NCBI RefSeq assembly: GCF_001905345.1
Contig: NZ_LFBV01000007.1
Span: 310,001-374,000 of the forward strand
From: Streptomyces uncialis
GTDB taxonomy: Bacteria > Actinomycetota > Actinomycetes > Streptomycetales > Streptomycetaceae
Direction of reading: 5' to 3'
Length of the DNA: 64,000 nt
The translations under genes and the position numbers were made by a program. Of this stretch, positions 1 through 64,000 are shown in pieces (the first letter of the stretch is position 1; each line of letters starts with the position of its first letter). The notes beneath the pieces were generated by a model. The model did not search any database. It saw nothing but the letters and a program-made list of their open reading frames with translations, and was not told the origin of the DNA.

Positions 1-1100
1 GGCACCGCCGTGCCCGCGGCGGCGGGATGGGGCGGGGTGGCCGTCAGGTCGAGGACGCGTGCGGCGGAGGCCTGCGAGACCGCCCAGAACGAGCCCAGCG
101 CACCCACCAGACTGTCGAGCGGACCGATCAGGGTGACCGCGACCCCGGCGACGGTGACCAGTTGGCCAGGACTGATCCGGCCCTCGAAGGCCGGTACCGC
201 GGCGGCGATCACGACCACGGCGGCGAACGCGTGCGCGGTCGCCGCGCTCACCGCGTCGAACCCGGCCCGCGCGGCACGCGCCGCCAACGTCGCCCGCAAC
301 GCCGCACGGCTCACGCCCCGGTAGCGGGCGGCGGCGGTGTCCTGGGCGTGCAGGCCCCGGATCACCCGGTACCCCGCCACCAGATCGGCGGCAGCCGCCG
401 CGGCGTCGGCCAGGCCCGCCTGCTCGGCCCCGCTCCGCCGCCGCAGCGTACGGGCGGCGGCGTGCATGAGCAGCAGCACCACCGGCAGCGCCACGGTCAC
501 CCCGACGCCGAGGGCCGGGTGCACCCAGAACAGGACTCCGGCCGCGACGACCAGCCCGACGGCCTCACCGGGCGGATAGACGGTCACATAGAGGACCAGA
601 CAGGTGCGGTGCACATCTGCGGTCGCCAACGACAGCAGCACACCCGGCGCCCGGACGCTCCCGGCCATGCCGCGCTCGTCGAGGACCCGGCCGAGCACGG
701 CCTGGGACAACTCGTACTGCGCGCGCTGCACCCCGAACCAGCCCAGCCGCCCCCCGAAGCGGTAGCCGAGATGGATCGCGGCGTACAGGGCGACGAACAC
801 GGCCGACCAGCCCGTCAGCGCCGGTCCGATCCCGTCGGCCCCCGCCCCCGCCGCGGCGGGCGTGATCACCGTGTCGACGAACCGTCCGACCGCGACCGGC
901 AGCAGCATCGAGGCGACGTTGAACACCACCAGCAGCAGCGCGCCGGGCAGTACCCACGGCCACGCGGAACGGATCACCGCCCCGCTCAACCGCGCGGGCG
1001 ACCACCCGGGATCGACGCGGAGCCCCGGCCCCCGGGGCGCCGCGCCCGCTTCGAACAGGCCCCAGCGCCGTCCGCTTCCCGCACCTCGCCGCGTCGACAC
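1..1100 (-). CDS. ABC exporter, transmembrane half (partial, runs off left edge)
   Basis: The protein begins at a GTG at 1100, 6 bases after the stop of the upstream siderophore gene, and is still open at position 1, so the C-terminal ATPase part is outside the window. The visible 366 residues read as an ABC type-1 transmembrane domain: after about 45 residues comes a hydrophobic helix (PWVLPGALLLVVFNVAS), followed by several more helices and the stretch FEGRISPGQLVTVAGV, typical of fused exporter subunits. Being last in an iron-uptake operon, it may export a siderophore or take part in uptake as in heterodimeric siderophore importers; which one cannot be decided here. The frame was derived by translating the reverse strand. 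The GTG start lacks a strong Shine-Dalgarno sequence and relies on translational coupling. Confidence 0.8.
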   Translation of the reverse strand, partial: MSTRRGAGSGRRWGLFEAGAAPRGPGLRVDPGWSPARLSGAVIRSAWPWVLPGALLLVVFNVASMLLPVAVGRFVDTVITPAAAGAGADGIGPALTGWSAVFVALYAAIHLGYRFGGRLGWFGVQRAQYELSQAVLGRVLDERGMAGSVRAPGVLLSLATADVHRTCLVLYVTVYPPGEAVGLVVAAGVLFWVHPALGVGVTVALPVVLLLMHAAARTLRRRSGAEQAGLADAAAAAADLVAGYRVIRGLHAQDTAAARYRGVSRAALRATLAARAARAGFDAVSAATAHAFAAVVVIAAAVPAFEGRISPGQLVTVAGVAVTLIGPLDSLVGALGSFWAVSQASAARVLDLTATPPHPAAAGTAV

Positions 1101-1106
1101 CCCGGC

Positions 1107-2966
1107 TCAGCCCCGCTGGGTGAGGGTATGCAGGGTGTAGCCCCAGCCGATGGTGGTGCGCTCCACGAGCCGCAGGCCCGCCGCGGCGAACAGCGCGTGG
1201 TGCGCGTCCTGGTCCCGTGCTCCGCCACCGTGCAGGGCGAAGTCGATCAGATCGTCCTCGTAGTCGTGCTCGTCCGCCACCTCGACGTCGAGGACGTCAC
1301 CGAACACCAGCACCCGGCCGCCCGGACCGAGACCGGCCGCCGCCTGACGCAGCACATGGACCGCGTCGCTGTCGGCGAGGGTGTGCAGCACATCGGCCAG
1401 GAGCACCGCCTCGGCGGTCACGGGAAGCGGCCCGAGCGGGCCGCCCGCCTCGTGCGCCACGCGCTCGTGCGCCGGGTGGATCCGGCGCAGCGCGTCGATC
1501 TGCGAGGGAGCGGCCACGATCGTGGCGCGCAGCCCGGGGTGGGCCGCGACGAGCGCGGCGGCGAAACTGCCCGACGCCGTACCCGACACCACCACCGTCG
1601 ACAGCTCCGAGAACACGGCGGCGGCGGCGACCGCCCCCGCCACGTACACGGCGTCCTCGGCCTCGCTCTCCGTGCGGGCGGCGAGCAGTACGGGGTCGTC
1701 CGCGACGCGCCGGTCGTGCTCGGCGCCGAACCACCGGGCGTGGTCGCCCCGGCCGGTGCGTACCGCCGACAGCAACGACAGGACACCCCCGAGCTCACGC
1801 TGGGCGTGCACCCCGTCGAGGTGGAGCGCGTCGGCCAGATACTCGTTCTCCAGCTCCCGGCCGAGATCGGTGAGCCGGTGACGGCCGTCGTCGAGCTGTT
1901 CGGTCATGCCGACCGAGGCGAGGAAGCGCAGCAGCCTGGTCAGGCCCACCGGGTCGGTGGCGGTCGCCGACGCGAGCTCGGCGGCGGTGCGCGGCCGGCC
2001 GTCGAACGCCGCCGCGAGACCGATGGTCGCCGCGACCCGGACGGCGAAGGCCGGGACGATCTCCGTCAGTCCGTGGAACCGTTCCGCCCCGTCCTCGCCC
2101 GCCCCGGAGCCGGGCGGCGCGGTGTCGTCACCGGGGACCACGGCCTGCCGTCGGCGCCAGTACCCGGTGACCTCGACCTGCTCCTTGGCCAGCTCCTTCT
2201 CGTTCCTCAGCCACCGCCGGATCGGGGTGAGGCCGAGGGTTTCCCCGGCGACCCACGCGAACACCGTCCCCTCCCACCACGGAGCGTTCCGCACGGCGTC
2301 GAACAGCAGGGTGGTCGTACCCGGTTCGGCACCGTCCCGGCTCAGCCAGGTCAGCGTCACCCCGGCCGGGACCGGGAGGTCCTGCCGGTGCTCGGGCCGT
2401 TCGACCTCGACGAACACCTGGCCACGGACGCCCGCGGGCCACTCCTCCAGCCACCGGCCGATCGCGGGCAACGCGGTCTCGTCACCGGCCACCAGCGTCC
2501 AGTCCGCCCCCTCGGGCGGAGCCGACGACGACTTCGGTCCGGCGATCCGCACCCGCTCACCCGGCCGCACCCGGTACGCCCAGCTCGTCGCCGGACCGGC
2601 ACCGTGCCGGACGAAGTCGACGTCCAGCTCCCCGGCCACCGGGTCCCAACGGCGCACGGTGTACGTGCGGATCAGCATATGGGGATCGTCACGGGGCCAG
2701 TTCAGCAGTCCGTCCGCCTGCGTCGGTCCGACGGCCACCGGGGCGTCGGGGTGCTTGAGGACGATCTTGAACTCGTCGTCGAACCCCTCCGAGCGGAACG
2801 CCGCCACCGGGAATCCGTTCGCCGCGGTGTGGGCGGCCAGTCCGGGACCGCCCAGGGTGACCCGGCGCATCCCCGGCGTCACATCCGTCACCCGCAGGAC
2901 GTCCAGTGTGCGGGTGGTGATGGGGAAGACCTCGATGGACCTCGGACTGCGTGCCACGGTTCTCAC
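1107..2966 (-). CDS. Siderophore-interacting protein fused to a methyltransferase-like domain
   Basis: This 619-residue protein has two parts. Residues about 8-273 match the siderophore-interacting (SIP/ViuB) flavoprotein family: RTYTVRRW at 100-107 is the FAD-binding R-x-Y-T/S type motif, VAGDETALPAI at 159-169 belongs to the NADPH/SIP domain, and GYWRRR closes the domain. These enzymes reduce ferric siderophores in the cytoplasm to release iron. Residues about 295-619 resemble plant/actinobacterial O-methyltransferases (N-terminal dimerisation helices, then a Rossmann-like region ending LGPGGRVLVFGDVL). The SAM motif I, usually D-x-G-G-G-x-G, reads VVVSGTASGSF at 458-468, and the usual acidic residue of strand 2 is missing (TIVAAP). 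The fused domain may therefore be catalytically dead. GTG start overlapping the ATPase stop (GTGA) shows translational coupling. Confidence 0.88.
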   Translation of the reverse strand: MRTVARSPRSIEVFPITTRTLDVLRVTDVTPGMRRVTLGGPGLAAHTAANGFPVAAFRSEGFDDEFKIVLKHPDAPVAVGPTQADGLLNWPRDDPHMLIRTYTVRRWDPVAGELDVDFVRHGAGPATSWAYRVRPGERVRIAGPKSSSAPPEGADWTLVAGDETALPAIGRWLEEWPAGVRGQVFVEVERPEHRQDLPVPAGVTLTWLSRDGAEPGTTTLLFDAVRNAPWWEGTVFAWVAGETLGLTPIRRWLRNEKELAKEQVEVTGYWRRRQAVVPGDDTAPPGSGAGEDGAERFHGLTEIVPAFAVRVAATIGLAAAFDGRPRTAAELASATATDPVGLTRLLRFLASVGMTEQLDDGRHRLTDLGRELENEYLADALHLDGVHAQRELGGVLSLLSAVRTGRGDHARWFGAEHDRRVADDPVLLAARTESEAEDAVYVAGAVAAAAVFSELSTVVVSGTASGSFAAALVAAHPGLRATIVAAPSQIDALRRIHPAHERVAHEAGGPLGPLPVTAEAVLLADVLHTLADSDAVHVLRQAAAGLGPGGRVLVFGDVLDVEVADEHDYEDDLIDFALHGGGARDQDAHHALFAAAGLRLVERTTIGWGYTLHTLTQRG

Positions 2967-3967
2967 TTCTCTCGGTGGGTGACGGCCATGAAGGCGCCGC
3001 CGGACGGAACCCGGCCCGGCGCGTCGGGTTCGGCCGGACCGCCGGGTCCGCGGACGCCGTCCGGCGGGGCGGGTGCCGTCCGGGGATCGAGCGGCACCAC
3101 CATCGGGGTACCGGTGACGGGGTCGGCGACGACCAGGGAACGCAACCCGAAGACCTCCTCGACCAGCCCCGCCGTGACGACGTCACCCGGGCTGCCCGTG
3201 GTGACGACGCCTCCGTCGCGCATCACGACGAGATGATCGGCGTAGCGGGCGGCCTGGTTCAGGTCGTGGAGCACCGCCACGATCGTCCTGCCCTGGTCGT
3301 GGAAGGTACGGAACAGCTCCATCAGCTCGTACTGGTGGGCGATGTCCAGGAACGTGGTCGGCTCGTCCAGCAGCAGGATCGGCGTCTGCTGCGCCAGCAG
3401 CATCGCCACCCACACGCGCTGCCGCTGCCCACCCGACAGCTCGTCCACCGGACGCCCGGAAAGCCCGGTCAGCCGGGTCGCCCGCATCGCCGCCGCCACG
3501 GCCTCCTCGTCGCGGGGGCGCCAGTGCTGGACAAGGCCCTGGTGGGGGGCACGGCCACGGGCGACGAGGTCCGCGACCCTGATCCCGTCCGGCGCGAGGG
3601 AGACCTGCGGCAGCAGCCCCAGCCGGCGGGCGATGTCCTTGGACCGGTAGGCGCTGATCGCCTTCCCGTCCAGCAGCACCCGTCCCGCCGCGGGGGCCAG
3701 CACCCGGGCGAGGGCGCGCAGCAGGGTGGACTTGCCGCAGCCGTTCGGTCCGATGATCGCTGTGAACGACCCGTCGGGTATCTCCACCGACAGCCGCTCG
3801 GAGATGACGGTCCTGTCGTATCCGATCGTCGCCTCGTCGACGACGAGCCGTGCGGGGGCAGTCGCCCCGGCGGTGGGGCCGTCGTCTCGTTCTTCATGGG
3901 ACATGAGGGCCATCCACGCGTTCTGTTCGGACTTCTCGGGCTCTGCGGGCTCTGCGGATGGGGTCAT
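2963..3967 (-). CDS. Iron-siderophore ABC transporter ATP-binding protein
   Basis: A 334-residue FecE/FepC-type ATPase that powers ferric-siderophore import. Walker A is GPNGCGKST at about 73-81, the signature is LSGGQRQRVWVAMLL, and Walker B is [13 protein letters not shown]. The D-loop and the switch histidine (VLHDLNQAARYAD) follow. The ATG at 3967 overlaps the stop of the upstream permease (ATGA), and the stop overlaps the next GTG start, so it is translated as part of one coupled operon. The first 38 residues are a low-homology extension. An internal Met at residue 22 would also give a complete ATPase, so the exact start is less sure than the gene itself. Confidence 0.93.
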   Translation of the reverse strand: MTPSAEPAEPEKSEQNAWMALMSHEERDDGPTAGATAPARLVVDEATIGYDRTVISERLSVEIPDGSFTAIIGPNGCGKSTLLRALARVLAPAAGRVLLDGKAISAYRSKDIARRLGLLPQVSLAPDGIRVADLVARGRAPHQGLVQHWRPRDEEAVAAAMRATRLTGLSGRPVDELSGGQRQRVWVAMLLAQQTPILLLDEPTTFLDIAHQYELMELFRTFHDQGRTIVAVLHDLNQAARYADHLVVMRDGGVVTTGSPGDVVTAGLVEEVFGLRSLVVADPVTGTPMVVPLDPRTAPAPPDGVRGPGGPAEPDAPGRVPSGGAFMAVTHREK

Positions 3968-5091
3968 CCGGACACGCCGTACGTACGTCGGGATTCATGG
4001 ATCAGCAGCCGGATCAGATACAGACCACCCAGGCATACGGTGATCAGACCGACCGGGACCGGCCGGTGGAACTCGGCGACGAGCACCGCGAGGAAGTGCG
4101 CCGCCGCCAGCAGCGCCGCCCCCGTCGCGGCCGCCGGGAGCACACCCACCCCGGGCGAGCGGGTCAGCCGCCGCGCCAGTTGCGGGGCGACCAGCGCGAC
4201 GAAGCCGATCGGCCCCGCCGCCGCGGTCACCAGCGCCGTCGTCGCCACGCCCACCACCATCAACGCCGGACGTACGGCCGTGACCCTGGTGCCGTGGGCG
4301 ACTGCCGCGTCGTCACCGAGCTCCAGACGGCGCAGCGACGGGGCGAGCAGGGCCGCCGCCAGCACGATCACCGCGGCGACGGCCAGCGAGGGAACCATGC
4401 TGTTCCACGACACGCGGGTCAGGGACCCGGCGCCCCAGAAGCCCACGGTCATCGCGTCGGTGAGGTCCGCGCGGGTGATCAGACAGGCGTTGACCGAGCC
4501 GAGCAGCGCGGACACCCCGATGCCCACGACGATCAGCCGGAACCCCTGCACCCCGCGCCGGTAGGCCAGCACATACACCAGGAACGCCGTGGCCAGCCCG
4601 CCCCCGATCGCCGCGCCCGCGAGCGACCAGTAGTCGCCGTTGCCGAACACCAGGAGGGACAGCACCACGGCGGTGTAGGAACCGGCGTCGAAACCGATCA
4701 CATCCGGCGAGCCCAGCGGATTGCGGGTCAGCGACTGGAAGATCGCCCCACCGATGCCCAGCAGCGCACCGAACACGATCGCGGCCACCACCACCGGCAG
4801 ACGCCACTCCACCACGATCATCCGGTGGAACTCCGTGCCGGAACCGGTGAGCGCGGCGACGACCTCCCCGAGCGTCAGCGCGTACTCACCGAAGCGGATC
4901 GACACCACGGCCGACGCCAGCGCCACCAGGAACAGCACCAAGGTCACCGCCGCCGTACGCACACCCATCCGCGCGGAAAACCAGGGGACGCGGACAACGC
5001 GGAGCGCGTACCCGAAGTCGACGCCGTCCGCCCCGCGCACCTCGGTGCGCCGCCCCACGCCCGGTGGGCCGTCCGGGATTCCCGAGGTCAC
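3964..5091 (-). CDS. Iron-siderophore ABC transporter permease (FecD-like)
   Basis: A 375-residue FecCD/BtuC-family permease with about nine to ten hydrophobic segments. Family signatures are visible: GGAIFQSLTRNPLGSPDVIG (the RNPL-x-P-x-x-G loop that contacts the ATPase and binding protein), ELGDDAAVAHG, and GPIGFVALVAPQLARRL. The start is a GTG at 5091 overlapping the TGA of the other permease (GTGA); a longer reading of this frame upstream is antisense-like noise. Its long N-terminal cytoplasmic lead (about 45 residues) precedes the first helix. It forms the heteromeric channel together with the gene at 5088-6143. Confidence 0.93.
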   Translation of the reverse strand: MTSGIPDGPPGVGRRTEVRGADGVDFGYALRVVRVPWFSARMGVRTAAVTLVLFLVALASAVVSIRFGEYALTLGEVVAALTGSGTEFHRMIVVEWRLPVVVAAIVFGALLGIGGAIFQSLTRNPLGSPDVIGFDAGSYTAVVLSLLVFGNGDYWSLAGAAIGGGLATAFLVYVLAYRRGVQGFRLIVVGIGVSALLGSVNACLITRADLTDAMTVGFWGAGSLTRVSWNSMVPSLAVAAVIVLAAALLAPSLRRLELGDDAAVAHGTRVTAVRPALMVVGVATTALVTAAAGPIGFVALVAPQLARRLTRSPGVGVLPAAATGAALLAAAHFLAVLVAEFHRPVPVGLITVCLGGLYLIRLLIHESRRTYGVSG

Positions 5092-6143
5092 AGTCCGCTC
5101 ACCTTCCGACGCCGTACGAGCGCGATCAGCACGGGCGCGCCGATCACCGCGGTGAGCACGGCGACCTCGATCTCCCCTGGACGGGCGATCACCCTCCCGA
5201 GCGTGTCCGCCGCGAGGACCAGCACCGGACCGGCCAGCGCGCAGTGGACGGTGATCCACCGCTGGTCCGGTCCGACGAACCACCGCACCACGTGCGGCAC
5301 CATCAGCCCGACGAACGCGATCCCCCCGGTCAGCGCCGTCGCGCCACCGGCCAGCAGGGTCACCGCGAGGACACCCAGGACCCGGGTGCGCAGCACCTTC
5401 GCCCCCAGCGACACCGCGAGGTCGTCGCCGAGGGCCATCGAGTTCAGCGATCCCGAGACCACCAGCGCGATCAGCAGTCCGACCACGAGGAACGGAGCGA
5501 CGGCGACCGTGTCGTCCAGACTGGTACGGGCGATGGACCCGAGCCCCCAGGCGCGGACCGAACGGAAGGTCTCCGGGTCGATCAGGGTCAGGAAGGTGCT
5601 GAACCCGTTCAGCACCGCGCCCAGCGCGACCCCGGCCAGTACGAGCGTCACCGGCGGAGCCGTTCCCCGCCCAGCGGCACCGATCAGATACACCAGCACC
5701 GTCGCGGCGGCCGCCCCCACGAACGCGAACCACACGTAACCGGTGATCCCGGACAGCCCGAAGAACCCCGCCCCGAGGGTCACGGCGAAGCCCGCACCGG
5801 CGTTCACCCCGAGGATTCCGGAGTCGGCCAGCGGATTGCGCGTCAGCGCCTGGATCGACGCGCCCGCCACCCCAAGGGCCGCTCCCACCGCGACCCCGGC
5901 GACCGTACGCGGCACCCGCAGGTCCCACACGATGACCGACTCCTGGGACCCGTCGCGCTGCCAGAACCCCGTCCACACCTGTCCGGCGGACAACTCGTTG
6001 GCACCGACGGCCAGACTCGCCGACACCGTCACCACCAGCACGAACAGCGACAGCACCAGACCCGGGACGCGCCGGGCCGCGGCGCGGTCCTCGTCGGGAC
6101 GGAGTACCGAGGAGCCAGGAGCGGGCTCATGAACGGTCGTCAT
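5088..6143 (-). CDS. Iron-siderophore ABC transporter permease (FecC-like)
   Basis: A 351-residue FecCD-family permease, partner of the downstream permease. Recognisable family motifs are GASIQALTRNPLADSGILG, ALGDDLAVSLG and GGIAFVGLMVPHVVRWFVG. The start is placed at the ATG at 6143 (MTTVHEP); the frame stays open further upstream, but that stretch is Arg/Pro-rich and does not resemble the family. A gap of 154 bases separates it from the binding-protein gene, which is longer than the overlaps elsewhere in the operon and could hold an mRNA-processing site; no hairpin stood out there. Confidence 0.92.
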   Translation of the reverse strand: MTTVHEPAPGSSVLRPDEDRAAARRVPGLVLSLFVLVVTVSASLAVGANELSAGQVWTGFWQRDGSQESVIVWDLRVPRTVAGVAVGAALGVAGASIQALTRNPLADSGILGVNAGAGFAVTLGAGFFGLSGITGYVWFAFVGAAAATVLVYLIGAAGRGTAPPVTLVLAGVALGAVLNGFSTFLTLIDPETFRSVRAWGLGSIARTSLDDTVAVAPFLVVGLLIALVVSGSLNSMALGDDLAVSLGAKVLRTRVLGVLAVTLLAGGATALTGGIAFVGLMVPHVVRWFVGPDQRWITVHCALAGPVLVLAADTLGRVIARPGEIEVAVLTAVIGAPVLIALVRRRKVSGL

Positions 6144-6297
6144 ACGCGCGCGACCACCGCACATGAAGCGCGGCCGGTACGACCGGTACGGAACGAAGGG
6201 CCGGAGCCGGAGCCGAAGACTGTGGCCAGGTCCGGGACGGGGCCGGGGTCCGGGGGAGGAGCGGCCATGGACGACCGTCCTCCCGACACGGCGTGCC

Positions 6298-7344
6298 TCA
6301 ACGGATCGCCTTTCCACCCAGATCGGCGAGCTCGTCGATCAGCCACGGCACGCTCAGCACGCTCTGCACATTCAGTCCCCACGCGAAGTGGTTGGTGCCG
6401 GACTTCTTGTCCTGCGCGTTGACGACCGCTCGTCCGTCGGCCACCGCGGGCACGGCCTCGACCAGGGGCGCGTCCACGAAGTACCCGGGGTCGCCGGAGG
6501 TGCTGAGCAGCAGGAAGTCCGCGTCGATCAGTCCGACGAGCTCGTCGCTGATCGTGCCGTCCTTGGTGAACTTCTTGGCGGCTGCGGGCAGTACGAAGCC
6601 CAGCTGCTCGAAGAGCAGCGCGGTGTCGGAGCCGGGGGAGCTGGCGTAATAGGGACCGTACTTCTCGTCGTACACGATGACGTGCGTGGCGGTCCTGCCC
6701 TTGAACTCGGGGTGGTCGGCGCGGGTCTTCGCCACGCTCTTCTCCGCCGCTTCGACGGCGCTCCTTGCCGCGGCGGTCAGATCGAGGGTGTCGCCCAGCT
6801 TCCGCGTGAGTTCCTGCCAGGTCAGCTCGCCCGCGGGCGCGTGGAGCACGGGGGCGATGGCCTTGAGCTTGTCGAACCGTGCCTGGTCGAACGTCTCGTA
6901 GGCGGCGAGGGCGACGATGAGGTCCGGGGACGCGGCGGCGACCGCCTCGGCGGACACCTCCGTACCCGCCTCGGCGTCCCACAACTTGTCGATCTTCCCG
7001 ATGTCGTCGGCGTCGAGCCAGGGATTGCGGTCGACGGTCGACGGCGCGAACACCGGTGTCCCGCCCAGCGCGACCAGCGCGTCGGTGTCCAGGGTGTTCG
7101 CGGTGACCACCGCGATCCGCTCGGGGCGCCGGTCGAGCCGGGTGTCACCGAACGGGGTCCGCAGGGTCAGCGGGTACTCGGTCACGCCCTCCCCGGCGGG
7201 AAGAGCGGCGGAGGCACCGGCCGAGGTCCCCGTGGCAGCGGGTTCACCGGTACCCGCGCCGCAGCCCGTGACCAGGATCAGCCCGGCGATGACGGCTCCG
7301 GCCAGACGTGCCGCGCGGGTTCGGGGTGTACGCAAGGCTTGCAT
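6298..7344 (-). CDS. Iron-siderophore ABC transporter substrate-binding lipoprotein
   Basis: A 348-residue FecB/FepB-type binding protein anchored as a lipoprotein: the signal peptide ends in the lipobox LVTGC, followed by a Gly/Ala/Thr linker. The periplasmic-binding fold is seen in PERIAVVTANTLDTDALVALG, ASPDLIVALAAYETFD and the C-terminal HFAWGLNVQSVLSVPWLIDEL. The start is the ATG at 7344, chosen because GAGAGG sits 4-9 bases upstream and because it places the signal peptide correctly. This is the first gene of the uptake operon, and a near-perfect iron box lies about 80-95 bases upstream, so it is expected to be repressed when iron is plentiful. Confidence 0.93.
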   Translation of the reverse strand: MQALRTPRTRAARLAGAVIAGLILVTGCGAGTGEPAATGTSAGASAALPAGEGVTEYPLTLRTPFGDTRLDRRPERIAVVTANTLDTDALVALGGTPVFAPSTVDRNPWLDADDIGKIDKLWDAEAGTEVSAEAVAAASPDLIVALAAYETFDQARFDKLKAIAPVLHAPAGELTWQELTRKLGDTLDLTAAARSAVEAAEKSVAKTRADHPEFKGRTATHVIVYDEKYGPYYASSPGSDTALLFEQLGFVLPAAAKKFTKDGTISDELVGLIDADFLLLSTSGDPGYFVDAPLVEAVPAVADGRAVVNAQDKKSGTNHFAWGLNVQSVLSVPWLIDELADLGGKAIR

Positions 7345-7420
7345 GGGACCTCTCGGGTGGTGATGCCCCGGGCCGGACCCGTCTGATGACCTGGTCGGCA
7401 GGGCGCTATGTGCTGCCAAC

Positions 7421-7439
7421 TATGGTTAGCCTTACCTAT
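7421..7439. promoter_or_regulatory. Iron box (DmdR/IdeR-type operator)
   Basis: The 19-base sequence TATGGTTAGCCTTACCTAT is an imperfect palindrome that closely follows the actinobacterial iron-box consensus TTAGGTTAGGCTAACCTAA. It sits between the divergent siderophore-uptake operon and the AraC-type gene, and is one of the few AT-rich stretches here. DmdR1/IdeR repressors loaded with Fe(II) bind such sites; repression of the leftward operon, and possibly of the regulator, is inferred. Confidence 0.8.
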
Positions 7440-7501
7440 GTGATGGCTCCAGTGCGAAAAGTGACAACTTCGATGCGGATGATGACAATCGGAGCCGACG
7501 G

Positions 7502-8275
7502 ATGACCCCACGCCGAAGGGACCCCGGAGCGCACGCGGCCCTCTCGTCACTCGACTTCCCGCTGCACATACCGGGCGTCGACATCCCCGAACGGGTCCAC
7601 GACGACGAACACATGGCGCTCTGGCAGATCAGGGGCAGCACCCTCGTACAGTGCGGGGAGACCTCCGTCGAGATCACCGAGGGCGAGGTCGTCTGGCTGC
7701 CCGCGGGGACCAGGCACGCGCTGGAGGTCCGGGCGAACTCCGTCCTGTTCCCGCTCTCCATCTCGGTGGACGAGATCGCGACCGTGCTCACCGACATCAC
7801 GGTCGTCTCGATCCGCAACGACGAGAAGATCTACTTCCTGGCCCTCCACCAGAGCCAGAGCACCATCATCCGCCCCTCCGCGAACATCCAGCGGCAGGTG
7901 CTGTCCATCCTCGAACGCCGGGCACTGGCCTCCGACGACCTCCCGCTGCCCACCAGCCCCGGAGCGGCCGCGGTGGCGGGCGCCCTGCTGTTCAACCCGG
8001 GCGACGACCGGCGCATCCGCGACTGGGCGCTCGCGGTACGGACCAGCGGGCGCAGCCTGGAGCGGGCCTTCGTCGCGGAGACCGGACTGACGTTCGGCCA
8101 GTGGCGCACCAGAAGCCGTATGCACGCCGCGGCCCGGCTGCTGCGCGCGGGCTCGTCGGTGGTCTCGGTCACCCAGCGCGTGGGATACGAGGACCCCAGC
8201 AGCTTCGCCCGCGCCTTCCGCGACTTCTACGACATGAGCCCGACGGAGTACGTGGCCCCGGACCGGCGGACCTGA
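7502..8275 (+). CDS. AraC-family transcriptional regulator
   Basis: A 257-residue regulator with an N-terminal cupin-like sensor domain (EITEGEVVWLPAGTRHALEV at about 56-75) and a C-terminal AraC helix-turn-helix pair. The second HTH reads VVSVTQRVGYEDPSSFARAF, followed by the typical GxSPTEYV ending (DMSPTEYV). The ATG at 7502 has GGAG seven bases upstream. It is divergent from the siderophore-uptake operon across the iron box, so it is probably its pathway-specific activator responding to the ferric siderophore, as YbtA/PchR-type regulators do. That partner assignment is inferred from position only. Confidence 0.88.
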   Translation: MTPRRRDPGAHAALSSLDFPLHIPGVDIPERVHDDEHMALWQIRGSTLVQCGETSVEITEGEVVWLPAGTRHALEVRANSVLFPLSISVDEIATVLTDITVVSIRNDEKIYFLALHQSQSTIIRPSANIQRQVLSILERRALASDDLPLPTSPGAAAVAGALLFNPGDDRRIRDWALAVRTSGRSLERAFVAETGLTFGQWRTRSRMHAAARLLRAGSSVVSVTQRVGYEDPSSFARAFRDFYDMSPTEYVAPDRRT

Positions 8276-8293
8276 CCGCCGGCCCACCGGCGG
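8276..8293 (+). terminator. Hairpin terminator after the AraC gene
   Basis: A perfect 7-bp stem CCGCCGG / CCGGCGG with a 4-base loop begins directly after the AraC stop codon. There is no T-run, which is common for Streptomyces terminators. Confidence 0.45.
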
Positions 8294-8560
8294 CGCGGCA
8301 CCGGCCCATGGCCGGTGGCCGTCGGCGTCCATCGACACATTCGGCATGGTTCGGCGAAGACACGGACAGTCGGCCTCCGCGGCCGACGCAGGAGGAGCGC
8401 ACGCCACGCGGCCCGGGTACCCCCTCCGGGAGCCCCGCCGATCGGGGGGTAACAGGAATGTGCGCTACCCGTTGTCCTGGGGGAGACCTGACGGGAAGCT
8501 TCGGCCAGTCACCGGAGTGACGTCTCCGGTACTCCGGGTGAAGAAGGAGTGCGTATCGCC

Positions 8561-8812
8561 ATGTCCCTACGCAGAATGCTCTCCACCGCAACTGTGGCCG
8601 TGTTCCTGGTGGGCACCGGGCTGCTGGCCGCTCCGGCCGCGCAGGCCGCACCGCCGGCTTCCGCGGCGGGGGCCGCCCACTGGGTCTCGTACGGTCCGCA
8701 CCAGTCCTACGAGCATTGCGAGAGGATCGGTAACCACCTGGTCGCCATCTGGCTCATCACCGAGTTCAGATGTGACCCCTACCCGCCCTACCACCTGAAT
8801 GTCTGGAAGTAG
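8561..8812 (+). CDS. Small secreted protein with one cysteine pair
   Basis: An 83-residue protein of unknown function. Residues 1-29 form a Sec signal peptide (SLRRML then a hydrophobic core and AAPAAQAA as a likely cleavage site), leaving a mature chain of about 54 residues with exactly two cysteines (EHCERIG and EFRCDPY), probably a disulfide. Aromatic-rich surroundings (GPHQSYEHC, YPPYHLNVW) resemble a family of short exported proteins common in Streptomyces. The ATG at 8561 is preferred over a GTG at 8549 because GAAGGAG lies 11 bases upstream of the ATG, while it would overlap the GTG. It stands alone between a regulator and an ABC-F gene. The 285 bases upstream hold no gene; a small inverted repeat GTCAC/GTGAC at 8508-8521 is the only structure I noticed. 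Confidence 0.8.
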   Translation: MSLRRMLSTATVAVFLVGTGLLAAPAAQAAPPASAAGAAHWVSYGPHQSYEHCERIGNHLVAIWLITEFRCDPYPPYHLNVWK

Positions 8813-9042
8813 TGGCCCGACCTGGCCGCACCGGCGACCCACGACCGCGTCCGTCTGACGGCTGAGAGCCGAACGCGTCGCGGAGCCGGCACACATCGTG
8901 GTCGTCGTCCGAGTGACCGCGGACGACGGCACCGCCCGCCCCGTCCGCCGCCCGCAACCCCGCGGTACGCGCCCGCCGGGCCCCGACGGGCACGCCGGAA
9001 AACCGGAGGAGCGGGGAAAGCCGCGCTGCTAGCATGATTGTC

Positions 9043-9087
9043 ATGGCACGAGGTATCTGGTCGCAGAAGGTCCGCTCCGCCCGCTGA
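9043..9087 (+). CDS. Putative leader peptide of the ABC-F gene
   Basis: A 14-codon ORF (M-A-R-G-I-W-S-Q-K-V-R-S-A-R) lies about 100 bases upstream of the ABC-F start. An in-frame ATG at 9034 would add three residues. A TAGCAT hexamer at 9030-9035 could be a -10 element, which would make the ATG at 9043 leaderless or nearly so; I see no convincing -35. Short leader ORFs like this control several antibiotic-resistance ABC-F and methylase genes by drug-induced ribosome stalling. Its last codons contain GCTCCGC (9074-9080), complementary to the ribosome-binding region of the ABC-F gene. The ORF is plain; its role is inferred. Confidence 0.55.
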   Translation: MARGIWSQKVRSAR

Positions 9088-9160
9088 CGGCGGCGCCTTC
9101 TCCCTTTCGAATCTGCGCTCGCCGTCCCGGTTCCCGCCGGGCGGCCACTTCCCGCTGCCC

Positions 9161-9185
9161 GGCTCCCACTGCGAGTCGCGGAGCC
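9161..9185 (+). promoter_or_regulatory. Hairpin sequestering the ABC-F ribosome binding site
   Basis: GGCTCC (9161-9166) pairs perfectly with GGAGCC (9180-9185) across a 13-base loop. The right arm contains the GGAG that serves the TTG start at 9190. An alternative partner for the same arm is GCTCCGC inside the leader ORF. This is the layout expected of attenuation; the base pairing is seen, the regulation is inferred. Confidence 0.5.
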
Positions 9186-9189
9186 TCCG

Positions 9190-10860
9190 TTGAACCTCAC
9201 TCCCACCCCCGAAGCCATGTCCCGCTCCGTCCCGGCCGACGGCAGCGCACACCTCCGCGCCGAGGGCGTCACCGTCACCCGCGGGTCCCGGCGGGTCCTG
9301 ACCGACGTCTCCGTCACCGTCTCCGCCCGGTCGCGGATCGCCGTCGTCGGCGAGAACGGCCGTGGCAAGACGACCCTGCTGCACGTCCTCGCCGGACTGC
9401 TCACGCCCGACAACGGCACCGTGCACCGGGCCGGCACGATCGGTCTGGCGCGCCAGGAACTGTCCGCACGGGACGGCGAGACCGTCGGCACCCTGACCTC
9501 CGAGGCGCTGGCCGCCTCGCTCGCGGCCCTCACCGCCCTGGACGAGGCGACCCGGGCCATGACCGAGGGCGACCCCTCGGCCGACGACCGCTACGCGTCC
9601 GCACTCGACGCCGCCACCCGGCTCGACGCGTGGGACGCCGAACGCCGCGTCGATGTCGCACTCGAAGCCCTCGGTGCCTGCGCCGACCGCGACCGCCCCC
9701 TGTCGACACTGTCGGTCGGGCAGCGCTACCGGGTCCGGCTCGCGTGCCTGCTCGGCGCGCGGCACGACATCCTGCTGCTCGACGAGCCGACCAACCATCT
9801 CGACGCGGGCGGGCTGGACTTCCTGACCCGCAGGCTGCGCGAGCACGACGGCGGGCTCGCCGTCGTCAGCCACGACCGCGCGCTGCTGCGCGACATCGCG
9901 AACCGCTTCCTCGACCTCGACCCGGCCCGCGACGGCAAGCCGCGTCTGTACGCCGGCGGCTACGACAGCTGGCAGGACGCCCGACGCCGTGAGCGTGACC
10001 GCTGGGAGCAGGACCACGAGGAGCAGCAGGCCGAGCACCGGCGGCTGAAGGACGCCGTGTCGAAGGCCCGTGACCGGCTCTCCACCGGCTGGCGGCCGGA
10101 CAAGGGGACCGGCAAGCACCAGCGTCAGTCCCGGGCACCGGGCGTGGTGCAGGCCCTGAAGCGGCAGCAGGACGCCCTGGAGGCGCACCGGATCGATGTA
10201 CCGGAGCCACCGGCGGCGCTCCGCTGGCCGGACCCCGGTGTCCGGCCGGGCGCTCCGCAGCTACGGGCGTTCGGCGTCGCGGTCGAGGGCCGGCTGGCCG
10301 GTCCGGTCGACCTCGTCCTCGACGGCGGCGACCGACTGCTCGTCACCGGACCCAACGGTGCCGGGAAGTCCACGCTGCTCGCGGTGCTGGCCGGTTCGCT
10401 CACGCCCACGGCCGGCCATGTCCGGACGGCGGAGGGGGCACGGGTCGTCCGGGTGACCCAGGAGACCGCAGGGCAGGAACCCGGACCGACCGCCCGCGAG
10501 GTGCACGGGCTTCATATGGGGCGGTTGGTGGCCCGCGGGACACTGCGTGACGCCGATGCCGTCCCGCTCAGGGCGATGGGTCTGCTGGACGCCGACGCGA
10601 TGCGCACGCCGGTCGGGCGGATGTCGCAGGGGCAGCGCCGGCGCCTCGACCTGGCGCTGGCGCTGGCCGGGCGGCCCGGACTGATCCTGCTCGACGAGCC
10701 GACCAACCATCTGTCGTCGGCGCTGGTCGACGAACTGACCGAGGCGATCCGCGGCACGAGCGCCGCCGTGGTCGTCGCGACGCACGACCGGCAGCTCCTG
10801 CGGGACCTCGCGGACTGGCCGCGGCTGGAGTTGGACGAGCCCCTGGTACCGGGGGCCTGA
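9190..10860 (+). CDS. ABC-F family ATPase (antibiotic-resistance type ribosome protection)
   Basis: A 556-residue soluble protein with two ABC domains and no membrane segments. Domain 1 has GENGRGKTT, the signature [12 protein letters not shown] and [12 protein letters not shown]; domain 2 has [22 protein letters not shown] and [12 protein letters not shown]. Between them is a charged coiled-coil linker (about 260-330, [20 protein letters not shown]), the part that reaches the peptidyl-transferase centre in ribosome-protecting ABC-F proteins. The start is taken as TTG at 9190 because GGAG lies seven bases upstream; an ATG at 9217 is an alternative. The leader peptide and hairpin before it support a drug-inducible resistance role (macrolide, lincosamide or pleuromutilin type); the actual drug cannot be told. 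Confidence 0.9.
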
Positions 10861-11051
10861 TCCGGCGTGACCGGTCCGTCGGGCGGGTGAAACGACCGGG
10901 CGGCACCGGGAGCACTGACCGGTAGCGCCCTGCGCCGCCTTGCGACGGGAGCACTGACCGGCACCGCCCGCACCGCCCAGCACCCGGAGGTGCCGACCGG
11001 TGCTCCCAGGCCGGGCGGGGCCCGGCGTCCTGTCCGGCCCGAGCGGGACGG
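10861..11051. repeat. Convergent intergenic region with repeated GGGAGCACTGACCGG
   Basis: The 15-mer GGGAGCACTGACCGG occurs at 10908-10922 and 10947-10961, and its core returns inverted (GTGCTCCC at 11000-11007). The region separates two converging genes, so the long inverted pairing may act as a bidirectional terminator. Confidence 0.4.
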
Positions 11052-11516
11052 TCACGTCCCGTCCGGCGCCGGGCAGTTCCCGGGACGGGACGCCGGTGCT
11101 GACGCCGGCGCCGGACCTGGTGCCGGTGCCGGTGCCGGTGCGAAGAGGTCACCGAAACGGTTGGTGAGCTGGGAGGCGAGCCCGTCCCGGATCGACGACA
11201 GCCGTGCGATGCGCTGGTCGAGCTCCCCGAGGCGGTGCTGAGCGACCTCCGCGACATCGCAGCGGTCCGGTTCACCGGCCCCGGACGGGTCCCGGAGGGG
11301 CGCACTGTCCAGGACGTGGGCGAAGCTCCGGACGTCCGAGACGGTCAGGCCCGCCTGAAGCAGTTCGCTGACGGTCCGCAGCCGTCTGATGTCCGCCGAG
11401 GTGTAGGTCCGGTGACCGGATGGCGTGCGCCCGGGGGACAGCAGGCCCTGCTCCTCGTAGTAGCGCACCGCACGCGTGGTGAGCCCCGTGGCCGCCGCCA
11501 CATCGCCTATGCGCAT
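11052..11516 (-). CDS. MerR-family transcriptional regulator
   Basis: A 154-residue MerR regulator. The N-terminal winged helix is clear (MRIGDVAAATGLTTRAVRYY, then GLLSPGRTPSGHRTYT), followed by a dimerisation helix and a short C-terminal tail of Pro-Ala repeats (APAPAPAPGPAPASAP). It lacks a large drug-binding domain, and the one Cys (DRCDVAE) does not form a metal site I recognise. It follows the oxidoreductase gene by 31 bases and is presumably co-transcribed with it from the MerR-type promoter at 12647-12678, giving autoregulation. Effector unknown. Confidence 0.9.
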   Translation of the reverse strand: MRIGDVAAATGLTTRAVRYYEEQGLLSPGRTPSGHRTYTSADIRRLRTVSELLQAGLTVSDVRSFAHVLDSAPLRDPSGAGEPDRCDVAEVAQHRLGELDQRIARLSSIRDGLASQLTNRFGDLFAPAPAPAPGPAPASAPASRPGNCPAPDGT

Positions 11517-11547
11517 CCCGTCTTCCCGCCCCCCCGTGTGGCCGTCG

Positions 11548-12564
11548 TCAGAGCTCTATCAGTACCGCACCGATATGGCGTCCGGCGAGCAGGTCGCACA
11601 GGGCCTGCGGAGCGCGGTCGATGCCGTGCACCAGCGTATGAGGCACGGTGAGGGTCCCCGCCCGCAGCCCTCGGCCGAACTCCTCGGTCCACTGCCCCAG
11701 CGCGTCCAGATGCGCGTGGCCCGCGATACCGCGCAGGGTGATCCCCCGGTTCAGGACATGAGCGGTGTCGATGACGACCGGCGCCGTGGCGCTGCCCGCC
11801 GTCTGACTGGCGAGACTGCCCACCAGCGCGATCCGCGCCCCCTGACGGGCCTGCGCGAGCGCGGCACGCAACTGGTCCCCGCCCACCAGGTCGATGACCG
11901 CGTCCAGCCCGTCCGGGGCCAGCGCACGCAACTGGTCGTCGATGGGTCCCGCCGAACGGATCACGGCCGCGTCGTAGCCGAGCCGGTCGGTCAGCCGGTC
12001 GGCCTTCTGCCGGGAGCTCGTGCTGCCGATGACCCTGGCGGCGCCGTGCAGCCGGGCGAACTGACCGGCCATCGTGCCGACACCACCCGCGGCGCCGGTG
12101 ACGAGGACGGTGTCCCCGGCCCGGATCTCCGCTCCGCGCACCACCGCGAGCCATGCCACGAAGCCTTGCGAGAGATGGGCGACGGGATCGGGCAGCGCCT
12201 CCAGGTCCAGGCGCTGCGCCTCGTCCTCGCCGAGAACCGCGTACTCCCGCCATCCCGCGTTGTGCTCGACCAGGTCCCCGCGCTTCAGGGAGCCCTCCGG
12301 AGCGGAGATCACTTCGCCCACCGCGGGACCCGACAGGACGGCGCCCGGCGCGTACCCGGGCATCGGCAGTTCCCCGTTCCCCGCCATCAGGGTGCGCATC
12401 ACCGCGGTGACGCCCATGAGGCGGTTGCGCACCAGTATCCGCCGCGGTCCCGCGACCGGTACGGGTGCTTCGACCAGCCTGAAGTGGTCCGTGGTGAGGG
12501 GCCCTTCGGGGCGGGCCGCCAGATGGACCTCACGGTGGGTGGCGGGAACCGGAGCGGCGTTCAT
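11548..12564 (-). CDS. NADPH-dependent zinc-free MDR oxidoreductase
   Basis: A 338-residue medium-chain dehydrogenase/reductase of the leukotriene B4 dehydrogenase/alkenal reductase branch. The nucleotide-binding loop is VTGAAGGVGTMAGQFARL, with GSTSSRQKADRL for NADPH. No catalytic-zinc cysteines are present. Such enzymes reduce the double bond of reactive enones or enals. The start is ATG 12564, because AGGAGAG lies upstream. It is the first gene of an operon with the MerR regulator, suggesting an inducible response to an electrophilic or xenobiotic compound; the inducer is not known. Confidence 0.88.
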   Translation of the reverse strand: MNAAPVPATHREVHLAARPEGPLTTDHFRLVEAPVPVAGPRRILVRNRLMGVTAVMRTLMAGNGELPMPGYAPGAVLSGPAVGEVISAPEGSLKRGDLVEHNAGWREYAVLGEDEAQRLDLEALPDPVAHLSQGFVAWLAVVRGAEIRAGDTVLVTGAAGGVGTMAGQFARLHGAARVIGSTSSRQKADRLTDRLGYDAAVIRSAGPIDDQLRALAPDGLDAVIDLVGGDQLRAALAQARQGARIALVGSLASQTAGSATAPVVIDTAHVLNRGITLRGIAGHAHLDALGQWTEEFGRGLRAGTLTVPHTLVHGIDRAPQALCDLLAGRHIGAVLIEL

Positions 12565-12646
12565 GTCGGTCTCTCCTCGGCGCGGGGAAAGCAGGCCGCA
12601 CCGGCCCGCTGTCGTGCGGATGCGCGGGCACAGCCGCACGACAGCG

Positions 12647-12678
12647 ACGCTAGGAGTTGACGTGCACGTCAAGTGCAA
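12647..12678 (-). promoter_or_regulatory. MerR-type promoter with 16-bp dyad in the spacer
   Basis: Reading leftward, TTGCAC (12678-12673) and TAGCGT (12652-12647) are separated by 20 bp. The spacer contains the perfect palindrome TTGACGTGCACGTCAA (12657-12672). An over-long spacer holding a dyad is the hallmark of promoters untwisted by MerR activators, and the MerR gene is in the operon this promoter would serve. Confidence 0.7.
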
Positions 12679-12702
12679 GTCGTGTACGCGACGGCCCGAG
12701 GG

Positions 12703-14760
12703 TCAGAAGGTCATCCGCCAGCCGCTGATGTGGCCCACACCTCCCGGGGTGGTGTCCTGCACCCGCAACCTCCAGGTGCCGTTGGGCGCCTCCGGGGAGA
12801 GGTCCACGGTGTAGGTGGCCGCGACCGGTGCTCCGTCGTAGATGTCCTTGAGCTTGTAGACGGTGCCGTCCGGTGCCACGAGGTCCACGTACAGCATGCC
12901 GCCGTGGACGATGTCCACCTCGATACGGGCGAGCGCGGGGTCGGTGACCCCACTGACGCCGATGGACGAGAAGGCCGGTGCGCCGGAGGTCCCGCCACCC
13001 GGGGCGTCGGGGATAGGGACATCGGTGAGGTTCTCGAAGGCGGGGCCCGGCGGGCGGGGCGCGGGATTGCCCGAGCGGGTACCGACGTTGACCGCTCCCC
13101 AGGCGTCCATGACGCGGGTGTAGGTGGGCGACGAGACGCCGTAGAGGTCGGCGGCCGCGGCCAGGGTGGCGGTGCGGGCGCCGGCGTAGTCGGTGTTGGA
13201 CGTCATGTAGACGGTGAGGGCGCGGTACCAGATCCGTTCGGCGGCGGCCCGGCCGATCGCCGTGACCGGGAGTCCGTCGGCGGTGGGACTGTCGTAGGCG
13301 ACACCGTTGATCGTCTTGGCGCCACTGCCTTCGGCGGCGAGATAGAACCAGTGGTTGGCCGGACCGGGGGTGGGGGCCGCCCGGACGTGACCCGGGGTGA
13401 CGTTGCCGTACGCCGCGCCGAGACCGGGATACCAGTAGTTGGGTGACGCGCCGTCCCTGGCGGGCCGGTCCATGTAGCGCAGCGGGGTTCCGTTGCCATG
13501 GGCGTTGACCCTCTCACCCACAAGGTAGTCGCCCACATCGGTGGTGTTCGCGGTGTGGAACTCCACCCCGGCGGCGAAGATGTCACTGGTCGCCTCGTTC
13601 AGCCCCTCCGCCTCCCGGCTGAGGTTCAGCCGGGCGGTCTCGGCGGTGAGACCGTGGGTCATCTCGTGTGCCGCGATGTCGACGCTTGTGTAGAACGTCG
13701 TCGTGCCGTGGCCGTCGCCGTAGGACACGCACTGACAGCGGTCCTGCCACAGCGCCCCGTTGAACCCGCCGCGGTTCACCCAGGACGATCCGCCGTCACC
13801 GTCGTTACGGAGGCCGTTGCGGCCGTGCACACCCTTGTAGTAGTCCCAGGTGACCTGGGCCCCATGGGCGGCGTCCGCGGCCTGGGTCTGGAGGGTGGTT
13901 CCCACACCGTCGCCCCAGACGTTGTCGGCATCGGTGAAGACCGCTCTGGGCCGCTCCGACAGATGGTTCATGTCGAACGTCTTGTGCGCTCCGTGGTCGG
14001 TGGCGATCAGACTGTAGGTGGAGCCGTTCTGGAGGGAGTCCAGCGGGACCTGACCGCTGTACTGGGTGTTGCCGGAGCCGCGCTTGACCGCGTCGTAGCG
14101 GTGGAGCTCGGTGCCGTCGGCGGCGTCGGTGATGACATGGAGTTCGCTGGGACCTCCGTCGGACAGGAATCCGTCGACCACCGTCTCCCAGGCGAGGACC
14201 GGACGTCCGTCGGCGGCCCAGACCACCGCGCGGGGAGCACCGGCGGCCTTGGCGCCCCTGCTCCCGTCCTTTCCGGCCCGTGCCAGTGCGTACGTCGTGG
14301 CGGTGGCGGGTCCGCGGGCGGGGACGGTGGTGGGCAGGGCGATCCGGGTGCCGGTGGCCCGGGTCACCCCCTTGACCGTGCCCCTGGCGGTGCGGGCCGG
14401 GTCGGTGTGGACGACGAGATCACCGCCGAGGACCGGTAATCTGCCGTAGGTGCGTTCATAGCGGGTGTGCAAGGTGCCGTCGGCGTCCTTGAGCACATTG
14501 CGCGCGACCAGTTTCTCCTTGCCGCCCAGACCGATCGCGCGGGCGGTCGCCGCCCGCGCGGCGGTGGCGTCGGCCAGCAGTCCGGCGTGCTGGGCGGGGC
14601 TGAGCTTCACCGGCAGCGCACCGGCCCGCGCGACGGGAGCGGGTACGGAGGGTGCGGCGGGCGCCGCACCCGCGGCCCCGGACGGGAGGGCGGCGGCGAG
14701 GACGGCACCGGTCGCGACCAGCGCTGCGCACACCGACGTCCGGAAGGGGGATCGTCTCAC
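12703..14760 (-). CDS. Secreted M4 (thermolysin-family) metallopeptidase with P-domain
   Basis: A 685-residue preproprotein. It has a Sec signal peptide (about 1-32), an FTP/PepSY propeptide region, then the M4 catalytic domain with the zinc motif HEMTH (H365, E366, H369) and the downstream glutamate motif EGLNEATSD. After a Pro-rich linker (about 570) comes a proprotein-convertase P-domain of about 110 residues ending WRMTF, which usually stabilises the secreted enzyme. GTG start at 14760, with AAGGAG seven bases upstream. Codon 108 is TTA (14437-14439), so translation probably depends on the bldA tRNA and is tied to development. The enzyme should act outside the cell on proteins or peptides. 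Confidence 0.93.
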   Translation of the reverse strand: MRRSPFRTSVCAALVATGAVLAAALPSGAAGAAPAAPSVPAPVARAGALPVKLSPAQHAGLLADATAARAATARAIGLGGKEKLVARNVLKDADGTLHTRYERTYGRLPVLGGDLVVHTDPARTARGTVKGVTRATGTRIALPTTVPARGPATATTYALARAGKDGSRGAKAAGAPRAVVWAADGRPVLAWETVVDGFLSDGGPSELHVITDAADGTELHRYDAVKRGSGNTQYSGQVPLDSLQNGSTYSLIATDHGAHKTFDMNHLSERPRAVFTDADNVWGDGVGTTLQTQAADAAHGAQVTWDYYKGVHGRNGLRNDGDGGSSWVNRGGFNGALWQDRCQCVSYGDGHGTTTFYTSVDIAAHEMTHGLTAETARLNLSREAEGLNEATSDIFAAGVEFHTANTTDVGDYLVGERVNAHGNGTPLRYMDRPARDGASPNYWYPGLGAAYGNVTPGHVRAAPTPGPANHWFYLAAEGSGAKTINGVAYDSPTADGLPVTAIGRAAAERIWYRALTVYMTSNTDYAGARTATLAAAADLYGVSSPTYTRVMDAWGAVNVGTRSGNPAPRPPGPAFENLTDVPIPDAPGGGTSGAPAFSSIGVSGVTDPALARIEVDIVHGGMLYVDLVAPDGTVYKLKDIYDGAPVAATYTVDLSPEAPNGTWRLRVQDTTPGGVGHISGWRMTF

Positions 14761-15241
14761 TCGGAACTCCTTCTGCGGCGGCCGTGGATGACGGCCGGAA
14801 CAGGACCCGCCCGACGGGGGTACGGGGCGGGCTGAGCTGCGCGACAGAGGTGCCGCCTGGGCAGGCGGAGGCCCGTGGCGCGGATGTTCCTCCCTCGCAC
14901 CCACCTGCCTGATGAGGCGTGTGGTGCGACGGCAGAAGAAGCGTGACACCGAACAGCGGCGGGGTGTCCCCTGTGGGGAGAGCTGTCCGTAAGACGTCAG
15001 TCGGCCGCGGTCTTCAAGCCGGACGGTGTACGGCACGGAGTACCGGCGCGCCGCGCGGTCACCGCTCGTACCTGCGGAGTCCTGCCGACGCGCCGACCGG
15101 GGGACAGGCCACGGTCGGCGCGAACACATGGCACCCGGAGCCGATATCGCGCTGGAACAGCGGCGTCAGCGGCGGACAGCCGGTCTTCCCACGGACGTCA
15201 CCCGGGTCCTGGCGCGTGCGGGCGGCAGGTGCCGTCAGGGG
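14761..15241. other. 480-bp intergenic region
   Basis: No convincing gene is seen. It contains the upstream region of the M4 peptidase and the downstream end of the VOC gene. A 6-bp hairpin CCGCCT/AGGCGG at 14853-14868 is the only clear structure. Confidence 0.4.
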
Positions 15242-15625
15242 TCAGCGGGCCTCCGCGAGCAGATGGACGACACCGGCCGGGTTCTTGACCCAGTGGGTTC
15301 GGGAGCCGGTGTTCACCAGGGGTTCCACCTCGTCGCACGGATGGACACCCGCCTCGGCCAGCTTGCGCGTCGCCGCGTCCAGGTCATCGGTGTGGAGCTG
15401 AAGCCACAGGTCGGGATGGCTGTAGTTGTCGACCCGGTCGAGCCACAGCGTGGTGGGGCCGAACCGTACCGAGTGCGTCCGTGCGACGGTCGGTGCCTCG
15501 GGCGCGTCGTGCTCCTCGACCTCGAAACCCAGGGTGTCGCGGTAGAACGCCACGGTGGCGTCGTACTGCGCCTTGGGGATCTTCATGGCGATGTTCAGAC
15601 CGGCGGTGAACTCAGGTGTGCCCAT
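15242..15625 (-). CDS. VOC-family (glyoxalase/bleomycin-resistance fold) protein
   Basis: A 127-residue single-domain vicinal-oxygen-chelate protein: AMKIPKAQYDATVAFYRDTL, then LWLQLHTDDLDAATRKLAEA and NPAGVVHLLAEAR at the end. It is the third gene of an SRPBCC-ArsR-VOC operon, overlapping the ArsR gene by 14 bases. Substrate unknown; VOC proteins in this arrangement are often called bleomycin-resistance-like without proof. Confidence 0.85.
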   Translation of the reverse strand: MGTPEFTAGLNIAMKIPKAQYDATVAFYRDTLGFEVEEHDAPEAPTVARTHSVRFGPTTLWLDRVDNYSHPDLWLQLHTDDLDAATRKLAEAGVHPCDEVEPLVNTGSRTHWVKNPAGVVHLLAEAR

Positions 15626-15980
15626 GGTCGCGTGACTCCTTCGTGTCGGTGGTGTCCAGCGCGTTCTCCAGCGCGCTCAGCCGGTCGTCCCAGTTGCCGG
15701 CGAGCATCGCCAGCCATCTCTGCGCCGCCCGCACCGGTGCGGGCTCCAGCTGGTAGGGATGGCGTCGGCCGACCCGTTCGCCCGAGCTGATCAGACCCGC
15801 TTCGGCGAGCTGACCGAGGTGCTTGGCCACGGCTTGGCGGCTGATCGGCAACCGCCGTGCCAGATCGGTGACGGTCGCCGGTCCCGCGCGGCCGAGCTCG
15901 TCCAGCAGGGCCCGTCGCGTCGGATCCGTCAGCGCCGCGAACACCGCGACGGCCTGTGCCTCCGCATCAGCCGGCCGCAT
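15612..15980 (-). CDS. ArsR-family transcriptional repressor
   Basis: A 122-residue winged-helix repressor: FAALTDPTRRALLDELGRAG, then the recognition helix region LPISRQAVAKHLGQLAEAGL and the wing SGERVGRRHPYQL. No metal-binding cysteines are present, so it belongs to the non-metal ArsR branch usually paired with SRPBCC genes. Start ATG at 15980 overlaps the SRPBCC gene by 14 bases. It likely binds the inverted repeat at 16415-16457 and represses its own operon. Confidence 0.9.
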   Translation of the reverse strand: MRPADAEAQAVAVFAALTDPTRRALLDELGRAGPATVTDLARRLPISRQAVAKHLGQLAEAGLISSGERVGRRHPYQLEPAPVRAAQRWLAMLAGNWDDRLSALENALDTTDTKESRDHGHT

Positions 15981-16401
15981 CGAGGTAGGCCCCCAGCTCG
16001 GCGAGCTCCGAGTTCCACCCATGGCTGTTGGCCTGGTGGGCGGCCCGGGCCGCGTCGTCGGAGACCTGGGCGAACCCGCTCTCCACGAGACGCAGTCTGG
16101 TGCCCTCGGGCACCGGCGCCAGGGTGAACTCCACGAGCGTCCGTGACGCGTCGTCCTCCGGCAGGAACATGATCCCCCACCGGAAGGCGAACCGGTGCGG
16201 AGGCTCGACGACCGCGACCGTGGCGACGGACTCCTGTCCGAGGTCGTCCCAGCGGAAGTACGCCCGCCCGCCGGGCCTCAAGTCGATCTCCGCCACCGAG
16301 CCGAACCACCGGGAGAGCCCTTCGGCGGTCGTCAGCGCGGCCCAGACCCGTTCCACGGGATGCCGCAGCACCATTTCGCGCTCGATCCTGTCCCTCACCA
16401 T
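15967..16401 (-). CDS. SRPBCC/AHSA1-domain protein
   Basis: A 144-residue START-like (Aha1 homology) protein: EREMVLRHPVERVWAALTTA, GLSRWFGSVAEIDLRPGG and the C-terminal helix HGWNSELAELGAYLDAAG. The fold forms a hydrophobic ligand pocket; the ligand is unknown. The start is ATG 16401, with GAAGGGAGC upstream; a GTG at 16434 falls inside the operator. First gene of the operon with ArsR and VOC genes. Confidence 0.88.
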   Translation of the reverse strand: MVRDRIEREMVLRHPVERVWAALTTAEGLSRWFGSVAEIDLRPGGRAYFRWDDLGQESVATVAVVEPPHRFAFRWGIMFLPEDDASRTLVEFTLAPVPEGTRLRLVESGFAQVSDDAARAAHQANSHGWNSELAELGAYLDAAG

Positions 16402-16414
16402 GATCCGCTCCCTT

Positions 16415-16457
16415 CGCAACCTTTGCGTTGCCACACAATGGCAACGTAAAGGTTGCG
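16415..16457. promoter_or_regulatory. 19-bp-arm inverted repeat, probable ArsR operator
   Basis: CGCAACCTTTGCGTTGCCA (16415-16433) and its reverse complement with a single mismatch (16439-16457) flank a 5-base centre, cacaa. It sits immediately upstream of the SRPBCC start, where the operon promoter must be. Size and position fit an autoregulatory operator. Confidence 0.75.
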
Positions 16458-16561
16458 ACAGTAGCGCGCAAGTCGAGCGCCGGTATGCCCCGGCACTTCC
16501 CGCCCCCGGTGGCCCCGGTGTCGCCGTCGCGTTGTCAGTGGTGGGTGGCAGCCTGGAGCGT

Positions 16562-16840
16562 ATGAACGGCGATGACGAGCAGCTGCTGAACGGCCGGGTG
16601 TACGGCCGCGACCATGACGACCCCCGTCAAGGGCCGCAGCCGGGACGGACCTACGTCGAACTGACCGGCGGCCCCCTCGACGGGCTGTTCCTGGATGTCA
16701 CGGGCTGGACGCGGGACGAGACCAGCGCGGGCGCCGTACTGGCCACGGAGCTGGGCCGGTTCGGCCCGGGTGGCCGGGCGCTGTACGACCCCCGGCCCGG
16801 CGACCCGGGCCGCTTCGACTGGACCGCCGACAGCCCCTGA
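16562..16840 (+). CDS. Hypothetical protein, 92 residues
   Basis: A small acidic, Gly/Asp-rich protein with no signal peptide or membrane helix. The central part (TYVELTGGPLDGLFLDVTGW) looks folded, and the end (ALYDPRPGDPGRFDWTADSP) is Pro/Asp-rich. Codon bias fits a real gene, and GGAG lies just upstream of the ATG. I do not recognise the family. Confidence 0.6.
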   Translation: MNGDDEQLLNGRVYGRDHDDPRQGPQPGRTYVELTGGPLDGLFLDVTGWTRDETSAGAVLATELGRFGPGGRALYDPRPGDPGRFDWTADSP

Positions 16841-16895
16841 ACGATGTCCGGCCGACGCCCTGTCCCGGCCGCGCGCCAGGCCCTGTCCCGGTCGT

Positions 16896-16917
16896 GGCAG
16901 GCAGGCAGGCAGGTAGG
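16896..16917. repeat. Short tandem repeat (GGCA)n
   Basis: Four to five units of GGCA/GGTA in the spacer between the hypothetical gene and the reductase gene. The rest of 16841-17121 holds only the AGGAGG ribosome binding site of the next gene. Confidence 0.6.
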
Positions 16918-17121
16918 CCGGCGGACCGGTTCGTGCGGCGGTCGTCGGGCGGCGGTCGTCGTCGCCCACCTGAGCACGCAGAAGAAACGGCGCCACGGGG
17001 CACGTCCGCTCCACGCGAACCTGGTAGGTCGGGACGCGGGGGAGCCGAGATTCGGAAGCTGCGATGAGTTTCCGGCCCTGGGGAGTCCTACCACCGTTGT
17101 TGTCCACCACAGGAGGAACGC

Positions 17122-17766
17122 ATGGCTCAGCTGCTGAGGGTCCAGAACTTCAATGTCTCGCTCGACGGGATCGGTGCCGGTGAGGACCAGACCCTGGAGA
17201 GGCCGTTCGGGCATGTCGACCCCGAGAGGATGTTCGCCTGGGCCGGTGCCACGGCGAGCTGGCCCATGCGTACCGAACCCGGGGGGAGCCGGGGCCTGGA
17301 CGACTACTTCACCCGGGACTACGGCCGCGACATCGGCGCCGAGATCATGGGCCGCAACAAGTTCGGCCCCCAGCGCGGACCCTGGGAGAATCACGAGTGG
17401 CAGGGCTGGTGGGGTGACGAGCCGCCGTTCCGCACCCCGGTGTTCGTCATGACCCACCACAAGCGTCCTTCGTTCACCCTGTCCGACACCACGTTCCACT
17501 TCACCGACGGCGACCCGGCCACCGTCCTGGAGCAGGCCCGGCAGGCGGCGGAGGGCAAGGACGTGCGACTCGGCGGCGGTGCCACCACCATCCGGCAGTT
17601 CCTCGACGCCGACCTGGTCGACACCCTGCATGTGGTGGTCTCACCGGTGAAGCTCGGGTCCGGGGTACGGCTCTGGGAGTCCCCCGACGAACTGCTCGAC
17701 CGGTTCCACCTGGAGGCCGTTCCCAGCCCGAACGGGGTGACCCACCACCTGTTCTGGAGGAAGTGA
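17122..17766 (+). CDS. Dihydrofolate reductase-like (RibD C-terminal fold) protein
   Basis: A 214-residue member of the dihydrofolate-reductase family close to RibD_C. Signs are LRVQNFNVSLDGIGAG at the start, the FVMTHHKRPSF strand, the NADPH loop VRLGGGATTIRQFLDADLVD and HVVVSPVKLGSG. AGGAGG lies eight bases before the ATG. Members are common single-gene accessory reductases in Streptomyces; the substrate is not known. Downstream, 17767-18024 has no gene I can support. Confidence 0.88.
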   Translation: MAQLLRVQNFNVSLDGIGAGEDQTLERPFGHVDPERMFAWAGATASWPMRTEPGGSRGLDDYFTRDYGRDIGAEIMGRNKFGPQRGPWENHEWQGWWGDEPPFRTPVFVMTHHKRPSFTLSDTTFHFTDGDPATVLEQARQAAEGKDVRLGGGATTIRQFLDADLVDTLHVVVSPVKLGSGVRLWESPDELLDRFHLEAVPSPNGVTHHLFWRK

Positions 17767-18024
17767 CCGCCCCGCGGGACCGGCTCCGGCCTCCCTGGGC
17801 CGCCATGAGACGAACCGTCGAGTCGTGTGCCCCGGGCGGACGTGCGGACATGTGCGGGGCCGGGGCCGTACCGCCGGTCACCGCGGCGGAGAGACCCGGA
17901 GCGGGGGCGAGCCGCCGCCCCCCCCGGGGGAGTGCGGGTGTCGGCGGCCGGCGGACCGGCTGCCCGAGTCGGACACCGCCGACGCCCGCAGCCACGAGGG
18001 GAACCGGCCACGCGGGGGCACCGG

Positions 18025-18783
18025 CTACGCGTCACGTACGCGCAGCAGCAGGCCGCCGGTCACCAAGGCGGCGGCGGCCCACCCGGCGGTGACGCCCAGA
18101 CCGGCCCAGGGACTCAGGGGCAGGCTGCCGAGATCGGTGGTGGCCTGGATGGCGAGCCCGGCGCTCGTCGGGCTGATCTGCTGGAGCAGCCGCTGCCAGT
18201 ACGGGTCGCCGATCGTCTGCGAGACGATCGGGACGATGTACAGCAGGCCGAGAACGACGCCGACGCTGGTGGCGGAGTCCCGCACCGCGGTCGCGACACC
18301 GAGGCTCAGAAGGCCGATCAGGACGAGGTAGAGGACCGTCCCGAGGACCGCGCGCAGCGTCGGCCCGTCGGACAGGGACAGTGCCCGGTCCCCGACGTCC
18401 GGCAGGAGAAGGCGCCCGGCGAGCACCGACCCGAGGACGGCGGCCGTCCCGCCGACGGACACGACACCGGTGAGGACCACGGCCTTGGCCGCGAGGACGG
18501 TCGCTCGCCTCGGCACCGCCGTCAGGGTGGTGCCGATCATGCCCGATCCGTACTCGCCGCTGATGACCAGCACGGCCAGGACGGCGACCAGCGCCTGGCC
18601 GAGGTGAACCCCCATGAGACCGACCCTGACCGTGTCGCCGCCGCAACCGTCGGCCGTGCAGTCGACCACGGAGATCGCCCCTGCGCCCAGGGCCGTCGTC
18701 GCCACGACGGTACCGATCAGCAGCCACAGCGGGCCGGGGACGGTCCGCGTCTTCGTCCATTCCGCGTGCAGGGCCGGCCTCAC
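18025..18783 (-). CDS. ABC-2 type transporter permease
   Basis: A 252-residue integral membrane protein with six predicted helices. The start HAEWTKTRTV is the typical N-terminus of actinobacterial ABC-2 permeases, followed by ISGEYGSGMIGTTLTAVPRR, a diagnostic loop. GTG start overlapping the previous stop (GTGA). With the two upstream genes it forms an ABC exporter of unknown substrate, divergent from a two-component system. Confidence 0.9.
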   Translation of the reverse strand: MRPALHAEWTKTRTVPGPLWLLIGTVVATTALGAGAISVVDCTADGCGGDTVRVGLMGVHLGQALVAVLAVLVISGEYGSGMIGTTLTAVPRRATVLAAKAVVLTGVVSVGGTAAVLGSVLAGRLLLPDVGDRALSLSDGPTLRAVLGTVLYLVLIGLLSLGVATAVRDSATSVGVVLGLLYIVPIVSQTIGDPYWQRLLQQISPTSAGLAIQATTDLGSLPLSPWAGLGVTAGWAAAALVTGGLLLRVRDA

Positions 18784-20312
18784 GCGTCCCTCCGGCGGAG
18801 CAGGACGGCGGCCACGACCAGGCCCGCCACCGCGTAGCCGGCCGGCACGGCCAACCCGGCCCAGGGCGCGAGCGGATAGTAGCCGTGATACGGCGTGTAA
18901 TGACTCGCGACGTGCTCGTACCGCACCAGTGTCTGCTGGACGGCGAAGCCCGCCGCCGGAGTCACCCTGGCCAGCTGGTCCGCCACCCCCGCGGGCATGA
19001 ACGGGACGGCGGTCAGGAGGTAGGGCACCACGATGACGACGACGGCGGTGGTGACCGCGGCGGCGCTGTGCCGCAGGACGGCGCCGAGGGCGAGCGCGAG
19101 GACCGAGGCGGCCGCGAGCAGCGCCGCGGTCCCGAACGCCACACGTATGCCGGTCGAGGACGCCACCGGGAAGAGGTACACGCCGTTGGCCCGGGCCAGC
19201 CGCTCCCCGAGCGGAACCGCGAGGAGCGCTCCCGCCAGTCCGGCGACGAAGGTGACACCTCCCAGCACGACCGCCTTGGCCACCAGCACCCGGGAACGCC
19301 TCGGGTCGGCCGCCAGGGTGAGGTGGATCATGTGGGTCCGGTACTCCGAGGTGATGAACAGCGCCCCCACGACGATCACCGCGATCAGCGCGCCGAACGT
19401 GCCCGTGAGGATGTCCCGGAGTGTGCCGCCGGTCGGCAGGGACTCGCGGACGGCGGGCGCGATGTCGCCCGCGCCGGTCACCGTGATCCGGCCGCCGGAC
19501 CGGGTGAACGACCCCGACCCGTCGTCCGGATATCCGGCGAAGGTGGGTGATCCGGCTCCCAGTTGCTCACCGCTCCACCCACCACCGGTGGTCCGCTCCC
19601 CCCGGAGCCGGAGGTCCGTGAACACGGCCGTCGACACACTGCCCGTCGTACCCAGTCCCTCGACGGCGGGCGGGGAGGCGACGAAGAGCCCCACCCGCAC
19701 GGTCGATCCGAGCCCGCTCACCCGCGCGGTACCCACCTCGGTCCAGTGCCTGCCGTCGCTGGAGGCGTAGCCGGTGACCTCGGTGCCCGAGCGGTCCAGC
19801 CGCAGCCATCGGGGGGACCCGGCGGAGACCGGCCCGGGGGGCCCGGCCGTGTCGTTGACGTAGTCGTCCTGCATCCGCACGCCGTGCTTGCCGGTGACCA
19901 TCACCGCCGCGTAGGACGACCCCTGACGGGTGCTCTCCTTGACGATCAGCCCGGCCTTCGCCCACGGCACCACGCCGGGCCGCAGATCCCCGGGCCCCTT
20001 GGGCACATTGCTCCTGAGCGCGGAGACGGCGACGGTGACACTGCCGTCCCCGGTCAGCGGCTTGTGCACGAGGAAATAGCTGTCGGTCACCGGTTCCCCG
20101 CCCGGTCCGACCGGGACGGGCGGCGCGCCCTTCTGATCGCTGCTCGCCCCGGCGAGCAGGGCGACCAGCACCATCAGCAGCGCCGCCACCCCCATACCGG
20201 TCACCCAGCTCCTGACGGTGCGGAACTTCGTCCACTCCGCGCGCAGCAACGGCAGGAATCCGCCCCGCCCGCTCCTTCGGCCGGCCGCGCGGGGACTCGT
20301 CGTCGCGGTCAC
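18780..20312 (-). CDS. ABC-2 permease with large extracytoplasmic beta-sandwich insert
   Basis: A 510-residue permease. Helix 1 (about 35-55) follows LLRAEWTKFRTVRSW; then about 230 residues lie outside the membrane before the remaining five helices start near 290 (GALIAVIVVGALFITSEY). The insert contains GLIVKESTRQGSSYAAVMVT, SPRWLRLDRSGTEVTGYASS and GRHWTEVGTARV, resembling DUF1349/laminin-G-like sandwiches. The membrane part includes TSEYRTHMIHLTLAADPRRS, typical of ABC-2 permeases. GTG start overlapping the ATPase stop. The insert may bind a ligand or cell-wall component. Confidence 0.88.
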   Translation of the reverse strand: MTATTSPRAAGRRSGRGGFLPLLRAEWTKFRTVRSWVTGMGVAALLMVLVALLAGASSDQKGAPPVPVGPGGEPVTDSYFLVHKPLTGDGSVTVAVSALRSNVPKGPGDLRPGVVPWAKAGLIVKESTRQGSSYAAVMVTGKHGVRMQDDYVNDTAGPPGPVSAGSPRWLRLDRSGTEVTGYASSDGRHWTEVGTARVSGLGSTVRVGLFVASPPAVEGLGTTGSVSTAVFTDLRLRGERTTGGGWSGEQLGAGSPTFAGYPDDGSGSFTRSGGRITVTGAGDIAPAVRESLPTGGTLRDILTGTFGALIAVIVVGALFITSEYRTHMIHLTLAADPRRSRVLVAKAVVLGGVTFVAGLAGALLAVPLGERLARANGVYLFPVASSTGIRVAFGTAALLAAASVLALALGAVLRHSAAAVTTAVVVIVVPYLLTAVPFMPAGVADQLARVTPAAGFAVQQTLVRYEHVASHYTPYHGYYPLAPWAGLAVPAGYAVAGLVVAAVLLRRRDA

Positions 20313-21244
20313 CGTGCGCCCTCCGGCCGGGCGGCGGCGCGGAACTCGACCGCGTCGCGCATGAGCTCCAGATAGGCCTCTTCGAGGGTCGCCCGATGCG
20401 CCGACACCTCGGAGAACGGCACCGCGGCCCGATTCAGCAGCGTCACGACGAGGTCCGGGGCGAGACCGGAGACGGTGACCGTGCCGTGCCCGTCGGCCGC
20501 CACGGTGGCCCCCGCCCCGGCGAGCACCCGCATCGTGTCCCGCGGGGCGGAGGTGCGCACGGCGACCCGGCTCCCGGACGCCGCCCCGATGAGGTCGGCC
20601 ACACCGGTGTCGGCGATGACCTTGCCGCGCCCGACCGCGACCAACTGGTCGGCGGTGCCCTGCAACTCGCCCATCAGATGGCTGGACACCAGGACGGAGC
20701 GCCCTTGGGCGGCCAGCGCGCGCAGGAAGCCGCGCATCCAGATGATGCCGTCGGGGTCCATGCCGTTGAACGGTTCGTCGAGCATGACGACCGGCGGGTC
20801 CCCGAGCAGGGCCGCGGCGATCCCGAGCCGCTGGCGCATGCCGAGCGAGTAGCCCCCGGCCGCGCGCCGGGCCACCGAGGTCAGGCCGACCTGTTCGATC
20901 GTCCCGTCCACCCGCCGCGCGGCCAGTCCCTGCGAATGCGCCAGCCAGAGCAGGTGGTCACGGGCACTCCGCCCGGGGTGCGGCGCCGCCGCGTCGAGCA
21001 GCGAACCGATGTGGCGGAACGGAAAGCGAAGGTCGCGGTACGGCTTCCCCGCGACGAGCGCGGTGCCCTCGGCGACCGCGTCGAGACCCAGGATCACCCG
21101 CATCGTGGTGGACTTCCCGGCGCCGTTCGGCCCCACGAAGCCGGTCACCACACCCGGACGGACCGCGAAGGACATACCGTCGAGGGCCAGGGTGGCCCCG
21201 TAGCGCTTGCGCAGCCCGGCGACGACGATCCCTGGGGCGCTCAT
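20309..21244 (-). CDS. ABC transporter ATP-binding protein
   Basis: A 311-residue ATPase for the two ABC-2 permeases downstream. Walker [10 protein letters not shown] at about 37-45, signature YSLGMRQRLGIAAAL, Walker B PPVVMLDEPFNGMD, H-loop SSHLM. The C-terminal 90 residues are the usual ABC-2 accessory domain. The ATG at 21244 was chosen because the preceding in-frame stretch has no homology. Being divergent from a response regulator, this looks like a BceAB/DrrAB-like stress or peptide exporter controlled by the adjacent two-component system. Confidence 0.92.
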   Translation of the reverse strand: MSAPGIVVAGLRKRYGATLALDGMSFAVRPGVVTGFVGPNGAGKSTTMRVILGLDAVAEGTALVAGKPYRDLRFPFRHIGSLLDAAAPHPGRSARDHLLWLAHSQGLAARRVDGTIEQVGLTSVARRAAGGYSLGMRQRLGIAAALLGDPPVVMLDEPFNGMDPDGIIWMRGFLRALAAQGRSVLVSSHLMGELQGTADQLVAVGRGKVIADTGVADLIGAASGSRVAVRTSAPRDTMRVLAGAGATVAADGHGTVTVSGLAPDLVVTLLNRAAVPFSEVSAHRATLEEAYLELMRDAVEFRAAARPEGAR

Positions 21245-21416
21245 CGCGGCGACCTCGGAAGAGGAAATGGATTCATGCCGACGGTTGTACGCGGCACGAG
21301 GTTCCGGGCCGGTCGCGGCCGCCGCGACCGGGCTGAGACCTGGGGTCTGGCATCGTTGACGGCATGACACCCCGACCCGGCCGCCCCGTCCGCGCGACGA
21401 CCGGCGGTGAACGGCG

Positions 21417-22079
21417 GTGAGGGTCCTCGTCGTCGAGGACTTCGAGGTCCTCGCCCGCTCGATCGGAACCGGACTGCGGCGCGAGGGCATGGCGGTCGAT
21501 GTCGTCCTGGACGGGACCGCCGCCCTCGACCGACTGGCCGTCACCCGCTACGAGGTGGTCGTCCTCGACCGCGACCTGCCCGGCGTCCACGGGGACGAGA
21601 TATGCCGACGGCTCGCCGCCGGCCGCTCCGACCCCCGGGTGCTGATGCTGACCGCGGCCGACACGATCGAGGACCGCGTCGACGGGCTCGGTCTCGGCGC
21701 GGACGACTACCTGCCCAAGCCCTTCGCCTTCGCCGAACTGGTCGCCCGCGTACGGGCCCTGGCCCGCCGGGCCAACCCGCCGCTTCCGCCCACCCTCTCC
21801 TGCGGGGACATCACCCTGGACCCGGCCCGCAGGGCGGCGTTCCGCGCCGGCCGGCGTCTGGAGCTCAGCCCGAAGGAGTTCGCGCTCCTGGAATGCCTGC
21901 TGGGCTCACCCGGCCTGGTCCTGCCCACCGAGGAACTGCTGGAACGGGTCTGGGACGAAGCGGCCGACCCCTTCACCTCCGCGGTCAAGCACACGATGCA
22001 CCGGCTGCGGGCCAAACTCGGCGACCCGCCGGTGATCCGGACCATCCGCGAAGGCGGCTACCGGATCGGACCGGCATGA
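21417..22079 (+). CDS. OmpR-family response regulator
   Basis: A 220-residue two-domain regulator. The receiver domain has the acidic pair E7/D8, phosphorylatable D51, T79 and K101 (LPKPF). The C-terminal winged helix ends with the OmpR signature VIRTIREGGYRIGPA. GTG start; its stop overlaps the kinase ATG (ATGA). It probably regulates the divergent ABC exporter. The 172 bases between hold no other gene. Confidence 0.93.
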   Translation: MRVLVVEDFEVLARSIGTGLRREGMAVDVVLDGTAALDRLAVTRYEVVVLDRDLPGVHGDEICRRLAAGRSDPRVLMLTAADTIEDRVDGLGLGADDYLPKPFAFAELVARVRALARRANPPLPPTLSCGDITLDPARRAAFRAGRRLELSPKEFALLECLLGSPGLVLPTEELLERVWDEAADPFTSAVKHTMHRLRAKLGDPPVIRTIREGGYRIGPA

Positions 22080-23227
22080 CCGGCCCCCGGCCCCTGCCCG
22101 GACGGTCCTTGCGGACCCGGCTCGCCCTCTTCTACGCCGCGGGCGTCTTCCTCGCCGGGGTCGTGGTCCTCGCCGTCGTCACCCTGCCCCTGGTCGGCAT
22201 CCAGTCGACCGTTCCCGCCCACCGCCCAGGGCCCAGCACGATCACCGGAACCGGGCACGGCATCGGACCGCACCAGCTCCTCACCGGCTCCGCCGTCGCC
22301 CTCGCCGTCCTCGTCCCCGTCGCCCTCGTCACCGGCTGGTTCGTCGCCGGCCGCTTCCTCGCCCCGCTGCGGGCCATCACCGCCACCGCCCGGGCCATCT
22401 CCGCCGGAAACCTCCACCAGCGACTCGGCCTCGGTGAACCCGCCGACGAACTGACCGAACTGGGCGGCATCCTCGACGACCTCTTCGCCCGCCTCCAAGC
22501 CTCCTTCGACGCCCACCGGCACTTCGTCGCCAACGCCTCCCACGAGCTGCGCACCCCGCTCGCCGGTCTGCGTACCCTCCTCGAAGTGGCCCTCGCCGAC
22601 CCGGACGCCGACGCCGGGACCCTGCGCTCGGCCTGCGAGGACGCCCTCGCCCTCGGCGGACACCAGGAGCGGCTCGTCCAAGCGCTGCTCGCCCTGGCGA
22701 CCAGCGAGCGCGGAGTCACCCGCCGCGACACCCTCGACCTCGCCCACATCGCCCGACGGGTGCTCACCTCCCGCCTCGACCGGGCGACGGAGAAGGGCAT
22801 CGATCTCGCCGAAGACCTGACGCCCGCGGTGACGACCGGGGACCCGCGACTGGTCGAGAGCCTTGTCGCCAACCTCGTCGAGAACGCGATCCGCCACAAC
22901 CACCCGGACGGGCATGTGCGGATCACCACCCGGACCTCCGGCACCGGGGCGGCCCTGACGATCACCAACAGCGGGCCCGTCGTCCCCGGCGACCAGCTGG
23001 AGCGTCTTTTCCAGCCCTTCCAGAGGCTGGTGCCCGACCGCGACAGCCGCCACGACGGCTACGGCCTCGGCCTCGCCATCGTCAACGCCGTCACCCGGGC
23101 CCACCACGCCACCCTCACCACCAGCGCACCCCCCGAAGGCGGCCTCGCCATCACCGTACGGTTCGCACACCCGCCCCACCCGCACTCCCCGCACCAGCGG
23201 GAGGAACACGCGGAGCTCACGCCCTGA
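22076..23227 (+). CDS. Sensor histidine kinase
   Basis: A 383-residue membrane kinase. Two membrane helices (about 14-42 and 68-92) bracket a short outside loop of about 25 residues, then HAMP (RFLAPLRAITATARAISAGN), the H-box VANASHELRTPLAG with H156, N-box NLVENAIRHN and G-box DGYGLGLAIV. The very small sensor loop suggests intramembrane sensing, or signalling through the neighbouring ABC transporter as in Bce-type systems. Translationally coupled to the response regulator. Confidence 0.93.
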   Translation: MTGPRPLPGRSLRTRLALFYAAGVFLAGVVVLAVVTLPLVGIQSTVPAHRPGPSTITGTGHGIGPHQLLTGSAVALAVLVPVALVTGWFVAGRFLAPLRAITATARAISAGNLHQRLGLGEPADELTELGGILDDLFARLQASFDAHRHFVANASHELRTPLAGLRTLLEVALADPDADAGTLRSACEDALALGGHQERLVQALLALATSERGVTRRDTLDLAHIARRVLTSRLDRATEKGIDLAEDLTPAVTTGDPRLVESLVANLVENAIRHNHPDGHVRITTRTSGTGAALTITNSGPVVPGDQLERLFQPFQRLVPDRDSRHDGYGLGLAIVNAVTRAHHATLTTSAPPEGGLAITVRFAHPPHPHSPHQREEHAELTP

Positions 23228-23401
23228 ACGCATCTTCAGGCCGGGGCGGGGCGGCGGCCTGGACGCACACCTGCGGCAGCCGGGAGGAGCCGGGGCGCGG
23301 GGATGCCGCATTGTTTTTGAACCCGGGTGGCCGTGAAGCGGTGAGTTCCGGCCGGGACATCGGTCCTCACTACGGCACTGTGGCCGAGTGAAGGAGCGAA
23401 C

Positions 23402-24028
23402 ATGACGAATGCAGTCTGGACGATGGTGCACACGGAGCGCGCGGCGCTGATCCAGGACCTCGCGGGCCTCGATGACGCACAGTGGGAGGTGCCGTCCTTG
23501 TGCGCGGGGTGGACCGTGCACGATGTCGTCGCCCATCTGATCGACACGGCCAGGACCACGCGTCTGGGTTTCGTGGCCGGGATGGTCCGGGCGCGCTTCG
23601 ACTTCGACCTCCAGAACGCACGCGGTGTGGAGCGCGAGCGGGGTACGTCGGCGCGGGAGACGCTGGAGCGGCTTCGCCAGGTCGCTCCGCGGACATCGAC
23701 GCCTCCGGCACCTCTCGACAGCCGGCTTGTCGAGGAGGTCGTCCACGGCGAGGACATCCGCCGGCCGCTGGGGCTGGTGCGCTCGTATCCGCGGGACGCC
23801 GTGGAGAGATCGCTCCGTCTGCAATTGCGCACCTCGGCGTCGTTCGGCGGAGCCAAGGAACTCCTGGACCGCGTCCACCTGACGGCGACCGACACCGACC
23901 TGTCGCTGGGAAACGGCCCGGAGGTCACCGGAACCGCGCTCTCCCTGCTGCTGGCCGTCTCAGGCCGAAAGGCCGCCCTGGCCGACCTCGACGGACCGGG
24001 GGTCCCCGAACTGGCGGCGGCCCGATGA
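23402..24028 (+). CDS. Maleylpyruvate isomerase/DinB-fold (TIGR03083-type) protein
   Basis: A 208-residue protein of the mycothiol-dependent maleylpyruvate isomerase N-terminal (DinB-like four-helix) family: VHTERAALIQDLAGLDDAQW, then SLCAGWTVHDVVAHLID with the metal-ligand histidine, and a second histidine in EEVVHGEDIRRP. Members bind metal and may use mycothiol, but individual functions are mostly unknown. GAAGGAG lies just upstream of the ATG. Monocistronic. Confidence 0.85.
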   Translation: MTNAVWTMVHTERAALIQDLAGLDDAQWEVPSLCAGWTVHDVVAHLIDTARTTRLGFVAGMVRARFDFDLQNARGVERERGTSARETLERLRQVAPRTSTPPAPLDSRLVEEVVHGEDIRRPLGLVRSYPRDAVERSLRLQLRTSASFGGAKELLDRVHLTATDTDLSLGNGPEVTGTALSLLLAVSGRKAALADLDGPGVPELAAAR

Positions 24029-24133
24029 AACCCGCACCGATGGCGCCTCCGCCCGCCCCTGTGACTGTCAGCCCGCCCGCAAGGGCCGTCGCGGTGCCTG
24101 CGCCCCACAGGCATGATCCGCGCCGTTCCGTCG

Positions 24134-25018
24134 TCAGCCCGAGGCCCGGTCCGCCGCTTCTCGGGTGATGTCGGCGTAGCGGTGGAAGAGGGCCGGGCGG
24201 GTCTCACCCTGGTCGCGTGCGTACAGGGCCGCCCAGCACCGGGCGACGAGTTCCCTGGCCTGGGTGCCGGGCCAGGGCCGGGGCAGGAGTTCGGGCGGCA
24301 GCAGCGGGTCGGGCTCCATCGCGCGGGTGAGTTCGGCGGCCAGCTCCACAGCGATGGTGAGCAGTGCGGACGGGGAGAGTTCGGCGGGGCCGGTGAGCCG
24401 GGCGAGGCGCGGCCGGGCGATCCGGCCGAGAAGGTGGTAACGGTCGGCGATCTCCTGGAGGGGCCACAGCCGACCGGCGAGTTCGGCGGGCCTCCGGGCG
24501 TCGCCCCTGCGCAGGTCCGTCGTGGTGAGCAGGGTGAGTGCGCCGTGGGCGCCGAGGCGGTGAGCGGCTTCCTCGACGTACGGTTCCCAGGCGTTGGCGC
24601 AGACGTACAGCCCGCCCTGGAGCGGGGCGCCACCGAGATGGACGAGCGTCTCGCGTAGGGAGTCCCGGGCGGTGCGCGCCGATTCGGGCACCGCGAAGGC
24701 GGCCAGGTGCCAGACACCGTCCCAGGGCGCGAGCCCGGCGTCCTGCTGGAACGCGTGCCGCAGGAAGTCCGCGTTGGGGGCGAGATCACGCCTGGTGTCC
24801 GTGCTCGCGTACAGCTCCGCCTTGCGGCCTCGGCCGTGGTGGGTGAAGCGGCCTTCGGCCACGAGGCGTTTCACGCACAGCCGTACTTGCTGGTCGCTCA
24901 TGCCCAGGGTGTTGGCGACGGTGTACAGCTCGTCCGCGCCGACGGTGCCGTCCTCGCGGATCAGCGCGTGGACGAGCATACGGGTGGGCACCTCGACGCG
25001 GTCGGTCTCGTCGCTCAC
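24134..25018 (-). CDS. PaaX-family transcriptional regulator
   Basis: A 294-residue PaaX-like repressor: N-terminal winged helix (VPTRMLVHALIREDGTVGADE, then MSDQQVRLCVKRLVAEGRF), the central PaaX domain (WDGVWHLAAFAVPESAR) and C-terminal helical domain (CWAALYARDQ). Classical PaaX senses phenylacetyl-CoA, but no paa genes are nearby. It starts where the adjacent acetyltransferase stops (4-base overlap), so the two are one operon. Confidence 0.88.
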   Translation of the reverse strand: MSDETDRVEVPTRMLVHALIREDGTVGADELYTVANTLGMSDQQVRLCVKRLVAEGRFTHHGRGRKAELYASTDTRRDLAPNADFLRHAFQQDAGLAPWDGVWHLAAFAVPESARTARDSLRETLVHLGGAPLQGGLYVCANAWEPYVEEAAHRLGAHGALTLLTTTDLRRGDARRPAELAGRLWPLQEIADRYHLLGRIARPRLARLTGPAELSPSALLTIAVELAAELTRAMEPDPLLPPELLPRPWPGTQARELVARCWAALYARDQGETRPALFHRYADITREAADRASG

Positions 25019-25650
25019 AGTTCTCCCACCTCTGGTGTTCCGACCGGGCGGCGCATGGTGGTCACCGCGCCGAATCCGAGCAGCCTACGCAGGTAGGGCG
25101 TGCGTGCGGTCCGCAGGGCCGTGAAGCCGCGCCGCTCGTACAGGGCCCTGGCGCGCGGGTTGGTGTCGATCACATCCAGTCTGATCTCCCGGCACTCCCG
25201 CTCCGCCGCGACGGCGACCACCTCCTCGATGAGCAGGCTCCCGATGCCGCGACCGCGCATGTCCTGGTCCACGGCGATGCCGTCCATGACGAGTTGACCG
25301 GGGGCCGGGCGGCGTTCGAACAGGGCGAGGACCAGGAGTCGGCGCAGTCCTCGCAGATGCCCGTAGGCCCGCAGCACCGCGCGGGCTGATACCCCGGCGC
25401 GGGCCTGCCCGCCGTGCTGGTAGCCGGCGAGGCCGACGAGCTGCCCGTCGACGAGTGCGCAGACCGTGCGATGGGTGCTCAGGTGCCCGGCGAGCAGGGG
25501 CACCGCCTTGCTCGCCGGGTTCAGGGCGGGGCCGAGCTTGCGGCCGAAGGCGCCCCAGTACAGCTCGGCCGCCCGCCGCTCCGCTCCCGCCGGAATGCCC
25601 CGCCGCACCGTCACCGGTCCGGCCCCCGGGCCTGTCGCGTCCAGTTCCAT
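25015..25650 (-). CDS. GNAT-family acetyltransferase
   Basis: A 211-residue GNAT enzyme. The acetyl-CoA-binding core is seen in LVMDGIAVDQDMRGRGIGSLL (motif A, Q/R-x-x-G-x-G/A) and RLDVIDTNPRARALYERRGF (motif B). The start ATG 25650 has GGAAGGG upstream; an ATG at 25713 is also in frame but would place the N-terminus within the divergent promoter. Overlaps the PaaX regulator downstream. Substrate unknown. Confidence 0.85.
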   Translation of the reverse strand: MELDATGPGAGPVTVRRGIPAGAERRAAELYWGAFGRKLGPALNPASKAVPLLAGHLSTHRTVCALVDGQLVGLAGYQHGGQARAGVSARAVLRAYGHLRGLRRLLVLALFERRPAPGQLVMDGIAVDQDMRGRGIGSLLIEEVVAVAAERECREIRLDVIDTNPRARALYERRGFTALRTARTPYLRRLLGFGAVTTMRRPVGTPEVGEL

Positions 25651-25674
25651 GCCATGCCCTTCCGCCCTGTACAC

Positions 25675-25704
25675 GTGACTCAAATCTATCAGATGCGCTA
25701 CGAT
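25675..25704 (+). promoter_or_regulatory. Candidate promoter of the hydrolase gene
   Basis: GTGACT (25675-25680) and TACGAT (25699-25704) are 18 bp apart and read towards the hydrolase at 25764. They lie in an AT-rich patch between divergent genes. Confidence 0.4.
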
Positions 25705-25763
25705 CGTCTTCATGGTGATAGTTTCTCGGCACCTGGTGAAACCCGAACAGAGGTGGTCGTCCC

Positions 25764-26828
25764 ATGAGTGCGAAGAGCCGGCCCCGACGGCGCGGACTCC
25801 GTATCGCCTCGTGGTCGCTCGTCATGGTCCTGGTCGTGGCCACCGGTCTCGTCGGTGTGGTGCTGTGGCAGCACTCCTACGACATGGGCGAGCGGCGGGT
25901 CACGATCCGCCACAACGGCCACACCCTCCACGGCGTACTGACCCTCCCCAAGGACGGCCGCGAGCGCCACGGCCTGGTCGTGTACGTCCATGGCGACGGC
26001 CCCACCGACGCCACCCACGACGACGGCTACAAGCCCATGTGGGAGGCGAACGCCAAGGCCGGGTACGCGTCCCTGTCCTGGAACAAGCCCGGCGTCGAGG
26101 GCGCACCCGGCAACTGGCTCCACCAGTCCATGGAGGACCGGGCCGACGAGGCGACCGCCGCCATCGCCTGGGCCCGCGCCCGCCCGGACATCGACGGTGA
26201 CCGGATCGGGCTCTGGGGCGCCAGCCAGGCGGGCTGGGTCCTGCCGAAGATCGCCGCGAGGGCGCCGGTGACCTTCGTCATCGCCGTCTCGCCCGCGATC
26301 AACTGGCTCCGGCAAGGCCGCTACAACCTTCTCGCCGAGCTGCGCGCCGACAACGCGTCAGCGGCCCGGATCAAGGCGGAGGTGGCCAAGAGTGACACCA
26401 TCCGCCGGCTGCTGGGACGCCGCGCGACCTTCGAGGAGTACGTCAGGGCGATGGGCGGCGACACGGGCGGCATGACCGCCGATCGCTGGGGCTTCATCTC
26501 CAGGAACCACACCTCGGACGTCACGCGGGACCTCCGCGCCCTGCGCGGCGTACCGGTGCTGTTGACCCTCGCGGGGCATGACATCAACGTGGACATCGCC
26601 GACACGGAACGCGGCTACCGCGAGGTGCTGGAAGCGGAGGGCGCGCTGACGGTCGAGAATTACCCGGACGCGGCGCATTCACTGCTCAAGCAGTCCGTCG
26701 AGCAGTCGGACCTCAAGATCACGCTCACCGCGCTCTTCGCCCCCCGCTCCCTCTTCGCGGACGGATTCCTCGACGGCCAGCGACAGTTCCTCGAAGAGCT
26801 CGGCAGGGTCGGCCGCACCACTCCATGA
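25764..26828 (+). CDS. Membrane-anchored alpha/beta hydrolase
   Basis: A 354-residue serine hydrolase with an uncleaved N-terminal anchor (SWSLVMVLVVATGLVGVVLW at about 17-36), so the catalytic domain should face outwards. Visible features are the oxyanion stretch VVYVHGDGPTDA, nucleophile elbow GASQAGW (Ser about 155), acid in LTLAGHDINVD and catalytic His in YPDAAHSLLK. Resembles the dienelactone hydrolase/BAAT-like acyl hydrolases. Substrate unknown. Confidence 0.87.
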   Translation: MSAKSRPRRRGLRIASWSLVMVLVVATGLVGVVLWQHSYDMGERRVTIRHNGHTLHGVLTLPKDGRERHGLVVYVHGDGPTDATHDDGYKPMWEANAKAGYASLSWNKPGVEGAPGNWLHQSMEDRADEATAAIAWARARPDIDGDRIGLWGASQAGWVLPKIAARAPVTFVIAVSPAINWLRQGRYNLLAELRADNASAARIKAEVAKSDTIRRLLGRRATFEEYVRAMGGDTGGMTADRWGFISRNHTSDVTRDLRALRGVPVLLTLAGHDINVDIADTERGYREVLEAEGALTVENYPDAAHSLLKQSVEQSDLKITLTALFAPRSLFADGFLDGQRQFLEELGRVGRTTP

Positions 26829-27056
26829 CGCTCCCGCGGGCTCAGGCCACCCGGAGCGTCCGGGGTGGTGTGACGGGCCGTCGGCCGAGGTCGTACGGGT
26901 GCTCGCCCCACCGGATGGCCGCGTGCTCGCCGTCCATGCCGACCTCGCCGGTATCGGCCACGCTCTCCATCCGGTCCCGGTCCCGGTCCCGGCCCAGGCG
27001 CCGAACCGCCGGTCGGTCGCCGCGCGGTGGAACGCCGCCGTCCGAGCGCGCGGCTC
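26829..27056. other. Intergenic region with a doubtful 31-codon minus-strand ORF
   Basis: A short minus-strand frame at 26842-26937 (start MDGEHAAIRW, end PRTLRVA) has reasonable codon bias but no good ribosome binding site. A (GGTCCC)3 repeat lies near 26972-26990. I cannot decide whether a small gene is present. Confidence 0.25.
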
Positions 27057-27092
27057 TTGACAGTCGACCCGTCCGGAATGAATATTCATTCC
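27057..27092 (+). promoter_or_regulatory. TetR promoter-operator with 18-bp perfect palindrome
   Basis: TTGACA (27057-27062) is a consensus -35. The perfect palindrome GGAATGAATATTCATTCC (27075-27092) covers the -10 position 17-20 bases downstream. The GTG start of the TetR gene follows at once. Binding of the TetR protein here would block its own transcription. Confidence 0.75.
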
Positions 27093-27677
27093 GTGCCTCG
27101 ATCTTCCGCCGATCTCGCTTCCCGGCTCCTCGACTCCGCCCTCGCGCTCTTCGCCGAACGCACCTACGAGGGCACCCAGATGCCCGCCGTGGCCGCCCAC
27201 GCGCAGGTCGGGGTGGGCAGCATCTACCGCTACTTCCCCAGCAAGGAGGCCCTCGGCAATGCCGCGTTCCGGCAGGCCAAGGGCGGCCTGCTCGCCGAGC
27301 TGACCGCGGCCACCGCGCAACCCGCCGCCACACCCCGGGAAGAGTTCGCGCAGATATGGCGGGCCTTCACCCGCTTCGCCGGAGCCAACCCCGCGGCCTT
27401 CGTCTTCCTGGAGCACCAGCAGCACGACACCTTCCTCGACGCCGAGAGCCGCGTCCTGGCCGCCGAGATCGACACCTTCGCCGCGGACTTCATCGCACGA
27501 GGCCAGCGCGCGGGAGCGATCCGCGACGGAGACGCCGCCTTCCTGGTCGCGCTCGCCCTCGGCGCGTTCGGCGGCCTGCTCAAGAACATCCGCCCCCTGC
27601 CCGTCACCGAGCTGCCACCCCAAGCCCTCACCGGCGCCGAATCCGCCGTCTGGGACCTCCTCCACCGGAAGACGTGA
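27093..27677 (+). CDS. TetR-family transcriptional repressor
   Basis: A 194-residue TetR regulator: SRLLDSALALFAERTYEGTQ, MPAVAAHAQVGVGSIYRYFP and SKEALGNAAF form the HTH, followed by an all-helical ligand domain. I place the start at GTG 27093. An in-frame ATG at 27078 lies inside the operator and would be at or before the expected transcription start, and no Shine-Dalgarno is present, so the mRNA is probably leaderless. Three bases separate it from the SDR gene, which it probably controls together with itself. Confidence 0.88.
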   Translation: MPRSSADLASRLLDSALALFAERTYEGTQMPAVAAHAQVGVGSIYRYFPSKEALGNAAFRQAKGGLLAELTAATAQPAATPREEFAQIWRAFTRFAGANPAAFVFLEHQQHDTFLDAESRVLAAEIDTFAADFIARGQRAGAIRDGDAAFLVALALGAFGGLLKNIRPLPVTELPPQALTGAESAVWDLLHRKT

Positions 27678-27680
27678 ACC

Positions 27681-28529
27681 ATGAGCCGAACGGCCCCCGT
27701 CCTCATCACCGGCTGCTCCTCCGGCATGGGACGCCAGACCGCCCTCGCCCTGCACCGGCGGGGCCACCCCGTCTACGCGACCGCCCGCCGCCCCGACGAC
27801 CTCGCGGAACTGGCCGCCGAGGGGATCACCACCCTGGCGCTGGACGTCACCGACGAGGAGTCGATGGCCACCGCGGTCACCCGGGTCGAGCACGATCACG
27901 GCGCGGTCGGCATCCTGGTCAACAACGCCGCCTACGGACTCCACCTGCCCGTCGAACTCGCCCGCCCCGAAGAGATCCGGGCCCAGTTCGAGACCAACGT
28001 CTTCGGCCTCGTCCGCCTCACCCAACTCGTCCTGCCCGCCATGCGCGCAGCCGGTACCGGACGCATCGTCAACATCTCCTCCATGGGCGGCCGGTTCTCA
28101 CCCCCGGGCGGCGGCTTCTACCACTCCACCAAGCACGCGCTGGAAGCGATCAGCGACTCACTGCGCCTGGAAGTCGCACCCTTCGGCATCAAGGTCGTGA
28201 TCGTCCAGCCCGGCCCCACCATCACGGACTTCGCCGACACGGCCGTCGGCACCATGCACGGCTCCACCACCGACAATCCGTACGCGACGTTCCGCTCGGA
28301 ACTGGCGGACATGTACGCCAACAAGGCATTCACCCGCCGCAACGGCGCGGTATCCGTCGAAACAGCGACCAAGGCGATCGTCCGAGCCGCCGTCACCCCC
28401 CGCCCCCGCGCCCGCTACGCGATCGGAGCCATGGCCCGGACGGTGATGACCGCACGCCGGCTCCTGCCGGACGCGGCCTTCGACGCCGTACTGCGCCTCA
28501 GCTTCCCGCTCCCGACCGCCGGCCGGTAG
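27681..28529 (+). CDS. Short-chain dehydrogenase/reductase
   Basis: A 282-residue classical SDR: cofactor motif TGCSSGMG at about 10-17, ATARRPDD after strand 2 (NADPH preference), NNAAYG, catalytic Ser in NISSMGG and Y-x-x-x-K as YHSTK. Resembles actinobacterial retinol/steroid-type SDRs. Operon with the TetR repressor. Substrate unknown. Between this gene and the next (28530-28706) there are only frame-broken traces of coding-like sequence on the minus strand. Confidence 0.9.
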   Translation: MSRTAPVLITGCSSGMGRQTALALHRRGHPVYATARRPDDLAELAAEGITTLALDVTDEESMATAVTRVEHDHGAVGILVNNAAYGLHLPVELARPEEIRAQFETNVFGLVRLTQLVLPAMRAAGTGRIVNISSMGGRFSPPGGGFYHSTKHALEAISDSLRLEVAPFGIKVVIVQPGPTITDFADTAVGTMHGSTTDNPYATFRSELADMYANKAFTRRNGAVSVETATKAIVRAAVTPRPRARYAIGAMARTVMTARRLLPDAAFDAVLRLSFPLPTAGR

Positions 28530-28706
28530 AGCGGACGACCACCTCGTCCTCGGTCGACCGTCGATACGCTCGCAGACCGCGGTGAGTTCCGCGCGTCACC
28601 TTTCTGGGCCGCGTACTCCGACGCGAGCCGCGCGAGGGCACCGGTCGGCACCTCCAGGCAGTCACGTCCACCACGGCGCTCCACCTCTCGGCCACCGGCG
28701 GGGCGT

Positions 28707-30212
28707 TCAGCGCAGGGGGATGACGACCTCGTCCTCGACCGGCGGATCGAGTTCCTGGGCCAGACCGCCGGTGGCCGCATGACAGCGCAGGCGGATCGCC
28801 TCCGGGCTGACGTCCAGACGCAGGAAGGACTTGAAGAACGGTGGACTGTAGGTCGCCGAACCGGGCGGGAACACCTGGGCGTAGAAACCGCGCGTCAGCG
28901 ATCGGGATCGCGCGTACTTCCTCGGGCGGTGCCCGGTCCCCAGCAGCGTGGCCACGATCCGGGCCCGCCGCGTCACCCGCACTGCTGTCCCCGGTGCGCG
29001 GACCGGGGTGACACCCAGCCGTTCGGCGACCACCGCTCCCGCCTCCGCCTCACTCAACCCGAGCAGCCGCCGCAGCCGCAGCCGCCGCCCGTACAGTCCG
29101 CTGTAGAACGCGAGGGAGTCACCGCGCAGCGGATAGCAGCGGAAATCCCGCTCGGTCAGGCCCGCGACACGCACCGGCGGGATGGTGTGGGTGGGGTGCG
29201 TGAACGCGCCGCCCCCGCCGCAGACCACGTACTGGATGGTCCGCCCGCCCACGCGCACCGGATAGCGCTGGTAGTTGTGGATGTTGCCGCCGACCGCCAT
29301 GACGTACCGGTGGTCCGGGTCGCGGACGAGGTCATCGACGGTTCCGCCACCGTCGATGGGGCACGGACGGAGCTCCCCGTCCACGTACAGCGGCGAGCCG
29401 GTGACGAGGATCTTCGGGCGGGGCCCACGGGACACCTCGCGCAGCCAGGCACCCTGCTCGGCGTCGAGAGTGCCCAGCAGCCCGGTGTCGATGCCTATGA
29501 TCCGGACCGTTCCGGTGTCGAGCGCCCAATAGGGCCCCGGCTGCACGACCCGCTGCCCCGGGGCGGACCGCGACCTCATCGCCTCGGTGAGCCGACGGCC
29601 GTCCGTGGGGGAGGGCCGGTGCCACAACAATGAGCGCAGCCAGGCGCGGCTGAGGGGGCGCGGGCGCGGCTCGGGGGCCGGCGGAGAAGCGTCGTCGCAG
29701 AAGACCCGCATGAACGCGCCGAGATCCTCGTACCAGTCATGGTTCCCGGGTATCGCGTAGATCGGCGCCGGATAGTCCCGGTAGGGGCGGAAGAACTTGT
29801 CGGGGTAGTCGTCGGCGCTGCCGACCGGGTAGATCACGTCGCTGGCGACGATCGCGAAGTCCGTGCCCTCACCGGCCTTCAGAAAGCCGGGCACGACGGC
29901 GTACTGGGGGTCTCCACCCTCCCCGGTGTCACCCAGCACCATGAAGGAGAACCGTTCCGCCCCGGTGCCCCGCATCACCTTGTCCTCCGGCGCTCCCGCG
30001 GCCCGGCGCTGCGCCACCCACCTGCTCCGGGTACGGGCGGTGGGGTCCCCGAACCAGCCGGCCAACACGCCGTTGCGGGCCGCCCACAGGGTCCGGGGGG
30101 CCAGCCAGAAGACCTTCCTCTTCTGCGGGAGCGGCAACAGCCTTGCGTAGAAACCCTGTTGAGCGGCATCCCACCCGGCGCCGGTCGCGCTGTCACGTGA
30201 GGACTCAGACAT
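28707..30212 (-). CDS. Metallophosphoesterase (calcineurin-like)
   Basis: A 501-residue phosphoesterase. Family motifs in order are VLGDTGEGGD (D-x-G), a degenerate second block SDVIYPVGS where G-D is usual, GNHDWY, and VGGNIHNYQRYP in place of the G-H-x-H ending. The N-terminus (GFYARLLPLPQKRKVFWLAP) and C-terminal region (FFKSFLRLDV) are conserved-looking extensions. No signal peptide. The ATG at 30212 was chosen because the open frame further upstream is antisense to the PL6 gene. Two altered motif positions mean activity should not be assumed. Confidence 0.85.
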   Translation of the reverse strand: MSESSRDSATGAGWDAAQQGFYARLLPLPQKRKVFWLAPRTLWAARNGVLAGWFGDPTARTRSRWVAQRRAAGAPEDKVMRGTGAERFSFMVLGDTGEGGDPQYAVVPGFLKAGEGTDFAIVASDVIYPVGSADDYPDKFFRPYRDYPAPIYAIPGNHDWYEDLGAFMRVFCDDASPPAPEPRPRPLSRAWLRSLLWHRPSPTDGRRLTEAMRSRSAPGQRVVQPGPYWALDTGTVRIIGIDTGLLGTLDAEQGAWLREVSRGPRPKILVTGSPLYVDGELRPCPIDGGGTVDDLVRDPDHRYVMAVGGNIHNYQRYPVRVGGRTIQYVVCGGGGAFTHPTHTIPPVRVAGLTERDFRCYPLRGDSLAFYSGLYGRRLRLRRLLGLSEAEAGAVVAERLGVTPVRAPGTAVRVTRRARIVATLLGTGHRPRKYARSRSLTRGFYAQVFPPGSATYSPPFFKSFLRLDVSPEAIRLRCHAATGGLAQELDPPVEDEVVIPLR

Positions 30213-30428
30213 CGTCGCACCGTAACAACCCCCGCGTCCCCTGCCTACGGACCGATCGGTTTCGGGAACGCAGGTCCGCATACCGAACGGGCCGCACCGA
30301 GAATCCCGCTGGGGCGGTGCGAATTCATGGGAACGCCCGGGAACGGGAATCGCCCCGGCCGCCTCTTCCTCGTGGCGGCCCACGAGAGGGCCCCTGACCT
30401 GGGCCCCGACAGGTGGGCCCGGGTTCAC

Positions 30429-30447
30429 GGGAGCCCATGAGGCTCCC
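30429..30447 (+). promoter_or_regulatory. Hairpin just before the PL6 ribosome binding site
   Basis: GGGAGCC / GGCTCCC, a 7-bp stem with a 5-base loop, ends 17 bases before the PL6 ATG and just before its GAGAGG. It may be a 5'-UTR stabiliser or the end of upstream transcription. Confidence 0.35.
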
Positions 30448-30464
30448 CATGCACGAGAGGCATC

Positions 30465-31904
30465 ATGCAGCGACGTACCTTCCTCACCGGCACCCTGCTC
30501 GGCACGGCCTTCGCCACCGCGCCGTTCGCGCTGACCACCACCAGCGCGTCCGCCGCCACGGTGACCGTGAGCTCCCTCGCCGACCTCCAGCGGGAGATCG
30601 ACCGCGCCGCCCCCGGCGACCGGATCGTCCTGGCCGACGGCACCTACAACGTCCCCACCGGCGGCATCAGGATCTCGGGCAGGCACGGCACCGGCGCGCA
30701 CATCACCATCGTCTCCCAGAGCCGGGGCGGCGCGGTGCTCCAGGGCGCCCGGAGCTTCGTCCTCAGCGACTCCACCGGCATCACCATCAGCGGCTTCGCC
30801 TTCCGGCAGACCCAGACCCTGATCATCCCGGCCGACTGCTCCGACATCCGGCTCACCCGCAACGACTTCAAGCTCGCCGACATCGCGGACGTCGACTGGG
30901 TCGTGGTGAAGGCGAACAGCGTCAAGATCGACCGCAACCACTTCCACGACCGCTCCACCCAGGGCGTGTTCCTCGTCGCCGACGGCCCCGACGCCCCCAC
31001 CGACCCCGAGAAGAAGACGATGGCCAAGGGCCTCATCGTCCTGCGCAACCACTTCGCCCGCCACACCTACACCGGCACCAACGGCGGTGAGTCCATCCGG
31101 CTCGGCGTCAGCCACCGCGCACTCGACGACGCCGGGGCCGTGGTGGAGTACAACCTCTTCGAGCGGTGCGACGGTGACCCCGAGGCCATCTCGGTGAAGT
31201 CCTCCAAGAACCACATCCGCCACAACACCCTCCGCGACTGCGCCGGAGGCATCGTGCTGCGCCACGGCAACGGCACGCTCGTGCACGGCAACCACCTCGT
31301 CGGCGGAACCGAGGGCATCCGCCTCTACGGCAACGACCACAAGGTGTTCAACAACCATCTGACCGGACTGTCCGGACGCGCCTTCGTGATCGGCAGCGGC
31401 ACGGCCCGCGACCACCTCCCCGGCGAGCCCCCCGCCCAGCAGCGGGGCAACGACGCCTGCGACCGCGCGCTGATCACGCACAACACCCTGGCCCGCAACG
31501 CCCGCACCCTCGTCGGCGAGAACCGTGCCCACGAGCCCCGGGACGTGGTCCTCAGCAACAACATCCTGGTGGCCGACTCGGGCACCCTGGTCGACCTGGG
31601 GCAGCACACCGGCTTCACCTGGCAGGGCAATCTGCTGTGGGGCGGGGCGGCCGACGGCACCATCCCCGCATCCGGCTTCGTCCGCACCGATCCCCGCCTT
31701 CAGCAGGGGACCGACGGGGTGTTCCGCCTCTCGTCGAGCAGCCCGGCCATCGGCGCGGCCGTACCGACGACCCCTGCCGTGACCGACGACCTCGACGGCC
31801 ACCCGCGGGGCGGCAGCCGTGACATCGGCTCGGACCAGTACGCGACGGCCGCGCCGCTCCGTCGCCCGCTGACCACCGCGGACGTGGGCCCCAACGCCGC
31901 GTGA
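30465..31904 (+). CDS. Secreted polysaccharide lyase, PL6-like (alginate/chondroitinase B fold)
   Basis: A 479-residue right-handed beta-helix protein exported by the Tat pathway (MQRRTFLTGTLLG...ASA signal). The PL6 core is seen in GDRIVLADGTYN, NGGESIRLGVS, EAISVKSSKNHIRHNTL (with the likely catalytic lysine) and GIVLRHGNGTLVHGNHL (catalytic arginine), and it ends with a typical DIGSDQY. Such enzymes cleave alginate or related uronate polymers by beta-elimination. It stands alone between unrelated genes, with its own terminator. Confidence 0.88.
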   Translation: MQRRTFLTGTLLGTAFATAPFALTTTSASAATVTVSSLADLQREIDRAAPGDRIVLADGTYNVPTGGIRISGRHGTGAHITIVSQSRGGAVLQGARSFVLSDSTGITISGFAFRQTQTLIIPADCSDIRLTRNDFKLADIADVDWVVVKANSVKIDRNHFHDRSTQGVFLVADGPDAPTDPEKKTMAKGLIVLRNHFARHTYTGTNGGESIRLGVSHRALDDAGAVVEYNLFERCDGDPEAISVKSSKNHIRHNTLRDCAGGIVLRHGNGTLVHGNHLVGGTEGIRLYGNDHKVFNNHLTGLSGRAFVIGSGTARDHLPGEPPAQQRGNDACDRALITHNTLARNARTLVGENRAHEPRDVVLSNNILVADSGTLVDLGQHTGFTWQGNLLWGGAADGTIPASGFVRTDPRLQQGTDGVFRLSSSSPAIGAAVPTTPAVTDDLDGHPRGGSRDIGSDQYATAAPLRRPLTTADVGPNAA

Positions 31905-31917
31905 GTCCCGCGTGAAC

Positions 31918-31963
31918 GCCGCTCCGGTACGGGTCACCGCCCGACGACCGGTACCGGAGCGGC
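31918..31963. terminator. 13-bp perfect inverted repeat after PL6
   Basis: GCCGCTCCGGTAC (31918-31930) and GTACCGGAGCGGC (31951-31963) match perfectly around a 20-base loop, between converging genes. A bidirectional terminator is likely. Confidence 0.7.
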
Positions 31964-32077
31964 GCCCGGAGCCCGGCCCCGATCAGGCCCGACCCCGTGG
32001 CTCGCCCCGGAGTTCCCGGCGGCGATAGCGGTGACCCCGCCGACGCCGCGAGGGCGGCGGCAGGGCCACCACGGGGC

Positions 32078-33157
32078 CTAACCGGCCTTCGGCTGGTGGG
32101 CTGACGGTACGACCACGAGACGCAGGTTCGGCTCGTCGTTGTGCCCGCTGATCGCGAAGAGGCGGGTTCCGTCCGGGGCCCAGGCAAGACCGCGCGGCCG
32201 CAGATAGCCCGCGTGGTAACCGGTGGCGGGGGCGAGGGACACCGTGCGGTAGGGGGAGCCGGCCCCGGACCGGTACAGGTAGACGTCCGGCGCGGGCTCG
32301 ATGCTGTTCACCCCGGCCGCGACATCGCCTCGCGCGGACACCGCGACGGAGTTCGGGTACGAGGTGCTCGGATAGGTGCGCCCCTCGGCCAGGTCCGGCA
32401 GTCGGAACGAGAGATGGCGGTAGGGCGCCCCGGACGCGGTCAGCAGCGTCTTGCCGTCCGGAGTGATGGCCAGGTCGCTGAAGCTGGAACTGCCGCCGGG
32501 CTGGCGCACCGTCTTGCGCAGCACGGGACTTGTCCCGGAGACGTCGTACACCGAGAGATGGCCTGGCGTGGAGTTCTGTTCCCCGGCGACGAGAGTTCCC
32601 GGCGCGGCGGGGGAGGTGGCCAGCAGCGGCGCACCGCTGAAGTCGCCCTCGGGTATGAGTCCCAGACGCACCTTCGGGGTGGCGGTGCCGAGTGAGAGCG
32701 AGCCGATGCTCGCCTCCCACTGCTCTCCGTAGCCGAAGAACAGTGTCCGGCCGCTCAGCGCCGCGTGGAACGGCGCGCTGCCGGCGCCGGTGGCGTGGCG
32801 TGCTCGCTGCCGGGCGGTACCGGTGTCGATGACACTGATGGCGTCACCGAGGGCGAGCGGCGCGTAGAGCGTGCGGGAGTCGGCGGACAGCTCCAGGTCG
32901 CACACCCCCGGCAGGTTCTTGATCGTGCTGATCAGGCGGCCCTGGTAGTCGGCCACCAGGACACTGCCTGTCATGTAGTCGGAGATGAACACTCTCTTGT
33001 GCCGCGCGTCCACCGCCAGATCGCAGTGGTACGCGATCGGCAGTGCGGTGCCCCTGTCCGCGGGCGTGGCCTGCGTCGCGGGCGCGGCGCCGACCGACAG
33101 GCCGAGCAGGGCGGCGAGCGTCAGCAGCAGGCGGGTGCGGGGGAGTCGTCCTCGCAT
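32078..33157 (-). CDS. Secreted YncE-like beta-propeller protein
   Basis: A 359-residue exported protein: signal peptide LLLTLAALLGLSVGAAPATQA, then repeats of the YVTN/NHL type such as CDLAVDARHKRVFISDY, ELSADSRTLYAPLALGDAIS, AITPDGKTLLTASGAPY and GLAWAPDGTRLFAISGHNDE. These build a seven-bladed propeller whose ligand is unknown. The start ATG 33157 has GAAGGGA upstream. No partner gene nearby. Confidence 0.85.
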   Translation of the reverse strand: MRGRLPRTRLLLTLAALLGLSVGAAPATQATPADRGTALPIAYHCDLAVDARHKRVFISDYMTGSVLVADYQGRLISTIKNLPGVCDLELSADSRTLYAPLALGDAISVIDTGTARQRARHATGAGSAPFHAALSGRTLFFGYGEQWEASIGSLSLGTATPKVRLGLIPEGDFSGAPLLATSPAAPGTLVAGEQNSTPGHLSVYDVSGTSPVLRKTVRQPGGSSSFSDLAITPDGKTLLTASGAPYRHLSFRLPDLAEGRTYPSTSYPNSVAVSARGDVAAGVNSIEPAPDVYLYRSGAGSPYRTVSLAPATGYHAGYLRPRGLAWAPDGTRLFAISGHNDEPNLRLVVVPSAHQPKAG

Positions 33158-33397
33158 CGGTGTCCCTTCGGGAACGGGCAGGATCACTGGTCCGGTGCCT
33201 GCCCGTGTCACGGTCCATGGTCGCCTGGGTGTACCCCCACTTCGTCCCCGTACTCCACGCAGGTTCTCAACTCACCAGGGACCGGACGCGGATCACTTCG
33301 GGGACGAGGGGATCACGGTGCGCGAGCCGATCTGGTGCAGACCGGATTCCGGATTCGGGGACGGTGGCCCTGAGCCGACGTCGCCATACCCTCGTGG

Positions 33398-34768
33398 TCA
33401 CACGACCCCTGGCTTGCCGCCGTCCGCGGACGCGGCTCGGCGCAGCGAGCGGATCGCCGGGATCGCGAACAGCGCGGCGCAACCTGCCAGACAGGCGCCC
33501 GCCGACACCAGCAACAGCCGCCCCGGGGACGCCAGCGCGAGGGCCGGGCCCGCCAGTATCTGGCCGAGCGCGATACCGGAGACGGAGCCCGCCAGCTCGT
33601 ACGCGGAGACCCGGTTGAGCACCTTGGGCGGGGTGTGGGTCTGCACGCTGGTCGCCCACATCACCGACCAGAACGCCATGGCACCGCCGCCGAGGACGTG
33701 ACCCGCCAGCAGCACCGGCAGATCGGCGCCCAGCGCCACACACAGCGGCAGCACGGTGTACAGCCCCATCGCCACCGCGCCGGCGGCCAGCGGCCGGACC
33801 GGGCGCACCCGCAGCGCCAGCAGACCGCCGAGCACCGCTCCCGCACCGAGGAACGAGACCGCCAGGCCGTAGGCGTTCGGGCCGAGCCGGGCGCCGACCA
33901 GCGCCGAGCTGAGCGGTACCAGCGGGCCGAAGACCAGTACGCCGTAGCCCACCCAGATCAGGATCACCGCCCACATCCAGGTGCGGGCGCGGAACTCCTG
34001 CCAGCCCTGACGCAGATCACGCCGCAGCGAACCGCCGGTGCGGGCGGAGCCACCGGTGTCGCCCGCGGTGTCCGTGGGCGAGCCGTTCGGGGCGAGCCGG
34101 ATGAGCGCCAGGCACAGGGCGCTGAGCGCGAAGGTGGCGGCGTCGATCGCGTACACGGTACCGGCGCTGGTCAGCGCGATCAGCAGCCCCGCGAAGGCCG
34201 GGCCGAGGAGATGGGCGAGCGCGTCGGCGACCTTGAGCGTGGCGTTGGCCCGCTGCGGTTCGCGGGCGACCAGCGGAACCATCCCGTTCGCCCCCGGCAG
34301 GAACATCGCGACGGCCGCACCGGCCAGCGACGCCATGGTCACCAGCAGCCAGAACGGCGGCGGCCCCGCGAAGAACGCCACCGCCAGCACACCCTGGCTG
34401 AGCACCCGGACGAGGTCCGCGACGACCATCAGCCGACGCGCGCCGAACCGGTCGGCGAACACCCCGCCGAACAGGACCAGGAGGACGAACGTCCCGGTCC
34501 AGGTGCCAAGGACGTAGCCGACCCCGGAGATCCCGTACAGCGCGCCGACGGCGAGCGCGGCGGCCACCGGCATCATCGCGTCACCGAACATCGAGACCGT
34601 ACGGGCGGCGAAGAAGAGCGTGAAGCGCCGGTCCCACAAGGGCGGACGGGCGCGCGGCCGGACGGTGGACGGATCGCTCCGGACGGTCCGGGCGTGCGGC
34701 TGAGGCCGGGGCCCCGTCCGGGGCTGAGGACGTGTGGGGGAATCGGGCTGGGGCTGCGAGGTGGTCAC
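33398..34768 (-). CDS. MFS transporter
   Basis: A 456-residue major-facilitator exporter with about 12 helices after a 45-residue Pro/Arg-rich N-terminal tail. GGVFADRFGARRLMVVAD is the conserved loop 2-3 motif; ANGMVPLVAREPQRANAT is typical of the MdfA/enterobactin-exporter (EntS-like) MFS branch. Start at GTG 34768; a TTG at 34792 is also possible. Divergent from the GlxA-type regulator, which probably controls it. Confidence 0.88.
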   Translation of the reverse strand: MTTSQPQPDSPTRPQPRTGPRPQPHARTVRSDPSTVRPRARPPLWDRRFTLFFAARTVSMFGDAMMPVAAALAVGALYGISGVGYVLGTWTGTFVLLVLFGGVFADRFGARRLMVVADLVRVLSQGVLAVAFFAGPPPFWLLVTMASLAGAAVAMFLPGANGMVPLVAREPQRANATLKVADALAHLLGPAFAGLLIALTSAGTVYAIDAATFALSALCLALIRLAPNGSPTDTAGDTGGSARTGGSLRRDLRQGWQEFRARTWMWAVILIWVGYGVLVFGPLVPLSSALVGARLGPNAYGLAVSFLGAGAVLGGLLALRVRPVRPLAAGAVAMGLYTVLPLCVALGADLPVLLAGHVLGGGAMAFWSVMWATSVQTHTPPKVLNRVSAYELAGSVSGIALGQILAGPALALASPGRLLLVSAGACLAGCAALFAIPAIRSLRRAASADGGKPGVV

Positions 34769-34839
34769 GGCACCGATCCTGGTTCGGACCAATCGGTCAC
34801 CCCAGTGTCCTGACCGACATGATGGGGTACTTTCGCGCC

Positions 34840-35829
34840 ATGACGCCTCGTCCGCCGTCGAAGCCCCCGGCGCCGCATCGGGTGGTGGCCCTGCTGCGAC
34901 CCCCTCAGTCGACCTTCACGCTGGCCTGCGCGGCCGAGGTGTTCGGCGATCACGGCCCGGTGATCCCCGCCCGCTACACGTTCGAGGTCTGCACCGAGCG
35001 CCCCGGCCCGGTGGCCACCCAGGCCGGTTACGACCTGCTGGTCACGGCGGGCCTGGACACGCTGGAGCGGGCGGACACCGTGCTGGTCCCCGGCTGGCGG
35101 CAGGAGCCCGGCACCGAGGTGCCGCCGCCGGTGGTCGAGGCGGTCCGCCGGGCGCACCGGCGCGGCGCGCGGGTCGTCGGCCTCTCCTCGGGCGCCTTCG
35201 TGCTCGCCGCCGCCGGGCTGCTGGACGGCCGACGGGCCACCACCCACTGGTCCCGTGCCGCCGAGCTGGGCACCTGGTTCCCCCGGGTCCGGGTCGACCC
35301 CGCGGTGCTCTACGTGGACCACGGTGATGTCGCCACCAGCGCGGGAGCGGCGGCCGGCGTGGACCTCTGCCTGCACCTGGTGAGCGCCGACCAGGGCGCC
35401 GCGTACGCGATGCGGATCGCCCGCCGGATGGTGATGCCACCGCACCGCGAGGGCTGCCAGCAGCAGTACGCCGAGCTGCCCACCTCCGGGCCGGTCGCCG
35501 ACTCGCTGGCCCCGCTCCTGGAGTGGCTGGCCGGTCGACTGGACCAGCCGGTCAGCGTCGCCGAGATGGCGGTCCGCTCCCAGGTCTCGGCCCGCACACT
35601 GACCCGGCGCTTCACCGAGCAACTGGGCATCAGTCCCGGACGCTGGCTGCTGGACCGGCGGATCGCTGCCACCCGGGCACTGCTGGAGGAGACCGACCTG
35701 CCGGTGGAGACCATCGCGCACCGGGTCGGCCTCTCCTCGGCCGTCAACCTGCGCCGCCGCTTCCACGAGGCCCTGCGCACCACACCCGCCGCCTACCGCC
35801 GCGCCTTCCGCGTGGACAAGGCCGGTTAG
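34840..35829 (+). CDS. GlxA-family AraC-type transcriptional regulator
   Basis: A 329-residue regulator with an N-terminal DJ-1/PfpI (glutamine-amidotransferase-like) domain (STFTLACAAEVFGD, GARVVGLSSGAFVLAAAGLL) and a C-terminal AraC HTH (VSVAEMAVRSQVSARTLTRR, LPVETIAHRVGLSSAVNLRR). The nucleophile-position residue in the sensor is Ser (LSSGA), not Cys, so it is not an enzyme. There is no ribosome binding site; TACTTT seven bases before the ATG suggests a leaderless mRNA. Confidence 0.88.
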   Translation: MTPRPPSKPPAPHRVVALLRPPQSTFTLACAAEVFGDHGPVIPARYTFEVCTERPGPVATQAGYDLLVTAGLDTLERADTVLVPGWRQEPGTEVPPPVVEAVRRAHRRGARVVGLSSGAFVLAAAGLLDGRRATTHWSRAAELGTWFPRVRVDPAVLYVDHGDVATSAGAAAGVDLCLHLVSADQGAAYAMRIARRMVMPPHREGCQQQYAELPTSGPVADSLAPLLEWLAGRLDQPVSVAEMAVRSQVSARTLTRRFTEQLGISPGRWLLDRRIAATRALLEETDLPVETIAHRVGLSSAVNLRRRFHEALRTTPAAYRRAFRVDKAG

Positions 35830-36152
35830 ACCGTCAACACCTCGCCACAGTCACACCTAGCCCACCGCCAACACCTCACCGGACGCCCCACATCCGCCAC
35901 GGCGGGCATCGCGCCAACCACGCGGACATCGCGCCAACCACGGCGACCGGCAACACAGCCGCCCGCCCTCCGTTCCGCTGGGTGTGCCGGACGGCCGCAG
36001 CATGATCGATCCGCTCGTCGTCGCGCTGTCGACGGCCGGGAGCCCTCCACGGACCAGCGGAGCACCGCTCACCGGAGGCCGCTCACCGAAGGCCGTGCGG
36101 CGATATCGCCAACAGGTGTTCAACAACGCCCTGATCCCCCTACATTCAGGCC
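35830..36152. repeat. Intergenic region with a 20-bp-period direct repeat
   Basis: CATCGCGCCAACCACG occurs at 35907-35922 and 35927-35942. The rest of the spacer has no supported gene. AACAGGTGTTCAACAACG near 36111-36130 is AT-rich and probably holds the promoter of the next gene. Confidence 0.5.
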
Positions 36153-37955
36153 ATGCCTGATCACTCGGAGTCCTCGTCACGTCCTGTCGCTCCCGCCGCC
36201 TCTCCCGAGCCCTCCGGCCTCTCCCGCCGGGGTGTCCTCCGCGCCGCGGCGGCCACCGGAGCGTTAGGCATCCCGCTCGGTGCCGCGATAGCCGGGGCGT
36301 CCCCGGCCGCCGCGGCGCCCGGCCTCGTACCGGCCGCCGTACCCGACCTCCCCGCCGGGCTCGTGCCCTACCTCTCCCCGTACATCAACTGGGCCGGGGA
36401 GATCACCCACGGCGGCCTGTGGGCCTGCGCGCCCCGCACCGGACAGGACCTGGCCGATCTCGCCAACTGGGCACGTGCCAACGGCTGGCGGCTGCGGCCC
36501 CGGGGCAAGTCGCACAACTGGTCGCCCCTGACCATCACCCCGTCCACCGGGCACCACGCGAAAGTCCTCCTGCTCGACACCACCAAGCATCTGACGGCCA
36601 TGGAACTCACCACCCCGCCCCCCGGCGCCCCCGGCGCGGTCCGGGCGCAGGCGGGAGTCACCCTGGACACGCTGATGGCCTTCCTCGCCGGCCACGGACT
36701 GGGCGTCACCAACACCCCCGCCCCGGGAGAGCTGACCCTGGGCGGCACGCTGGCCATCGACGCGCACGGCACCAGCGTCCCCGCCGACGGCGAGTCCGCC
36801 CGCCCCGGCCACACCTACGGAACCCTCAGCAATCTCGTCCTGGCCCTCACCGCCGTCGTCTGGGACGCCGGGCAGAACGCCTACGTCGTGAAGACCTTCC
36901 GCCGGGGAACCGACGAGGAGTGCGAGGCGCTGGCCACCCACCTGGGGCGCGGCCTCATCGTGGAGGCCGAGATCCAGGCCGGTGAGGACATCCCGCTGCG
37001 CTGTCGGAGCCGGGTCGACCTCACCGCCGACGAACTGTTCGCCGCCCCCGGCAGCGCGCTCGCCGCCCGGGGAAACACCTTCGCGGACTTCATGGCCGAG
37101 TCGGGACGGGTGGAGGCGATCTGGTTCGCCTTCACCGACCGGCCCTGGCTGAAGGTGTGGAGCCTCAGCCCGCAGCGGCCGGCCACCTCCAGGCCGGTGC
37201 ACGCCCCGTACAACTACCCGTTCAGCGACCTCATCCCGACCCCGGTGTCCCGCCTGGCCGGGCTTCTCATCGGAGGGTCCTGGTTCCTCGCACCGGCGCT
37301 CGGCGCCGCGCAGTACACCGTGGCGGCGACCGGACTGACCGCCACCGTCGCGAAGGACCTGTGGGGTCCCTCGCACACCCTCCAGTTCTACCTGCGGCCC
37401 ACCACACTCCGTGAGACGGCCAACGGGTACGGGATCCTCACCCGCCGCGCCGATGTCCAGCGAGTCGTCTCCGAGTTCGCCACTTCCTACCGGCGCCAGC
37501 TCGCGGACTGGGCCGCGGCGGGCAGGTACCCGATCAACGGCCAGGTGGAGATCAGGGTCAGCGGCCTCGACCAGCCGGGCGACTCCGCCGCGCCGGGCGC
37601 CCGCCCGCCGCTGCTGTCCGTCGTCCGGCCGCACCCCGACCACCCGGACTACGACTGCGTGGTGTGGGTGGACGTGCTGACCCAGCCGACCTCGCCCGGG
37701 GCCCATGAGTTCTACCGGGAGATGGAACGCTTCCTGATGAGCACCTTCGACGGCACGTACGCGCTGGCGCGCGTCGAGTGGTCCAAGGGCTGGGGGTACA
37801 CGGACACGGCCGCGTGGGCCGACCAGCAGATCATCGAGTCGGCGGTACCCGCCTCGTACGGCACCGGGCAATGGGCCGAAGCCGTCTCCATCCTGGACCG
37901 GCTCGATCCCCACCGGATCTTCGGCAACGCCTTCACGGACCAACTGGTCCGCTGA
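36153..37955 (+). CDS. VAO-type FAD oxidase, class II cholesterol oxidase-like
   Basis: A 600-residue secreted flavoprotein. The signal is of Tat type (SRRGVLRAAAATGA). The PCMH FAD domain contains GWRLRPRGKSHNWSPL with His121 in the position that carries covalent FAD in class II cholesterol oxidases, and NTPAPGELTLGGTLAIDAHG. The C-terminal part (from about 310) fits the cholesterol-oxidase substrate domain and ends HRIFGNAFTDQLV. The expected reaction is oxidation of a 3-beta-hydroxysterol to the 3-keto form with H2O2. Codon 38 is TTA (36264-36266), suggesting bldA control. Substrate is inferred from family resemblance. Confidence 0.85.
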   Translation: MPDHSESSSRPVAPAASPEPSGLSRRGVLRAAAATGALGIPLGAAIAGASPAAAAPGLVPAAVPDLPAGLVPYLSPYINWAGEITHGGLWACAPRTGQDLADLANWARANGWRLRPRGKSHNWSPLTITPSTGHHAKVLLLDTTKHLTAMELTTPPPGAPGAVRAQAGVTLDTLMAFLAGHGLGVTNTPAPGELTLGGTLAIDAHGTSVPADGESARPGHTYGTLSNLVLALTAVVWDAGQNAYVVKTFRRGTDEECEALATHLGRGLIVEAEIQAGEDIPLRCRSRVDLTADELFAAPGSALAARGNTFADFMAESGRVEAIWFAFTDRPWLKVWSLSPQRPATSRPVHAPYNYPFSDLIPTPVSRLAGLLIGGSWFLAPALGAAQYTVAATGLTATVAKDLWGPSHTLQFYLRPTTLRETANGYGILTRRADVQRVVSEFATSYRRQLADWAAAGRYPINGQVEIRVSGLDQPGDSAAPGARPPLLSVVRPHPDHPDYDCVVWVDVLTQPTSPGAHEFYREMERFLMSTFDGTYALARVEWSKGWGYTDTAAWADQQIIESAVPASYGTGQWAEAVSILDRLDPHRIFGNAFTDQLVR

Positions 37956-37961
37956 CGCGAG

Positions 37962-38000
37962 GGCCTGCACCCGCCGGGCGCTGTCCGGCGGGTGCAGGCC
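37962..38000. terminator. 16-bp perfect-stem bidirectional terminator
   Basis: GGCCTGCACCCGCCGG and CCGGCGGGTGCAGGCC pair without mismatch around a 7-base loop, starting 7 bases after the oxidase stop and between converging genes. Confidence 0.85.
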
Positions 38001-38064
38001 GCCAGGTCCGCCGTCGGTGGCCGCCTCGGGTCGCTCGCTCCCCGGTGGCCACCGCGTGGTCCGG

Positions 38065-39276
38065 TCACTTCCGCGGCGTCGGGCCGGTCGGCACCGCGCA
38101 GTAGCCCTCCTGGAAGGCGGCCCAGAAGTCCTTGTCGATCCCGGTGCCGCCGAACGAGTTCCAGTTGGTGTGGGCGACGAGCTGGTCGCGCCCGTCACGG
38201 CTGTTGAGGGCGTAGGTCAGATACCCGAGCGTCTGGCCGCCATGGCCGTACGCACGGCCGCAGTCGGTGGCGTAGACGTAGACACCCAGGCCGTAGGCGA
38301 CAGCGGGCGGGGCACTGCCGGTTGCCGGGACCGTGTCGGTGAGCATCCGGCGCAGCAGGTCCGGGGGCAGCAGACGTCCTCCCAGCAGGGCCCGGTAGAA
38401 CCGCGCGACATCGCTCGCGGTCGTGACCAGGGCGCCCGACGCACCCGCCTCCGACGGGCTGAACGCGGTGACGTCGAACCGGGTACGGTCCGGCGCGTCC
38501 GGCAGCAGGGGCGATACATCGGCGTAGCCGTGCACATGGGCGCCGTCGATGGTGGTGCGCGCCAGCGGGTACGAGGTGTCGCGCAGCCCGAGCGGGGCGA
38601 AAACGCGGCGTTCGAGGTTGGTGCGCAGATCGCGGTCGGTGATCCGTTCGACGATCAGGTCGAGCAGCAGATAGTTGGTGTTGGAGTACCGGAACCGGGT
38701 TCCAGGAACCGGGAAGTACCGGGGCCGGGCGAGACCGATGCCGATCAGCTGGTCGCGGGGCCAGTACTGGTCGAGGCTGCGGAAGTGGGGGAGCAGCCCG
38801 TCGAGGTAGTCGTACAGCCCGCTTGTGTGGTTGAGCAGCTGGCGGACGGTCACGGGCGCGCCGGACAGCGCGTTGTCGCTGTGGACCTGGTCGGGCAGCA
38901 GACTCTGCACGGTGTCGTCGAGCCGTAGGCGCCGCTCGGCGACGAGTTGCAGGACGACCGTCGCGGTGAAGGTCTTGGTCACGCTTCCGCTGCGGAACCT
39001 CAGGTCCGGTGCCATGGGTGTGCCAGCGGACCGGCCGGCGACGCCCGCCGCGCCGAAGCGGTCGCCCGAGCCATGGCGGCGGGCCAGCAGGAAGGCGCCG
39101 GGGTTGGGGTTCGGGTCGGCCACCACCTGCTCGGCCAGGGCCTGTAGGGCCGGGCCGCGGCGGCTTTCGGCGGCCCGTCCGTGACCGTCCTGGTCGGCGG
39201 TGGCCATACCTGGTGGAAGCAGGAGAGCGAGAGCAAGCCCCAGCGTTGATAATCGGGTTGACCGTCGTCGGACCAT
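38065..39276 (-). CDS. Secreted serine hydrolase (beta-lactamase/DD-peptidase fold)
   Basis: A 403-residue class C beta-lactamase-family protein. Signal peptide STLGLALALLLPPGMATA; the three active-site motifs are SVTK (S-x-x-K), YSN (Y-x-N) and HGG (H-x-G). NHTSGLYDY is also typical. Could be a D-alanyl-D-alanine carboxypeptidase or an esterase. Divergent from a TetR regulator across the palindrome at 39301-39318, which probably controls both. Confidence 0.9.
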   Translation of the reverse strand: MVRRRSTRLSTLGLALALLLPPGMATADQDGHGRAAESRRGPALQALAEQVVADPNPNPGAFLLARRHGSGDRFGAAGVAGRSAGTPMAPDLRFRSGSVTKTFTATVVLQLVAERRLRLDDTVQSLLPDQVHSDNALSGAPVTVRQLLNHTSGLYDYLDGLLPHFRSLDQYWPRDQLIGIGLARPRYFPVPGTRFRYSNTNYLLLDLIVERITDRDLRTNLERRVFAPLGLRDTSYPLARTTIDGAHVHGYADVSPLLPDAPDRTRFDVTAFSPSEAGASGALVTTASDVARFYRALLGGRLLPPDLLRRMLTDTVPATGSAPPAVAYGLGVYVYATDCGRAYGHGGQTLGYLTYALNSRDGRDQLVAHTNWNSFGGTGIDKDFWAAFQEGYCAVPTGPTPRK

Positions 39277-39300
39277 GGCAAAGACCCTCTCCCCTAGCCA

Positions 39301-39332
39301 TATGACCGTACGGTTATAGCACGCGATACCGT
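39301..39332. promoter_or_regulatory. TetR operator and overlapping promoter
   Basis: TATGACCGTACGGTTATA (39301-39318) is a near-perfect palindrome with a 10-bp perfect core ACCGTACGGT. For the rightward gene, TGACCG (39303-39308) and TACCGT (39327-39332) are spaced 18 bp and end 6 bases before the GTG start. Confidence 0.6.
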
Positions 39333-39338
39333 TCTCAG

Positions 39339-39974
39339 GTGCCGAGAGTCGCCGACCATGACGCCCGACAAGGGCAGATCACCGACGCCGTCCAACGCCT
39401 TGTCGTGCGGCACGGCCTCACCGCCGTGACCGTCGCGCGGACCGCCGCGGAAGCGGGCATGTCCGTCGGCCTGGTGCAGCACTACTTCACGGCGAAGGAC
39501 GAAATGCTGCTGGCCACGTTCACCCGCGTCAACGCGCGCTTCACCGCACGGGTGGACGAGCTGGTGAACCGGGGCGAGGGCGAGGACCGCACCATCGCCG
39601 ACATGCTGCGGCAGGCGCTGGCCGTACTCGTCCCGCTGGACGACGTCCGCCGCGCCGAGTTCCTGGTCCGTCTCGCCTTCGCGGACCAGGCCGCGCACAA
39701 CGCCCGCCTCGCCACCGTCCAGCGGGAGACCCTCGTGGGCATCCGCTCACGCGTCGCCCAGGCCATCAGCAACGGCACGGTGTGCGGCGAGGTCGCCCAG
39801 GGGACCGACGCCGCCGACCAGGCCCTGCGCGTCGTCGCGTTCACCGAAGGGCTCGCCCTGCACGCGCACATCGACCCCGACGGCACACCGAAAGCGGCGA
39901 TCCTCACCGCGCTGGACGAGCAACTCGGCCGCGTGTTCACCGGAACCTGCCGACGCGCCCGGCCCGGTCGGTGA
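39339..39974 (+). CDS. TetR-family transcriptional regulator
   Basis: A 211-residue regulator: ITDAVQRLVVRHGLTAVTVA, AAEAGMSVGLVQHYF and TAKDEMLLATF form the HTH. The ligand domain is of the BetI-like C-terminal type (LDEQLGRVF at the end). GTG start without a Shine-Dalgarno and next to a -10-like TACCGT, so probably leaderless. Likely represses the divergent serine hydrolase gene and itself. Confidence 0.87.
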   Translation: MPRVADHDARQGQITDAVQRLVVRHGLTAVTVARTAAEAGMSVGLVQHYFTAKDEMLLATFTRVNARFTARVDELVNRGEGEDRTIADMLRQALAVLVPLDDVRRAEFLVRLAFADQAAHNARLATVQRETLVGIRSRVAQAISNGTVCGEVAQGTDAADQALRVVAFTEGLALHAHIDPDGTPKAAILTALDEQLGRVFTGTCRRARPGR

Positions 39975-40118
39975 CCCACAAGGCGGCATTCCGCAACGCG
40001 AGGCTTGTGGCACGGCTCGCGGTACCGGTGGCCGGGCAGAGTGGTCCGGAGCGGTGGCGTCGCCGTCCATGCCATGCGTCCGACACCGCATAAGGCCGCC
40101 GTCCCTACCCGGCAGCAG

Positions 40119-40212
40119 CCCCGCCGACGCCGACGAAGACGGCGCCGGACCGGCGGTACACGGACGCACGGGCTGCCGCCGGAACCGTCCCCGCCGACGC
40201 CGGCGAAGACGG
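40119..40212. repeat. 24-bp direct repeat pair
   Basis: A 24-base block beginning CCCCGCCGACGCCG occurs at 40119-40142 and again, with one mismatch, at 40189-40212 (offset 70). It lies between the TetR gene and a decayed gene; 39975-40118 otherwise holds nothing I can support. Confidence 0.55.
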
Positions 40213-40214
40213 GC

Positions 40215-40630
40215 TCAGTACGACGGGAACACCAGGCCCAGCACCTCCGCCAGCCGCCGCTTCAGCGCCTCGGCGTGCCGCGGCCGTACCACCGGCCCGC
40301 CCCGCTCCGTAACGACGCCGACGTCTGCCAGGACATACAGCGTCCGAAGCGTCCTCATCGAGTTGGATGTGTGCGCCGCCGTGGTGGGCACGCCCGGCAT
40401 CCGGCCGGCGGCGAAGTCCGCCTCGATGGGCGCCAGTCAGTCCGTGGGCTGCGCCTCGGTCAGCTCCGGGCGGGTCAGGACACGCGCGATCGCCCGGGCC
40501 GGACGGTCGTCCTCCTGCTGGGCGAAGAGCTGATCGGTGGGGGAGTCGGCCCTCGCCGCCGTGCCCCGGGAGGAATCCGGCCCGCGTCCTCCGGTTCCGC
40601 CCCCCGGATCACGGACAGGATGTCAGTCAC
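40215..40630 (-). pseudogene. Decayed gene of unknown function
   Basis: Coding-like sequence runs leftward in pieces. It begins in one frame (from GTG 40630: TDILSVIRGAEPEDAGRIPP), continues in another (DQLFAQQEDDRPARAIARVL up to a TGA at 40439-40437), then goes on in that same frame after the stop (APIEADFAAGRMPGVPTTAA, RTLYVLADVGVVTERGG) to a stop at 40215. One frameshift and one in-frame stop therefore separate the parts. I do not recognise the family. An alternative is two or three tiny overlapping genes. Confidence 0.45.
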
Positions 40631-40822
40631 CGGATATCCGTAAAAGGGTGCCCACGTCGGGATGTGCGTCCCGTCGGCGGTCGTCGTGCTGTCGCCGACG
40701 GCGTACCGAGGGACACACGGGCGGCCCCGGCCGCGATCCCGGGCCCGCAAGCGGTCGTGGGAGCGGGCCGCCCCGCCGAGCCCGATGCGCCCGCCCACCG
40801 AGGTACACGACAAGGACGCGAC

Positions 40823-42172
40823 ATGAGTGCCGATCTCTCCGACCTCCCTCCGGCCCCGGGCCGTCTGCCGCTGCTGGGACACACGGTCGCGCTGCTGCGG
40901 GACCCCCAGCGCTTCCTCGCCTCCGTGTCCGCGCAGGGGGGCCTCGTCCGGCTCCGGCTCGGCCCGCACCGGATGGTCCTGGTCTGCGACGCGACCCTGA
41001 CCCAGGCGGTGTTCGCCGACGACCGTGTCTTCGACAAGGGGGGACCGTACTCGGACCGCGTCGGAGAGGTCGTCGGTGAGGGGCTGGGCACCTGCCCCCA
41101 CAGCAGGCACCGGCGCCAGCGCCGGCTGTGCCAGCCCGCCTTCCACCACACCCGGCTCCCCGCCTACGTACCCGCCGTCACGACCGCGGTACGGGAGGTC
41201 TCGGCGCCGTGGAAGGACGGTCAGGTCATCGACGTCAAGCGGACGATGATGGCGATCACCTGCCAGGCCGTCGCCCGGACGATGTTCAGCGCCCGACTGC
41301 CCGCCGAAACCGCCCGCCAGGTCACCGAGGACGTCTCCCTCGTCGTCAACGGCCTGCTCCGCCGACTCCTCACGCCCCGGGCGCTGAGCCGTGTGCCCAC
41401 CCCCGGCACCCCGCGCTACCACCGGGCCCTGACCCGGCTCCGGCGGACGGTGGCCGATGTCGTCGCCGCCCGCCGCGCCGACCCGGCCGACCATCAGGAC
41501 CTGCTCTCCGGGCTGCTGCTGGCCCCGGACCCCGACCCGGGGGGCGACGGACCCCGGCCGCTGACCGACCGGGAGGTCACCGACCAGGTGATCACCTTCT
41601 TCCTGGCCGGTACGGAAACCCTCGCCGGACTGCTCGCCTGGACGCTCTACGAACTCGCCCGCCACCCCGGGACCCAGCGGCGGCTCCACACCGACCTCGC
41701 CCAGGGGCTCCCGGCCGGTCCCCCGACGGCCGCCGACCGCGAGGAGCCCTCCCTGGCCGACCGGGTGGTCACCGAGACGCTCCGTCTCCACACCCCGATC
41801 TGGCTGCTGACCCGTGTCCTCACCACGGACGCCGACCTCGGCGGCACCCGTCTGCCCGCCGGGACGCAGCTCGCCATCAGCCCCTACACACACCACTGGA
41901 ACCCGGTTCACCACCCCGACCCGACAGCCTTCGACCCCGGCCGCTGGGCCGGTCGGCGCCCGGACCGCACCACCTACATCCCCTACGGAGCGGGCCCGCG
42001 CCGGTGCATCGGCGACCGCTACACCCACCTGGCCGCCACGGCCACCCTCGCCGCCCTCCTCACCGACTGGGAGATCAGCCCCGTCACCGAACGGCCCGCC
42101 CGCGCGGTGCTGGGCGGAGCGGTCGTCCCCCGACGCCTCCGACTGCGCGTCACCGCCCGGGAGCAGCCGTAG
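40823..42172 (+). CDS. Cytochrome P450 (terpenoid cluster)
   Basis: A 449-residue soluble P450. The oxygen-binding I-helix reads FFLAGTETLAGLLAW, the E-x-x-R motif is ETLRLHT, and the haem-cysteine loop is YGAGPRRCIGD. Its N-terminal part (VFDKGGPYSDR, HRRQRRLCQPAFH) matches the neighbouring P450 at 42208-43542 block by block, so the two are paralogues, and these motifs are shared with actinobacterial terpene oxygenases of the pentalenene-oxygenase type. It converges on the operon carrying the cyclase and ends next to a shared terminator. Probably oxidises the cyclised terpene. Confidence 0.9.
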   Translation: MSADLSDLPPAPGRLPLLGHTVALLRDPQRFLASVSAQGGLVRLRLGPHRMVLVCDATLTQAVFADDRVFDKGGPYSDRVGEVVGEGLGTCPHSRHRRQRRLCQPAFHHTRLPAYVPAVTTAVREVSAPWKDGQVIDVKRTMMAITCQAVARTMFSARLPAETARQVTEDVSLVVNGLLRRLLTPRALSRVPTPGTPRYHRALTRLRRTVADVVAARRADPADHQDLLSGLLLAPDPDPGGDGPRPLTDREVTDQVITFFLAGTETLAGLLAWTLYELARHPGTQRRLHTDLAQGLPAGPPTAADREEPSLADRVVTETLRLHTPIWLLTRVLTTDADLGGTRLPAGTQLAISPYTHHWNPVHHPDPTAFDPGRWAGRRPDRTTYIPYGAGPRRCIGDRYTHLAATATLAALLTDWEISPVTERPARAVLGGAVVPRRLRLRVTAREQP

Positions 42173-42180
42173 AGACAGGG

Positions 42181-42219
42181 CCCCGCCGCGGAGCCCGGTG
42201 GCAGGGCTCAACGGCGGGG
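42181..42219. terminator. Nested bidirectional terminator between the two P450 genes
   Basis: CCCCGCCG (42181-42188) pairs with CGGCGGGG (42212-42219) and, inside it, GAGCCC (42191-42196) with GGGCTC (42204-42209). The structure includes the stop codon of the leftward P450. Confidence 0.75.
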
Positions 42220-43542
42220 GACGGTCGTCATCGGCAGACGGTTCGGGGCGAGCGTCGTCCGGAAGCGCGGCCGGGGCGGACGGGCGGTCCTGACCGGCCG
42301 GAGGCTCCAGTGGGGGACGATCGCCGAAAGGGCGATCGTGATCTCGGCCAGCGCGAAGGTGTCGCCGACGCACTTGCGGCGACCCGCCCCGAAGGGGATG
42401 CACGCCTGACGCAGGGCCGGGGTGGCCGGGGCGGACCAGCGGTCCGGGTCGAAGGAATCGGGGCGGGGGAAGACAGCCGGATCGTGCTGGAGCTGATAGG
42501 GGCTGACCACGAAGTCCGAGCCGGCGGCGAAGCGGTGGCCGCCCAGCTCCACCTCGGTCGTGCTGCTGCGGGTCAGCAGCCAGACCACCGGCCGTACACG
42601 CATCGTCTCCAGGACGACATCACGGGTGAAGGGCAGGGCGGGGAAGTCGTCGGGGGTCGCGAGACGGCCGTGGAGCACACCGTCCAGCTCGTCGGCGAGG
42701 CGGCTTTCGACGGTCGGGTGGCGGGCGAGGAGGTGGAAGGCCCAGGCGAGGGTGTTCGCGGTGGTCTCGGTGCCACCGGCGAGCAGGATGACGACCTGGT
42801 CGCGCAGTTCGCCGTCGGTGAAGCCCTCGCCGTCGGCGTCGGGACCGAGCAGGGCGGTCATCAGCCTGCTGTGGTCCGGACGGGACCGGGCGGCGCGGAC
42901 GGTGTCGTCGGCGGCGTCGAGGATCTGGCGGCGGGCGAGCCGGAAGCGCCGGTTCGCGGGGACGGGCAGGCGGTCGTACCAGGGGAACAGGGCGCGGGCG
43001 GCGATCCCGTCCGACAGCGATCTGGTCTGCTCCGCGAGCCGTACGGGGTCGGCGATGTCGGCGCCGGGCAGCAGGACGCGGGTGAAGACGCCGACGGAGA
43101 GCCGATGCATCTCGGTCAGCGCGCAGATCCTGCCCCGGGCACTCCAGCGCGCGGTCAGCGCGGCGCTCTCCTCCCGCATGGCCTCGGTGTAGGCGGCGAT
43201 GTGCGCCGGTGCGAAGGCCGGTTGGATCAGTCGGCGCTGACGGCGGTGCTCCTCGTGGGGGGCGGTGGCCAGACCGTTGCCACCGACCTCCCGGATCCGG
43301 TCGAACAGCGGACCGCCCTTGTCGAAGCGGGCGCCTTGGCCGACGAGCACCTCGTGGACGAGTTCGGGCGCGGAGAGCAGATAGGCGCGGCGTGACCCGA
43401 GGCGTACCTCGGTGACGGCACCGGTGGTGCGGCAGGCCGCGAGCCAGCGCGCGGGAGCGCGGACGAGTGCGGGGACATGGCCCACGAGAGGCAGACCCCA
43501 GGGCGCCACCGGTACGGGGGCGGTCGCACGCGTGACGGTCAT
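42208..43542 (-). CDS. Cytochrome P450 (terpenoid cluster)
   Basis: A 444-residue P450. I-helix VILLAGGTETTANTLAW, E-x-x-R as ETMRVRP, haem loop FGAGRRKCVGD. N-terminal blocks RFDKGGPLFDR and HRRQRRLIQPAFA match the P450 at 40823-42172. The ATG overlaps the stop of the terpene cyclase (ATGA), so the two are translationally coupled, which strongly ties this oxidase to the cyclase product. GGAGAG lies upstream of the start. Confidence 0.92.
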   Translation of the reverse strand: MTVTRATAPVPVAPWGLPLVGHVPALVRAPARWLAACRTTGAVTEVRLGSRRAYLLSAPELVHEVLVGQGARFDKGGPLFDRIREVGGNGLATAPHEEHRRQRRLIQPAFAPAHIAAYTEAMREESAALTARWSARGRICALTEMHRLSVGVFTRVLLPGADIADPVRLAEQTRSLSDGIAARALFPWYDRLPVPANRRFRLARRQILDAADDTVRAARSRPDHSRLMTALLGPDADGEGFTDGELRDQVVILLAGGTETTANTLAWAFHLLARHPTVESRLADELDGVLHGRLATPDDFPALPFTRDVVLETMRVRPVVWLLTRSSTTEVELGGHRFAAGSDFVVSPYQLQHDPAVFPRPDSFDPDRWSAPATPALRQACIPFGAGRRKCVGDTFALAEITIALSAIVPHWSLRPVRTARPPRPRFRTTLAPNRLPMTTVPRR

Positions 43543-44726
43543 GGGTCTCTCCTCCGGACGGTCGCCGGGCCGTCCTTCGCGGGGGCGTCCGGCGGGACGG
43601 GGTCGCACGGATCGTCCCCCGGCCCGGGCGGAGCGGGGTCCGCCGGTGCCGTGCTGTGGAACGGGGCTTCTCGTTGCCGCCACCACCAGGCGAGGGCGGC
43701 CGTCGGCGGGCGGTGATCGGTGACCGGGCACCGCTCGGTGAAGGAGGCGCTGAAGGTGACGGCGTGGGGGTGGCGGCCGTCGGGGTTGTGGTAGCGGCTG
43801 GAGGTGAGATGGTGACGGAGATTGCCGGCCACGAGCAGATCGAGTCCGCGCAGATACGCGGCGGTCGCGGGATCGGCGGCCGGCAGCAGTTCGGCGAGCA
43901 GATGCCGCCACAGGCACATCAGGCCGTTGCGGATCTCGGCGGTGCGGGCGAACGCGTCCTGAACGCTGTGGCCGTTGAGCTCCAGGAAGCGGACGACGTT
44001 GGGGCCCGGCCACACCCCGGTGGCCCGGGCGCGGAGGTGTTCCTTGCCGTAGGAGACCATGTCGTTGTCGAGCGCGGCGGTCATCATGGCCGCCCGCCCG
44101 GCGGCGACCGTCTTCGGATCGTGCCAGGCGGCCGCCGGAACGGCGGTGACGCAGGCGACGTTCGCGACGTCCAGCATCAGCTGGGCGGCGACGGCCCCGA
44201 AGCGGTACCGGAGGAAGTCGCCCAGACCGAGCCGGTCCCAGCGGGCGTCGTCGCGGAGCACACCCAGCAGCCACGCGCCGAACCCCGCGACATAGCGGTC
44301 GGCCTGCATCGGGGTGGACAGCTCGTAGGCCCGGCGGGTGATGTCGTACACCCCGCGCAGAACGGGCGGATCGGCGTCGGTGGGACGGTGGCCGCGGTGG
44401 TCGGAGATGACGGGCCACAGCTCACCGATGAACGGTCCCACGACGGCCGGGGAACCGTCGCCCGCTTCGAGACGCTGATCGTCCAGCACCGCCCCCAGGC
44501 ACCAGAAGTCGCTGACCCACTGCACCCGTTCCCGAGGCTGTCGGGGAGACCAGCGGGCGGCCATGTCCCCGGCCATGACATTGCCGACGGCGCGTTCCGC
44601 CTCCGGAGTGGCGCACAGGCCTGTCGTCCGCATCCACCGCGTCGTCCGGTCCTGGATCAGCTCGGCGTCCGGGTGGAGTTCGGGCCGGACCGGCGAGTAC
44701 AGCGGAGGGAGGGTGTAGTGGGTCAT
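43539..44726 (-). CDS. Class I terpene cyclase (probable diterpene synthase)
   Basis: A 395-residue terpene synthase. The Mg-binding aspartate-rich motif is DDQRLE (D82, D83, E87; D-D-x-x-x-E type), the NSE triad is NDMVSYGKE (N221, D222, S225, E229, with K228), the pyrophosphate-sensing arginine is in FLRYRF (171-176), and the terminal RY pair is R311-Y312. The N-terminal 325 residues are the usual single alpha domain. The last 70 residues are a Pro/Asp-rich extension with no family match. The adjacent prenyl synthase suggests a C20 substrate, giving a cyclic diterpene hydrocarbon or alcohol. The product cannot be read from sequence. Confidence 0.9.
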   Translation of the reverse strand: MTHYTLPPLYSPVRPELHPDAELIQDRTTRWMRTTGLCATPEAERAVGNVMAGDMAARWSPRQPRERVQWVSDFWCLGAVLDDQRLEAGDGSPAVVGPFIGELWPVISDHRGHRPTDADPPVLRGVYDITRRAYELSTPMQADRYVAGFGAWLLGVLRDDARWDRLGLGDFLRYRFGAVAAQLMLDVANVACVTAVPAAAWHDPKTVAAGRAAMMTAALDNDMVSYGKEHLRARATGVWPGPNVVRFLELNGHSVQDAFARTAEIRNGLMCLWRHLLAELLPAADPATAAYLRGLDLLVAGNLRHHLTSSRYHNPDGRHPHAVTFSASFTERCPVTDHRPPTAALAWWWRQREAPFHSTAPADPAPPGPGDDPCDPVPPDAPAKDGPATVRRRDP

Positions 44727-44826
44727 CGAGTGCGCCTCCTCGGTCGCAGGGGTGGGGTTCGCCGGTCCGGGCCGCTCGGGGAGGTGAACGGGCGCGTCGG
44801 CCGCGCCGCTTCACCGGGGCGGGCCG

Positions 44827-45843
44827 TCAGCGGTCGCGGTGCACGACCAGGTGGGCGAGGGAGCTGAGTTCGGCGGCCGGTACGGGGGAGGGGTCGGCGC
44901 GGTCGAGATGGCGCAGCGCGTCGGCGACATGGTCGAGGGCACGCCGCTCGGTCGCCTCCCGGGCGCCGGTCTGCTCGATCAGATCCGCGGCGCGTGCACA
45001 GTCGTCGTCGCCGAGCGGCGTGCGCGCCCGGTAGAGCTCCCGCAGGTGCCGGGCCGGTGGGGAGTCCTGAGCCATGGCGGCGGCGACCGGCAGCGACACC
45101 TTCCGGTGCCGCAGATCGGACCGGGCGGGCTTGCCCGTGGTCCCGGGGTCGCCCCAGATACCCAGGAGGTCGTCGGCGCACTGGAAGGCGATGCCCAGAT
45201 GGTGACCGAAGGCCCGCAGATGCCGGACCCGTTCGGGGTCCGCCCCACCGGCCGCGGCGCCCAGTTCGCAGGCACAGGCCAGCAGGACGGCGGTCTTCCC
45301 GGCCGCGACCTGGAGTGCCTCGTGCTCCCGGTCGGCCCCCGTCTCCAGGAGTACGTCGCGGTACTCGCCCTCGATGAGCACCTGGACGGTGTCCAGCAGC
45401 ACCGGGACGGAGACATCCGCCCCCGGGGCACCGACGAGGGCCTGCACGGCGGCGAAGAACAGGGCGTCGCCCGCGAGGATCGCCGCCGGGACACCCTGGG
45501 TGGCCCACAGAGCGGGCCGACCCCGCCGCAGGGGGTCCTGGTCGATGATGTCGTCATGGAGCAGCCCGGCGTTGTGGATCAACTCGACGGCGACCGCCGC
45601 CGGATGCGCGGCCCGCGCCGGACCGCCGACGGCCTGGCACGCCAGCAGCGTCAGGGCCGGACGGAGCAGCTTGCGGGTCTCAGGGGCGTCACGGGCGGTA
45701 CCGTGCTCGGTCCACCAGCCGAAGTGCAATCCGCACACATGCCGGATGCGCTCAGGTAATCGGCAGACCCGGGAACGCAGCAGCGGTCCGACGGCGGTCG
45801 CGGTCTGGGCCAGTATCGTCGGGCAGTCACGAGCCTCGGTCAT
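44827..45843 (-). CDS. Polyprenyl diphosphate synthase (probable GGPP synthase)
   Basis: A 338-residue trans-prenyltransferase: first aspartate-rich motif DDIIDQD, second DDLLGIWGD, a form typical of Streptomyces GGPP/FPP synthases. Residues before the first motif (LIHNAGLLHDD) are small, which favours a C20 rather than C15 product, but chain length is not certain. It supplies the cyclase encoded 100 bases downstream. Codon 29 (31 if started at the ATG 45849) is TTA at 45757-45759, so expression of the cluster should depend on bldA. The ATG at 45843 is preferred because AGAGG then has a 7-base spacing. Confidence 0.9.
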   Translation of the reverse strand: MTEARDCPTILAQTATAVGPLLRSRVCRLPERIRHVCGLHFGWWTEHGTARDAPETRKLLRPALTLLACQAVGGPARAAHPAAVAVELIHNAGLLHDDIIDQDPLRRGRPALWATQGVPAAILAGDALFFAAVQALVGAPGADVSVPVLLDTVQVLIEGEYRDVLLETGADREHEALQVAAGKTAVLLACACELGAAAGGADPERVRHLRAFGHHLGIAFQCADDLLGIWGDPGTTGKPARSDLRHRKVSLPVAAAMAQDSPPARHLRELYRARTPLGDDDCARAADLIEQTGAREATERRALDHVADALRHLDRADPSPVPAAELSSLAHLVVHRDR

Positions 45844-45946
45844 CGTCATCCTCTTCGCACGTAGGGGCCCCGCTCCGCCGGGCTGACACGGTCCGCGTCC
45901 CTCGGGAGCTGGGCACGACGAGCGGCGTCCATCCGCCGCTACGCCA

Positions 45947-45977
45947 TATCCAACGCTGTTACCAGGCCGGTTGGATA
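45947..45977. promoter_or_regulatory. Inverted repeat upstream of the terpenoid operon
   Basis: TATCCAAC (45947-45954) and GTTGGATA (45970-45977) are perfect inverted copies, 23 bp centre to centre (about two helix turns), roughly 100-135 bases upstream of the prenyl synthase start. A likely operator; the binding protein is unknown. Confidence 0.5.
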
Positions 45978-46398
45978 CTGGATCACCGAGATGCCAGGGC
46001 CGGACCGGGAAGCCGCTTCACCCCGCCCGGCACCCGGGTGCCCACCCCTTGCCACACCCCGCGCGCCGGTCCCTACCTGTCCGGCCTCGTTGCCGTCGAG
46101 CGAAATGCCGTGATTCCCACGGTACGCCGCCGAGTACCGACTCCGGCAGGGCGCGCGCGGACCGGCCGTACGCCCGGCATCGGCGCCGTGCGGGACGCGG
46201 CTGTGGGCGCACGGCAGGGCACACGCGGGCGGTGTGGACACCCGATGCCGCAGGGTCCGGTGGTCGGACGCGCCGACCGCGGGCATCGATTCACCGTGCG
46301 CGGCGGCAGCGCGGCGCGGAACGACGTACGCGACCGTCCACGTGACGACCACCTGACCGGGTCGCGTGTGCGATCAAGCCGGAAGTCGTGGTCCGGGC
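45978..46398. other. Intergenic region upstream of the terpenoid operon
   Basis: About 420 bases between divergent-tail neighbours. No frame shows convincing coding character on either strand and no strong hairpin was found. Confidence 0.4.
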
Positions 46399-47436
46399 TC
46401 AGCGCAGGGTGATCCGGGCGACGACCGGAAGATGGTCGCTCCCGGTGCGGGACAAGGCACGGATACGGCCGACGGTCGCCGACCGGGCCATGATCTGGTC
46501 GATCCGGGCCACGGGGAAGGAAGCGGGGAAACTGAAGGCGAATCCCCGCTTCGCCACGTTCATCCGCGAGGTCAGCGGGGCCAACCCGCGGTCGTCGAGC
46601 GTGCTGTTCAGGTCACCCATCAGAATCACCCTGGTCTGCTCCTCGGCGGCGACGGCCTCGCCCAGCAGACCGGCGCTTTCGTCACGCCACGAGGACATGA
46701 GGCCCGCCGCCCGGACACGGACCGAGGGCAGATGCGCGACATACGCCGCGATGTCGCCGTGCGGCGTGCGGACCACAGCCCGCAACCCGCGACTCCAGTC
46801 CTCCGTGATCCCACGGGGCTTGATGTCCACCGGGCGAACACCCGCGAGCGGATGCTTCGACCAGAGCCCGACAGTGCCCTGGACCGTGCGGTACGGGTAC
46901 CTCGGTGCGAGAGCCTCCTCGTAGACCGCCGTCGCCGGAGGAACCAGCTCCTGCAACGCGATGAGATCAGCGTCGGCGGCGGCCAGCACGCGTGCCGTGC
47001 CGACCGGGTCACGGTTCGCGTCGCTCACATTGTGCTGCACCACGACCATGTCGTACGGGCCCGCCTCCGCCTCGGGCAGAAGCAGCCCGCCGAACAGACA
47101 GGTCCAGCCCACAGCCGGCAGCACCAAGGCCACCAGCGCGGTCACCGAACGGCGCAGCGCGGCCAGCACGAGCAACGCCACGACCACCAGGCCGAGCCAG
47201 GGCAGGAACGACTCCAGCAGACTTCCCGTCCGCCCGACCGAGTTGGGCACCGCACGGTGGAACACCAGCAGCCCCGCCGTCAGCACCGCGAACGACGCGA
47301 GCACCCACCCCCGCGCCCGGACCGACCGGCCCTTCCCCTCTCGCTCCGCACCCGCACCCCGCTGTCCAGCCCGATACCGCACCCACCTGAGCACTGATGT
47401 CTTCACCACATATCTCACGCCGCCCGCCCGTTCCAC
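46399..47436 (-). CDS. VanJ-like membrane endonuclease/exonuclease/phosphatase-family protein
   Basis: A 345-residue protein: about 45 basic residues, three hydrophobic helices (VLASFAVLTAGLLVFHRAV, FLPWLGLVVVALLVLAAL, VTALVALVLPAVGWTCLFGG), then an EEP catalytic domain with LIALQEL (catalytic Glu), VAHLPSVRV, MGDLNST and the terminal SDHLPVVARI. This order matches VanJ of S. coelicolor, an extracytoplasmic-facing phosphatase acting on undecaprenyl-pyrophosphate-type lipids and linked to teicoplanin resistance. No vanHAX or vanRS genes are nearby. The start is uncertain (GTG 47436, with weak ribosome binding site). Confidence 0.85.
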   Translation of the reverse strand: MERAGGVRYVVKTSVLRWVRYRAGQRGAGAEREGKGRSVRARGWVLASFAVLTAGLLVFHRAVPNSVGRTGSLLESFLPWLGLVVVALLVLAALRRSVTALVALVLPAVGWTCLFGGLLLPEAEAGPYDMVVVQHNVSDANRDPVGTARVLAAADADLIALQELVPPATAVYEEALAPRYPYRTVQGTVGLWSKHPLAGVRPVDIKPRGITEDWSRGLRAVVRTPHGDIAAYVAHLPSVRVRAAGLMSSWRDESAGLLGEAVAAEEQTRVILMGDLNSTLDDRGLAPLTSRMNVAKRGFAFSFPASFPVARIDQIMARSATVGRIRALSRTGSDHLPVVARITLR

Positions 47437-47567
47437 GTTCCCCGATGGGGCACCGGAAATCCTGACGCGATGTGGTCGCCGTCAGCGCTGCGCGTCCGTT
47501 GACCTCGTCGAGGGACGAGGAACCGGCTCAACGGCACCGGGGGGACCGCCCTCGGCGCAGGTCAGCG

Positions 47568-47601
47568 GGTGGGACCGAAATGACAGGTGGGACCGGAATG
47601 A
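47568..47601. repeat. 18-bp-period direct repeat
   Basis: GGTGGGACCGAAATGA (47568-47583) is followed by GGTGGGACCGGAATGA (47586-47601), one mismatch. Lies between the VanJ-like gene and the FAD oxidoreductase. Confidence 0.55.
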
Positions 47602-47714
47602 GAGGATCGAGGCCTGGCACGGCCTTCCCGTCACCCGCCTGAGTTCCGTCATTGTGCGGTGGGCGTGGTCGCCGCCGGGGAAACAGAGGTGGGCGAATGG
47701 CTCGGGAGAGCGTC

Positions 47715-48737
47715 ATGCGCGTCGGTGTGGTCGGCTCGGGCGTGCTGGGAGCAGCGGTGGCGGACGAGCTCGTGCGCCGCGGCCTGTCCGTCGTGGTCTG
47801 CACGGCGGAGGAGTCGCTGCCGCCGGTGACGGATCTGGCGTTCGGATGGCTCAACTCGCACGGTTCGGCGGCGGAACCGCCGTCGGGCGCGCGCGACGGC
47901 GACGAGTTCGCCCGGTCGCTCGACGCGCTCCGTCACGCGACGGCGACGTCACCGCTGCGTGACGTCATCACCTGGACCGGCGCCGTGAGCTGGGCACCGA
48001 CCCCGACCGCGACCGCCCGGTTCGCCGAGCGGGCCGGGCCCGGTGTCGCGATCCTGGAGCCGGAGGCTCTGCGACAGATACTTCCGGGCCTGCGGGTGCC
48101 GCCGACGGCCGTCGCGTACGCGAGCGACGAGGGGATGGTCGAGCCGGACGAACTGCGCCGCGCGTTCCTCGCCCGCGCACGGGCCGGCGGGGCCACCGTC
48201 GTCGCCGCTCGGGTGGACCGCGTCCGGGCGCGTCGGGCGGGCGGCTACGAGCTGAGCGGCACCGGAGCGGCACTCGTCGTCGACCGGGTCGTACTCGCCT
48301 GCGGGACCGGCCTGCCCGCCCTCGCGGAACAGTTCGGCGAGCACATCGAAGTACCTGGTGTCCCTGCCGCGCGCTTCGTCTTCTCCGCGCCGGAACTACG
48401 CCTGGACCGGGTGGTCTCCACACCTGACTTCGAGATCCGGCCGTCCGCCCGGCACGGCTTCGTCGGCGCCGAGGACGTCGTCCCGGGCGAGCCGGAGACA
48501 GCGACGCGGGCACGGGCGCGCGCGTCCCTGAGCGCCGTGAGGGAGGCGTTCGGACTGCCGCGGGAACCGGTGCTGGGGGACGTGACCGTAGGGTTTCGCC
48601 CGATCCCGGCGGGCGACGGCGTGCTCTGCGCACCGCTGGCGAGCGCTCCGGGAGTCGTCGCACTGGCCGCGCACCCCGGGGTGACGCTCGCCGCCTCACT
48701 GGCGCTGCGCGCGGCGGAACAACTCGGGAACCGATAG
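47715..48737 (+). CDS. FAD-dependent oxidoreductase (DAO family)
   Basis: A 340-residue D-amino-acid-oxidase-fold flavoprotein: N-terminal dinucleotide-binding motif VGVVGSGVLGAAVADEL, then GMVEPDELRRAFLARARAGG, a second glycine-rich strand VLACGTGLPALA and a C-terminal GFRPIPAGDG before HPGVTLAASLA. The ATG at 47715 has GGGAGA five bases upstream and starts right before the motif; an ATG at 47697 is the alternative. Substrate is probably an amine or amino acid, unknown. No operon partner. Confidence 0.87.
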   Translation: MRVGVVGSGVLGAAVADELVRRGLSVVVCTAEESLPPVTDLAFGWLNSHGSAAEPPSGARDGDEFARSLDALRHATATSPLRDVITWTGAVSWAPTPTATARFAERAGPGVAILEPEALRQILPGLRVPPTAVAYASDEGMVEPDELRRAFLARARAGGATVVAARVDRVRARRAGGYELSGTGAALVVDRVVLACGTGLPALAEQFGEHIEVPGVPAARFVFSAPELRLDRVVSTPDFEIRPSARHGFVGAEDVVPGEPETATRARARASLSAVREAFGLPREPVLGDVTVGFRPIPAGDGVLCAPLASAPGVVALAAHPGVTLAASLALRAAEQLGNR

Positions 48738-48883
48738 GGCGGGACGGCCCCGTCATGCCGCCCGCCGCGTCGTATCGACCGGCGGCGGATCGCCGCTGCC
48801 GCCCGCGACCGGTTCGACCGGTGCCAAGGCCCCGCCTCCCCAATCCCGGACGGGGACGGCCGCACTCCGCTCCGCCGTTGCGG

Positions 48884-49468
48884 TCACCGGTCGCCTCGGA
48901 CGCGTGCGTGCAGATGCTCGTCGTGCCATCCGTCCGAGTGCAGAAGAGCGCTCCGCATGGTGCCCTCCAGAGGGAATCCGGCCTTCGTCGCGACCCGGCA
49001 GGACGCCGGGTTGCCCACGGAGTGGGTGATCCGGAGCCGGTGCAGGCCCAGCTCGTCCAGGGCCCACCGGCTGATCCGGACCGTCGCGTCGGTCATGGCT
49101 CCGTGTCCTCGGCCCGCAGGCAGCAGCCAGTACAGGATCTCGGCGCCACCACTTCGGAGGTCGATGTCGGCCAGTCCTATCAAGCCGACGGGCGTACCGC
49201 CGTCAGGGCGGGAGATCGCCCAGATCGCGGCCTCTTCCGCTTCCCAACGCCGCCGCCAGCGCGAGATCTTCTCGCGCGCCTCGTCCAACGACAGATATCC
49301 GGGCCGATTCCAGTGCTGAACCTCAGGATCGAGGCATGACTCCACCAGCACTTCGGCATCGTCGCGCTCCCACGGCCGCAACTCGAAGCCACTCGCAAGA
49401 CCGAGAACGGGCTGAACACCGGCACTCATGCTGCCGACCGGGACCACGGGAGCTGTCGGATCCGTCAT
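48884..49468 (-). CDS. GNAT-family acetyltransferase (RimJ/RimL-like)
   Basis: A 194-residue acetyltransferase of the RimJ/L branch: FELRPWERDDAEVLVESCLD, the acetyl-CoA motif WLLPAGRGHGAMTDATVRIS, and HRLRITHSVGNPASCRVATK followed by AGFPLEGTMRSALL. Such enzymes N-acetylate proteins or small molecules. Stands alone on the minus strand, just downstream of a sigma-factor remnant. Confidence 0.87.
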   Translation of the reverse strand: MTDPTAPVVPVGSMSAGVQPVLGLASGFELRPWERDDAEVLVESCLDPEVQHWNRPGYLSLDEAREKISRWRRRWEAEEAAIWAISRPDGGTPVGLIGLADIDLRSGGAEILYWLLPAGRGHGAMTDATVRISRWALDELGLHRLRITHSVGNPASCRVATKAGFPLEGTMRSALLHSDGWHDEHLHARVRGDR

Positions 49469-49475
49469 CGCACCA

Positions 49476-49673
49476 TCATGACAAACGCGACTCCGGACTA
49501 CTTCGCACCTGCGTCGGCAGGTCCATCAGCGCGAGCTCGGCCGGGTCGGTCACGACCGCGATTACGGTGATCCGGCCTTCGACGACGGTGAACGTGACGA
49601 CCAACCGCACGGTCCGGGAGCAGGCCGGCAAGACCTGGTGAGCCGTGCGGCGGCGTCCTCCCCCGGAAGGCAC
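49476..49673 (-). pseudogene. C-terminal remnant of an ECF41-like sigma factor
   Basis: A 65-codon frame whose middle (VRLVVTFTVVEGRITVIAVV followed by TDPAELALMDL) looks like the conserved C-terminal end of ECF41/SigJ-type sigma factors, which carry a SnoaL-like domain. The sigma-2 and sigma-4 regions are missing. Upstream it runs straight into the end of the amidohydrolase gene, so the front has been deleted. Identification rests on one short stretch. Confidence 0.45.
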
Positions 49674-49717
49674 GCCAGCTCGCCGTACAGGGTGCGGGCC
49701 GATCCGGGTGCCAGAGG

Positions 49718-51373
49718 TCAGGCTGTCCAGGTGGGGCGACCGCCCAGCCAGGTTCCGGTGACGGACACCTGGTCGAGGAAGCGGTCGGGGTCGGCGGTGC
49801 GCGGGTCGCGGTCGAGGAGCGTCAGGTCGGCCTGCATACCGGGGCGCAGGGAGCCGATGTCGTTCTCCAGGGAGAGCTGCCAGGCGGGATTCGCGGTGAC
49901 CGTACGCAGCGCCTGGTCGATCGTCAGCCGTTCATCGGTTCCATGGACACGGCCGCTGGGATGGGCGCGGCGGGTGAGGGCGGTGGCGATGCTGGACAGC
50001 GGGTCGGTGGGTGAGCAGGCGCCGTCGTTGTGGAGGGAGAGCCGGTGTCCGGCGTCCCAGGCCGAGCGGGCCGCCATCCAGGTCTCGGCGGTCCGCGGGC
50101 CGAACAGATCGTCGGCCAGGACGTCACCCCACCAGCGGACGTGGTCCATGAACAGACTTACCGTGGCTCCGAGTTCGGCCGCGCGGCGGAACTGCGGGGG
50201 AGTGACGGCGCCGCAGTGCTCCATCCGGGGACGGAGTCGGCGCAGGAGATCAGGATCGGTCCGGGCGACGCGCGTGTAGGCCTCCAGGACGGCGTCGAAG
50301 GTCACGTCCCCGTGCACATGGCAGGCGACGGATATCCCCCGGGAGAGGAACGCCGCGGCCAGGTCGGCCAATTGGTCGGGGGTGTAGTTCATGGGGCCGT
50401 GGGTGCAGTGGTTCATGCCGATGCGCAGCGTGGCCTCGTTGTCCTGGAAGGGAAAACTGGTGGCGATGCTGCCCTGCCAGGGGGTGCCGTCGGCCCACAG
50501 CTTCACACCCGAGACCGCGAAGAGCCGCTCGGCCCCGGGATCGGCCCCGAAGAGACTGCCGGGGTCGGCGGCGAGTTCGGGGGTGCCGATGAGGTAGGAG
50601 CGGACGCGCAGGGGGACGTGGGGACGCTCGGCCGCTGCGGTCAGCGCGGCGAGCAGATGGGGCGGGGTGGCCATGTCGGTCGCCGTGGTGATACCGGCCG
50701 AGGCGTGCTGGGCGTAGGCCCACTCCAGGGACGACCTGAGGGTATGAGGTTCCAGTTTGTCGCCTGCCACGGTCCACATCAGCGCTTCGACGGCACCCGC
50801 TTCATGGGCCTCGCCGGTGGGTTCGCCGTGCTGGTCGCGGATGAACCGTGATCCGGCGGGGTCCGGGGTGTGACGTGTGATGCCCGCCGTTCGCAGCGCA
50901 GCGGTGTTGGCGTACGCGGCGTGGCCACTGTTGGAGAACACGACCAGCGGCGCGTGGGGTGCCAGCTCATCGAGCAGGACGCGGTCGAGGAGAGGGAGAT
51001 CGCGCTGGAGGAGCAGATCGATGCCGTAGGCCGCGACCGGTTCGTGCGGCGCGACCCGCACCGCCCGCCGGATGCGGCGCAGCACACCGTCGCCGGTCGG
51101 TTCGGTGAAGGGACGTACATCCAGGGCGGGCGGGGCCAGCGCGAGCGCCATGATGGTGGGATGCCCGTGCGCTTCGACGAACCCGGGCAGCAGGGTCTGC
51201 CCGCCCAGGTCGACCACCTCGGTGGTGGCGCCACGCAACGCCAGGACCTCCTGGCGGTCGCCGAGGTGTTGGATGCGGCGGCCGCGCACGGCCAGGGCCT
51301 GTGCGTGCGGGCGGACCGGGTCCATGGTCAGGATGTCGGCATTGAGGAAAATGGTGTCCGGATGCTGGGTCAC
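49718..51373 (-). CDS. Metal-dependent amidohydrolase (YtcJ-like)
   Basis: A 551-residue amidohydrolase: metal ligands in VEAHGHPT (H-x-H), a KLWADGT block, CHVHGD and LHNDGACSPTDPL, and the ending LRPGMQADLTLLDRDPR is typical of the YtcJ/N-substituted formamide deformylase group. The start is put at GTG 51373 with GAAAGGA upstream; an ATG at 51415 would overlap the previous gene by 25 bases. Third gene of a leftward MFS-M20-amidohydrolase operon, so probably part of uptake and stepwise hydrolysis of an amide or N-acyl compound. Confidence 0.88.
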   Translation of the reverse strand: MTQHPDTIFLNADILTMDPVRPHAQALAVRGRRIQHLGDRQEVLALRGATTEVVDLGGQTLLPGFVEAHGHPTIMALALAPPALDVRPFTEPTGDGVLRRIRRAVRVAPHEPVAAYGIDLLLQRDLPLLDRVLLDELAPHAPLVVFSNSGHAAYANTAALRTAGITRHTPDPAGSRFIRDQHGEPTGEAHEAGAVEALMWTVAGDKLEPHTLRSSLEWAYAQHASAGITTATDMATPPHLLAALTAAAERPHVPLRVRSYLIGTPELAADPGSLFGADPGAERLFAVSGVKLWADGTPWQGSIATSFPFQDNEATLRIGMNHCTHGPMNYTPDQLADLAAAFLSRGISVACHVHGDVTFDAVLEAYTRVARTDPDLLRRLRPRMEHCGAVTPPQFRRAAELGATVSLFMDHVRWWGDVLADDLFGPRTAETWMAARSAWDAGHRLSLHNDGACSPTDPLSSIATALTRRAHPSGRVHGTDERLTIDQALRTVTANPAWQLSLENDIGSLRPGMQADLTLLDRDPRTADPDRFLDQVSVTGTWLGGRPTWTA

Positions 51374-51390
51374 TGACGTCGCCGGTCCTT

Positions 51391-52671
51391 TCAGTTGCCG
51401 GGAGGGGTGAGCCATTCGGCGGCCGCGCCGAGCAGCAGGCGCACACCGGTGTCGAGGGCGGGTCCGGCCAGCGGGGCGAAGCGGGGTGAGTGATTGCCGG
51501 GGACACCTGAGGGGAGTCCCTGGTCGACGAGGTCCGCCGGCCGGAAGCCCGCGAAGCCCGCCGGGTCCAGGCCGCCGAAGTGCCAGAAGACCGAGGGGAC
51601 GCCGAGGGCCGATCCGAACGTTCCGAAGTCCTCGCTGCCGGTCAGCGGCCCGGGCAGGGTGAAGGCCCGCTCCGGCCCGACCACCCGGGCCATCGCCGCG
51701 AGCACCTTGTCCGTCGCGTCGGGGTCGTTGACGGTGACGGGGAAGTTCGGCAGGTCGGTGACGAGAGGTTCCCGGGGCGCGCCGGAGGCGTCCGCTTCGG
51801 CACGGATGATCCTCTTGACGGCCGTGAGGACCTTCTCGCGCACCGCGGGAGTGGCACTACGAATGTTGATCCTCAGTTCGGCGGTGTCGGGGATGATGTT
51901 CTCCTTCGTCCCCGCCTGGAGCGAGCCGACGGTGACCACCGCCAGCTGAGTGGCGGAGACCTCGCGGGAGACCACGGTCTGCAACCGCATGACGATCGCC
52001 GCGGCCATCACGACCGGGTCCACGGTGGTCTCCGGCGCCGATCCATGGCCACCGGAGCCGAACAGCCGGACATGCAGGCTGTCGGACGCCACCATCACCG
52101 TGCCGTGCCGGGTACCGGCGAATCCGACGGGAACGGGCGCCACATGCTGGCCCAGACAGACATCGGCCCGGGGGAAGCGGTCCAGGAAACCGTCCTCGAT
52201 CATCGCCGGGGCGCCTCCGACCTCCTCGGCGGGCTGGAAGACCGCCACGACGGTGCCGCGCCAGGACTGCCGGTTGGCGGCAAGCAGCGCGGTGGCGCCC
52301 AGCAGGCAGGTCACATGGACGTCGTGCCCGCACGCGTGCATGACCGGCACCGTCTCGCCCTGCTCGGTGACCGCGGTGACGTGCGACGCGTAGGGCAGGC
52401 CGGTCTCCTCCTTCACCGGCAGCCCGTCCATGTCCGCGCGCAGCAGTACGGTCGGCCCCTCGCCGGAGCGCAGGACACCGACCACGCCCGTCACACCGAC
52501 ACCTTCCGTGACGTCCCAGCCCTGGTCGCGCAGCCTGCCGGCGACGATCCCGGCGGTGCGCCTCTCCTGGAAGGACAGCTCGGGGTGGGCGTGCAGGTCT
52601 TCGTAAACGGCCCGCAGGTCCGGCAGGAGGGCTTCCAGTCCGGCCGTCAGGGCAGGGGAGGTGTGGGTCAC
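51391..52671 (-). CDS. M20-family metallo-amidohydrolase
   Basis: A 426-residue M20D (hippurate hydrolase/IAA-amino-acid hydrolase type) enzyme. Metal-binding blocks are MHACGHDVH, QPAEEVGGA and GSEDFGTF, and there is the ending block GNHSPRFAP. Members cleave N-acyl amino acids. GTG start overlapping the MFS stop (GTGA). Coupled to the transporter, which suggests that the transported compound is its substrate. Confidence 0.92.
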   Translation of the reverse strand: MTHTSPALTAGLEALLPDLRAVYEDLHAHPELSFQERRTAGIVAGRLRDQGWDVTEGVGVTGVVGVLRSGEGPTVLLRADMDGLPVKEETGLPYASHVTAVTEQGETVPVMHACGHDVHVTCLLGATALLAANRQSWRGTVVAVFQPAEEVGGAPAMIEDGFLDRFPRADVCLGQHVAPVPVGFAGTRHGTVMVASDSLHVRLFGSGGHGSAPETTVDPVVMAAAIVMRLQTVVSREVSATQLAVVTVGSLQAGTKENIIPDTAELRINIRSATPAVREKVLTAVKRIIRAEADASGAPREPLVTDLPNFPVTVNDPDATDKVLAAMARVVGPERAFTLPGPLTGSEDFGTFGSALGVPSVFWHFGGLDPAGFAGFRPADLVDQGLPSGVPGNHSPRFAPLAGPALDTGVRLLLGAAAEWLTPPGN

Positions 52672-53987
52672 GGGAGTTCCTTTTCCATGGAGGTTGAGGA
52701 CTCCTTGACCGCGTCGGGGACTCGTCCCCGGGCATCGGCCAGCAGAGCCTCGGTGGTCTGGGGGGTGAGACAGGCCATGACAGCGGCGACGACCGCGCCC
52801 AGGACGAGGAAGGCGAAGGCGACCTGGAAGGAGAAGGCGTCGGCGAGCACCCCCATCACGCTGGGAGCCACCACACCGGCGAGCTGGCCGCCGAAGATGA
52901 TGACACCCGTGGCCACACCCATCTGCCGGGCGGGAAGGCTCCGCATGGGGACCGCGAAGATCGGCATGTAGCTCAGGGACGTGGCGAAGATCGCGACGGT
53001 GCCGAAGACGACGAACGCGGCGAGGCCGGACGCGTAGGCCATGAGCAGCAGCGCGGCGGCGGCCACCGACATACCGGGGACGATCACCTTCCAGTGCTGT
53101 CCCGCCAGCCGGTCCGACAGCTGTCCGCCGATGATGGTGCCGACGGTGGCCGCCAGCGCCGGGACGGCCAGCAGCGGCCCCGCCGCCTCGATCGGCACTC
53201 CCCGCTCGTCATTGAGATAGGTCGGCACCCAGCTGTTGAGGCCCCAGATGATGATGCTGTAGCCGAACATCATCGCGGCGAACCGCCACAGCGTCCCCCA
53301 CCTCAGCAGAGCCCGCACATCGGACCTCGGCGCCGCGGCGGAGCCCTCTGCCGCCGCGGAGTCCCCTTCCTCCCCGCCCGGAGTCTGCGGCAGCGGCTGT
53401 GGCAGACGCATACGGATCGCCGTGTAGACGAACACACCGATCGCGGCGACGGAGATGTAGGCCGAGCGCCAACCGAAGGCGGCCACCAGCGGTGCCACAG
53501 CCAGCGGCGTGAACACCGCGGCCAGCGAATTGGAACTGAGCACGAGCCCGTTGGCCCGCATCCGCTCCTCCTTGCCCGTCCGCTCCGCCAGCACCTTGGC
53601 GGCCGCCGGCGGAAAGACCCCCTGAGCCAGACCGAAGAGCACCCGCAGCACGAGCAGCGCGGCGAACGACCAGGCGAACCCGGTCAGAACGGTGAACACA
53701 GTCCAGGCCGCCAGCGCCCACAGCACCATCCTCCGCCCGCCGAACCGGTCGGCCAGCATGCCGCCGGGTATCTGGCAGAGCGCGTACGCGAGGAAGAAGA
53801 CCGACAGCACCACACCCTGCTGGCTGCGGCTGAGATCGAACTCCTCGCCGATCGACGGCAGCACCAAGTTGATGATCAAACGGTCGGCGTAGTCGATGAA
53901 CCAGGCCGCGAACAGCAAGGCCACGGTGAGACGCGCCGGACCACTCAGCCGAGGACGCGAACCGACGCGAGGACGAGAAACAGTCAT
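52668..53987 (-). CDS. MFS transporter, anion:cation symporter-like
   Basis: A 439-residue 12-helix transporter of the ACS branch: DYADRLIINLVLPSIGEEF in helix 1, SRSQQGVVLSVFFLAYALCQ and GGMLADRFGGRRMVLWALA. This branch takes up organic anions. First gene of the operon with the two hydrolases; divergent from the Lrp-type regulator, sharing an 84-base intergenic region. Confidence 0.92.
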   Translation of the reverse strand: MTVSRPRVGSRPRLSGPARLTVALLFAAWFIDYADRLIINLVLPSIGEEFDLSRSQQGVVLSVFFLAYALCQIPGGMLADRFGGRRMVLWALAAWTVFTVLTGFAWSFAALLVLRVLFGLAQGVFPPAAAKVLAERTGKEERMRANGLVLSSNSLAAVFTPLAVAPLVAAFGWRSAYISVAAIGVFVYTAIRMRLPQPLPQTPGGEEGDSAAAEGSAAAPRSDVRALLRWGTLWRFAAMMFGYSIIIWGLNSWVPTYLNDERGVPIEAAGPLLAVPALAATVGTIIGGQLSDRLAGQHWKVIVPGMSVAAAALLLMAYASGLAAFVVFGTVAIFATSLSYMPIFAVPMRSLPARQMGVATGVIIFGGQLAGVVAPSVMGVLADAFSFQVAFAFLVLGAVVAAVMACLTPQTTEALLADARGRVPDAVKESSTSMEKELP

Positions 53988-54071
53988 CGCTGCTCCTTCC
54001 AGCAGTGGCCGATAATCGACCGTGGCGGGGACTGCTCCATGGTCCGGTTACCGAAGGAAGAAGCATCGGAT

Positions 54072-55124
54072 ATGCAGGAAAGCCTCACTCCCGGATCCGC
54101 TGAGCCGGATTACCGGACCGCCTTCTCGGAGGTGGACCTGGCGCTCGTCGACGCCCTCCAGTCCTCCCCGCGCGCCACCTGGTCCCAACTGGGCCGGGTC
54201 CTGGGAATCGACGCGACGACCGTCGCCCGCCACTGGGAACGACTGCACACCCTCGGCCTGGCCTGGATCACCGCCTACGAGGCGCCGCACGCGGCCACCG
54301 TCGCCTATGTCGAAGTCCGCTGCCGGCCGGGCAGCTTCGAACAGGTCAGCCGCACGCTCGCCCGGATGCCCTGGATCTTCAGCGTCGACGAGACCGCCGG
54401 CGACTTCGACCTCTTCCTCTCCGTCGCCGCCCCCGACCTCCACTCCCTGGGCACCGCCGTCCACGGCACCATCGGCGGTCTGCCGGGCGTCCACTCCACC
54501 CGGACCCGGCTCGGCATCACCGTCTTCGGCGAGGGCAGCGACTGGCGCACCCGCGCCATCGACTCCGCCGCACGCGCCCAGCTGCCGGAATCCCGCACCA
54601 CCGTCCGCGACACCTACAGCTCCCATATGCGCACCCGCCTGACCCAGCAGGACCACGACCTGCGCGCCGCCCTCGGCCTCGACGGACGGCTCAGTTACAA
54701 GGCCCTCGGTGAAGCCGCGGGCCTGAGCGAGCACACCGCCCGCAGACGACTCCTCCAGATGCTCCGCGACCGTGACCTCACCCTGCGCTGCGACATCGCC
54801 CACCCCCTGGCCGGCTACCGCGCCATGGTCATCTACCGCGCCCGCGTCCCCCACCAGCATCTCGAACAGACCGGCATCGGCCTGGCCCACATGGAACAGG
54901 TCCGTCTCGCGGTCTCCGTGAGCGGACCCCGCAATCTGCTCCTCATGGCCTGGCTCCATGACCTGAACGGCATCGGCCCCTTCGAGAACCTTCTCGCCGA
55001 CCGCTTCCCGCACCTCGAAGTCGAGGACCGCACCGTCGCACTCCACTCACCGAAACGCATGGGCCGACTCCTCGACCGCCACGGCCGCGCCACCCAGCAC
55101 ATCCCCCTGCCCCCGAACCTCTAA
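54072..55124 (+). CDS. Double-domain Lrp/AsnC-family regulator
   Basis: A 350-residue protein that looks like two fused Lrp units: HTH 1 (SEVDLALVDALQSSPRATWS, LGIDATTVARHWERL) with a ligand domain, then HTH 2 (HDLRAALGLDGRLSYKALGE, AGLSEHTARRRLLQ) with a second ligand domain. Typical of Streptomyces. Divergent from the MFS-M20-amidohydrolase operon and probably its regulator, with an amino acid or its derivative as effector. The ATG at 54072 is preceded by GAAGGAAGAAG; an in-frame ATG at 54039 is possible. Confidence 0.9.
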   Translation: MQESLTPGSAEPDYRTAFSEVDLALVDALQSSPRATWSQLGRVLGIDATTVARHWERLHTLGLAWITAYEAPHAATVAYVEVRCRPGSFEQVSRTLARMPWIFSVDETAGDFDLFLSVAAPDLHSLGTAVHGTIGGLPGVHSTRTRLGITVFGEGSDWRTRAIDSAARAQLPESRTTVRDTYSSHMRTRLTQQDHDLRAALGLDGRLSYKALGEAAGLSEHTARRRLLQMLRDRDLTLRCDIAHPLAGYRAMVIYRARVPHQHLEQTGIGLAHMEQVRLAVSVSGPRNLLLMAWLHDLNGIGPFENLLADRFPHLEVEDRTVALHSPKRMGRLLDRHGRATQHIPLPPNL

Positions 55125-55381
55125 GAAGAGCGCCGAACCGACCGTCGCGAAACCCGAACCCACTCCCGCGAAAGTCCGGGCCCCGCGAACCACTTACGAC
55201 TGCTGGCCGACGAAGTGCGCGCGGCGGCCCGCCGTGAACGGGTGAGTGCGGCGGCCCCGTACTGGACGGGCGAGTGCGGAAACGCCGATGTCCCGCCCGG
55301 GTCGCACGCCCGGGCGGGACATCGCTCACCGCTCCCGAGCGAACTCGTGAACGGCCTCAGCTGATCAGCGGGTGCACCTGG

Positions 55382-55675
55382 TCAACGGGTGCACCTGATG
55401 GCGGCGTTGGCCGCGTAGTAACCGGGGGCGAGCCGATAGGACTCGGCGTAGAGCAGCACGCACTGCTCATGGAGGAAGCCGTGGATCAGCGCGCCCCGGC
55501 GGGCCGAGTTCTCGGCTTCCCGCTTCGCTTCCTTGGGGCTGTTCTCGTACGCGGAGCCCGTGAAGGAGAGCGTCTCCTTGGCACCGGCGTCGGCGTGCGC
55601 GACCGTCGGCGCGAACAGGGCGAGGCCCGCGAAAGCAAGGGCGGCTGCGCTACTCCGGACGAACATCGAGGTCAT
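55382..55675 (-). CDS. Small secreted two-cysteine protein (paralogue A)
   Basis: A 97-residue protein with a Sec signal peptide (SAAALAFAGLALFAPTVAHA) and a mature part of about 70 residues with two cysteines (HEQCVLL and AIRCTR). Its mature part aligns without gaps to the gene 36 bases upstream: shared FTG near the start, a proline at position 13, Gln-Cys in the middle, and G-x-Y-x-A near the end, Cys then Arg at the terminus. ATG 55675 with AGAGGAA upstream. Function unknown; the pair sits beside a membrane-anchored HTH gene. Upstream 55125-55381 has no gene. Confidence 0.82.
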   Translation of the reverse strand: MTSMFVRSSAAALAFAGLALFAPTVAHADAGAKETLSFTGSAYENSPKEAKREAENSARRGALIHGFLHEQCVLLYAESYRLAPGYYAANAAIRCTR

Positions 55676-55711
55676 ATCGGTTCCTCTTCTCTTGGTGGAG
55701 ATCAATGTGGT

Positions 55712-56047
55712 TCAGCGCTGGCAGAACAGATCGGCGACAGCGGTGTACATGCCACCGCTGACCGGCCTGACATCGGTGGCGCGGACGTGACACTGGTTCG
55801 CCTGCCAGCCGGCCGACTGGGCGATCGTGAAGGCCATCCGGACCGCACCGTTCACCGCGTGGGAGGGGTAGACGCCCATCCCCGTACCGGTGAACGTCCT
55901 CACCTCAGGCACTGCCTTGCCGTACTGATGGGTGCTTCCCGGGGCTGCCGGGGCCGCCTGGGTGGACGTGACACCTCCGACCAGGCACGCCGAGGCGGCA
56001 AGGGCCACGGCGGTGGAACGCAGCCATAGCGTGGACGAGCGGGTCAC
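55712..56047 (-). CDS. Small secreted two-cysteine protein (paralogue B)
   Basis: A 111-residue exported protein: signal STAVALAASACLVGGVTSTQ followed by AAPAAP, then a mature region with two cysteines in the paralogous positions (ANQCHVR and DLFCQR). GTG start at 56047, with GAGGTG upstream. Possibly co-transcribed with paralogue A. An open frame upstream of the GTG is not likely to be translated, as it lacks signal-peptide character. Confidence 0.8.
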   Translation of the reverse strand: MTRSSTLWLRSTAVALAASACLVGGVTSTQAAPAAPGSTHQYGKAVPEVRTFTGTGMGVYPSHAVNGAVRMAFTIAQSAGWQANQCHVRATDVRPVSGGMYTAVADLFCQR

Positions 56048-56089
56048 GGGGACACCTCGATGGTCGCTTCGTTCATGGAGTCGCTTCCC

Positions 56090-56119
56090 CTGTTGAGCGG
56101 TCGACTTGACGATCAACAG
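56090..56119. promoter_or_regulatory. Inverted repeat in divergent promoter region
   Basis: CTGTTGA (56090-56096) and TCAACAG (56113-56119) are perfect inverted copies, 23 bp centre to centre, between the secreted-protein pair and the HTH membrane protein. Possible operator. Confidence 0.45.
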
Positions 56120-56251
56120 CTTCGGCAGCCCGGCGAACGGCGGCAAGCACGGTGGCCACTGGTGGAACGGTGGAACCATTCCACCCCCACTGATGTGGGA
56201 CTACCCGACAGGGGTGGAACGCCGCACTGGAACGCTGGGGAGCTGGAACGG

Positions 56252-58015
56252 TTGAGCGCGTGGGAGTCGGAGACCGAGGCGTTCGCACGCCGACTGGGGG
56301 AGATGCGGGAGGCGTCGGGGCGCAGCTACGGAGCTCTGGCCCGCCGGGTGGGAGTCAGCGCGTCCACCCTCCACCGCTACTGCTCCGGTCGCACCGTGCC
56401 GCTGGAGTTCGCCCCGATCGAACGGCTGGCGTCGCTGTGCGGGTGCCGGGGCGAGGCACTCGTCGCGCTGCACCGCCTCTGGGTACTGGCGGACGGGGAG
56501 CGCCGCAGACGTCAGGAGGCGGCGGCTGCCGGGACGCAGGAGCGGAGCGCGGCCGCCGGGCCGGAGCGGAGTACGGCCGAGGGGCCGGAGCAGCTGCCGG
56601 GGCCGGACCGCGGCGGGGTCGTCCCGGAAGGCGGCGACGGGGCGGTGTCCCCTGAAGCACCGGAGATCCCCGAAGCCTCCGAAGTCTCCGAAGCACCCGA
56701 AGAGCCCGAAGCACCCGAGGTCCTGGCGGGCGTCGGAACCGCCGCCGTCGGGGATTCCCCCGATCCCAGCGTCGCCGTGAAGGAACGGGTGGTCGACGGG
56801 TCACGACGGGAGTCGAGCAGGGCTGCCGTGCCACCGGAGTTACGACGGTGGCGGCGCCGGGCGGCCCGTACCACCGGGCTGGTCGCCGTCGCGACGGTCC
56901 TCACCCTTCTTGTCCTGCTGGCGTTCGAGCGCTCGCCGTTCACCTCGGAAGGTCCGGACGGCCAGGTCGGCAGGGAGCGCGCCACCGGCCCACGGCACGC
57001 GGGCGCCGGAGCCCCTTCCGCGCTCGCCTCCGGCCCCACGGGTAGCTCGTCGACCTCGGCCTCCTCGTCCGCCCTGCCCTCCCTGTCCACCCGGCAGCCC
57101 CCTCCGCCCGCCCGGCCCTCCGGGTCCGCTTCGCCCCGGGCGACCACTTCCGGACCACCGGCCGGTCCTTCGACCTCTGGGGGCCCGAGCCACACCGGCT
57201 CCCGTACGGCGTCCCCGGAACCCGTCGAGGACACAAAGCCTCGAAACGACGCCCTGCCGTTCACCTGGGGTGTCGACCAGCACATCTGGGCGAACGGATG
57301 CAGCCACTCCTACATCGTCGACCGCGCGCCGGCGGCGGTCCCCCCGCCGCCCTCCGTGTCCGACGCCGAGCCCTGGGCCCGCTCCCTGGGGGCGGTCCAT
57401 GGGGGCGACACCCTGGTCAGGGTGACCGTCCAGGGCCGCGACGAGCAGGCGGTGGTGCTTCAGGCGCTCCGCGTCCGGGTGGCCGCCCAGCGTCCCCCGC
57501 GGCCCCGGAACGTCTACGGGATGAGCATGGGCTGCGGAGGGCTGATGACCCCCCGGACGTTCGATGCCGACCTCGACGCAGCCCGCCCGGCGGCGCGTTC
57601 CGTGCCCGGCAACGACTCAGGGGTGGAGATCCCGGCCGTCTCGTTCCCGTACCGGGTCTCGGTCCGGGACCCGGGGATCCTGCTCGTCACCGGCCGCACG
57701 GTGAAGTGTGACTGCGACTGGTATCTGGAGCTGGAGTGGAGCAGCGGCGACCGCTCGGGGAGCGTACGGATCGACGACGGCGGCCGACCGTTCCGTACGA
57801 GCGCGGTCCAGGGCGGGCCCGCGTATCTGTACGACACCAACACCCGGCGCTGGGTCCCGGTTGCGGGGGAGGACCCTGCCACCCGCTCCGGTGACGATCC
57901 CCACCCGGCCAGCCCAGATGGACCGGCCAGCCCGGACGCCCCGGATGGACCGGATGACCCGGCGAGTGCCGGACCCGGGGAGCTCAGGGACCTGATCCGG
58001 CCTCCTCGGGCATGA
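56252..58015 (+). CDS. Membrane-anchored HTH protein with extracellular C-terminal domain
   Basis: A 587-residue three-part protein. An XRE-like HTH (SETEAFARRLGEMREASGRS, RVGVSASTLHRYCSGRTVPL) faces the cytoplasm, then an acidic Pro-Glu repeat (PEAPEIPEASEVSEAPEEPE), one helix (GLVAVATVLTLLVLLAF at about 212-228), a Ser/Pro-rich wall-spanning linker, and a folded outer domain of about 200 residues with four cysteines (ANGCSHS, MGCGG, VKCDCDW). TTG 56252 fits the family N-terminus (SAWESETEAF). Codon 197 is TTA (56840-56842), so bldA-dependent. It could carry an outside signal directly to DNA, perhaps to the neighbouring secreted-protein genes. Confidence 0.85.
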   Translation: MSAWESETEAFARRLGEMREASGRSYGALARRVGVSASTLHRYCSGRTVPLEFAPIERLASLCGCRGEALVALHRLWVLADGERRRRQEAAAAGTQERSAAAGPERSTAEGPEQLPGPDRGGVVPEGGDGAVSPEAPEIPEASEVSEAPEEPEAPEVLAGVGTAAVGDSPDPSVAVKERVVDGSRRESSRAAVPPELRRWRRRAARTTGLVAVATVLTLLVLLAFERSPFTSEGPDGQVGRERATGPRHAGAGAPSALASGPTGSSSTSASSSALPSLSTRQPPPPARPSGSASPRATTSGPPAGPSTSGGPSHTGSRTASPEPVEDTKPRNDALPFTWGVDQHIWANGCSHSYIVDRAPAAVPPPPSVSDAEPWARSLGAVHGGDTLVRVTVQGRDEQAVVLQALRVRVAAQRPPRPRNVYGMSMGCGGLMTPRTFDADLDAARPAARSVPGNDSGVEIPAVSFPYRVSVRDPGILLVTGRTVKCDCDWYLELEWSSGDRSGSVRIDDGGRPFRTSAVQGGPAYLYDTNTRRWVPVAGEDPATRSGDDPHPASPDGPASPDAPDGPDDPASAGPGELRDLIRPPRA

Positions 58016-58332
58016 GGGCGAATGCCCCTTGTCCATCTGCGGTTGAGGTGGGATCAGCGCGAAGATCGGCACCGCCGAACCTGCTGCGCCGAAAGGCTCC
58101 GTCCAAACGGGCTCTGTCCCAATCCGCCGTGGCCGGGCTCACCGACAGTTCGCCGGGGCCAAGCGCTCCGGGCCGTTCGCCCAGGCGGCGGGTTCGCCGG
58201 GCGTGTGTCCGTGTATCCGCACGCGCGTGTCACAGGACAGCGACAGCGCCAACCGGGCAGCCCGGTTCCGCGCTCCTGAAGATCGAACGGACAGCCCGCC
58301 CGCTGCCCGCACCAACCGAGGAGACAACCGCC
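58016..58332. other. 317-bp intergenic region
   Basis: No supported gene. It carries the promoter and GAGGAG ribosome binding site of the protease at 58333. Confidence 0.4.
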
Positions 58333-59256
58333 ATGCCCGAGACCCCCACTTCCGCGATCCGGCGTCTTCGTGGCCCGGCCGCAGGACTCGCCATGGCCGG
58401 TACGGTCCTCGCCCTCGCCGCCCCGGTCCCGTCGGCCGCCATGCCCGCCCAGGCGGCACCCGCCGCCGCGGCCGACCCGGTCTCCGTCCTGAAGTACACA
58501 GCCCAGGAGCGCAAGGCGGCTCTCGCCTACTGGAAGCCCGCCCGTATCAAGGCCGTCGGCAAGTCCGTGGACCTGGGACCGACCGGCCCGAATGCCAAGC
58601 CCTGGCGCGGCAGCACCCTCAAGACCGTGGGACGACTCTTCTTCGTCAACGCCACCGGAGCCGACACCTGGTGCTCGGGCACCGCCGTGAAGAGCGCCAA
58701 CAAATCCGTCGTGATGACCGCGGCCCACTGCGTGCGCCGGGGTTCCTCTCCGTACAACACCAACACCGACATGGTGTTCGTCCCCGGCTACCACAAGGGC
58801 AAGCAGCCGTACGGCGCCTTCGCGGTCCGCGCCGCCGCCGCCCCGCGCGCCTGGCAGAACGATTCGGTCAACGACATGGCCGCCCTGGCCGTCGACGCCG
58901 ACAAGAACGGCCGCAAGCTGACCGACGTCGTCGGCAGTCAGGCCATCGCGTTCAACCGCCCTGTGAGCGGCGCCATCTCCGCACTCGGCTACTCCGCCAC
59001 CCGCCCGTACCTCGGGGAGGAACTCCTGCGCTGCACCGGCACGGCGAAGAAGGAGCACGGCTCGCAGGTGATCCGCTGCAACCTGTCCGGCGGTGCCAGC
59101 GGCGGCCCCTGGTTCGCCGACTTCAACACCACCACAGGCAAGGGCACCCTGGTCTCGGTGAATGCCTCCCTCGACTCCACGGAGCCGACCAAGATGTACG
59201 GAGAGATACTGCGCACCACGGCCAAGGCGGTGTACGACCGGGCCCAGCGCGCCTGA
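58333..59256 (+). CDS. Secreted trypsin-like serine peptidase
   Basis: A 307-residue S1-fold protease. Signal peptide GLAMAGTVLALAAPVPSAAM, followed by a short propeptide. Catalytic triad His132 (MTAAHCV), Asp181 (NDMAAL) and Ser256 (GGASGGPW). A disulfide between CSGTAV and AHC is likely. Same type as V8-like/S1 peptidases common in Streptomyces. ATG with GAGGAG ten bases upstream. Monocistronic. Confidence 0.92.
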   Translation: MPETPTSAIRRLRGPAAGLAMAGTVLALAAPVPSAAMPAQAAPAAAADPVSVLKYTAQERKAALAYWKPARIKAVGKSVDLGPTGPNAKPWRGSTLKTVGRLFFVNATGADTWCSGTAVKSANKSVVMTAAHCVRRGSSPYNTNTDMVFVPGYHKGKQPYGAFAVRAAAAPRAWQNDSVNDMAALAVDADKNGRKLTDVVGSQAIAFNRPVSGAISALGYSATRPYLGEELLRCTGTAKKEHGSQVIRCNLSGGASGGPWFADFNTTTGKGTLVSVNASLDSTEPTKMYGEILRTTAKAVYDRAQRA

Positions 59257-59371
59257 AGGTGATCCGCGCCCGGGGCCTGCCCCGAAGCGTGTCCCCGCAC
59301 CAGCGTCCCCGCATCCGGCGACAGCAGGCGCTGACCGCTGTGCTCCGATGCTCCCTCAGAAAGGCACGCTC

Positions 59372-59839
59372 ATGCCCGCTCGCAGCATGGAGGTGGCCCG
59401 CGTCCTCGCCGCGGCCGGTGTCGCGGGCCAGGTGCGTGAGCTGACGGAGTCGACGCGCACGGCCGTCGAAGCCGCCGAGGCCCTGGGCTGTGACGTGGGC
59501 GCGATCGCCAACAGCCTCGTCTTCCTCTCCGACGACCAGCCCGTTCTGGTCCTGACCAGCGGTCGGCACAAGGTGGACACCGAAGCGCTCGCCGCCCGGT
59601 GGGGCCGCGGCAAGCTCCGGCGCGCCACCCCCGAACAAGTACGCCAGGCCACCGGACAGGCGATCGGCGGCGTGGCCCCGGTCGGCCACCCCCAGGTGCT
59701 TCCCGCCGTGGTCGACGCGGCGCTGACCGAATACCCCCAGCTCTGGGCCGCCGCCGGGACACCCCGTACGGTCTTCCCCACCACCGCCGGTGAACTCCTC
59801 CGGCTCACGGGCGGGCTCCTGCTCCCCGTCGGCCCGTGA
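59372..59839 (+). CDS. YbaK/EbsC-family aminoacyl-tRNA deacylase
   Basis: A 155-residue YbaK-fold protein: [20 protein letters not shown], then the conserved [10 protein letters not shown] loop and the ending [11 protein letters not shown]. Members deacylate mischarged tRNA (Cys- or Ala-tRNA-Pro). ATG 59372, with AGAAAGG upstream. The stop overlaps the GTG of the SDR gene, so the two are coupled; no functional link is obvious. Confidence 0.9.
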
Positions 59840-60615
59840 CCGGGGACTCCGTCGGCCCGGGCACGGACCTCATCGGGCAGGTGGCGCTGGTCACCGGGGG
59901 CTCGACCGGGCTGGGCCGGGCCATCGCGCTGGGCCTGGCGTCCGCCGGTGCCGCCGTGGTGGTCGCCGGACGACGGGCGGAGGCGTGCGAGCGGACGGCG
60001 GCTGAAATCGCCGCCCGCACCGGCGCCACCGCTTCAGGTACGGCCTGCGACGTGACCGAGGACGACTCGGTCCACGGCCTCGTCCGCGACATCGTCGACC
60101 GGCACGGCCGCCTGGACATACTGGTGACCAGCGCCGGGATCCAGGCCCGAGGCACCCTGGACGAGCTCGACGCCACCACGCTGCGCCGCTGCCTGGACGT
60201 CAACGTCGTCGGAACCTTCCTCGCCTGCCAGGCGGTCGTACCGGTGATGCGCGCAGCCGGGTACGGCCGCATCGTCACCATGGCCAGCGCTCTGGGACTG
60301 GTCGGTGCCGCGGGCCGGGCCGGATACGCGGCCAGCAAGGGCGCGGTGGTCCAGCTCACCCGCAGTCTCGGCGCCGAGCTCGCGGGCACCGGCATCTGCG
60401 TCAACGCGCTTGCTCCCGGGCCCTTTCGCACACCGCTGAACGAGGGCGCCGACGACGACCCGCGTGTCCGGGACTTCCTCGAACACCAGGTCCCCATGGG
60501 ACGCTGGGCGGACCCCGGTGAACTCGTAGGCGCGGCACTCCTGTTGGCCGGCCCGGCGGCTTCCTACCTCACAGGTGCGGTGCTGCCTGTCGATGGCGGC
60601 TGGACCGCCCACTGA
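59836..60615 (+). CDS. Short-chain dehydrogenase/reductase
   Basis: A 259-residue SDR of the FabG-like group: TGGSTGLG at about 20-27, VAGRRAEAC for the cofactor, CDVTEDD, catalytic Ser in MASALGL, YAASK, and the ending [13 protein letters not shown] start overlapping the YbaK stop. The active-site segment NAG is replaced by SAG (LVTSAGIQ), a common change. Substrate unknown. Confidence 0.9.
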
Positions 60616-60791
60616 CCGCACCGACGCCCGACGCCGTGTCCCGCCGATGGCTGGTCCACCGCCTCCTGCGCCGGGGCGGCGGACCGGGGCCCGACGGCGC
60701 AGCACGGCGGGTGGACGCCGGGAACTGTATGAGGCGGCGCGCGGGCCCTGTCCGGTCGTCGGACAGGGCCCGCTCTGCTCCGGTCAACGGG

Positions 60792-61046
60792 TCAGTCGAC
60801 CCGGTTTCCCCGGTAGCCCACCGGCCCCTCGTCCGGGAACTGGGCGGTCCCCTGGAACGAGCTGCCGTTGTCGAAGAAGGTGACGGTGCCGTTGCCCGCG
60901 TCGCCGGACCAGCTGACGGTGGTGCCGGTGGAGGGAGCACCGTTCTCGGGGACGACGTCCGTGCGGTTGGCGAGGGACAGGGTGAGTGGCTCGTCCGGCT
61001 GCCACCCTCCTCCGCCGGTGTGGATCTCGGTCTCGTACGTGGCCAT
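60792..61046 (-). CDS. Small OAA-lectin-like protein
   Basis: An 84-residue protein without signal peptide or cysteines, rich in Gly, Thr and Ser. Its end FDNGSSFQGTAQFPDEGPVG resembles the carbohydrate-binding repeat of OAA-family (cyanobacterial agglutinin) lectins, whose repeats contain L-x-G-T-M-x-Y-x-G-E-G-P-I-G-F. The earlier GGGGWQPDEPLTL could be the matching W/G-rich strand. Only one repeat is present, where those lectins have two or more. AAGGAG precedes the ATG. Lectin activity is a guess from this motif. Confidence 0.7.
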   Translation of the reverse strand: MATYETEIHTGGGGWQPDEPLTLSLANRTDVVPENGAPSTGTTVSWSGDAGNGTVTFFDNGSSFQGTAQFPDEGPVGYRGNRVD

Positions 61047-61545
61047 GTCTTCTCCTTGCTCCGGGTTCCGGAATGGGGCTTGGCTCGCGTGCTGGGAGAG
61101 GCTGGTGTGCCGCCCGGTCCAGGCTCGGGTGTTCGTGTACCGCTGTGCGGAGCAACCGGCCCCAAACCACACCTTCGGCTGGCTCCGGAGGCGGCAGGGT
61201 GATGGCTCCGGCCTCGCGGTACCGGCCGGCGGGATCCCTACGTCGGCTGGCGGGAGTCCTGCCCTGGCGGGGTGGGGCCTGTGCTGGCGGACGGCGCGGC
61301 CGGCCTCGCTCCCGGTGTCCTTCCGGGGGCGCCCATTCCGGCCAGGACGGTCGTTTTATGGCCGTTCCCTCCCGAGTCGGCCGTGGTGCCGTCCCTCGGT
61401 GAGTACACAGGAGGGCCGGGGGCGTCCGTACTGGGCGCAGTGGCGTACCGGGAACGGGTTCGGGTGCGTCGCTGCCGTGCAACACAGGGGGACAATGTAT
61501 GTCGGTGGCAGGCGGTCTTGTCCGCGTGGCCGGTGGCGGTGATCT
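61047..61545. other. 500-bp intergenic region
   Basis: No supported gene on either strand. A patch of lower GC near 61480-61502 (acagggggacaatgtatgtc) may hold a promoter for the nuclease gene. Confidence 0.4.
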
Positions 61546-62307
61546 GTGAGCCCGCGACGACCTGCTCGCCGAGCGGGACGTGGACAGGTCCGGCGACCGG
61601 TTCGGCGACCGGTTCGGGGCACTGCCCGGGGAACGGGAGCGGCCCGGCGGCGTCGGGGCGGGAGTTCGGGCTGGGAACAGGCGGCTGTGGGCCTGTTCGC
61701 CGTGGCGGTGGTGTGGAGCGTGGTCGAGGGGGCGCTGCGGTGGCTGGCGGCGCATCCGGTTGTCGCCGCCCTGCTGCTGGCAGCCGTCGGGGGCGGGCTT
61801 GCCTTCTGGGGGGTGCGCAGACGGGAGCGGGCCCGGTGGGAACGCGTTCGACAGCGCGGACTGCGGTACGCGATGCCGCAGATCGACGCCCTGCATCACC
61901 GGCAGTTCGAGCATGCCGTGCGCGACCTGATGCGCCGTGACGGCTGCCCGGACGCCGTCCAGGTCGGGGGAGCGGGTGACAACGGCGCCGATGTGAAGGC
62001 CACCGATCCCTTCGGCCGCCGTTGGGTCGTCCAGTGCAAGCACCGCAAGGCGGGACTCGCCGGAGCCGCGGTCGGCACACCCGACCTCCACGTCCTGAAC
62101 GGCACCGGCCGCCCCGTCCACCACGGCGACGTCGTCGTCCTCGTCACCAACGGACGCTTCACCGCCAACGCGTTGGACTTCGCCCGCGATCAGCGGCTCC
62201 ACCTCGTCGACCGACATCTCCTCGCCCGATGGGCCGCCGGCCCGGCACCCCTGTGGGAACTCCTGCGGGCCGTCCCCCCGCCACGCCGCCCCACTCCCTT
62301 TTCCTGA
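61546..62307 (+). CDS. Membrane-anchored Mrr-like restriction endonuclease
   Basis: A 253-residue protein: an Arg-rich N-terminus (about 45 residues), two hydrophobic helices (AAVGLFAVAVVWSVVEGAL, VVAALLLAAVGGGLAFWG), then a PD-(D/E)xK nuclease domain of the Mrr_cat type with QFEHAVRDLM, GDNGADVKA (Asp) and VVQCKHRK (Q-x-K). Mrr proteins cut modified DNA; the membrane form is widespread in actinomycetes with unknown role. GTG start 61546; a GTG at 61687 is an alternative that would remove the Arg-rich part. Confidence 0.83.
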   Translation: MSPRRPARRAGRGQVRRPVRRPVRGTARGTGAARRRRGGSSGWEQAAVGLFAVAVVWSVVEGALRWLAAHPVVAALLLAAVGGGLAFWGVRRRERARWERVRQRGLRYAMPQIDALHHRQFEHAVRDLMRRDGCPDAVQVGGAGDNGADVKATDPFGRRWVVQCKHRKAGLAGAAVGTPDLHVLNGTGRPVHHGDVVVLVTNGRFTANALDFARDQRLHLVDRHLLARWAAGPAPLWELLRAVPPPRRPTPFS

Positions 62308-62619
62308 CCCTGGCCGGACTCCGCGCACCCCCGGCCCGGCAGCACGCCGCCCGGTGTGCCCCGGGGCCTTGCCGCCGGAGTTCCGGAGCTCACGGTGCCG
62401 AGGCGGTCGTGATCCTGCTCCCCGCGGTCCGGGGCGCCGCGGACGGCCCGCGAGCCGTGGTGTGCGTCCGTACGTCCGTTGATTCCACCGCACCCGCTGT
62501 CCCTCATCCGCCTTCCTCCGCCCCCACCGTCTTCATCGCCTTTCTGCGGCCGATTGCCTCCTTTGCCAACCCGCGAAAATCTATGTCGGCCGTAGTAGAC
62601 ATCGGATGGCGGCGTGGTT
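62308..62619. other. Intergenic region with AT-rich promoter-like end
   Basis: No gene supported. The last 60 bases are unusually AT-rich for this DNA (gcgaaaatctatgtcgg, gtagtagacatcgg) and probably contain the promoter for the small ORF and leader that follow. Confidence 0.4.
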
Positions 62620-62748
62620 ATGGTTTCTCTTGTAGCCGAGATCAGCAGGGCCTGGCAGAGACGAACTGCCGGTCAGCAGTACATGCAGTCGCGGTACGGC
62701 GGTGGAGTTCCGAAGCCGGAGCAGACGCAGGACAGGCGACGGGACTGA
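62620..62748 (+). CDS. Putative 42-residue small protein upstream of MerR-like gene
   Basis: An ORF of 42 codons starting MVSLVAEISRAWQRRTAGQQ and ending EQTQDRRRD, basic and glutamine-rich, with no signal peptide. It begins at the end of an AT-rich promoter-like stretch. Codon use is less GC-biased at third positions than in neighbouring genes, so it could be a regulatory leader rather than an ordinary protein. No Shine-Dalgarno is obvious, and I do not recognise the family. Confidence 0.5.
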   Translation: MVSLVAEISRAWQRRTAGQQYMQSRYGGGVPKPEQTQDRRRD

Positions 62749-62913
62749 CAGCCGGACCGGGTGGGCCCGCAGTGGTCAGGGGCCGCCATCAGTGGGACCG
62801 CGCTCGGCGCGGTGGCAGTAACACGCAGGTGAAGTACGTGGTGCCCAGCAGTGAAGTCAGTGAGCAGCACCTCGGTGAAGGCGTCGGCTGCGGACGCGCG
62901 CACCGGGAGGTCC

Positions 62914-62965
62914 GGCAGTGGGGTTCCAAGCCAGGGAAGACGCAGGACAGGCGACGGGGCTGGCT
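62914..62965 (+). repeat. Degenerate second copy of the small ORF 3' end
   Basis: About 50 bases here match 62698-62748 with a few substitutions and a one-base deletion. The core GACGCAGGACAGGCGACGGG is identical in both copies (62724-62743 and 62939-62958). This indicates a local duplication. Confidence 0.7.
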
Positions 62966-63260
62966 TCCGGAAGGTGGCGCTCACCCAGGCCATCAGCGGT
63001 ACGTACCACCAGCAGTGCAGAACAGTACGCGGTCCGCGATCGGCGGACTGCTGATCACCGAGGGAAGAACGGAGGAGCCGAGCGCCATCGGGATCGCCCG
63101 GGCGGAAGTGTTGGGCCCGGGTACCGCAGGACATCGATAGTGAGGTGGTCTCCGGTCGAGCAACCGCGATCCCCGCGTCCCCGACAGCAGTGTGGTCGGG
63201 CGTGCGGAAACAGAAGGCCGGCGCAGTACCCAGGCCGGCGGATGGTGTAGCAGTTCCTTC

Positions 63261-63292
63261 GGGGCCCTGGTGCCATATGGCACCAGGGCCCC
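63261..63292 (+). promoter_or_regulatory. Perfect 14-bp hairpin in the 5' leader of the MerR-like gene
   Basis: GGGGCCCTGGTGCC and GGCACCAGGGCCCC pair without mismatch around ATAT. It ends 26 bases before the ATG and 13 bases before the AGGAG site, and has no T-run after it. It may be a terminator/attenuator or a protein-binding element. Confidence 0.8.
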
Positions 63293-63318
63293 TCCAGCGC
63301 GTTCCAGGAGAGGTGCAA

Positions 63319-63663
63319 ATGACAGCAGACGACTCGTTCGGCCGTCTCGATGACGACGACTACCCCGCCTACACCATGGGCCGGGCCGCCGAGATGCTCG
63401 GCACCACCCAGGGCTTCCTCCGCGCCATCGGCGAGGCCCGCCTCATCACCCCGCTCCGCTCCGAGGGCGGCCACCGCCGCTACTCCCGCTACCAGCTGCG
63501 CATCGCCGCCCGAGCCCGCGAACTCGTCGACCAGGGGACCCCCGTCGAGGCCGCCTGCCGCATCATCGTTCTTGAGGACCAGCTCGAAGAAGCGCAGCGC
63601 ATCAACGCCGAGTACCGCCGTGCCGCCGCCGATTCGGCGGACTCACCCGGCAACGGGGCGTGA
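63319..63663 (+). CDS. Small MerR-like helix-turn-helix protein
   Basis: A 114-residue protein with a MerR-type winged helix (YPAYTMGRAAEMLGTTQGFL, LITPLRSEGGHRRYSRYQLR) and a short C-terminal helix (LEDQLEEAQRINAEYRRAA) in place of an effector-binding domain, giving a BldC-like minimal plan. An acidic start SFGRLDDDDYPAY precedes it. AGGAG sits 8 bases before the ATG. The long leader with a hairpin suggests control after transcription starts. Target genes unknown. Confidence 0.88.
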   Translation: MTADDSFGRLDDDDYPAYTMGRAAEMLGTTQGFLRAIGEARLITPLRSEGGHRRYSRYQLRIAARARELVDQGTPVEAACRIIVLEDQLEEAQRINAEYRRAAADSADSPGNGA

Positions 63664-63764
63664 GGCCCGGCGGCACTGGTGCGAAGGGCCGCGTGCAGCG
63701 CCGACGCGCCGGTGACGGCTGCCCGGACCGGCCGGAACCCGCCCGGCTGCGCCCCGTTTTCCCT

Positions 63765-63804
63765 GGGGCTGCGGGGCTGCGGGGCTGCGGGGCTACGGGG
63801 CTGC
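63765..63804. repeat. Tandem repeat of GGGGCTGC, five units
   Basis: Five consecutive 8-base units with one substitution (GGGGCTAC in unit four). Non-coding as far as I can see. The remainder of 63664-64000 has no supported gene. Confidence 0.7.
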
Positions 63805-63814
63805 GGCAGCTCGG

Positions 63815-63856
63815 CCAGGGGCCCTGACACGGGCGCCGTGTCCGTGGCCCTGGTTT
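63815..63856 (+). terminator. Long hairpin with T-run downstream of the MerR-like gene
   Basis: CCAGGG pairs with CCCTGG as the outer stem and GACACGG with CCGTGTC as a perfect inner stem with loop gcg. TTTT follows at once. A good intrinsic terminator. Confidence 0.65.
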
Positions 63857-64000
63857 TCGCGGGTCCCTCCCGTACGCGGTGGCCGGTGCCGCGCACGCAG
63901 GAAGGCCGGGTGAGGGCGTCCGTCCCGCCGGAGGCGTGGCGGGCATCAAACTCACGGAATCCACGAGCGGCGGGCCGGCCGGCGCCCGTACCGGGCCGGA

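Follow-up and report, generated by a model that had tools for sequence, protein, structure and literature searches.

Within a 64,000-nucleotide stretch of the Streptomyces uncialis genome (hereafter the window), four clustered genes probably constitute a compact sesterterpenoid (C25) cluster, in which a geranylfarnesyl diphosphate (GFPP) synthase would feed a sesterterpene cyclase, followed by two cytochrome P450s. This C25 reading is preferred over a C20 one because the prenyl synthase is closest to those feeding known bacterial sesterterpene cyclases. A sequence-only reading of the same DNA had described a compact diterpenoid cluster of the cyclooctatin type. Its compact terpenoid set, with a dedicated prenyl synthase, cyclase and two P450s, stands, but its diterpenoid, cyclooctatin-like assignment is probably wrong, since the prenyl synthase sides with GFPP synthases by sequence, at two signature sites and in the neighbourhood of its relatives.

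Gene content and layout of the locus

All four open frames are present (Table 1), each above its own Pfam cut-off: the prenyl synthase scores 181.5 bits against polyprenyl_synt, the cyclase 54 bits against Terpene_syn_C_2 (cut-off 23.7), and the two P450s 233 and 210 bits against p450. As the sequence-only reading had described, the prenyl synthase, the class I cyclase and one P450 run leftward, with the cyclase stop and the P450 a start overlapping in ATGA, and a second, paralogous P450 converges on them, 38 bp from the first; the motifs it named, DDQRLE, NDMVSYGKE and RY among them, are all found in the sequence. A plausible ribosome site lies ahead of each of the four starts. The prenyl synthase starts at either 45849 or 45843, the spacing of GAAGAGG being better for the latter. 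Third-position GC is 0.87–0.92 in the cluster genes, versus 0.85–0.91 in four neighbouring genes. A promoter and terminator scan of the locus, which covers Streptomyces promoters poorly, found none. To tie the TetR-family regulator to the terpenoid cluster would be only a guess.

Table 1. Features of the terpenoid locus, with positions in the window.
Feature	Position	Strand	Basis or remark
Prenyl diphosphate synthase, 340 aa, predicted GFPP (C25) synthase	44827..45849	-	Pfam PF00348, homologue kinship
Prenyl synthase first Asp-rich region IHNAGLLHDDIIDQD	45535..45579	-	A94 = position -5
Prenyl synthase GDALFF, second signature site (F131, F132)	45454..45471	-	
Predicted sesterterpene cyclase, class I, 395 aa	43539..44726	-	Pfam PF19086, AlphaFold2 fold
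Cyclase Asp-rich motif DDQRLE, residues 82-87	44466..44483	-	Sequence
Cyclase NSE triad NDMVSYGKE, residues 221-229	44040..44066	-	Sequence
Cyclase RY pair, residues 311-312	43791..43796	-	Sequence
Cyclase C-terminal tail, 46 residues after AWWW, predicted disordered	43542..43679	-	
Cytochrome P450 a, 444 aa, sharing ATGA with the cyclase	42211..43542	-	Pfam PF00067, DNA
Convergent cytochrome P450 b, 449 aa, at 37% identity with P450 a	40823..42172	+	Pfam PF00067
Regulator of the TetR family, 848 bp ahead of P450 b	39339..39974	+	Pfam

Chain length of the prenyl synthase product

Among 199 Streptomyces genomes, that of S. uncialis included, the best three non-self prenyl synthases are 68% identical to that of the window, and each (at L147, L155 and L156) immediately precedes a sesterviolene-type cyclase, the cyclase at L147 being truncated. 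The L156 cyclase includes the 101-residue compared stretch of PDB 29ms, which is named StSS; a section of PMC10509563 gives the same motifs and describes StSS as accepting GFPP and not GPP, FPP or GGPP. A further homologue, the GFPP synthase of S. mobaraensis (L149), is 52% identical to the window enzyme. The cyclase beside it matches PDB 29mt and 29mu, the latter titled SmTS1, over 335 compared residues, and also fits the published SmTS1 residue numbers. According to a passage of PMC7693059, the prenyltransferase of this two-gene cluster yields GFPP in vitro.

Two features of these enzymes are proposed here as a signature, which is not an established definition: Ala at position -5 before DDxxD, and GDALFF. 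The window prenyl synthase has both, as do the three 68% homologues and the S. mobaraensis GFPP synthase. The combination occurs in six of the 57 readable prenyl synthases, window included, and in three more outside that set; six of the other eight either adjoin or lie at most 2.5 kb from SmTS1, StSS or a cyclase with 38–88% identity to one of these two. Phe occupies position -5 in all 12 prenyl synthases found within about 3 kb of spiroviolene-synthase-like (C20) cyclases. In yeast GGPP synthase, a Phe pair restricts the product to GGPP. An equivalent limit imposed by the Phe pair of GDALFF was considered and dropped as the main reading, because a characterised GFPP synthase has the same pair.

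The foremost alternative is a diterpenoid cluster, whose prenyl synthase would make GGPP, to be cyclised by the cyclase as a distant relative of the diterpene synthase CyS and then oxidised by the two P450s. A section of PMC11048977 lends it some support by describing a type III GGPP (C20) synthase with Ala at -5, but it is rendered unlikely by the presence of both signature features in the characterised S. mobaraensis enzyme, by the sesterviolene-type synthases downstream of the 68% homologues, and by the Phe of the 12 spiroviolene-synthase-like loci. Two results from the tree also count against C25: relatives that carry Met or Gly at -5 belong to the same nine-member supported group, and forcing the six signature rows into one clade was borderline rejected (p-AU 0.047). 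The window enzyme scores 366 bits against NF041169 (family 2 encapsulin cargo polyprenyl transferase), below the curated cut-off of 450. By its kinship, signature sites and relatives' neighbourhood taken together, it groups with the GFPP synthases and is predicted to be one.

Fold, divergence and pocket of the cyclase

The cyclase keeps DDQRLE, NDMVSYGKE, the sensor R175 and R311-Y312, which make up the class I motif set; with its frame and its metal and diphosphate ligands kept, it is, as far as sequence can tell, intact. The sequence-only reading took D-D-x-x-x-E and a tail of 70 residues as pointing to a product class that it could not assign; the motif was rejected as a mark of an unusual class, and the tail was rejected as diagnostic. 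The canonical Asp-rich motif is given in a passage of PMC10325987 as DDXX(X)D/E, and the Glu is present in 41 of 41 selinadiene-synthase-like relatives. The tail comprises 46 residues after the conserved AWWW, has low confidence in the AlphaFold2 model, and is matched by tails of 43–64 residues in eight cyclase relatives among those listed. The same reading could assign no product class to the cyclase, and nothing found here gives a defined product either.

The AlphaFold2 model has a class I fold (mean pLDDT 87.7, pTM 0.85) and superposes on 4okm_A with Z 43.4 and an rmsd of 2.0 over 338 residues. CyS fills the first three Foldseek rows, ties for first place by VIA-align (Z 43.3) and heads the PDB sequence matches with 103 bits, all of which favours the diterpenoid alternative. 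Also counting against C25, the nearest structures among the matches listed are one sesquiterpene and one diterpene synthase, and identity is 22–23% to SmTS1 and StSS versus 30% to CyS. By sequence and modelled fold alone, the cyclase appears nearest to di- and sesquiterpene synthases. It scores 101.7 bits against NF041565 (selinadiene synthase), below the curated cut-off of 450.

The cyclase is extremely diverged. Its best relative is about 34% identical, its end branch measures 2.2–3.3 in the trees versus medians of 0.15–0.19, and of the 30 columns with at least 95% conservation it deviates at nine, more than any other row (six in the next). The trees do not recover it within the known SmTS1/SvSS sesterterpene-synthase clade, but its membership there is not rejected (p-AU 0.359, or 0.182 together with the L037 cyclase), and it pairs in three of them with the cyclase of L037, from Actinomadura sp. 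DC4. A cyclase-only scan of genome contigs returned 16 stretches with no relative among them, and comparison of the L150 and L028 cyclases with the PDB found no near-identical characterised enzyme. That the locus is decaying, its cyclase too diverged to cyclise efficiently so that a linear terpenoid or none is made, is less likely still: the long branch, the departures from conserved columns and published inactive actinobacterial terpene synthases speak for it, but the frame is open, codon bias is normal, the metal and diphosphate ligands are retained, the class I fold is confident, the gene order is compact, the prenyl synthase is well conserved, and SmTS1 is active though several conserved residues are missing.

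Four of the five GGPP-lining aromatics of CyS are substituted in the window cyclase. F62 and W318 (CyS numbering) are lost in it and in all four SmTS1/StSS-type cyclases compared, which favours C25, but their loss in L050 and L029 too counts against it. At the substrate-size switch the window cyclase keeps Ala, also in favour of C25; its closest tree partner, L037, has Val, which weighs against C25 given that A222V ends GFPP use in SmTS1. Loss of CyS W160 was rejected as a candidate, the mapped column being the kept W152, while R158 replaces CyS W166. The pocket volume, summed from residue volumes at 13 chosen positions, is 1825, inside the diterpene-synthase range (1763–1955) and above four sesterterpene enzymes (1720–1784); it was rejected as a discriminator and leans, if anything, to the diterpene side.

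Proposed pathway and comparison with known systems

For the preferred sesterterpenoid reading, we propose that the prenyl synthase extends an allylic primer with IPP units as far as GFPP, a length suggested by Ala at -5, where an aromatic residue caps shorter-chain enzymes. The cyclase would ionise GFPP via a Mg2+ cluster (DDxxxE, NSE triad, sensor R175 and RY) and fold it into a cyclic hydrocarbon or alcohol, which both P450s may afterwards oxidise. More tentatively, one actinobacterial GFPP-synthase lineage may have been paired with separate cyclase lineages. The sesterterpene cyclases of one such lineage, distinct from the SmTS1/SvSS clade, would be represented by that of the window and perhaps that of Actinomadura sp. 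DC4; its pocket would have been rebuilt, and its type I cluster would include P450s.

If this is true, Ala(-5) and GDALFF of the prenyl synthase would tell a cluster's chain length where the cyclase cannot, and sesterterpenoid clusters could therefore be mined despite an unrecognisable cyclase. The window would also give access to bacterial sesterterpenoids that enzymes have oxidised, of note because sections of PMC10107272 report no P450 encoded near SvSS; nor do those of PMC7693059 report one for the S. mobaraensis locus, the other of the two published bacterial type I sesterterpene loci covered here.

The sesterviolene loci (StSS of Streptomyces sp. Tu 2975 and SvSS of S. violens) resemble the window in having, immediately ahead of a class I cyclase, a clustered prenyltransferase that is 68% identical and carries the signature; the L156 locus also has a P450, located upstream. 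Their cyclase differs, reaching no more than 22% identity across the aligned columns, and a common flank was rejected, none of the five window flanking genes being matched there. The S. mobaraensis sestermobaraene cluster likewise has a signature-bearing synthase adjoining a class I cyclase, and SmTS1, like the window cyclase, has replaced the conserved Trp six before RY. SmTS1 is, however, 23% identical, and its cluster is described as a two-gene one, with no mention of a P450 in the main text (PMC7693059).

The uncharacterised Actinomadura sp. DC4 locus has a prenyl synthase 53% identical to that of the window with the same signature, a cyclase 29% identical, and one upstream and one convergent P450. 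Its P450s share 76% identity with one another, and those of the window are not their closest matches, so the two four-gene sets were rejected as orthologous and their common layout is probably convergent; the Val at the size switch is a further difference.

CyS (cattleyene synthase) and SvS (spiroviolene synthase), both diterpene synthases, share the class I fold and motifs with the window cyclase, but the prenyl synthase of SvS-like loci carries Phe at -5. The cyclooctatin cluster (cotB1-B4) consists of a prenyl synthase, a cyclase and two P450s. CotB2 is not named among the 21 PDB sequence matches of the window cyclase at E ≤ 1, an absence that is no disproof, nor is it among the structure matches listed for the model. 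The window has the same gene composition and differs in a prenyl synthase predicted to make a C25 product.

Gene cluster and genomic surroundings

The four genes recognised by the sequence-only reading (a prenyl synthase, a class I cyclase and two cytochrome P450s) are present in the arrangement it described, three running leftward and the second P450 converging on them. Its assignment to a diterpenoid, cyclooctatin-type cluster is replaced here: mainly because of the prenyl synthase, the cluster is judged, from sequence comparison, to be probably sesterterpenoid.

Genes of the terpenoid cluster
Gene	Position	Direction	Remark
Prenyl synthase	44827-45849	leftward	
Class I cyclase	43539-44726	leftward	
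P450 a	42211-43542	leftward	overlaps the cyclase gene, sharing ATGA
P450 b	40823-42172	opposite, convergent	38 bp from P450 a

The two P450s are 37% identical; among solved structures, each has its best match in PDB 3dbg ('putative cytochrome P450'), which we take to be CYP170A1. One flank of the cluster holds genes of the beta-lactamase and TetR families, the other an endonuclease/phosphatase-family gene and a gene for a DAO-family oxidoreductase.

The S. uncialis genome (8.88 Mb, 16 contigs) has three further places with terpene-synthase matches and five other prenyl synthases. On the same contig, about 48 kb past the window end, another terpene-synthase gene (L004, C14:421729-422328) adjoins a P450 that scores 298 bits against P450 b and is incomplete at the locus end. 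A terpene synthase elsewhere (L003, C1:1779204-1779788) has a neighbouring P450 that shares 43.7% identity with P450 a across 410 residues.

Prenyl synthase kinship and the Ala(-5)/GDALFF signature

In 199 Streptomyces genomes, a set that includes S. uncialis, the top three matches to the prenyl synthase other than itself are 68% identical to it. Each of them (L147, L155 and L156) is encoded immediately upstream of a cyclase bearing the motifs of sesterviolene synthases. The 101 residues of PDB 29ms (named StSS) that were compared are contained in the L156 cyclase, whose motifs are identical to the DDFIV and NDRYSFCKE described for StSS, an enzyme that turns over geranylfarnesyl diphosphate (GFPP, C25) but not GPP, FPP or GGPP (PMC10509563). 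The L120/L149 prenyl synthase is 52% identical to the window's; the cyclase beside it matches PDB 29mt/29mu (29mu is titled SmTS1) over 335 residues compared, and also fits published SmTS1 residue numbers. According to PMC7693059, the SmTS1 cluster consists of two genes and its prenyltransferase produces GFPP in vitro. The prenyltransferase in the SvSS cluster shares 49% identity with this GFPP synthase (PMC10107272). Among NCBIfam models, the window enzyme scores highest against that for the family 2 encapsulin cargo polyprenyl transferase, with 366 bits, below the cut-off of 450.

At L147 (G091, ~8467-9291, minus strand) the sesterviolene-type synthase gene breaks off after the NSE triad and continues into unrelated sequence, beside the intact prenyl synthase. 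G107 has two inverted copies of the prenyl synthase within the first 95 kb of C1 (L148 and L158); a sesterterpene-type cyclase is split between frames near one and intact near the other.

The residue five before DDxxD (position -5) is a known chain-length site, and alanine there also occurs in a type III GGPP (C20) synthase (PMC11048977). We compared 59 prenyl synthases, which were not sampled at random but chosen because they resemble the window enzyme or lie close to cyclases; position -5 was readable in 57. The signature proposed here, alanine at -5 (A94 in the window) combined with GDALFF, is carried by six: the window, L118/L147, L037, L119/L158, L120/L149 and L121/L150. L007, the sixth paralogue in the own genome, has the alanine without GDALFF. 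Three additional enzymes read later (L155, L156 and L165) have both features. For six of the eight signature enzymes outside the window, the cyclase next door or no more than 2.5 kb away is SmTS1, StSS or one that shares 38-88% identity with either; the remaining two are L037 and L150, the cyclase of the latter being ~28% identical to SmTS1/StSS. All 12 prenyl synthases ~3 kb or less from spiroviolene-synthase-like cyclases (FDDxRCD together with NDRxSLxKE) have phenylalanine at -5.

A tree was built with the signature columns removed and without 14 of the 59 rows, which were short or distant. Among the 45 enzymes in it, that of the window is sister to L118 (100/100), inside a supported nine-member group (97/95) in which two enzymes have methionine and one has glycine at -5. 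Constraining the six signature rows to one group was borderline rejected (p-AU 0.047). An earlier, smaller tree predating L118 paired the window with L037 (99/98).

Placement and pocket of the cyclase

The window cyclase, on a very long branch, paired with that of L037 in three trees (SH-aLRT 96; 89/96; 63/96). Forcing it among known sesterterpene synthases was not rejected, either alone (p-AU 0.359) or with L037 (0.182). Over aligned columns, the window cyclase shares 30% identity with cattleyene synthase (CyS), 29% with L037, 23% with SmTS1 and 22% with StSS. Matches to it occur in 13 of 61 genomes at E<=1e-10 and in 8 of 150 Streptomyces genomes at E<=1e-22, own included, the best other being 34% identical in both sets. 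An alignment-based scan of one genome per species (84,980 species), which requires one of two short peptide patterns and is not exhaustive, gave 144 relatives, the best 80 all at or below 33%; a scan with the cyclase sequence alone found no relatives. Plasmid records gave seven matches, the best (32%) on the S. cattleya megaplasmid, whose cyclase agrees with PDB 7y50, titled CyS, over the lines compared.

The metal and diphosphate ligands are intact, and AlphaFold2 predicts a class I fold with confidence (mean pLDDT 87.7, pTM 0.85), the tail being modelled at low confidence. Among the structural matches listed, selinadiene synthase (Z 43.4) is tied with CyS (Z 43.3), followed by a K. viridis sesterterpene synthase (Z 41.2); among the Foldseek matches listed, CyS takes the first three rows. 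Five aromatics line GGPP in CyS (PMC9543850). Four are changed in the window cyclase (F62 to M55, W81 to F74, F86 to A79, W318 to H305) and W160 is retained; all 41 selinadiene-synthase-like rows share the W81-to-F change. Of 97 aligned cyclases, 82 retain both F62 and W318 and eight have neither: the window, L037, L050, L029 and four enzymes of the SmTS1/StSS type.

At the published substrate-size switch (A224 in spiroviolene synthase, SvS; A222 in SmTS1), alanine occurs in the window, in 18/18 CyS-like and in 22/27 SvS-like rows, isoleucine in 37/41 selinadiene-synthase-like rows and valine in L037. The window alanine argues against a sesquiterpene synthase but fits C20 and C25 alike. The pocket volume of the window cyclase sums to 1825, compared with group means of 2013 (selinadiene-like), 1904 (CyS-like), 1796 (SvS-like) and 1749 (four sesterterpene enzymes). 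Of 30 columns that are highly conserved, the window cyclase deviates at 9, more than any other row.

P450 genes and comparison with related clusters

P450 genes lie near the signature prenyl synthases of L156, L150 and L037, and ~1.5 kb beyond the cyclase in L165. A search with the window's two P450s as queries detected none in the stretches retrieved for L147, L149, L155 and L158. The word P450 is absent from the main text of the SmTS1-cluster paper (PMC7693059), and SvSS is described as having no P450 encoded nearby (PMC10107272). Titles and abstracts of the open-licence literature searched report no P450-equipped bacterial type I sesterterpene cluster.

L150 (G062, 8147-11881, minus strand) is another candidate sesterterpenoid cluster, in which a P450, the signature prenyl synthase and a different kind of cyclase, with DDECE and NELLSRHKE, stand in a row. 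In L165 (G235, 5587-12134, minus strand) the signature prenyl synthase adjoins a sesterterpene-type cyclase 44% identical to StSS, and a second prenyl-synthase fragment is also present.

The uncharacterised L037 locus of Actinomadura sp. DC4 resembles the window in its prenyl synthase (53% identical, same signature) and in having one upstream and one convergent P450. However, its two P450s are a recent pair (76% mutually identical), and they are not the closest relatives of the window P450s.
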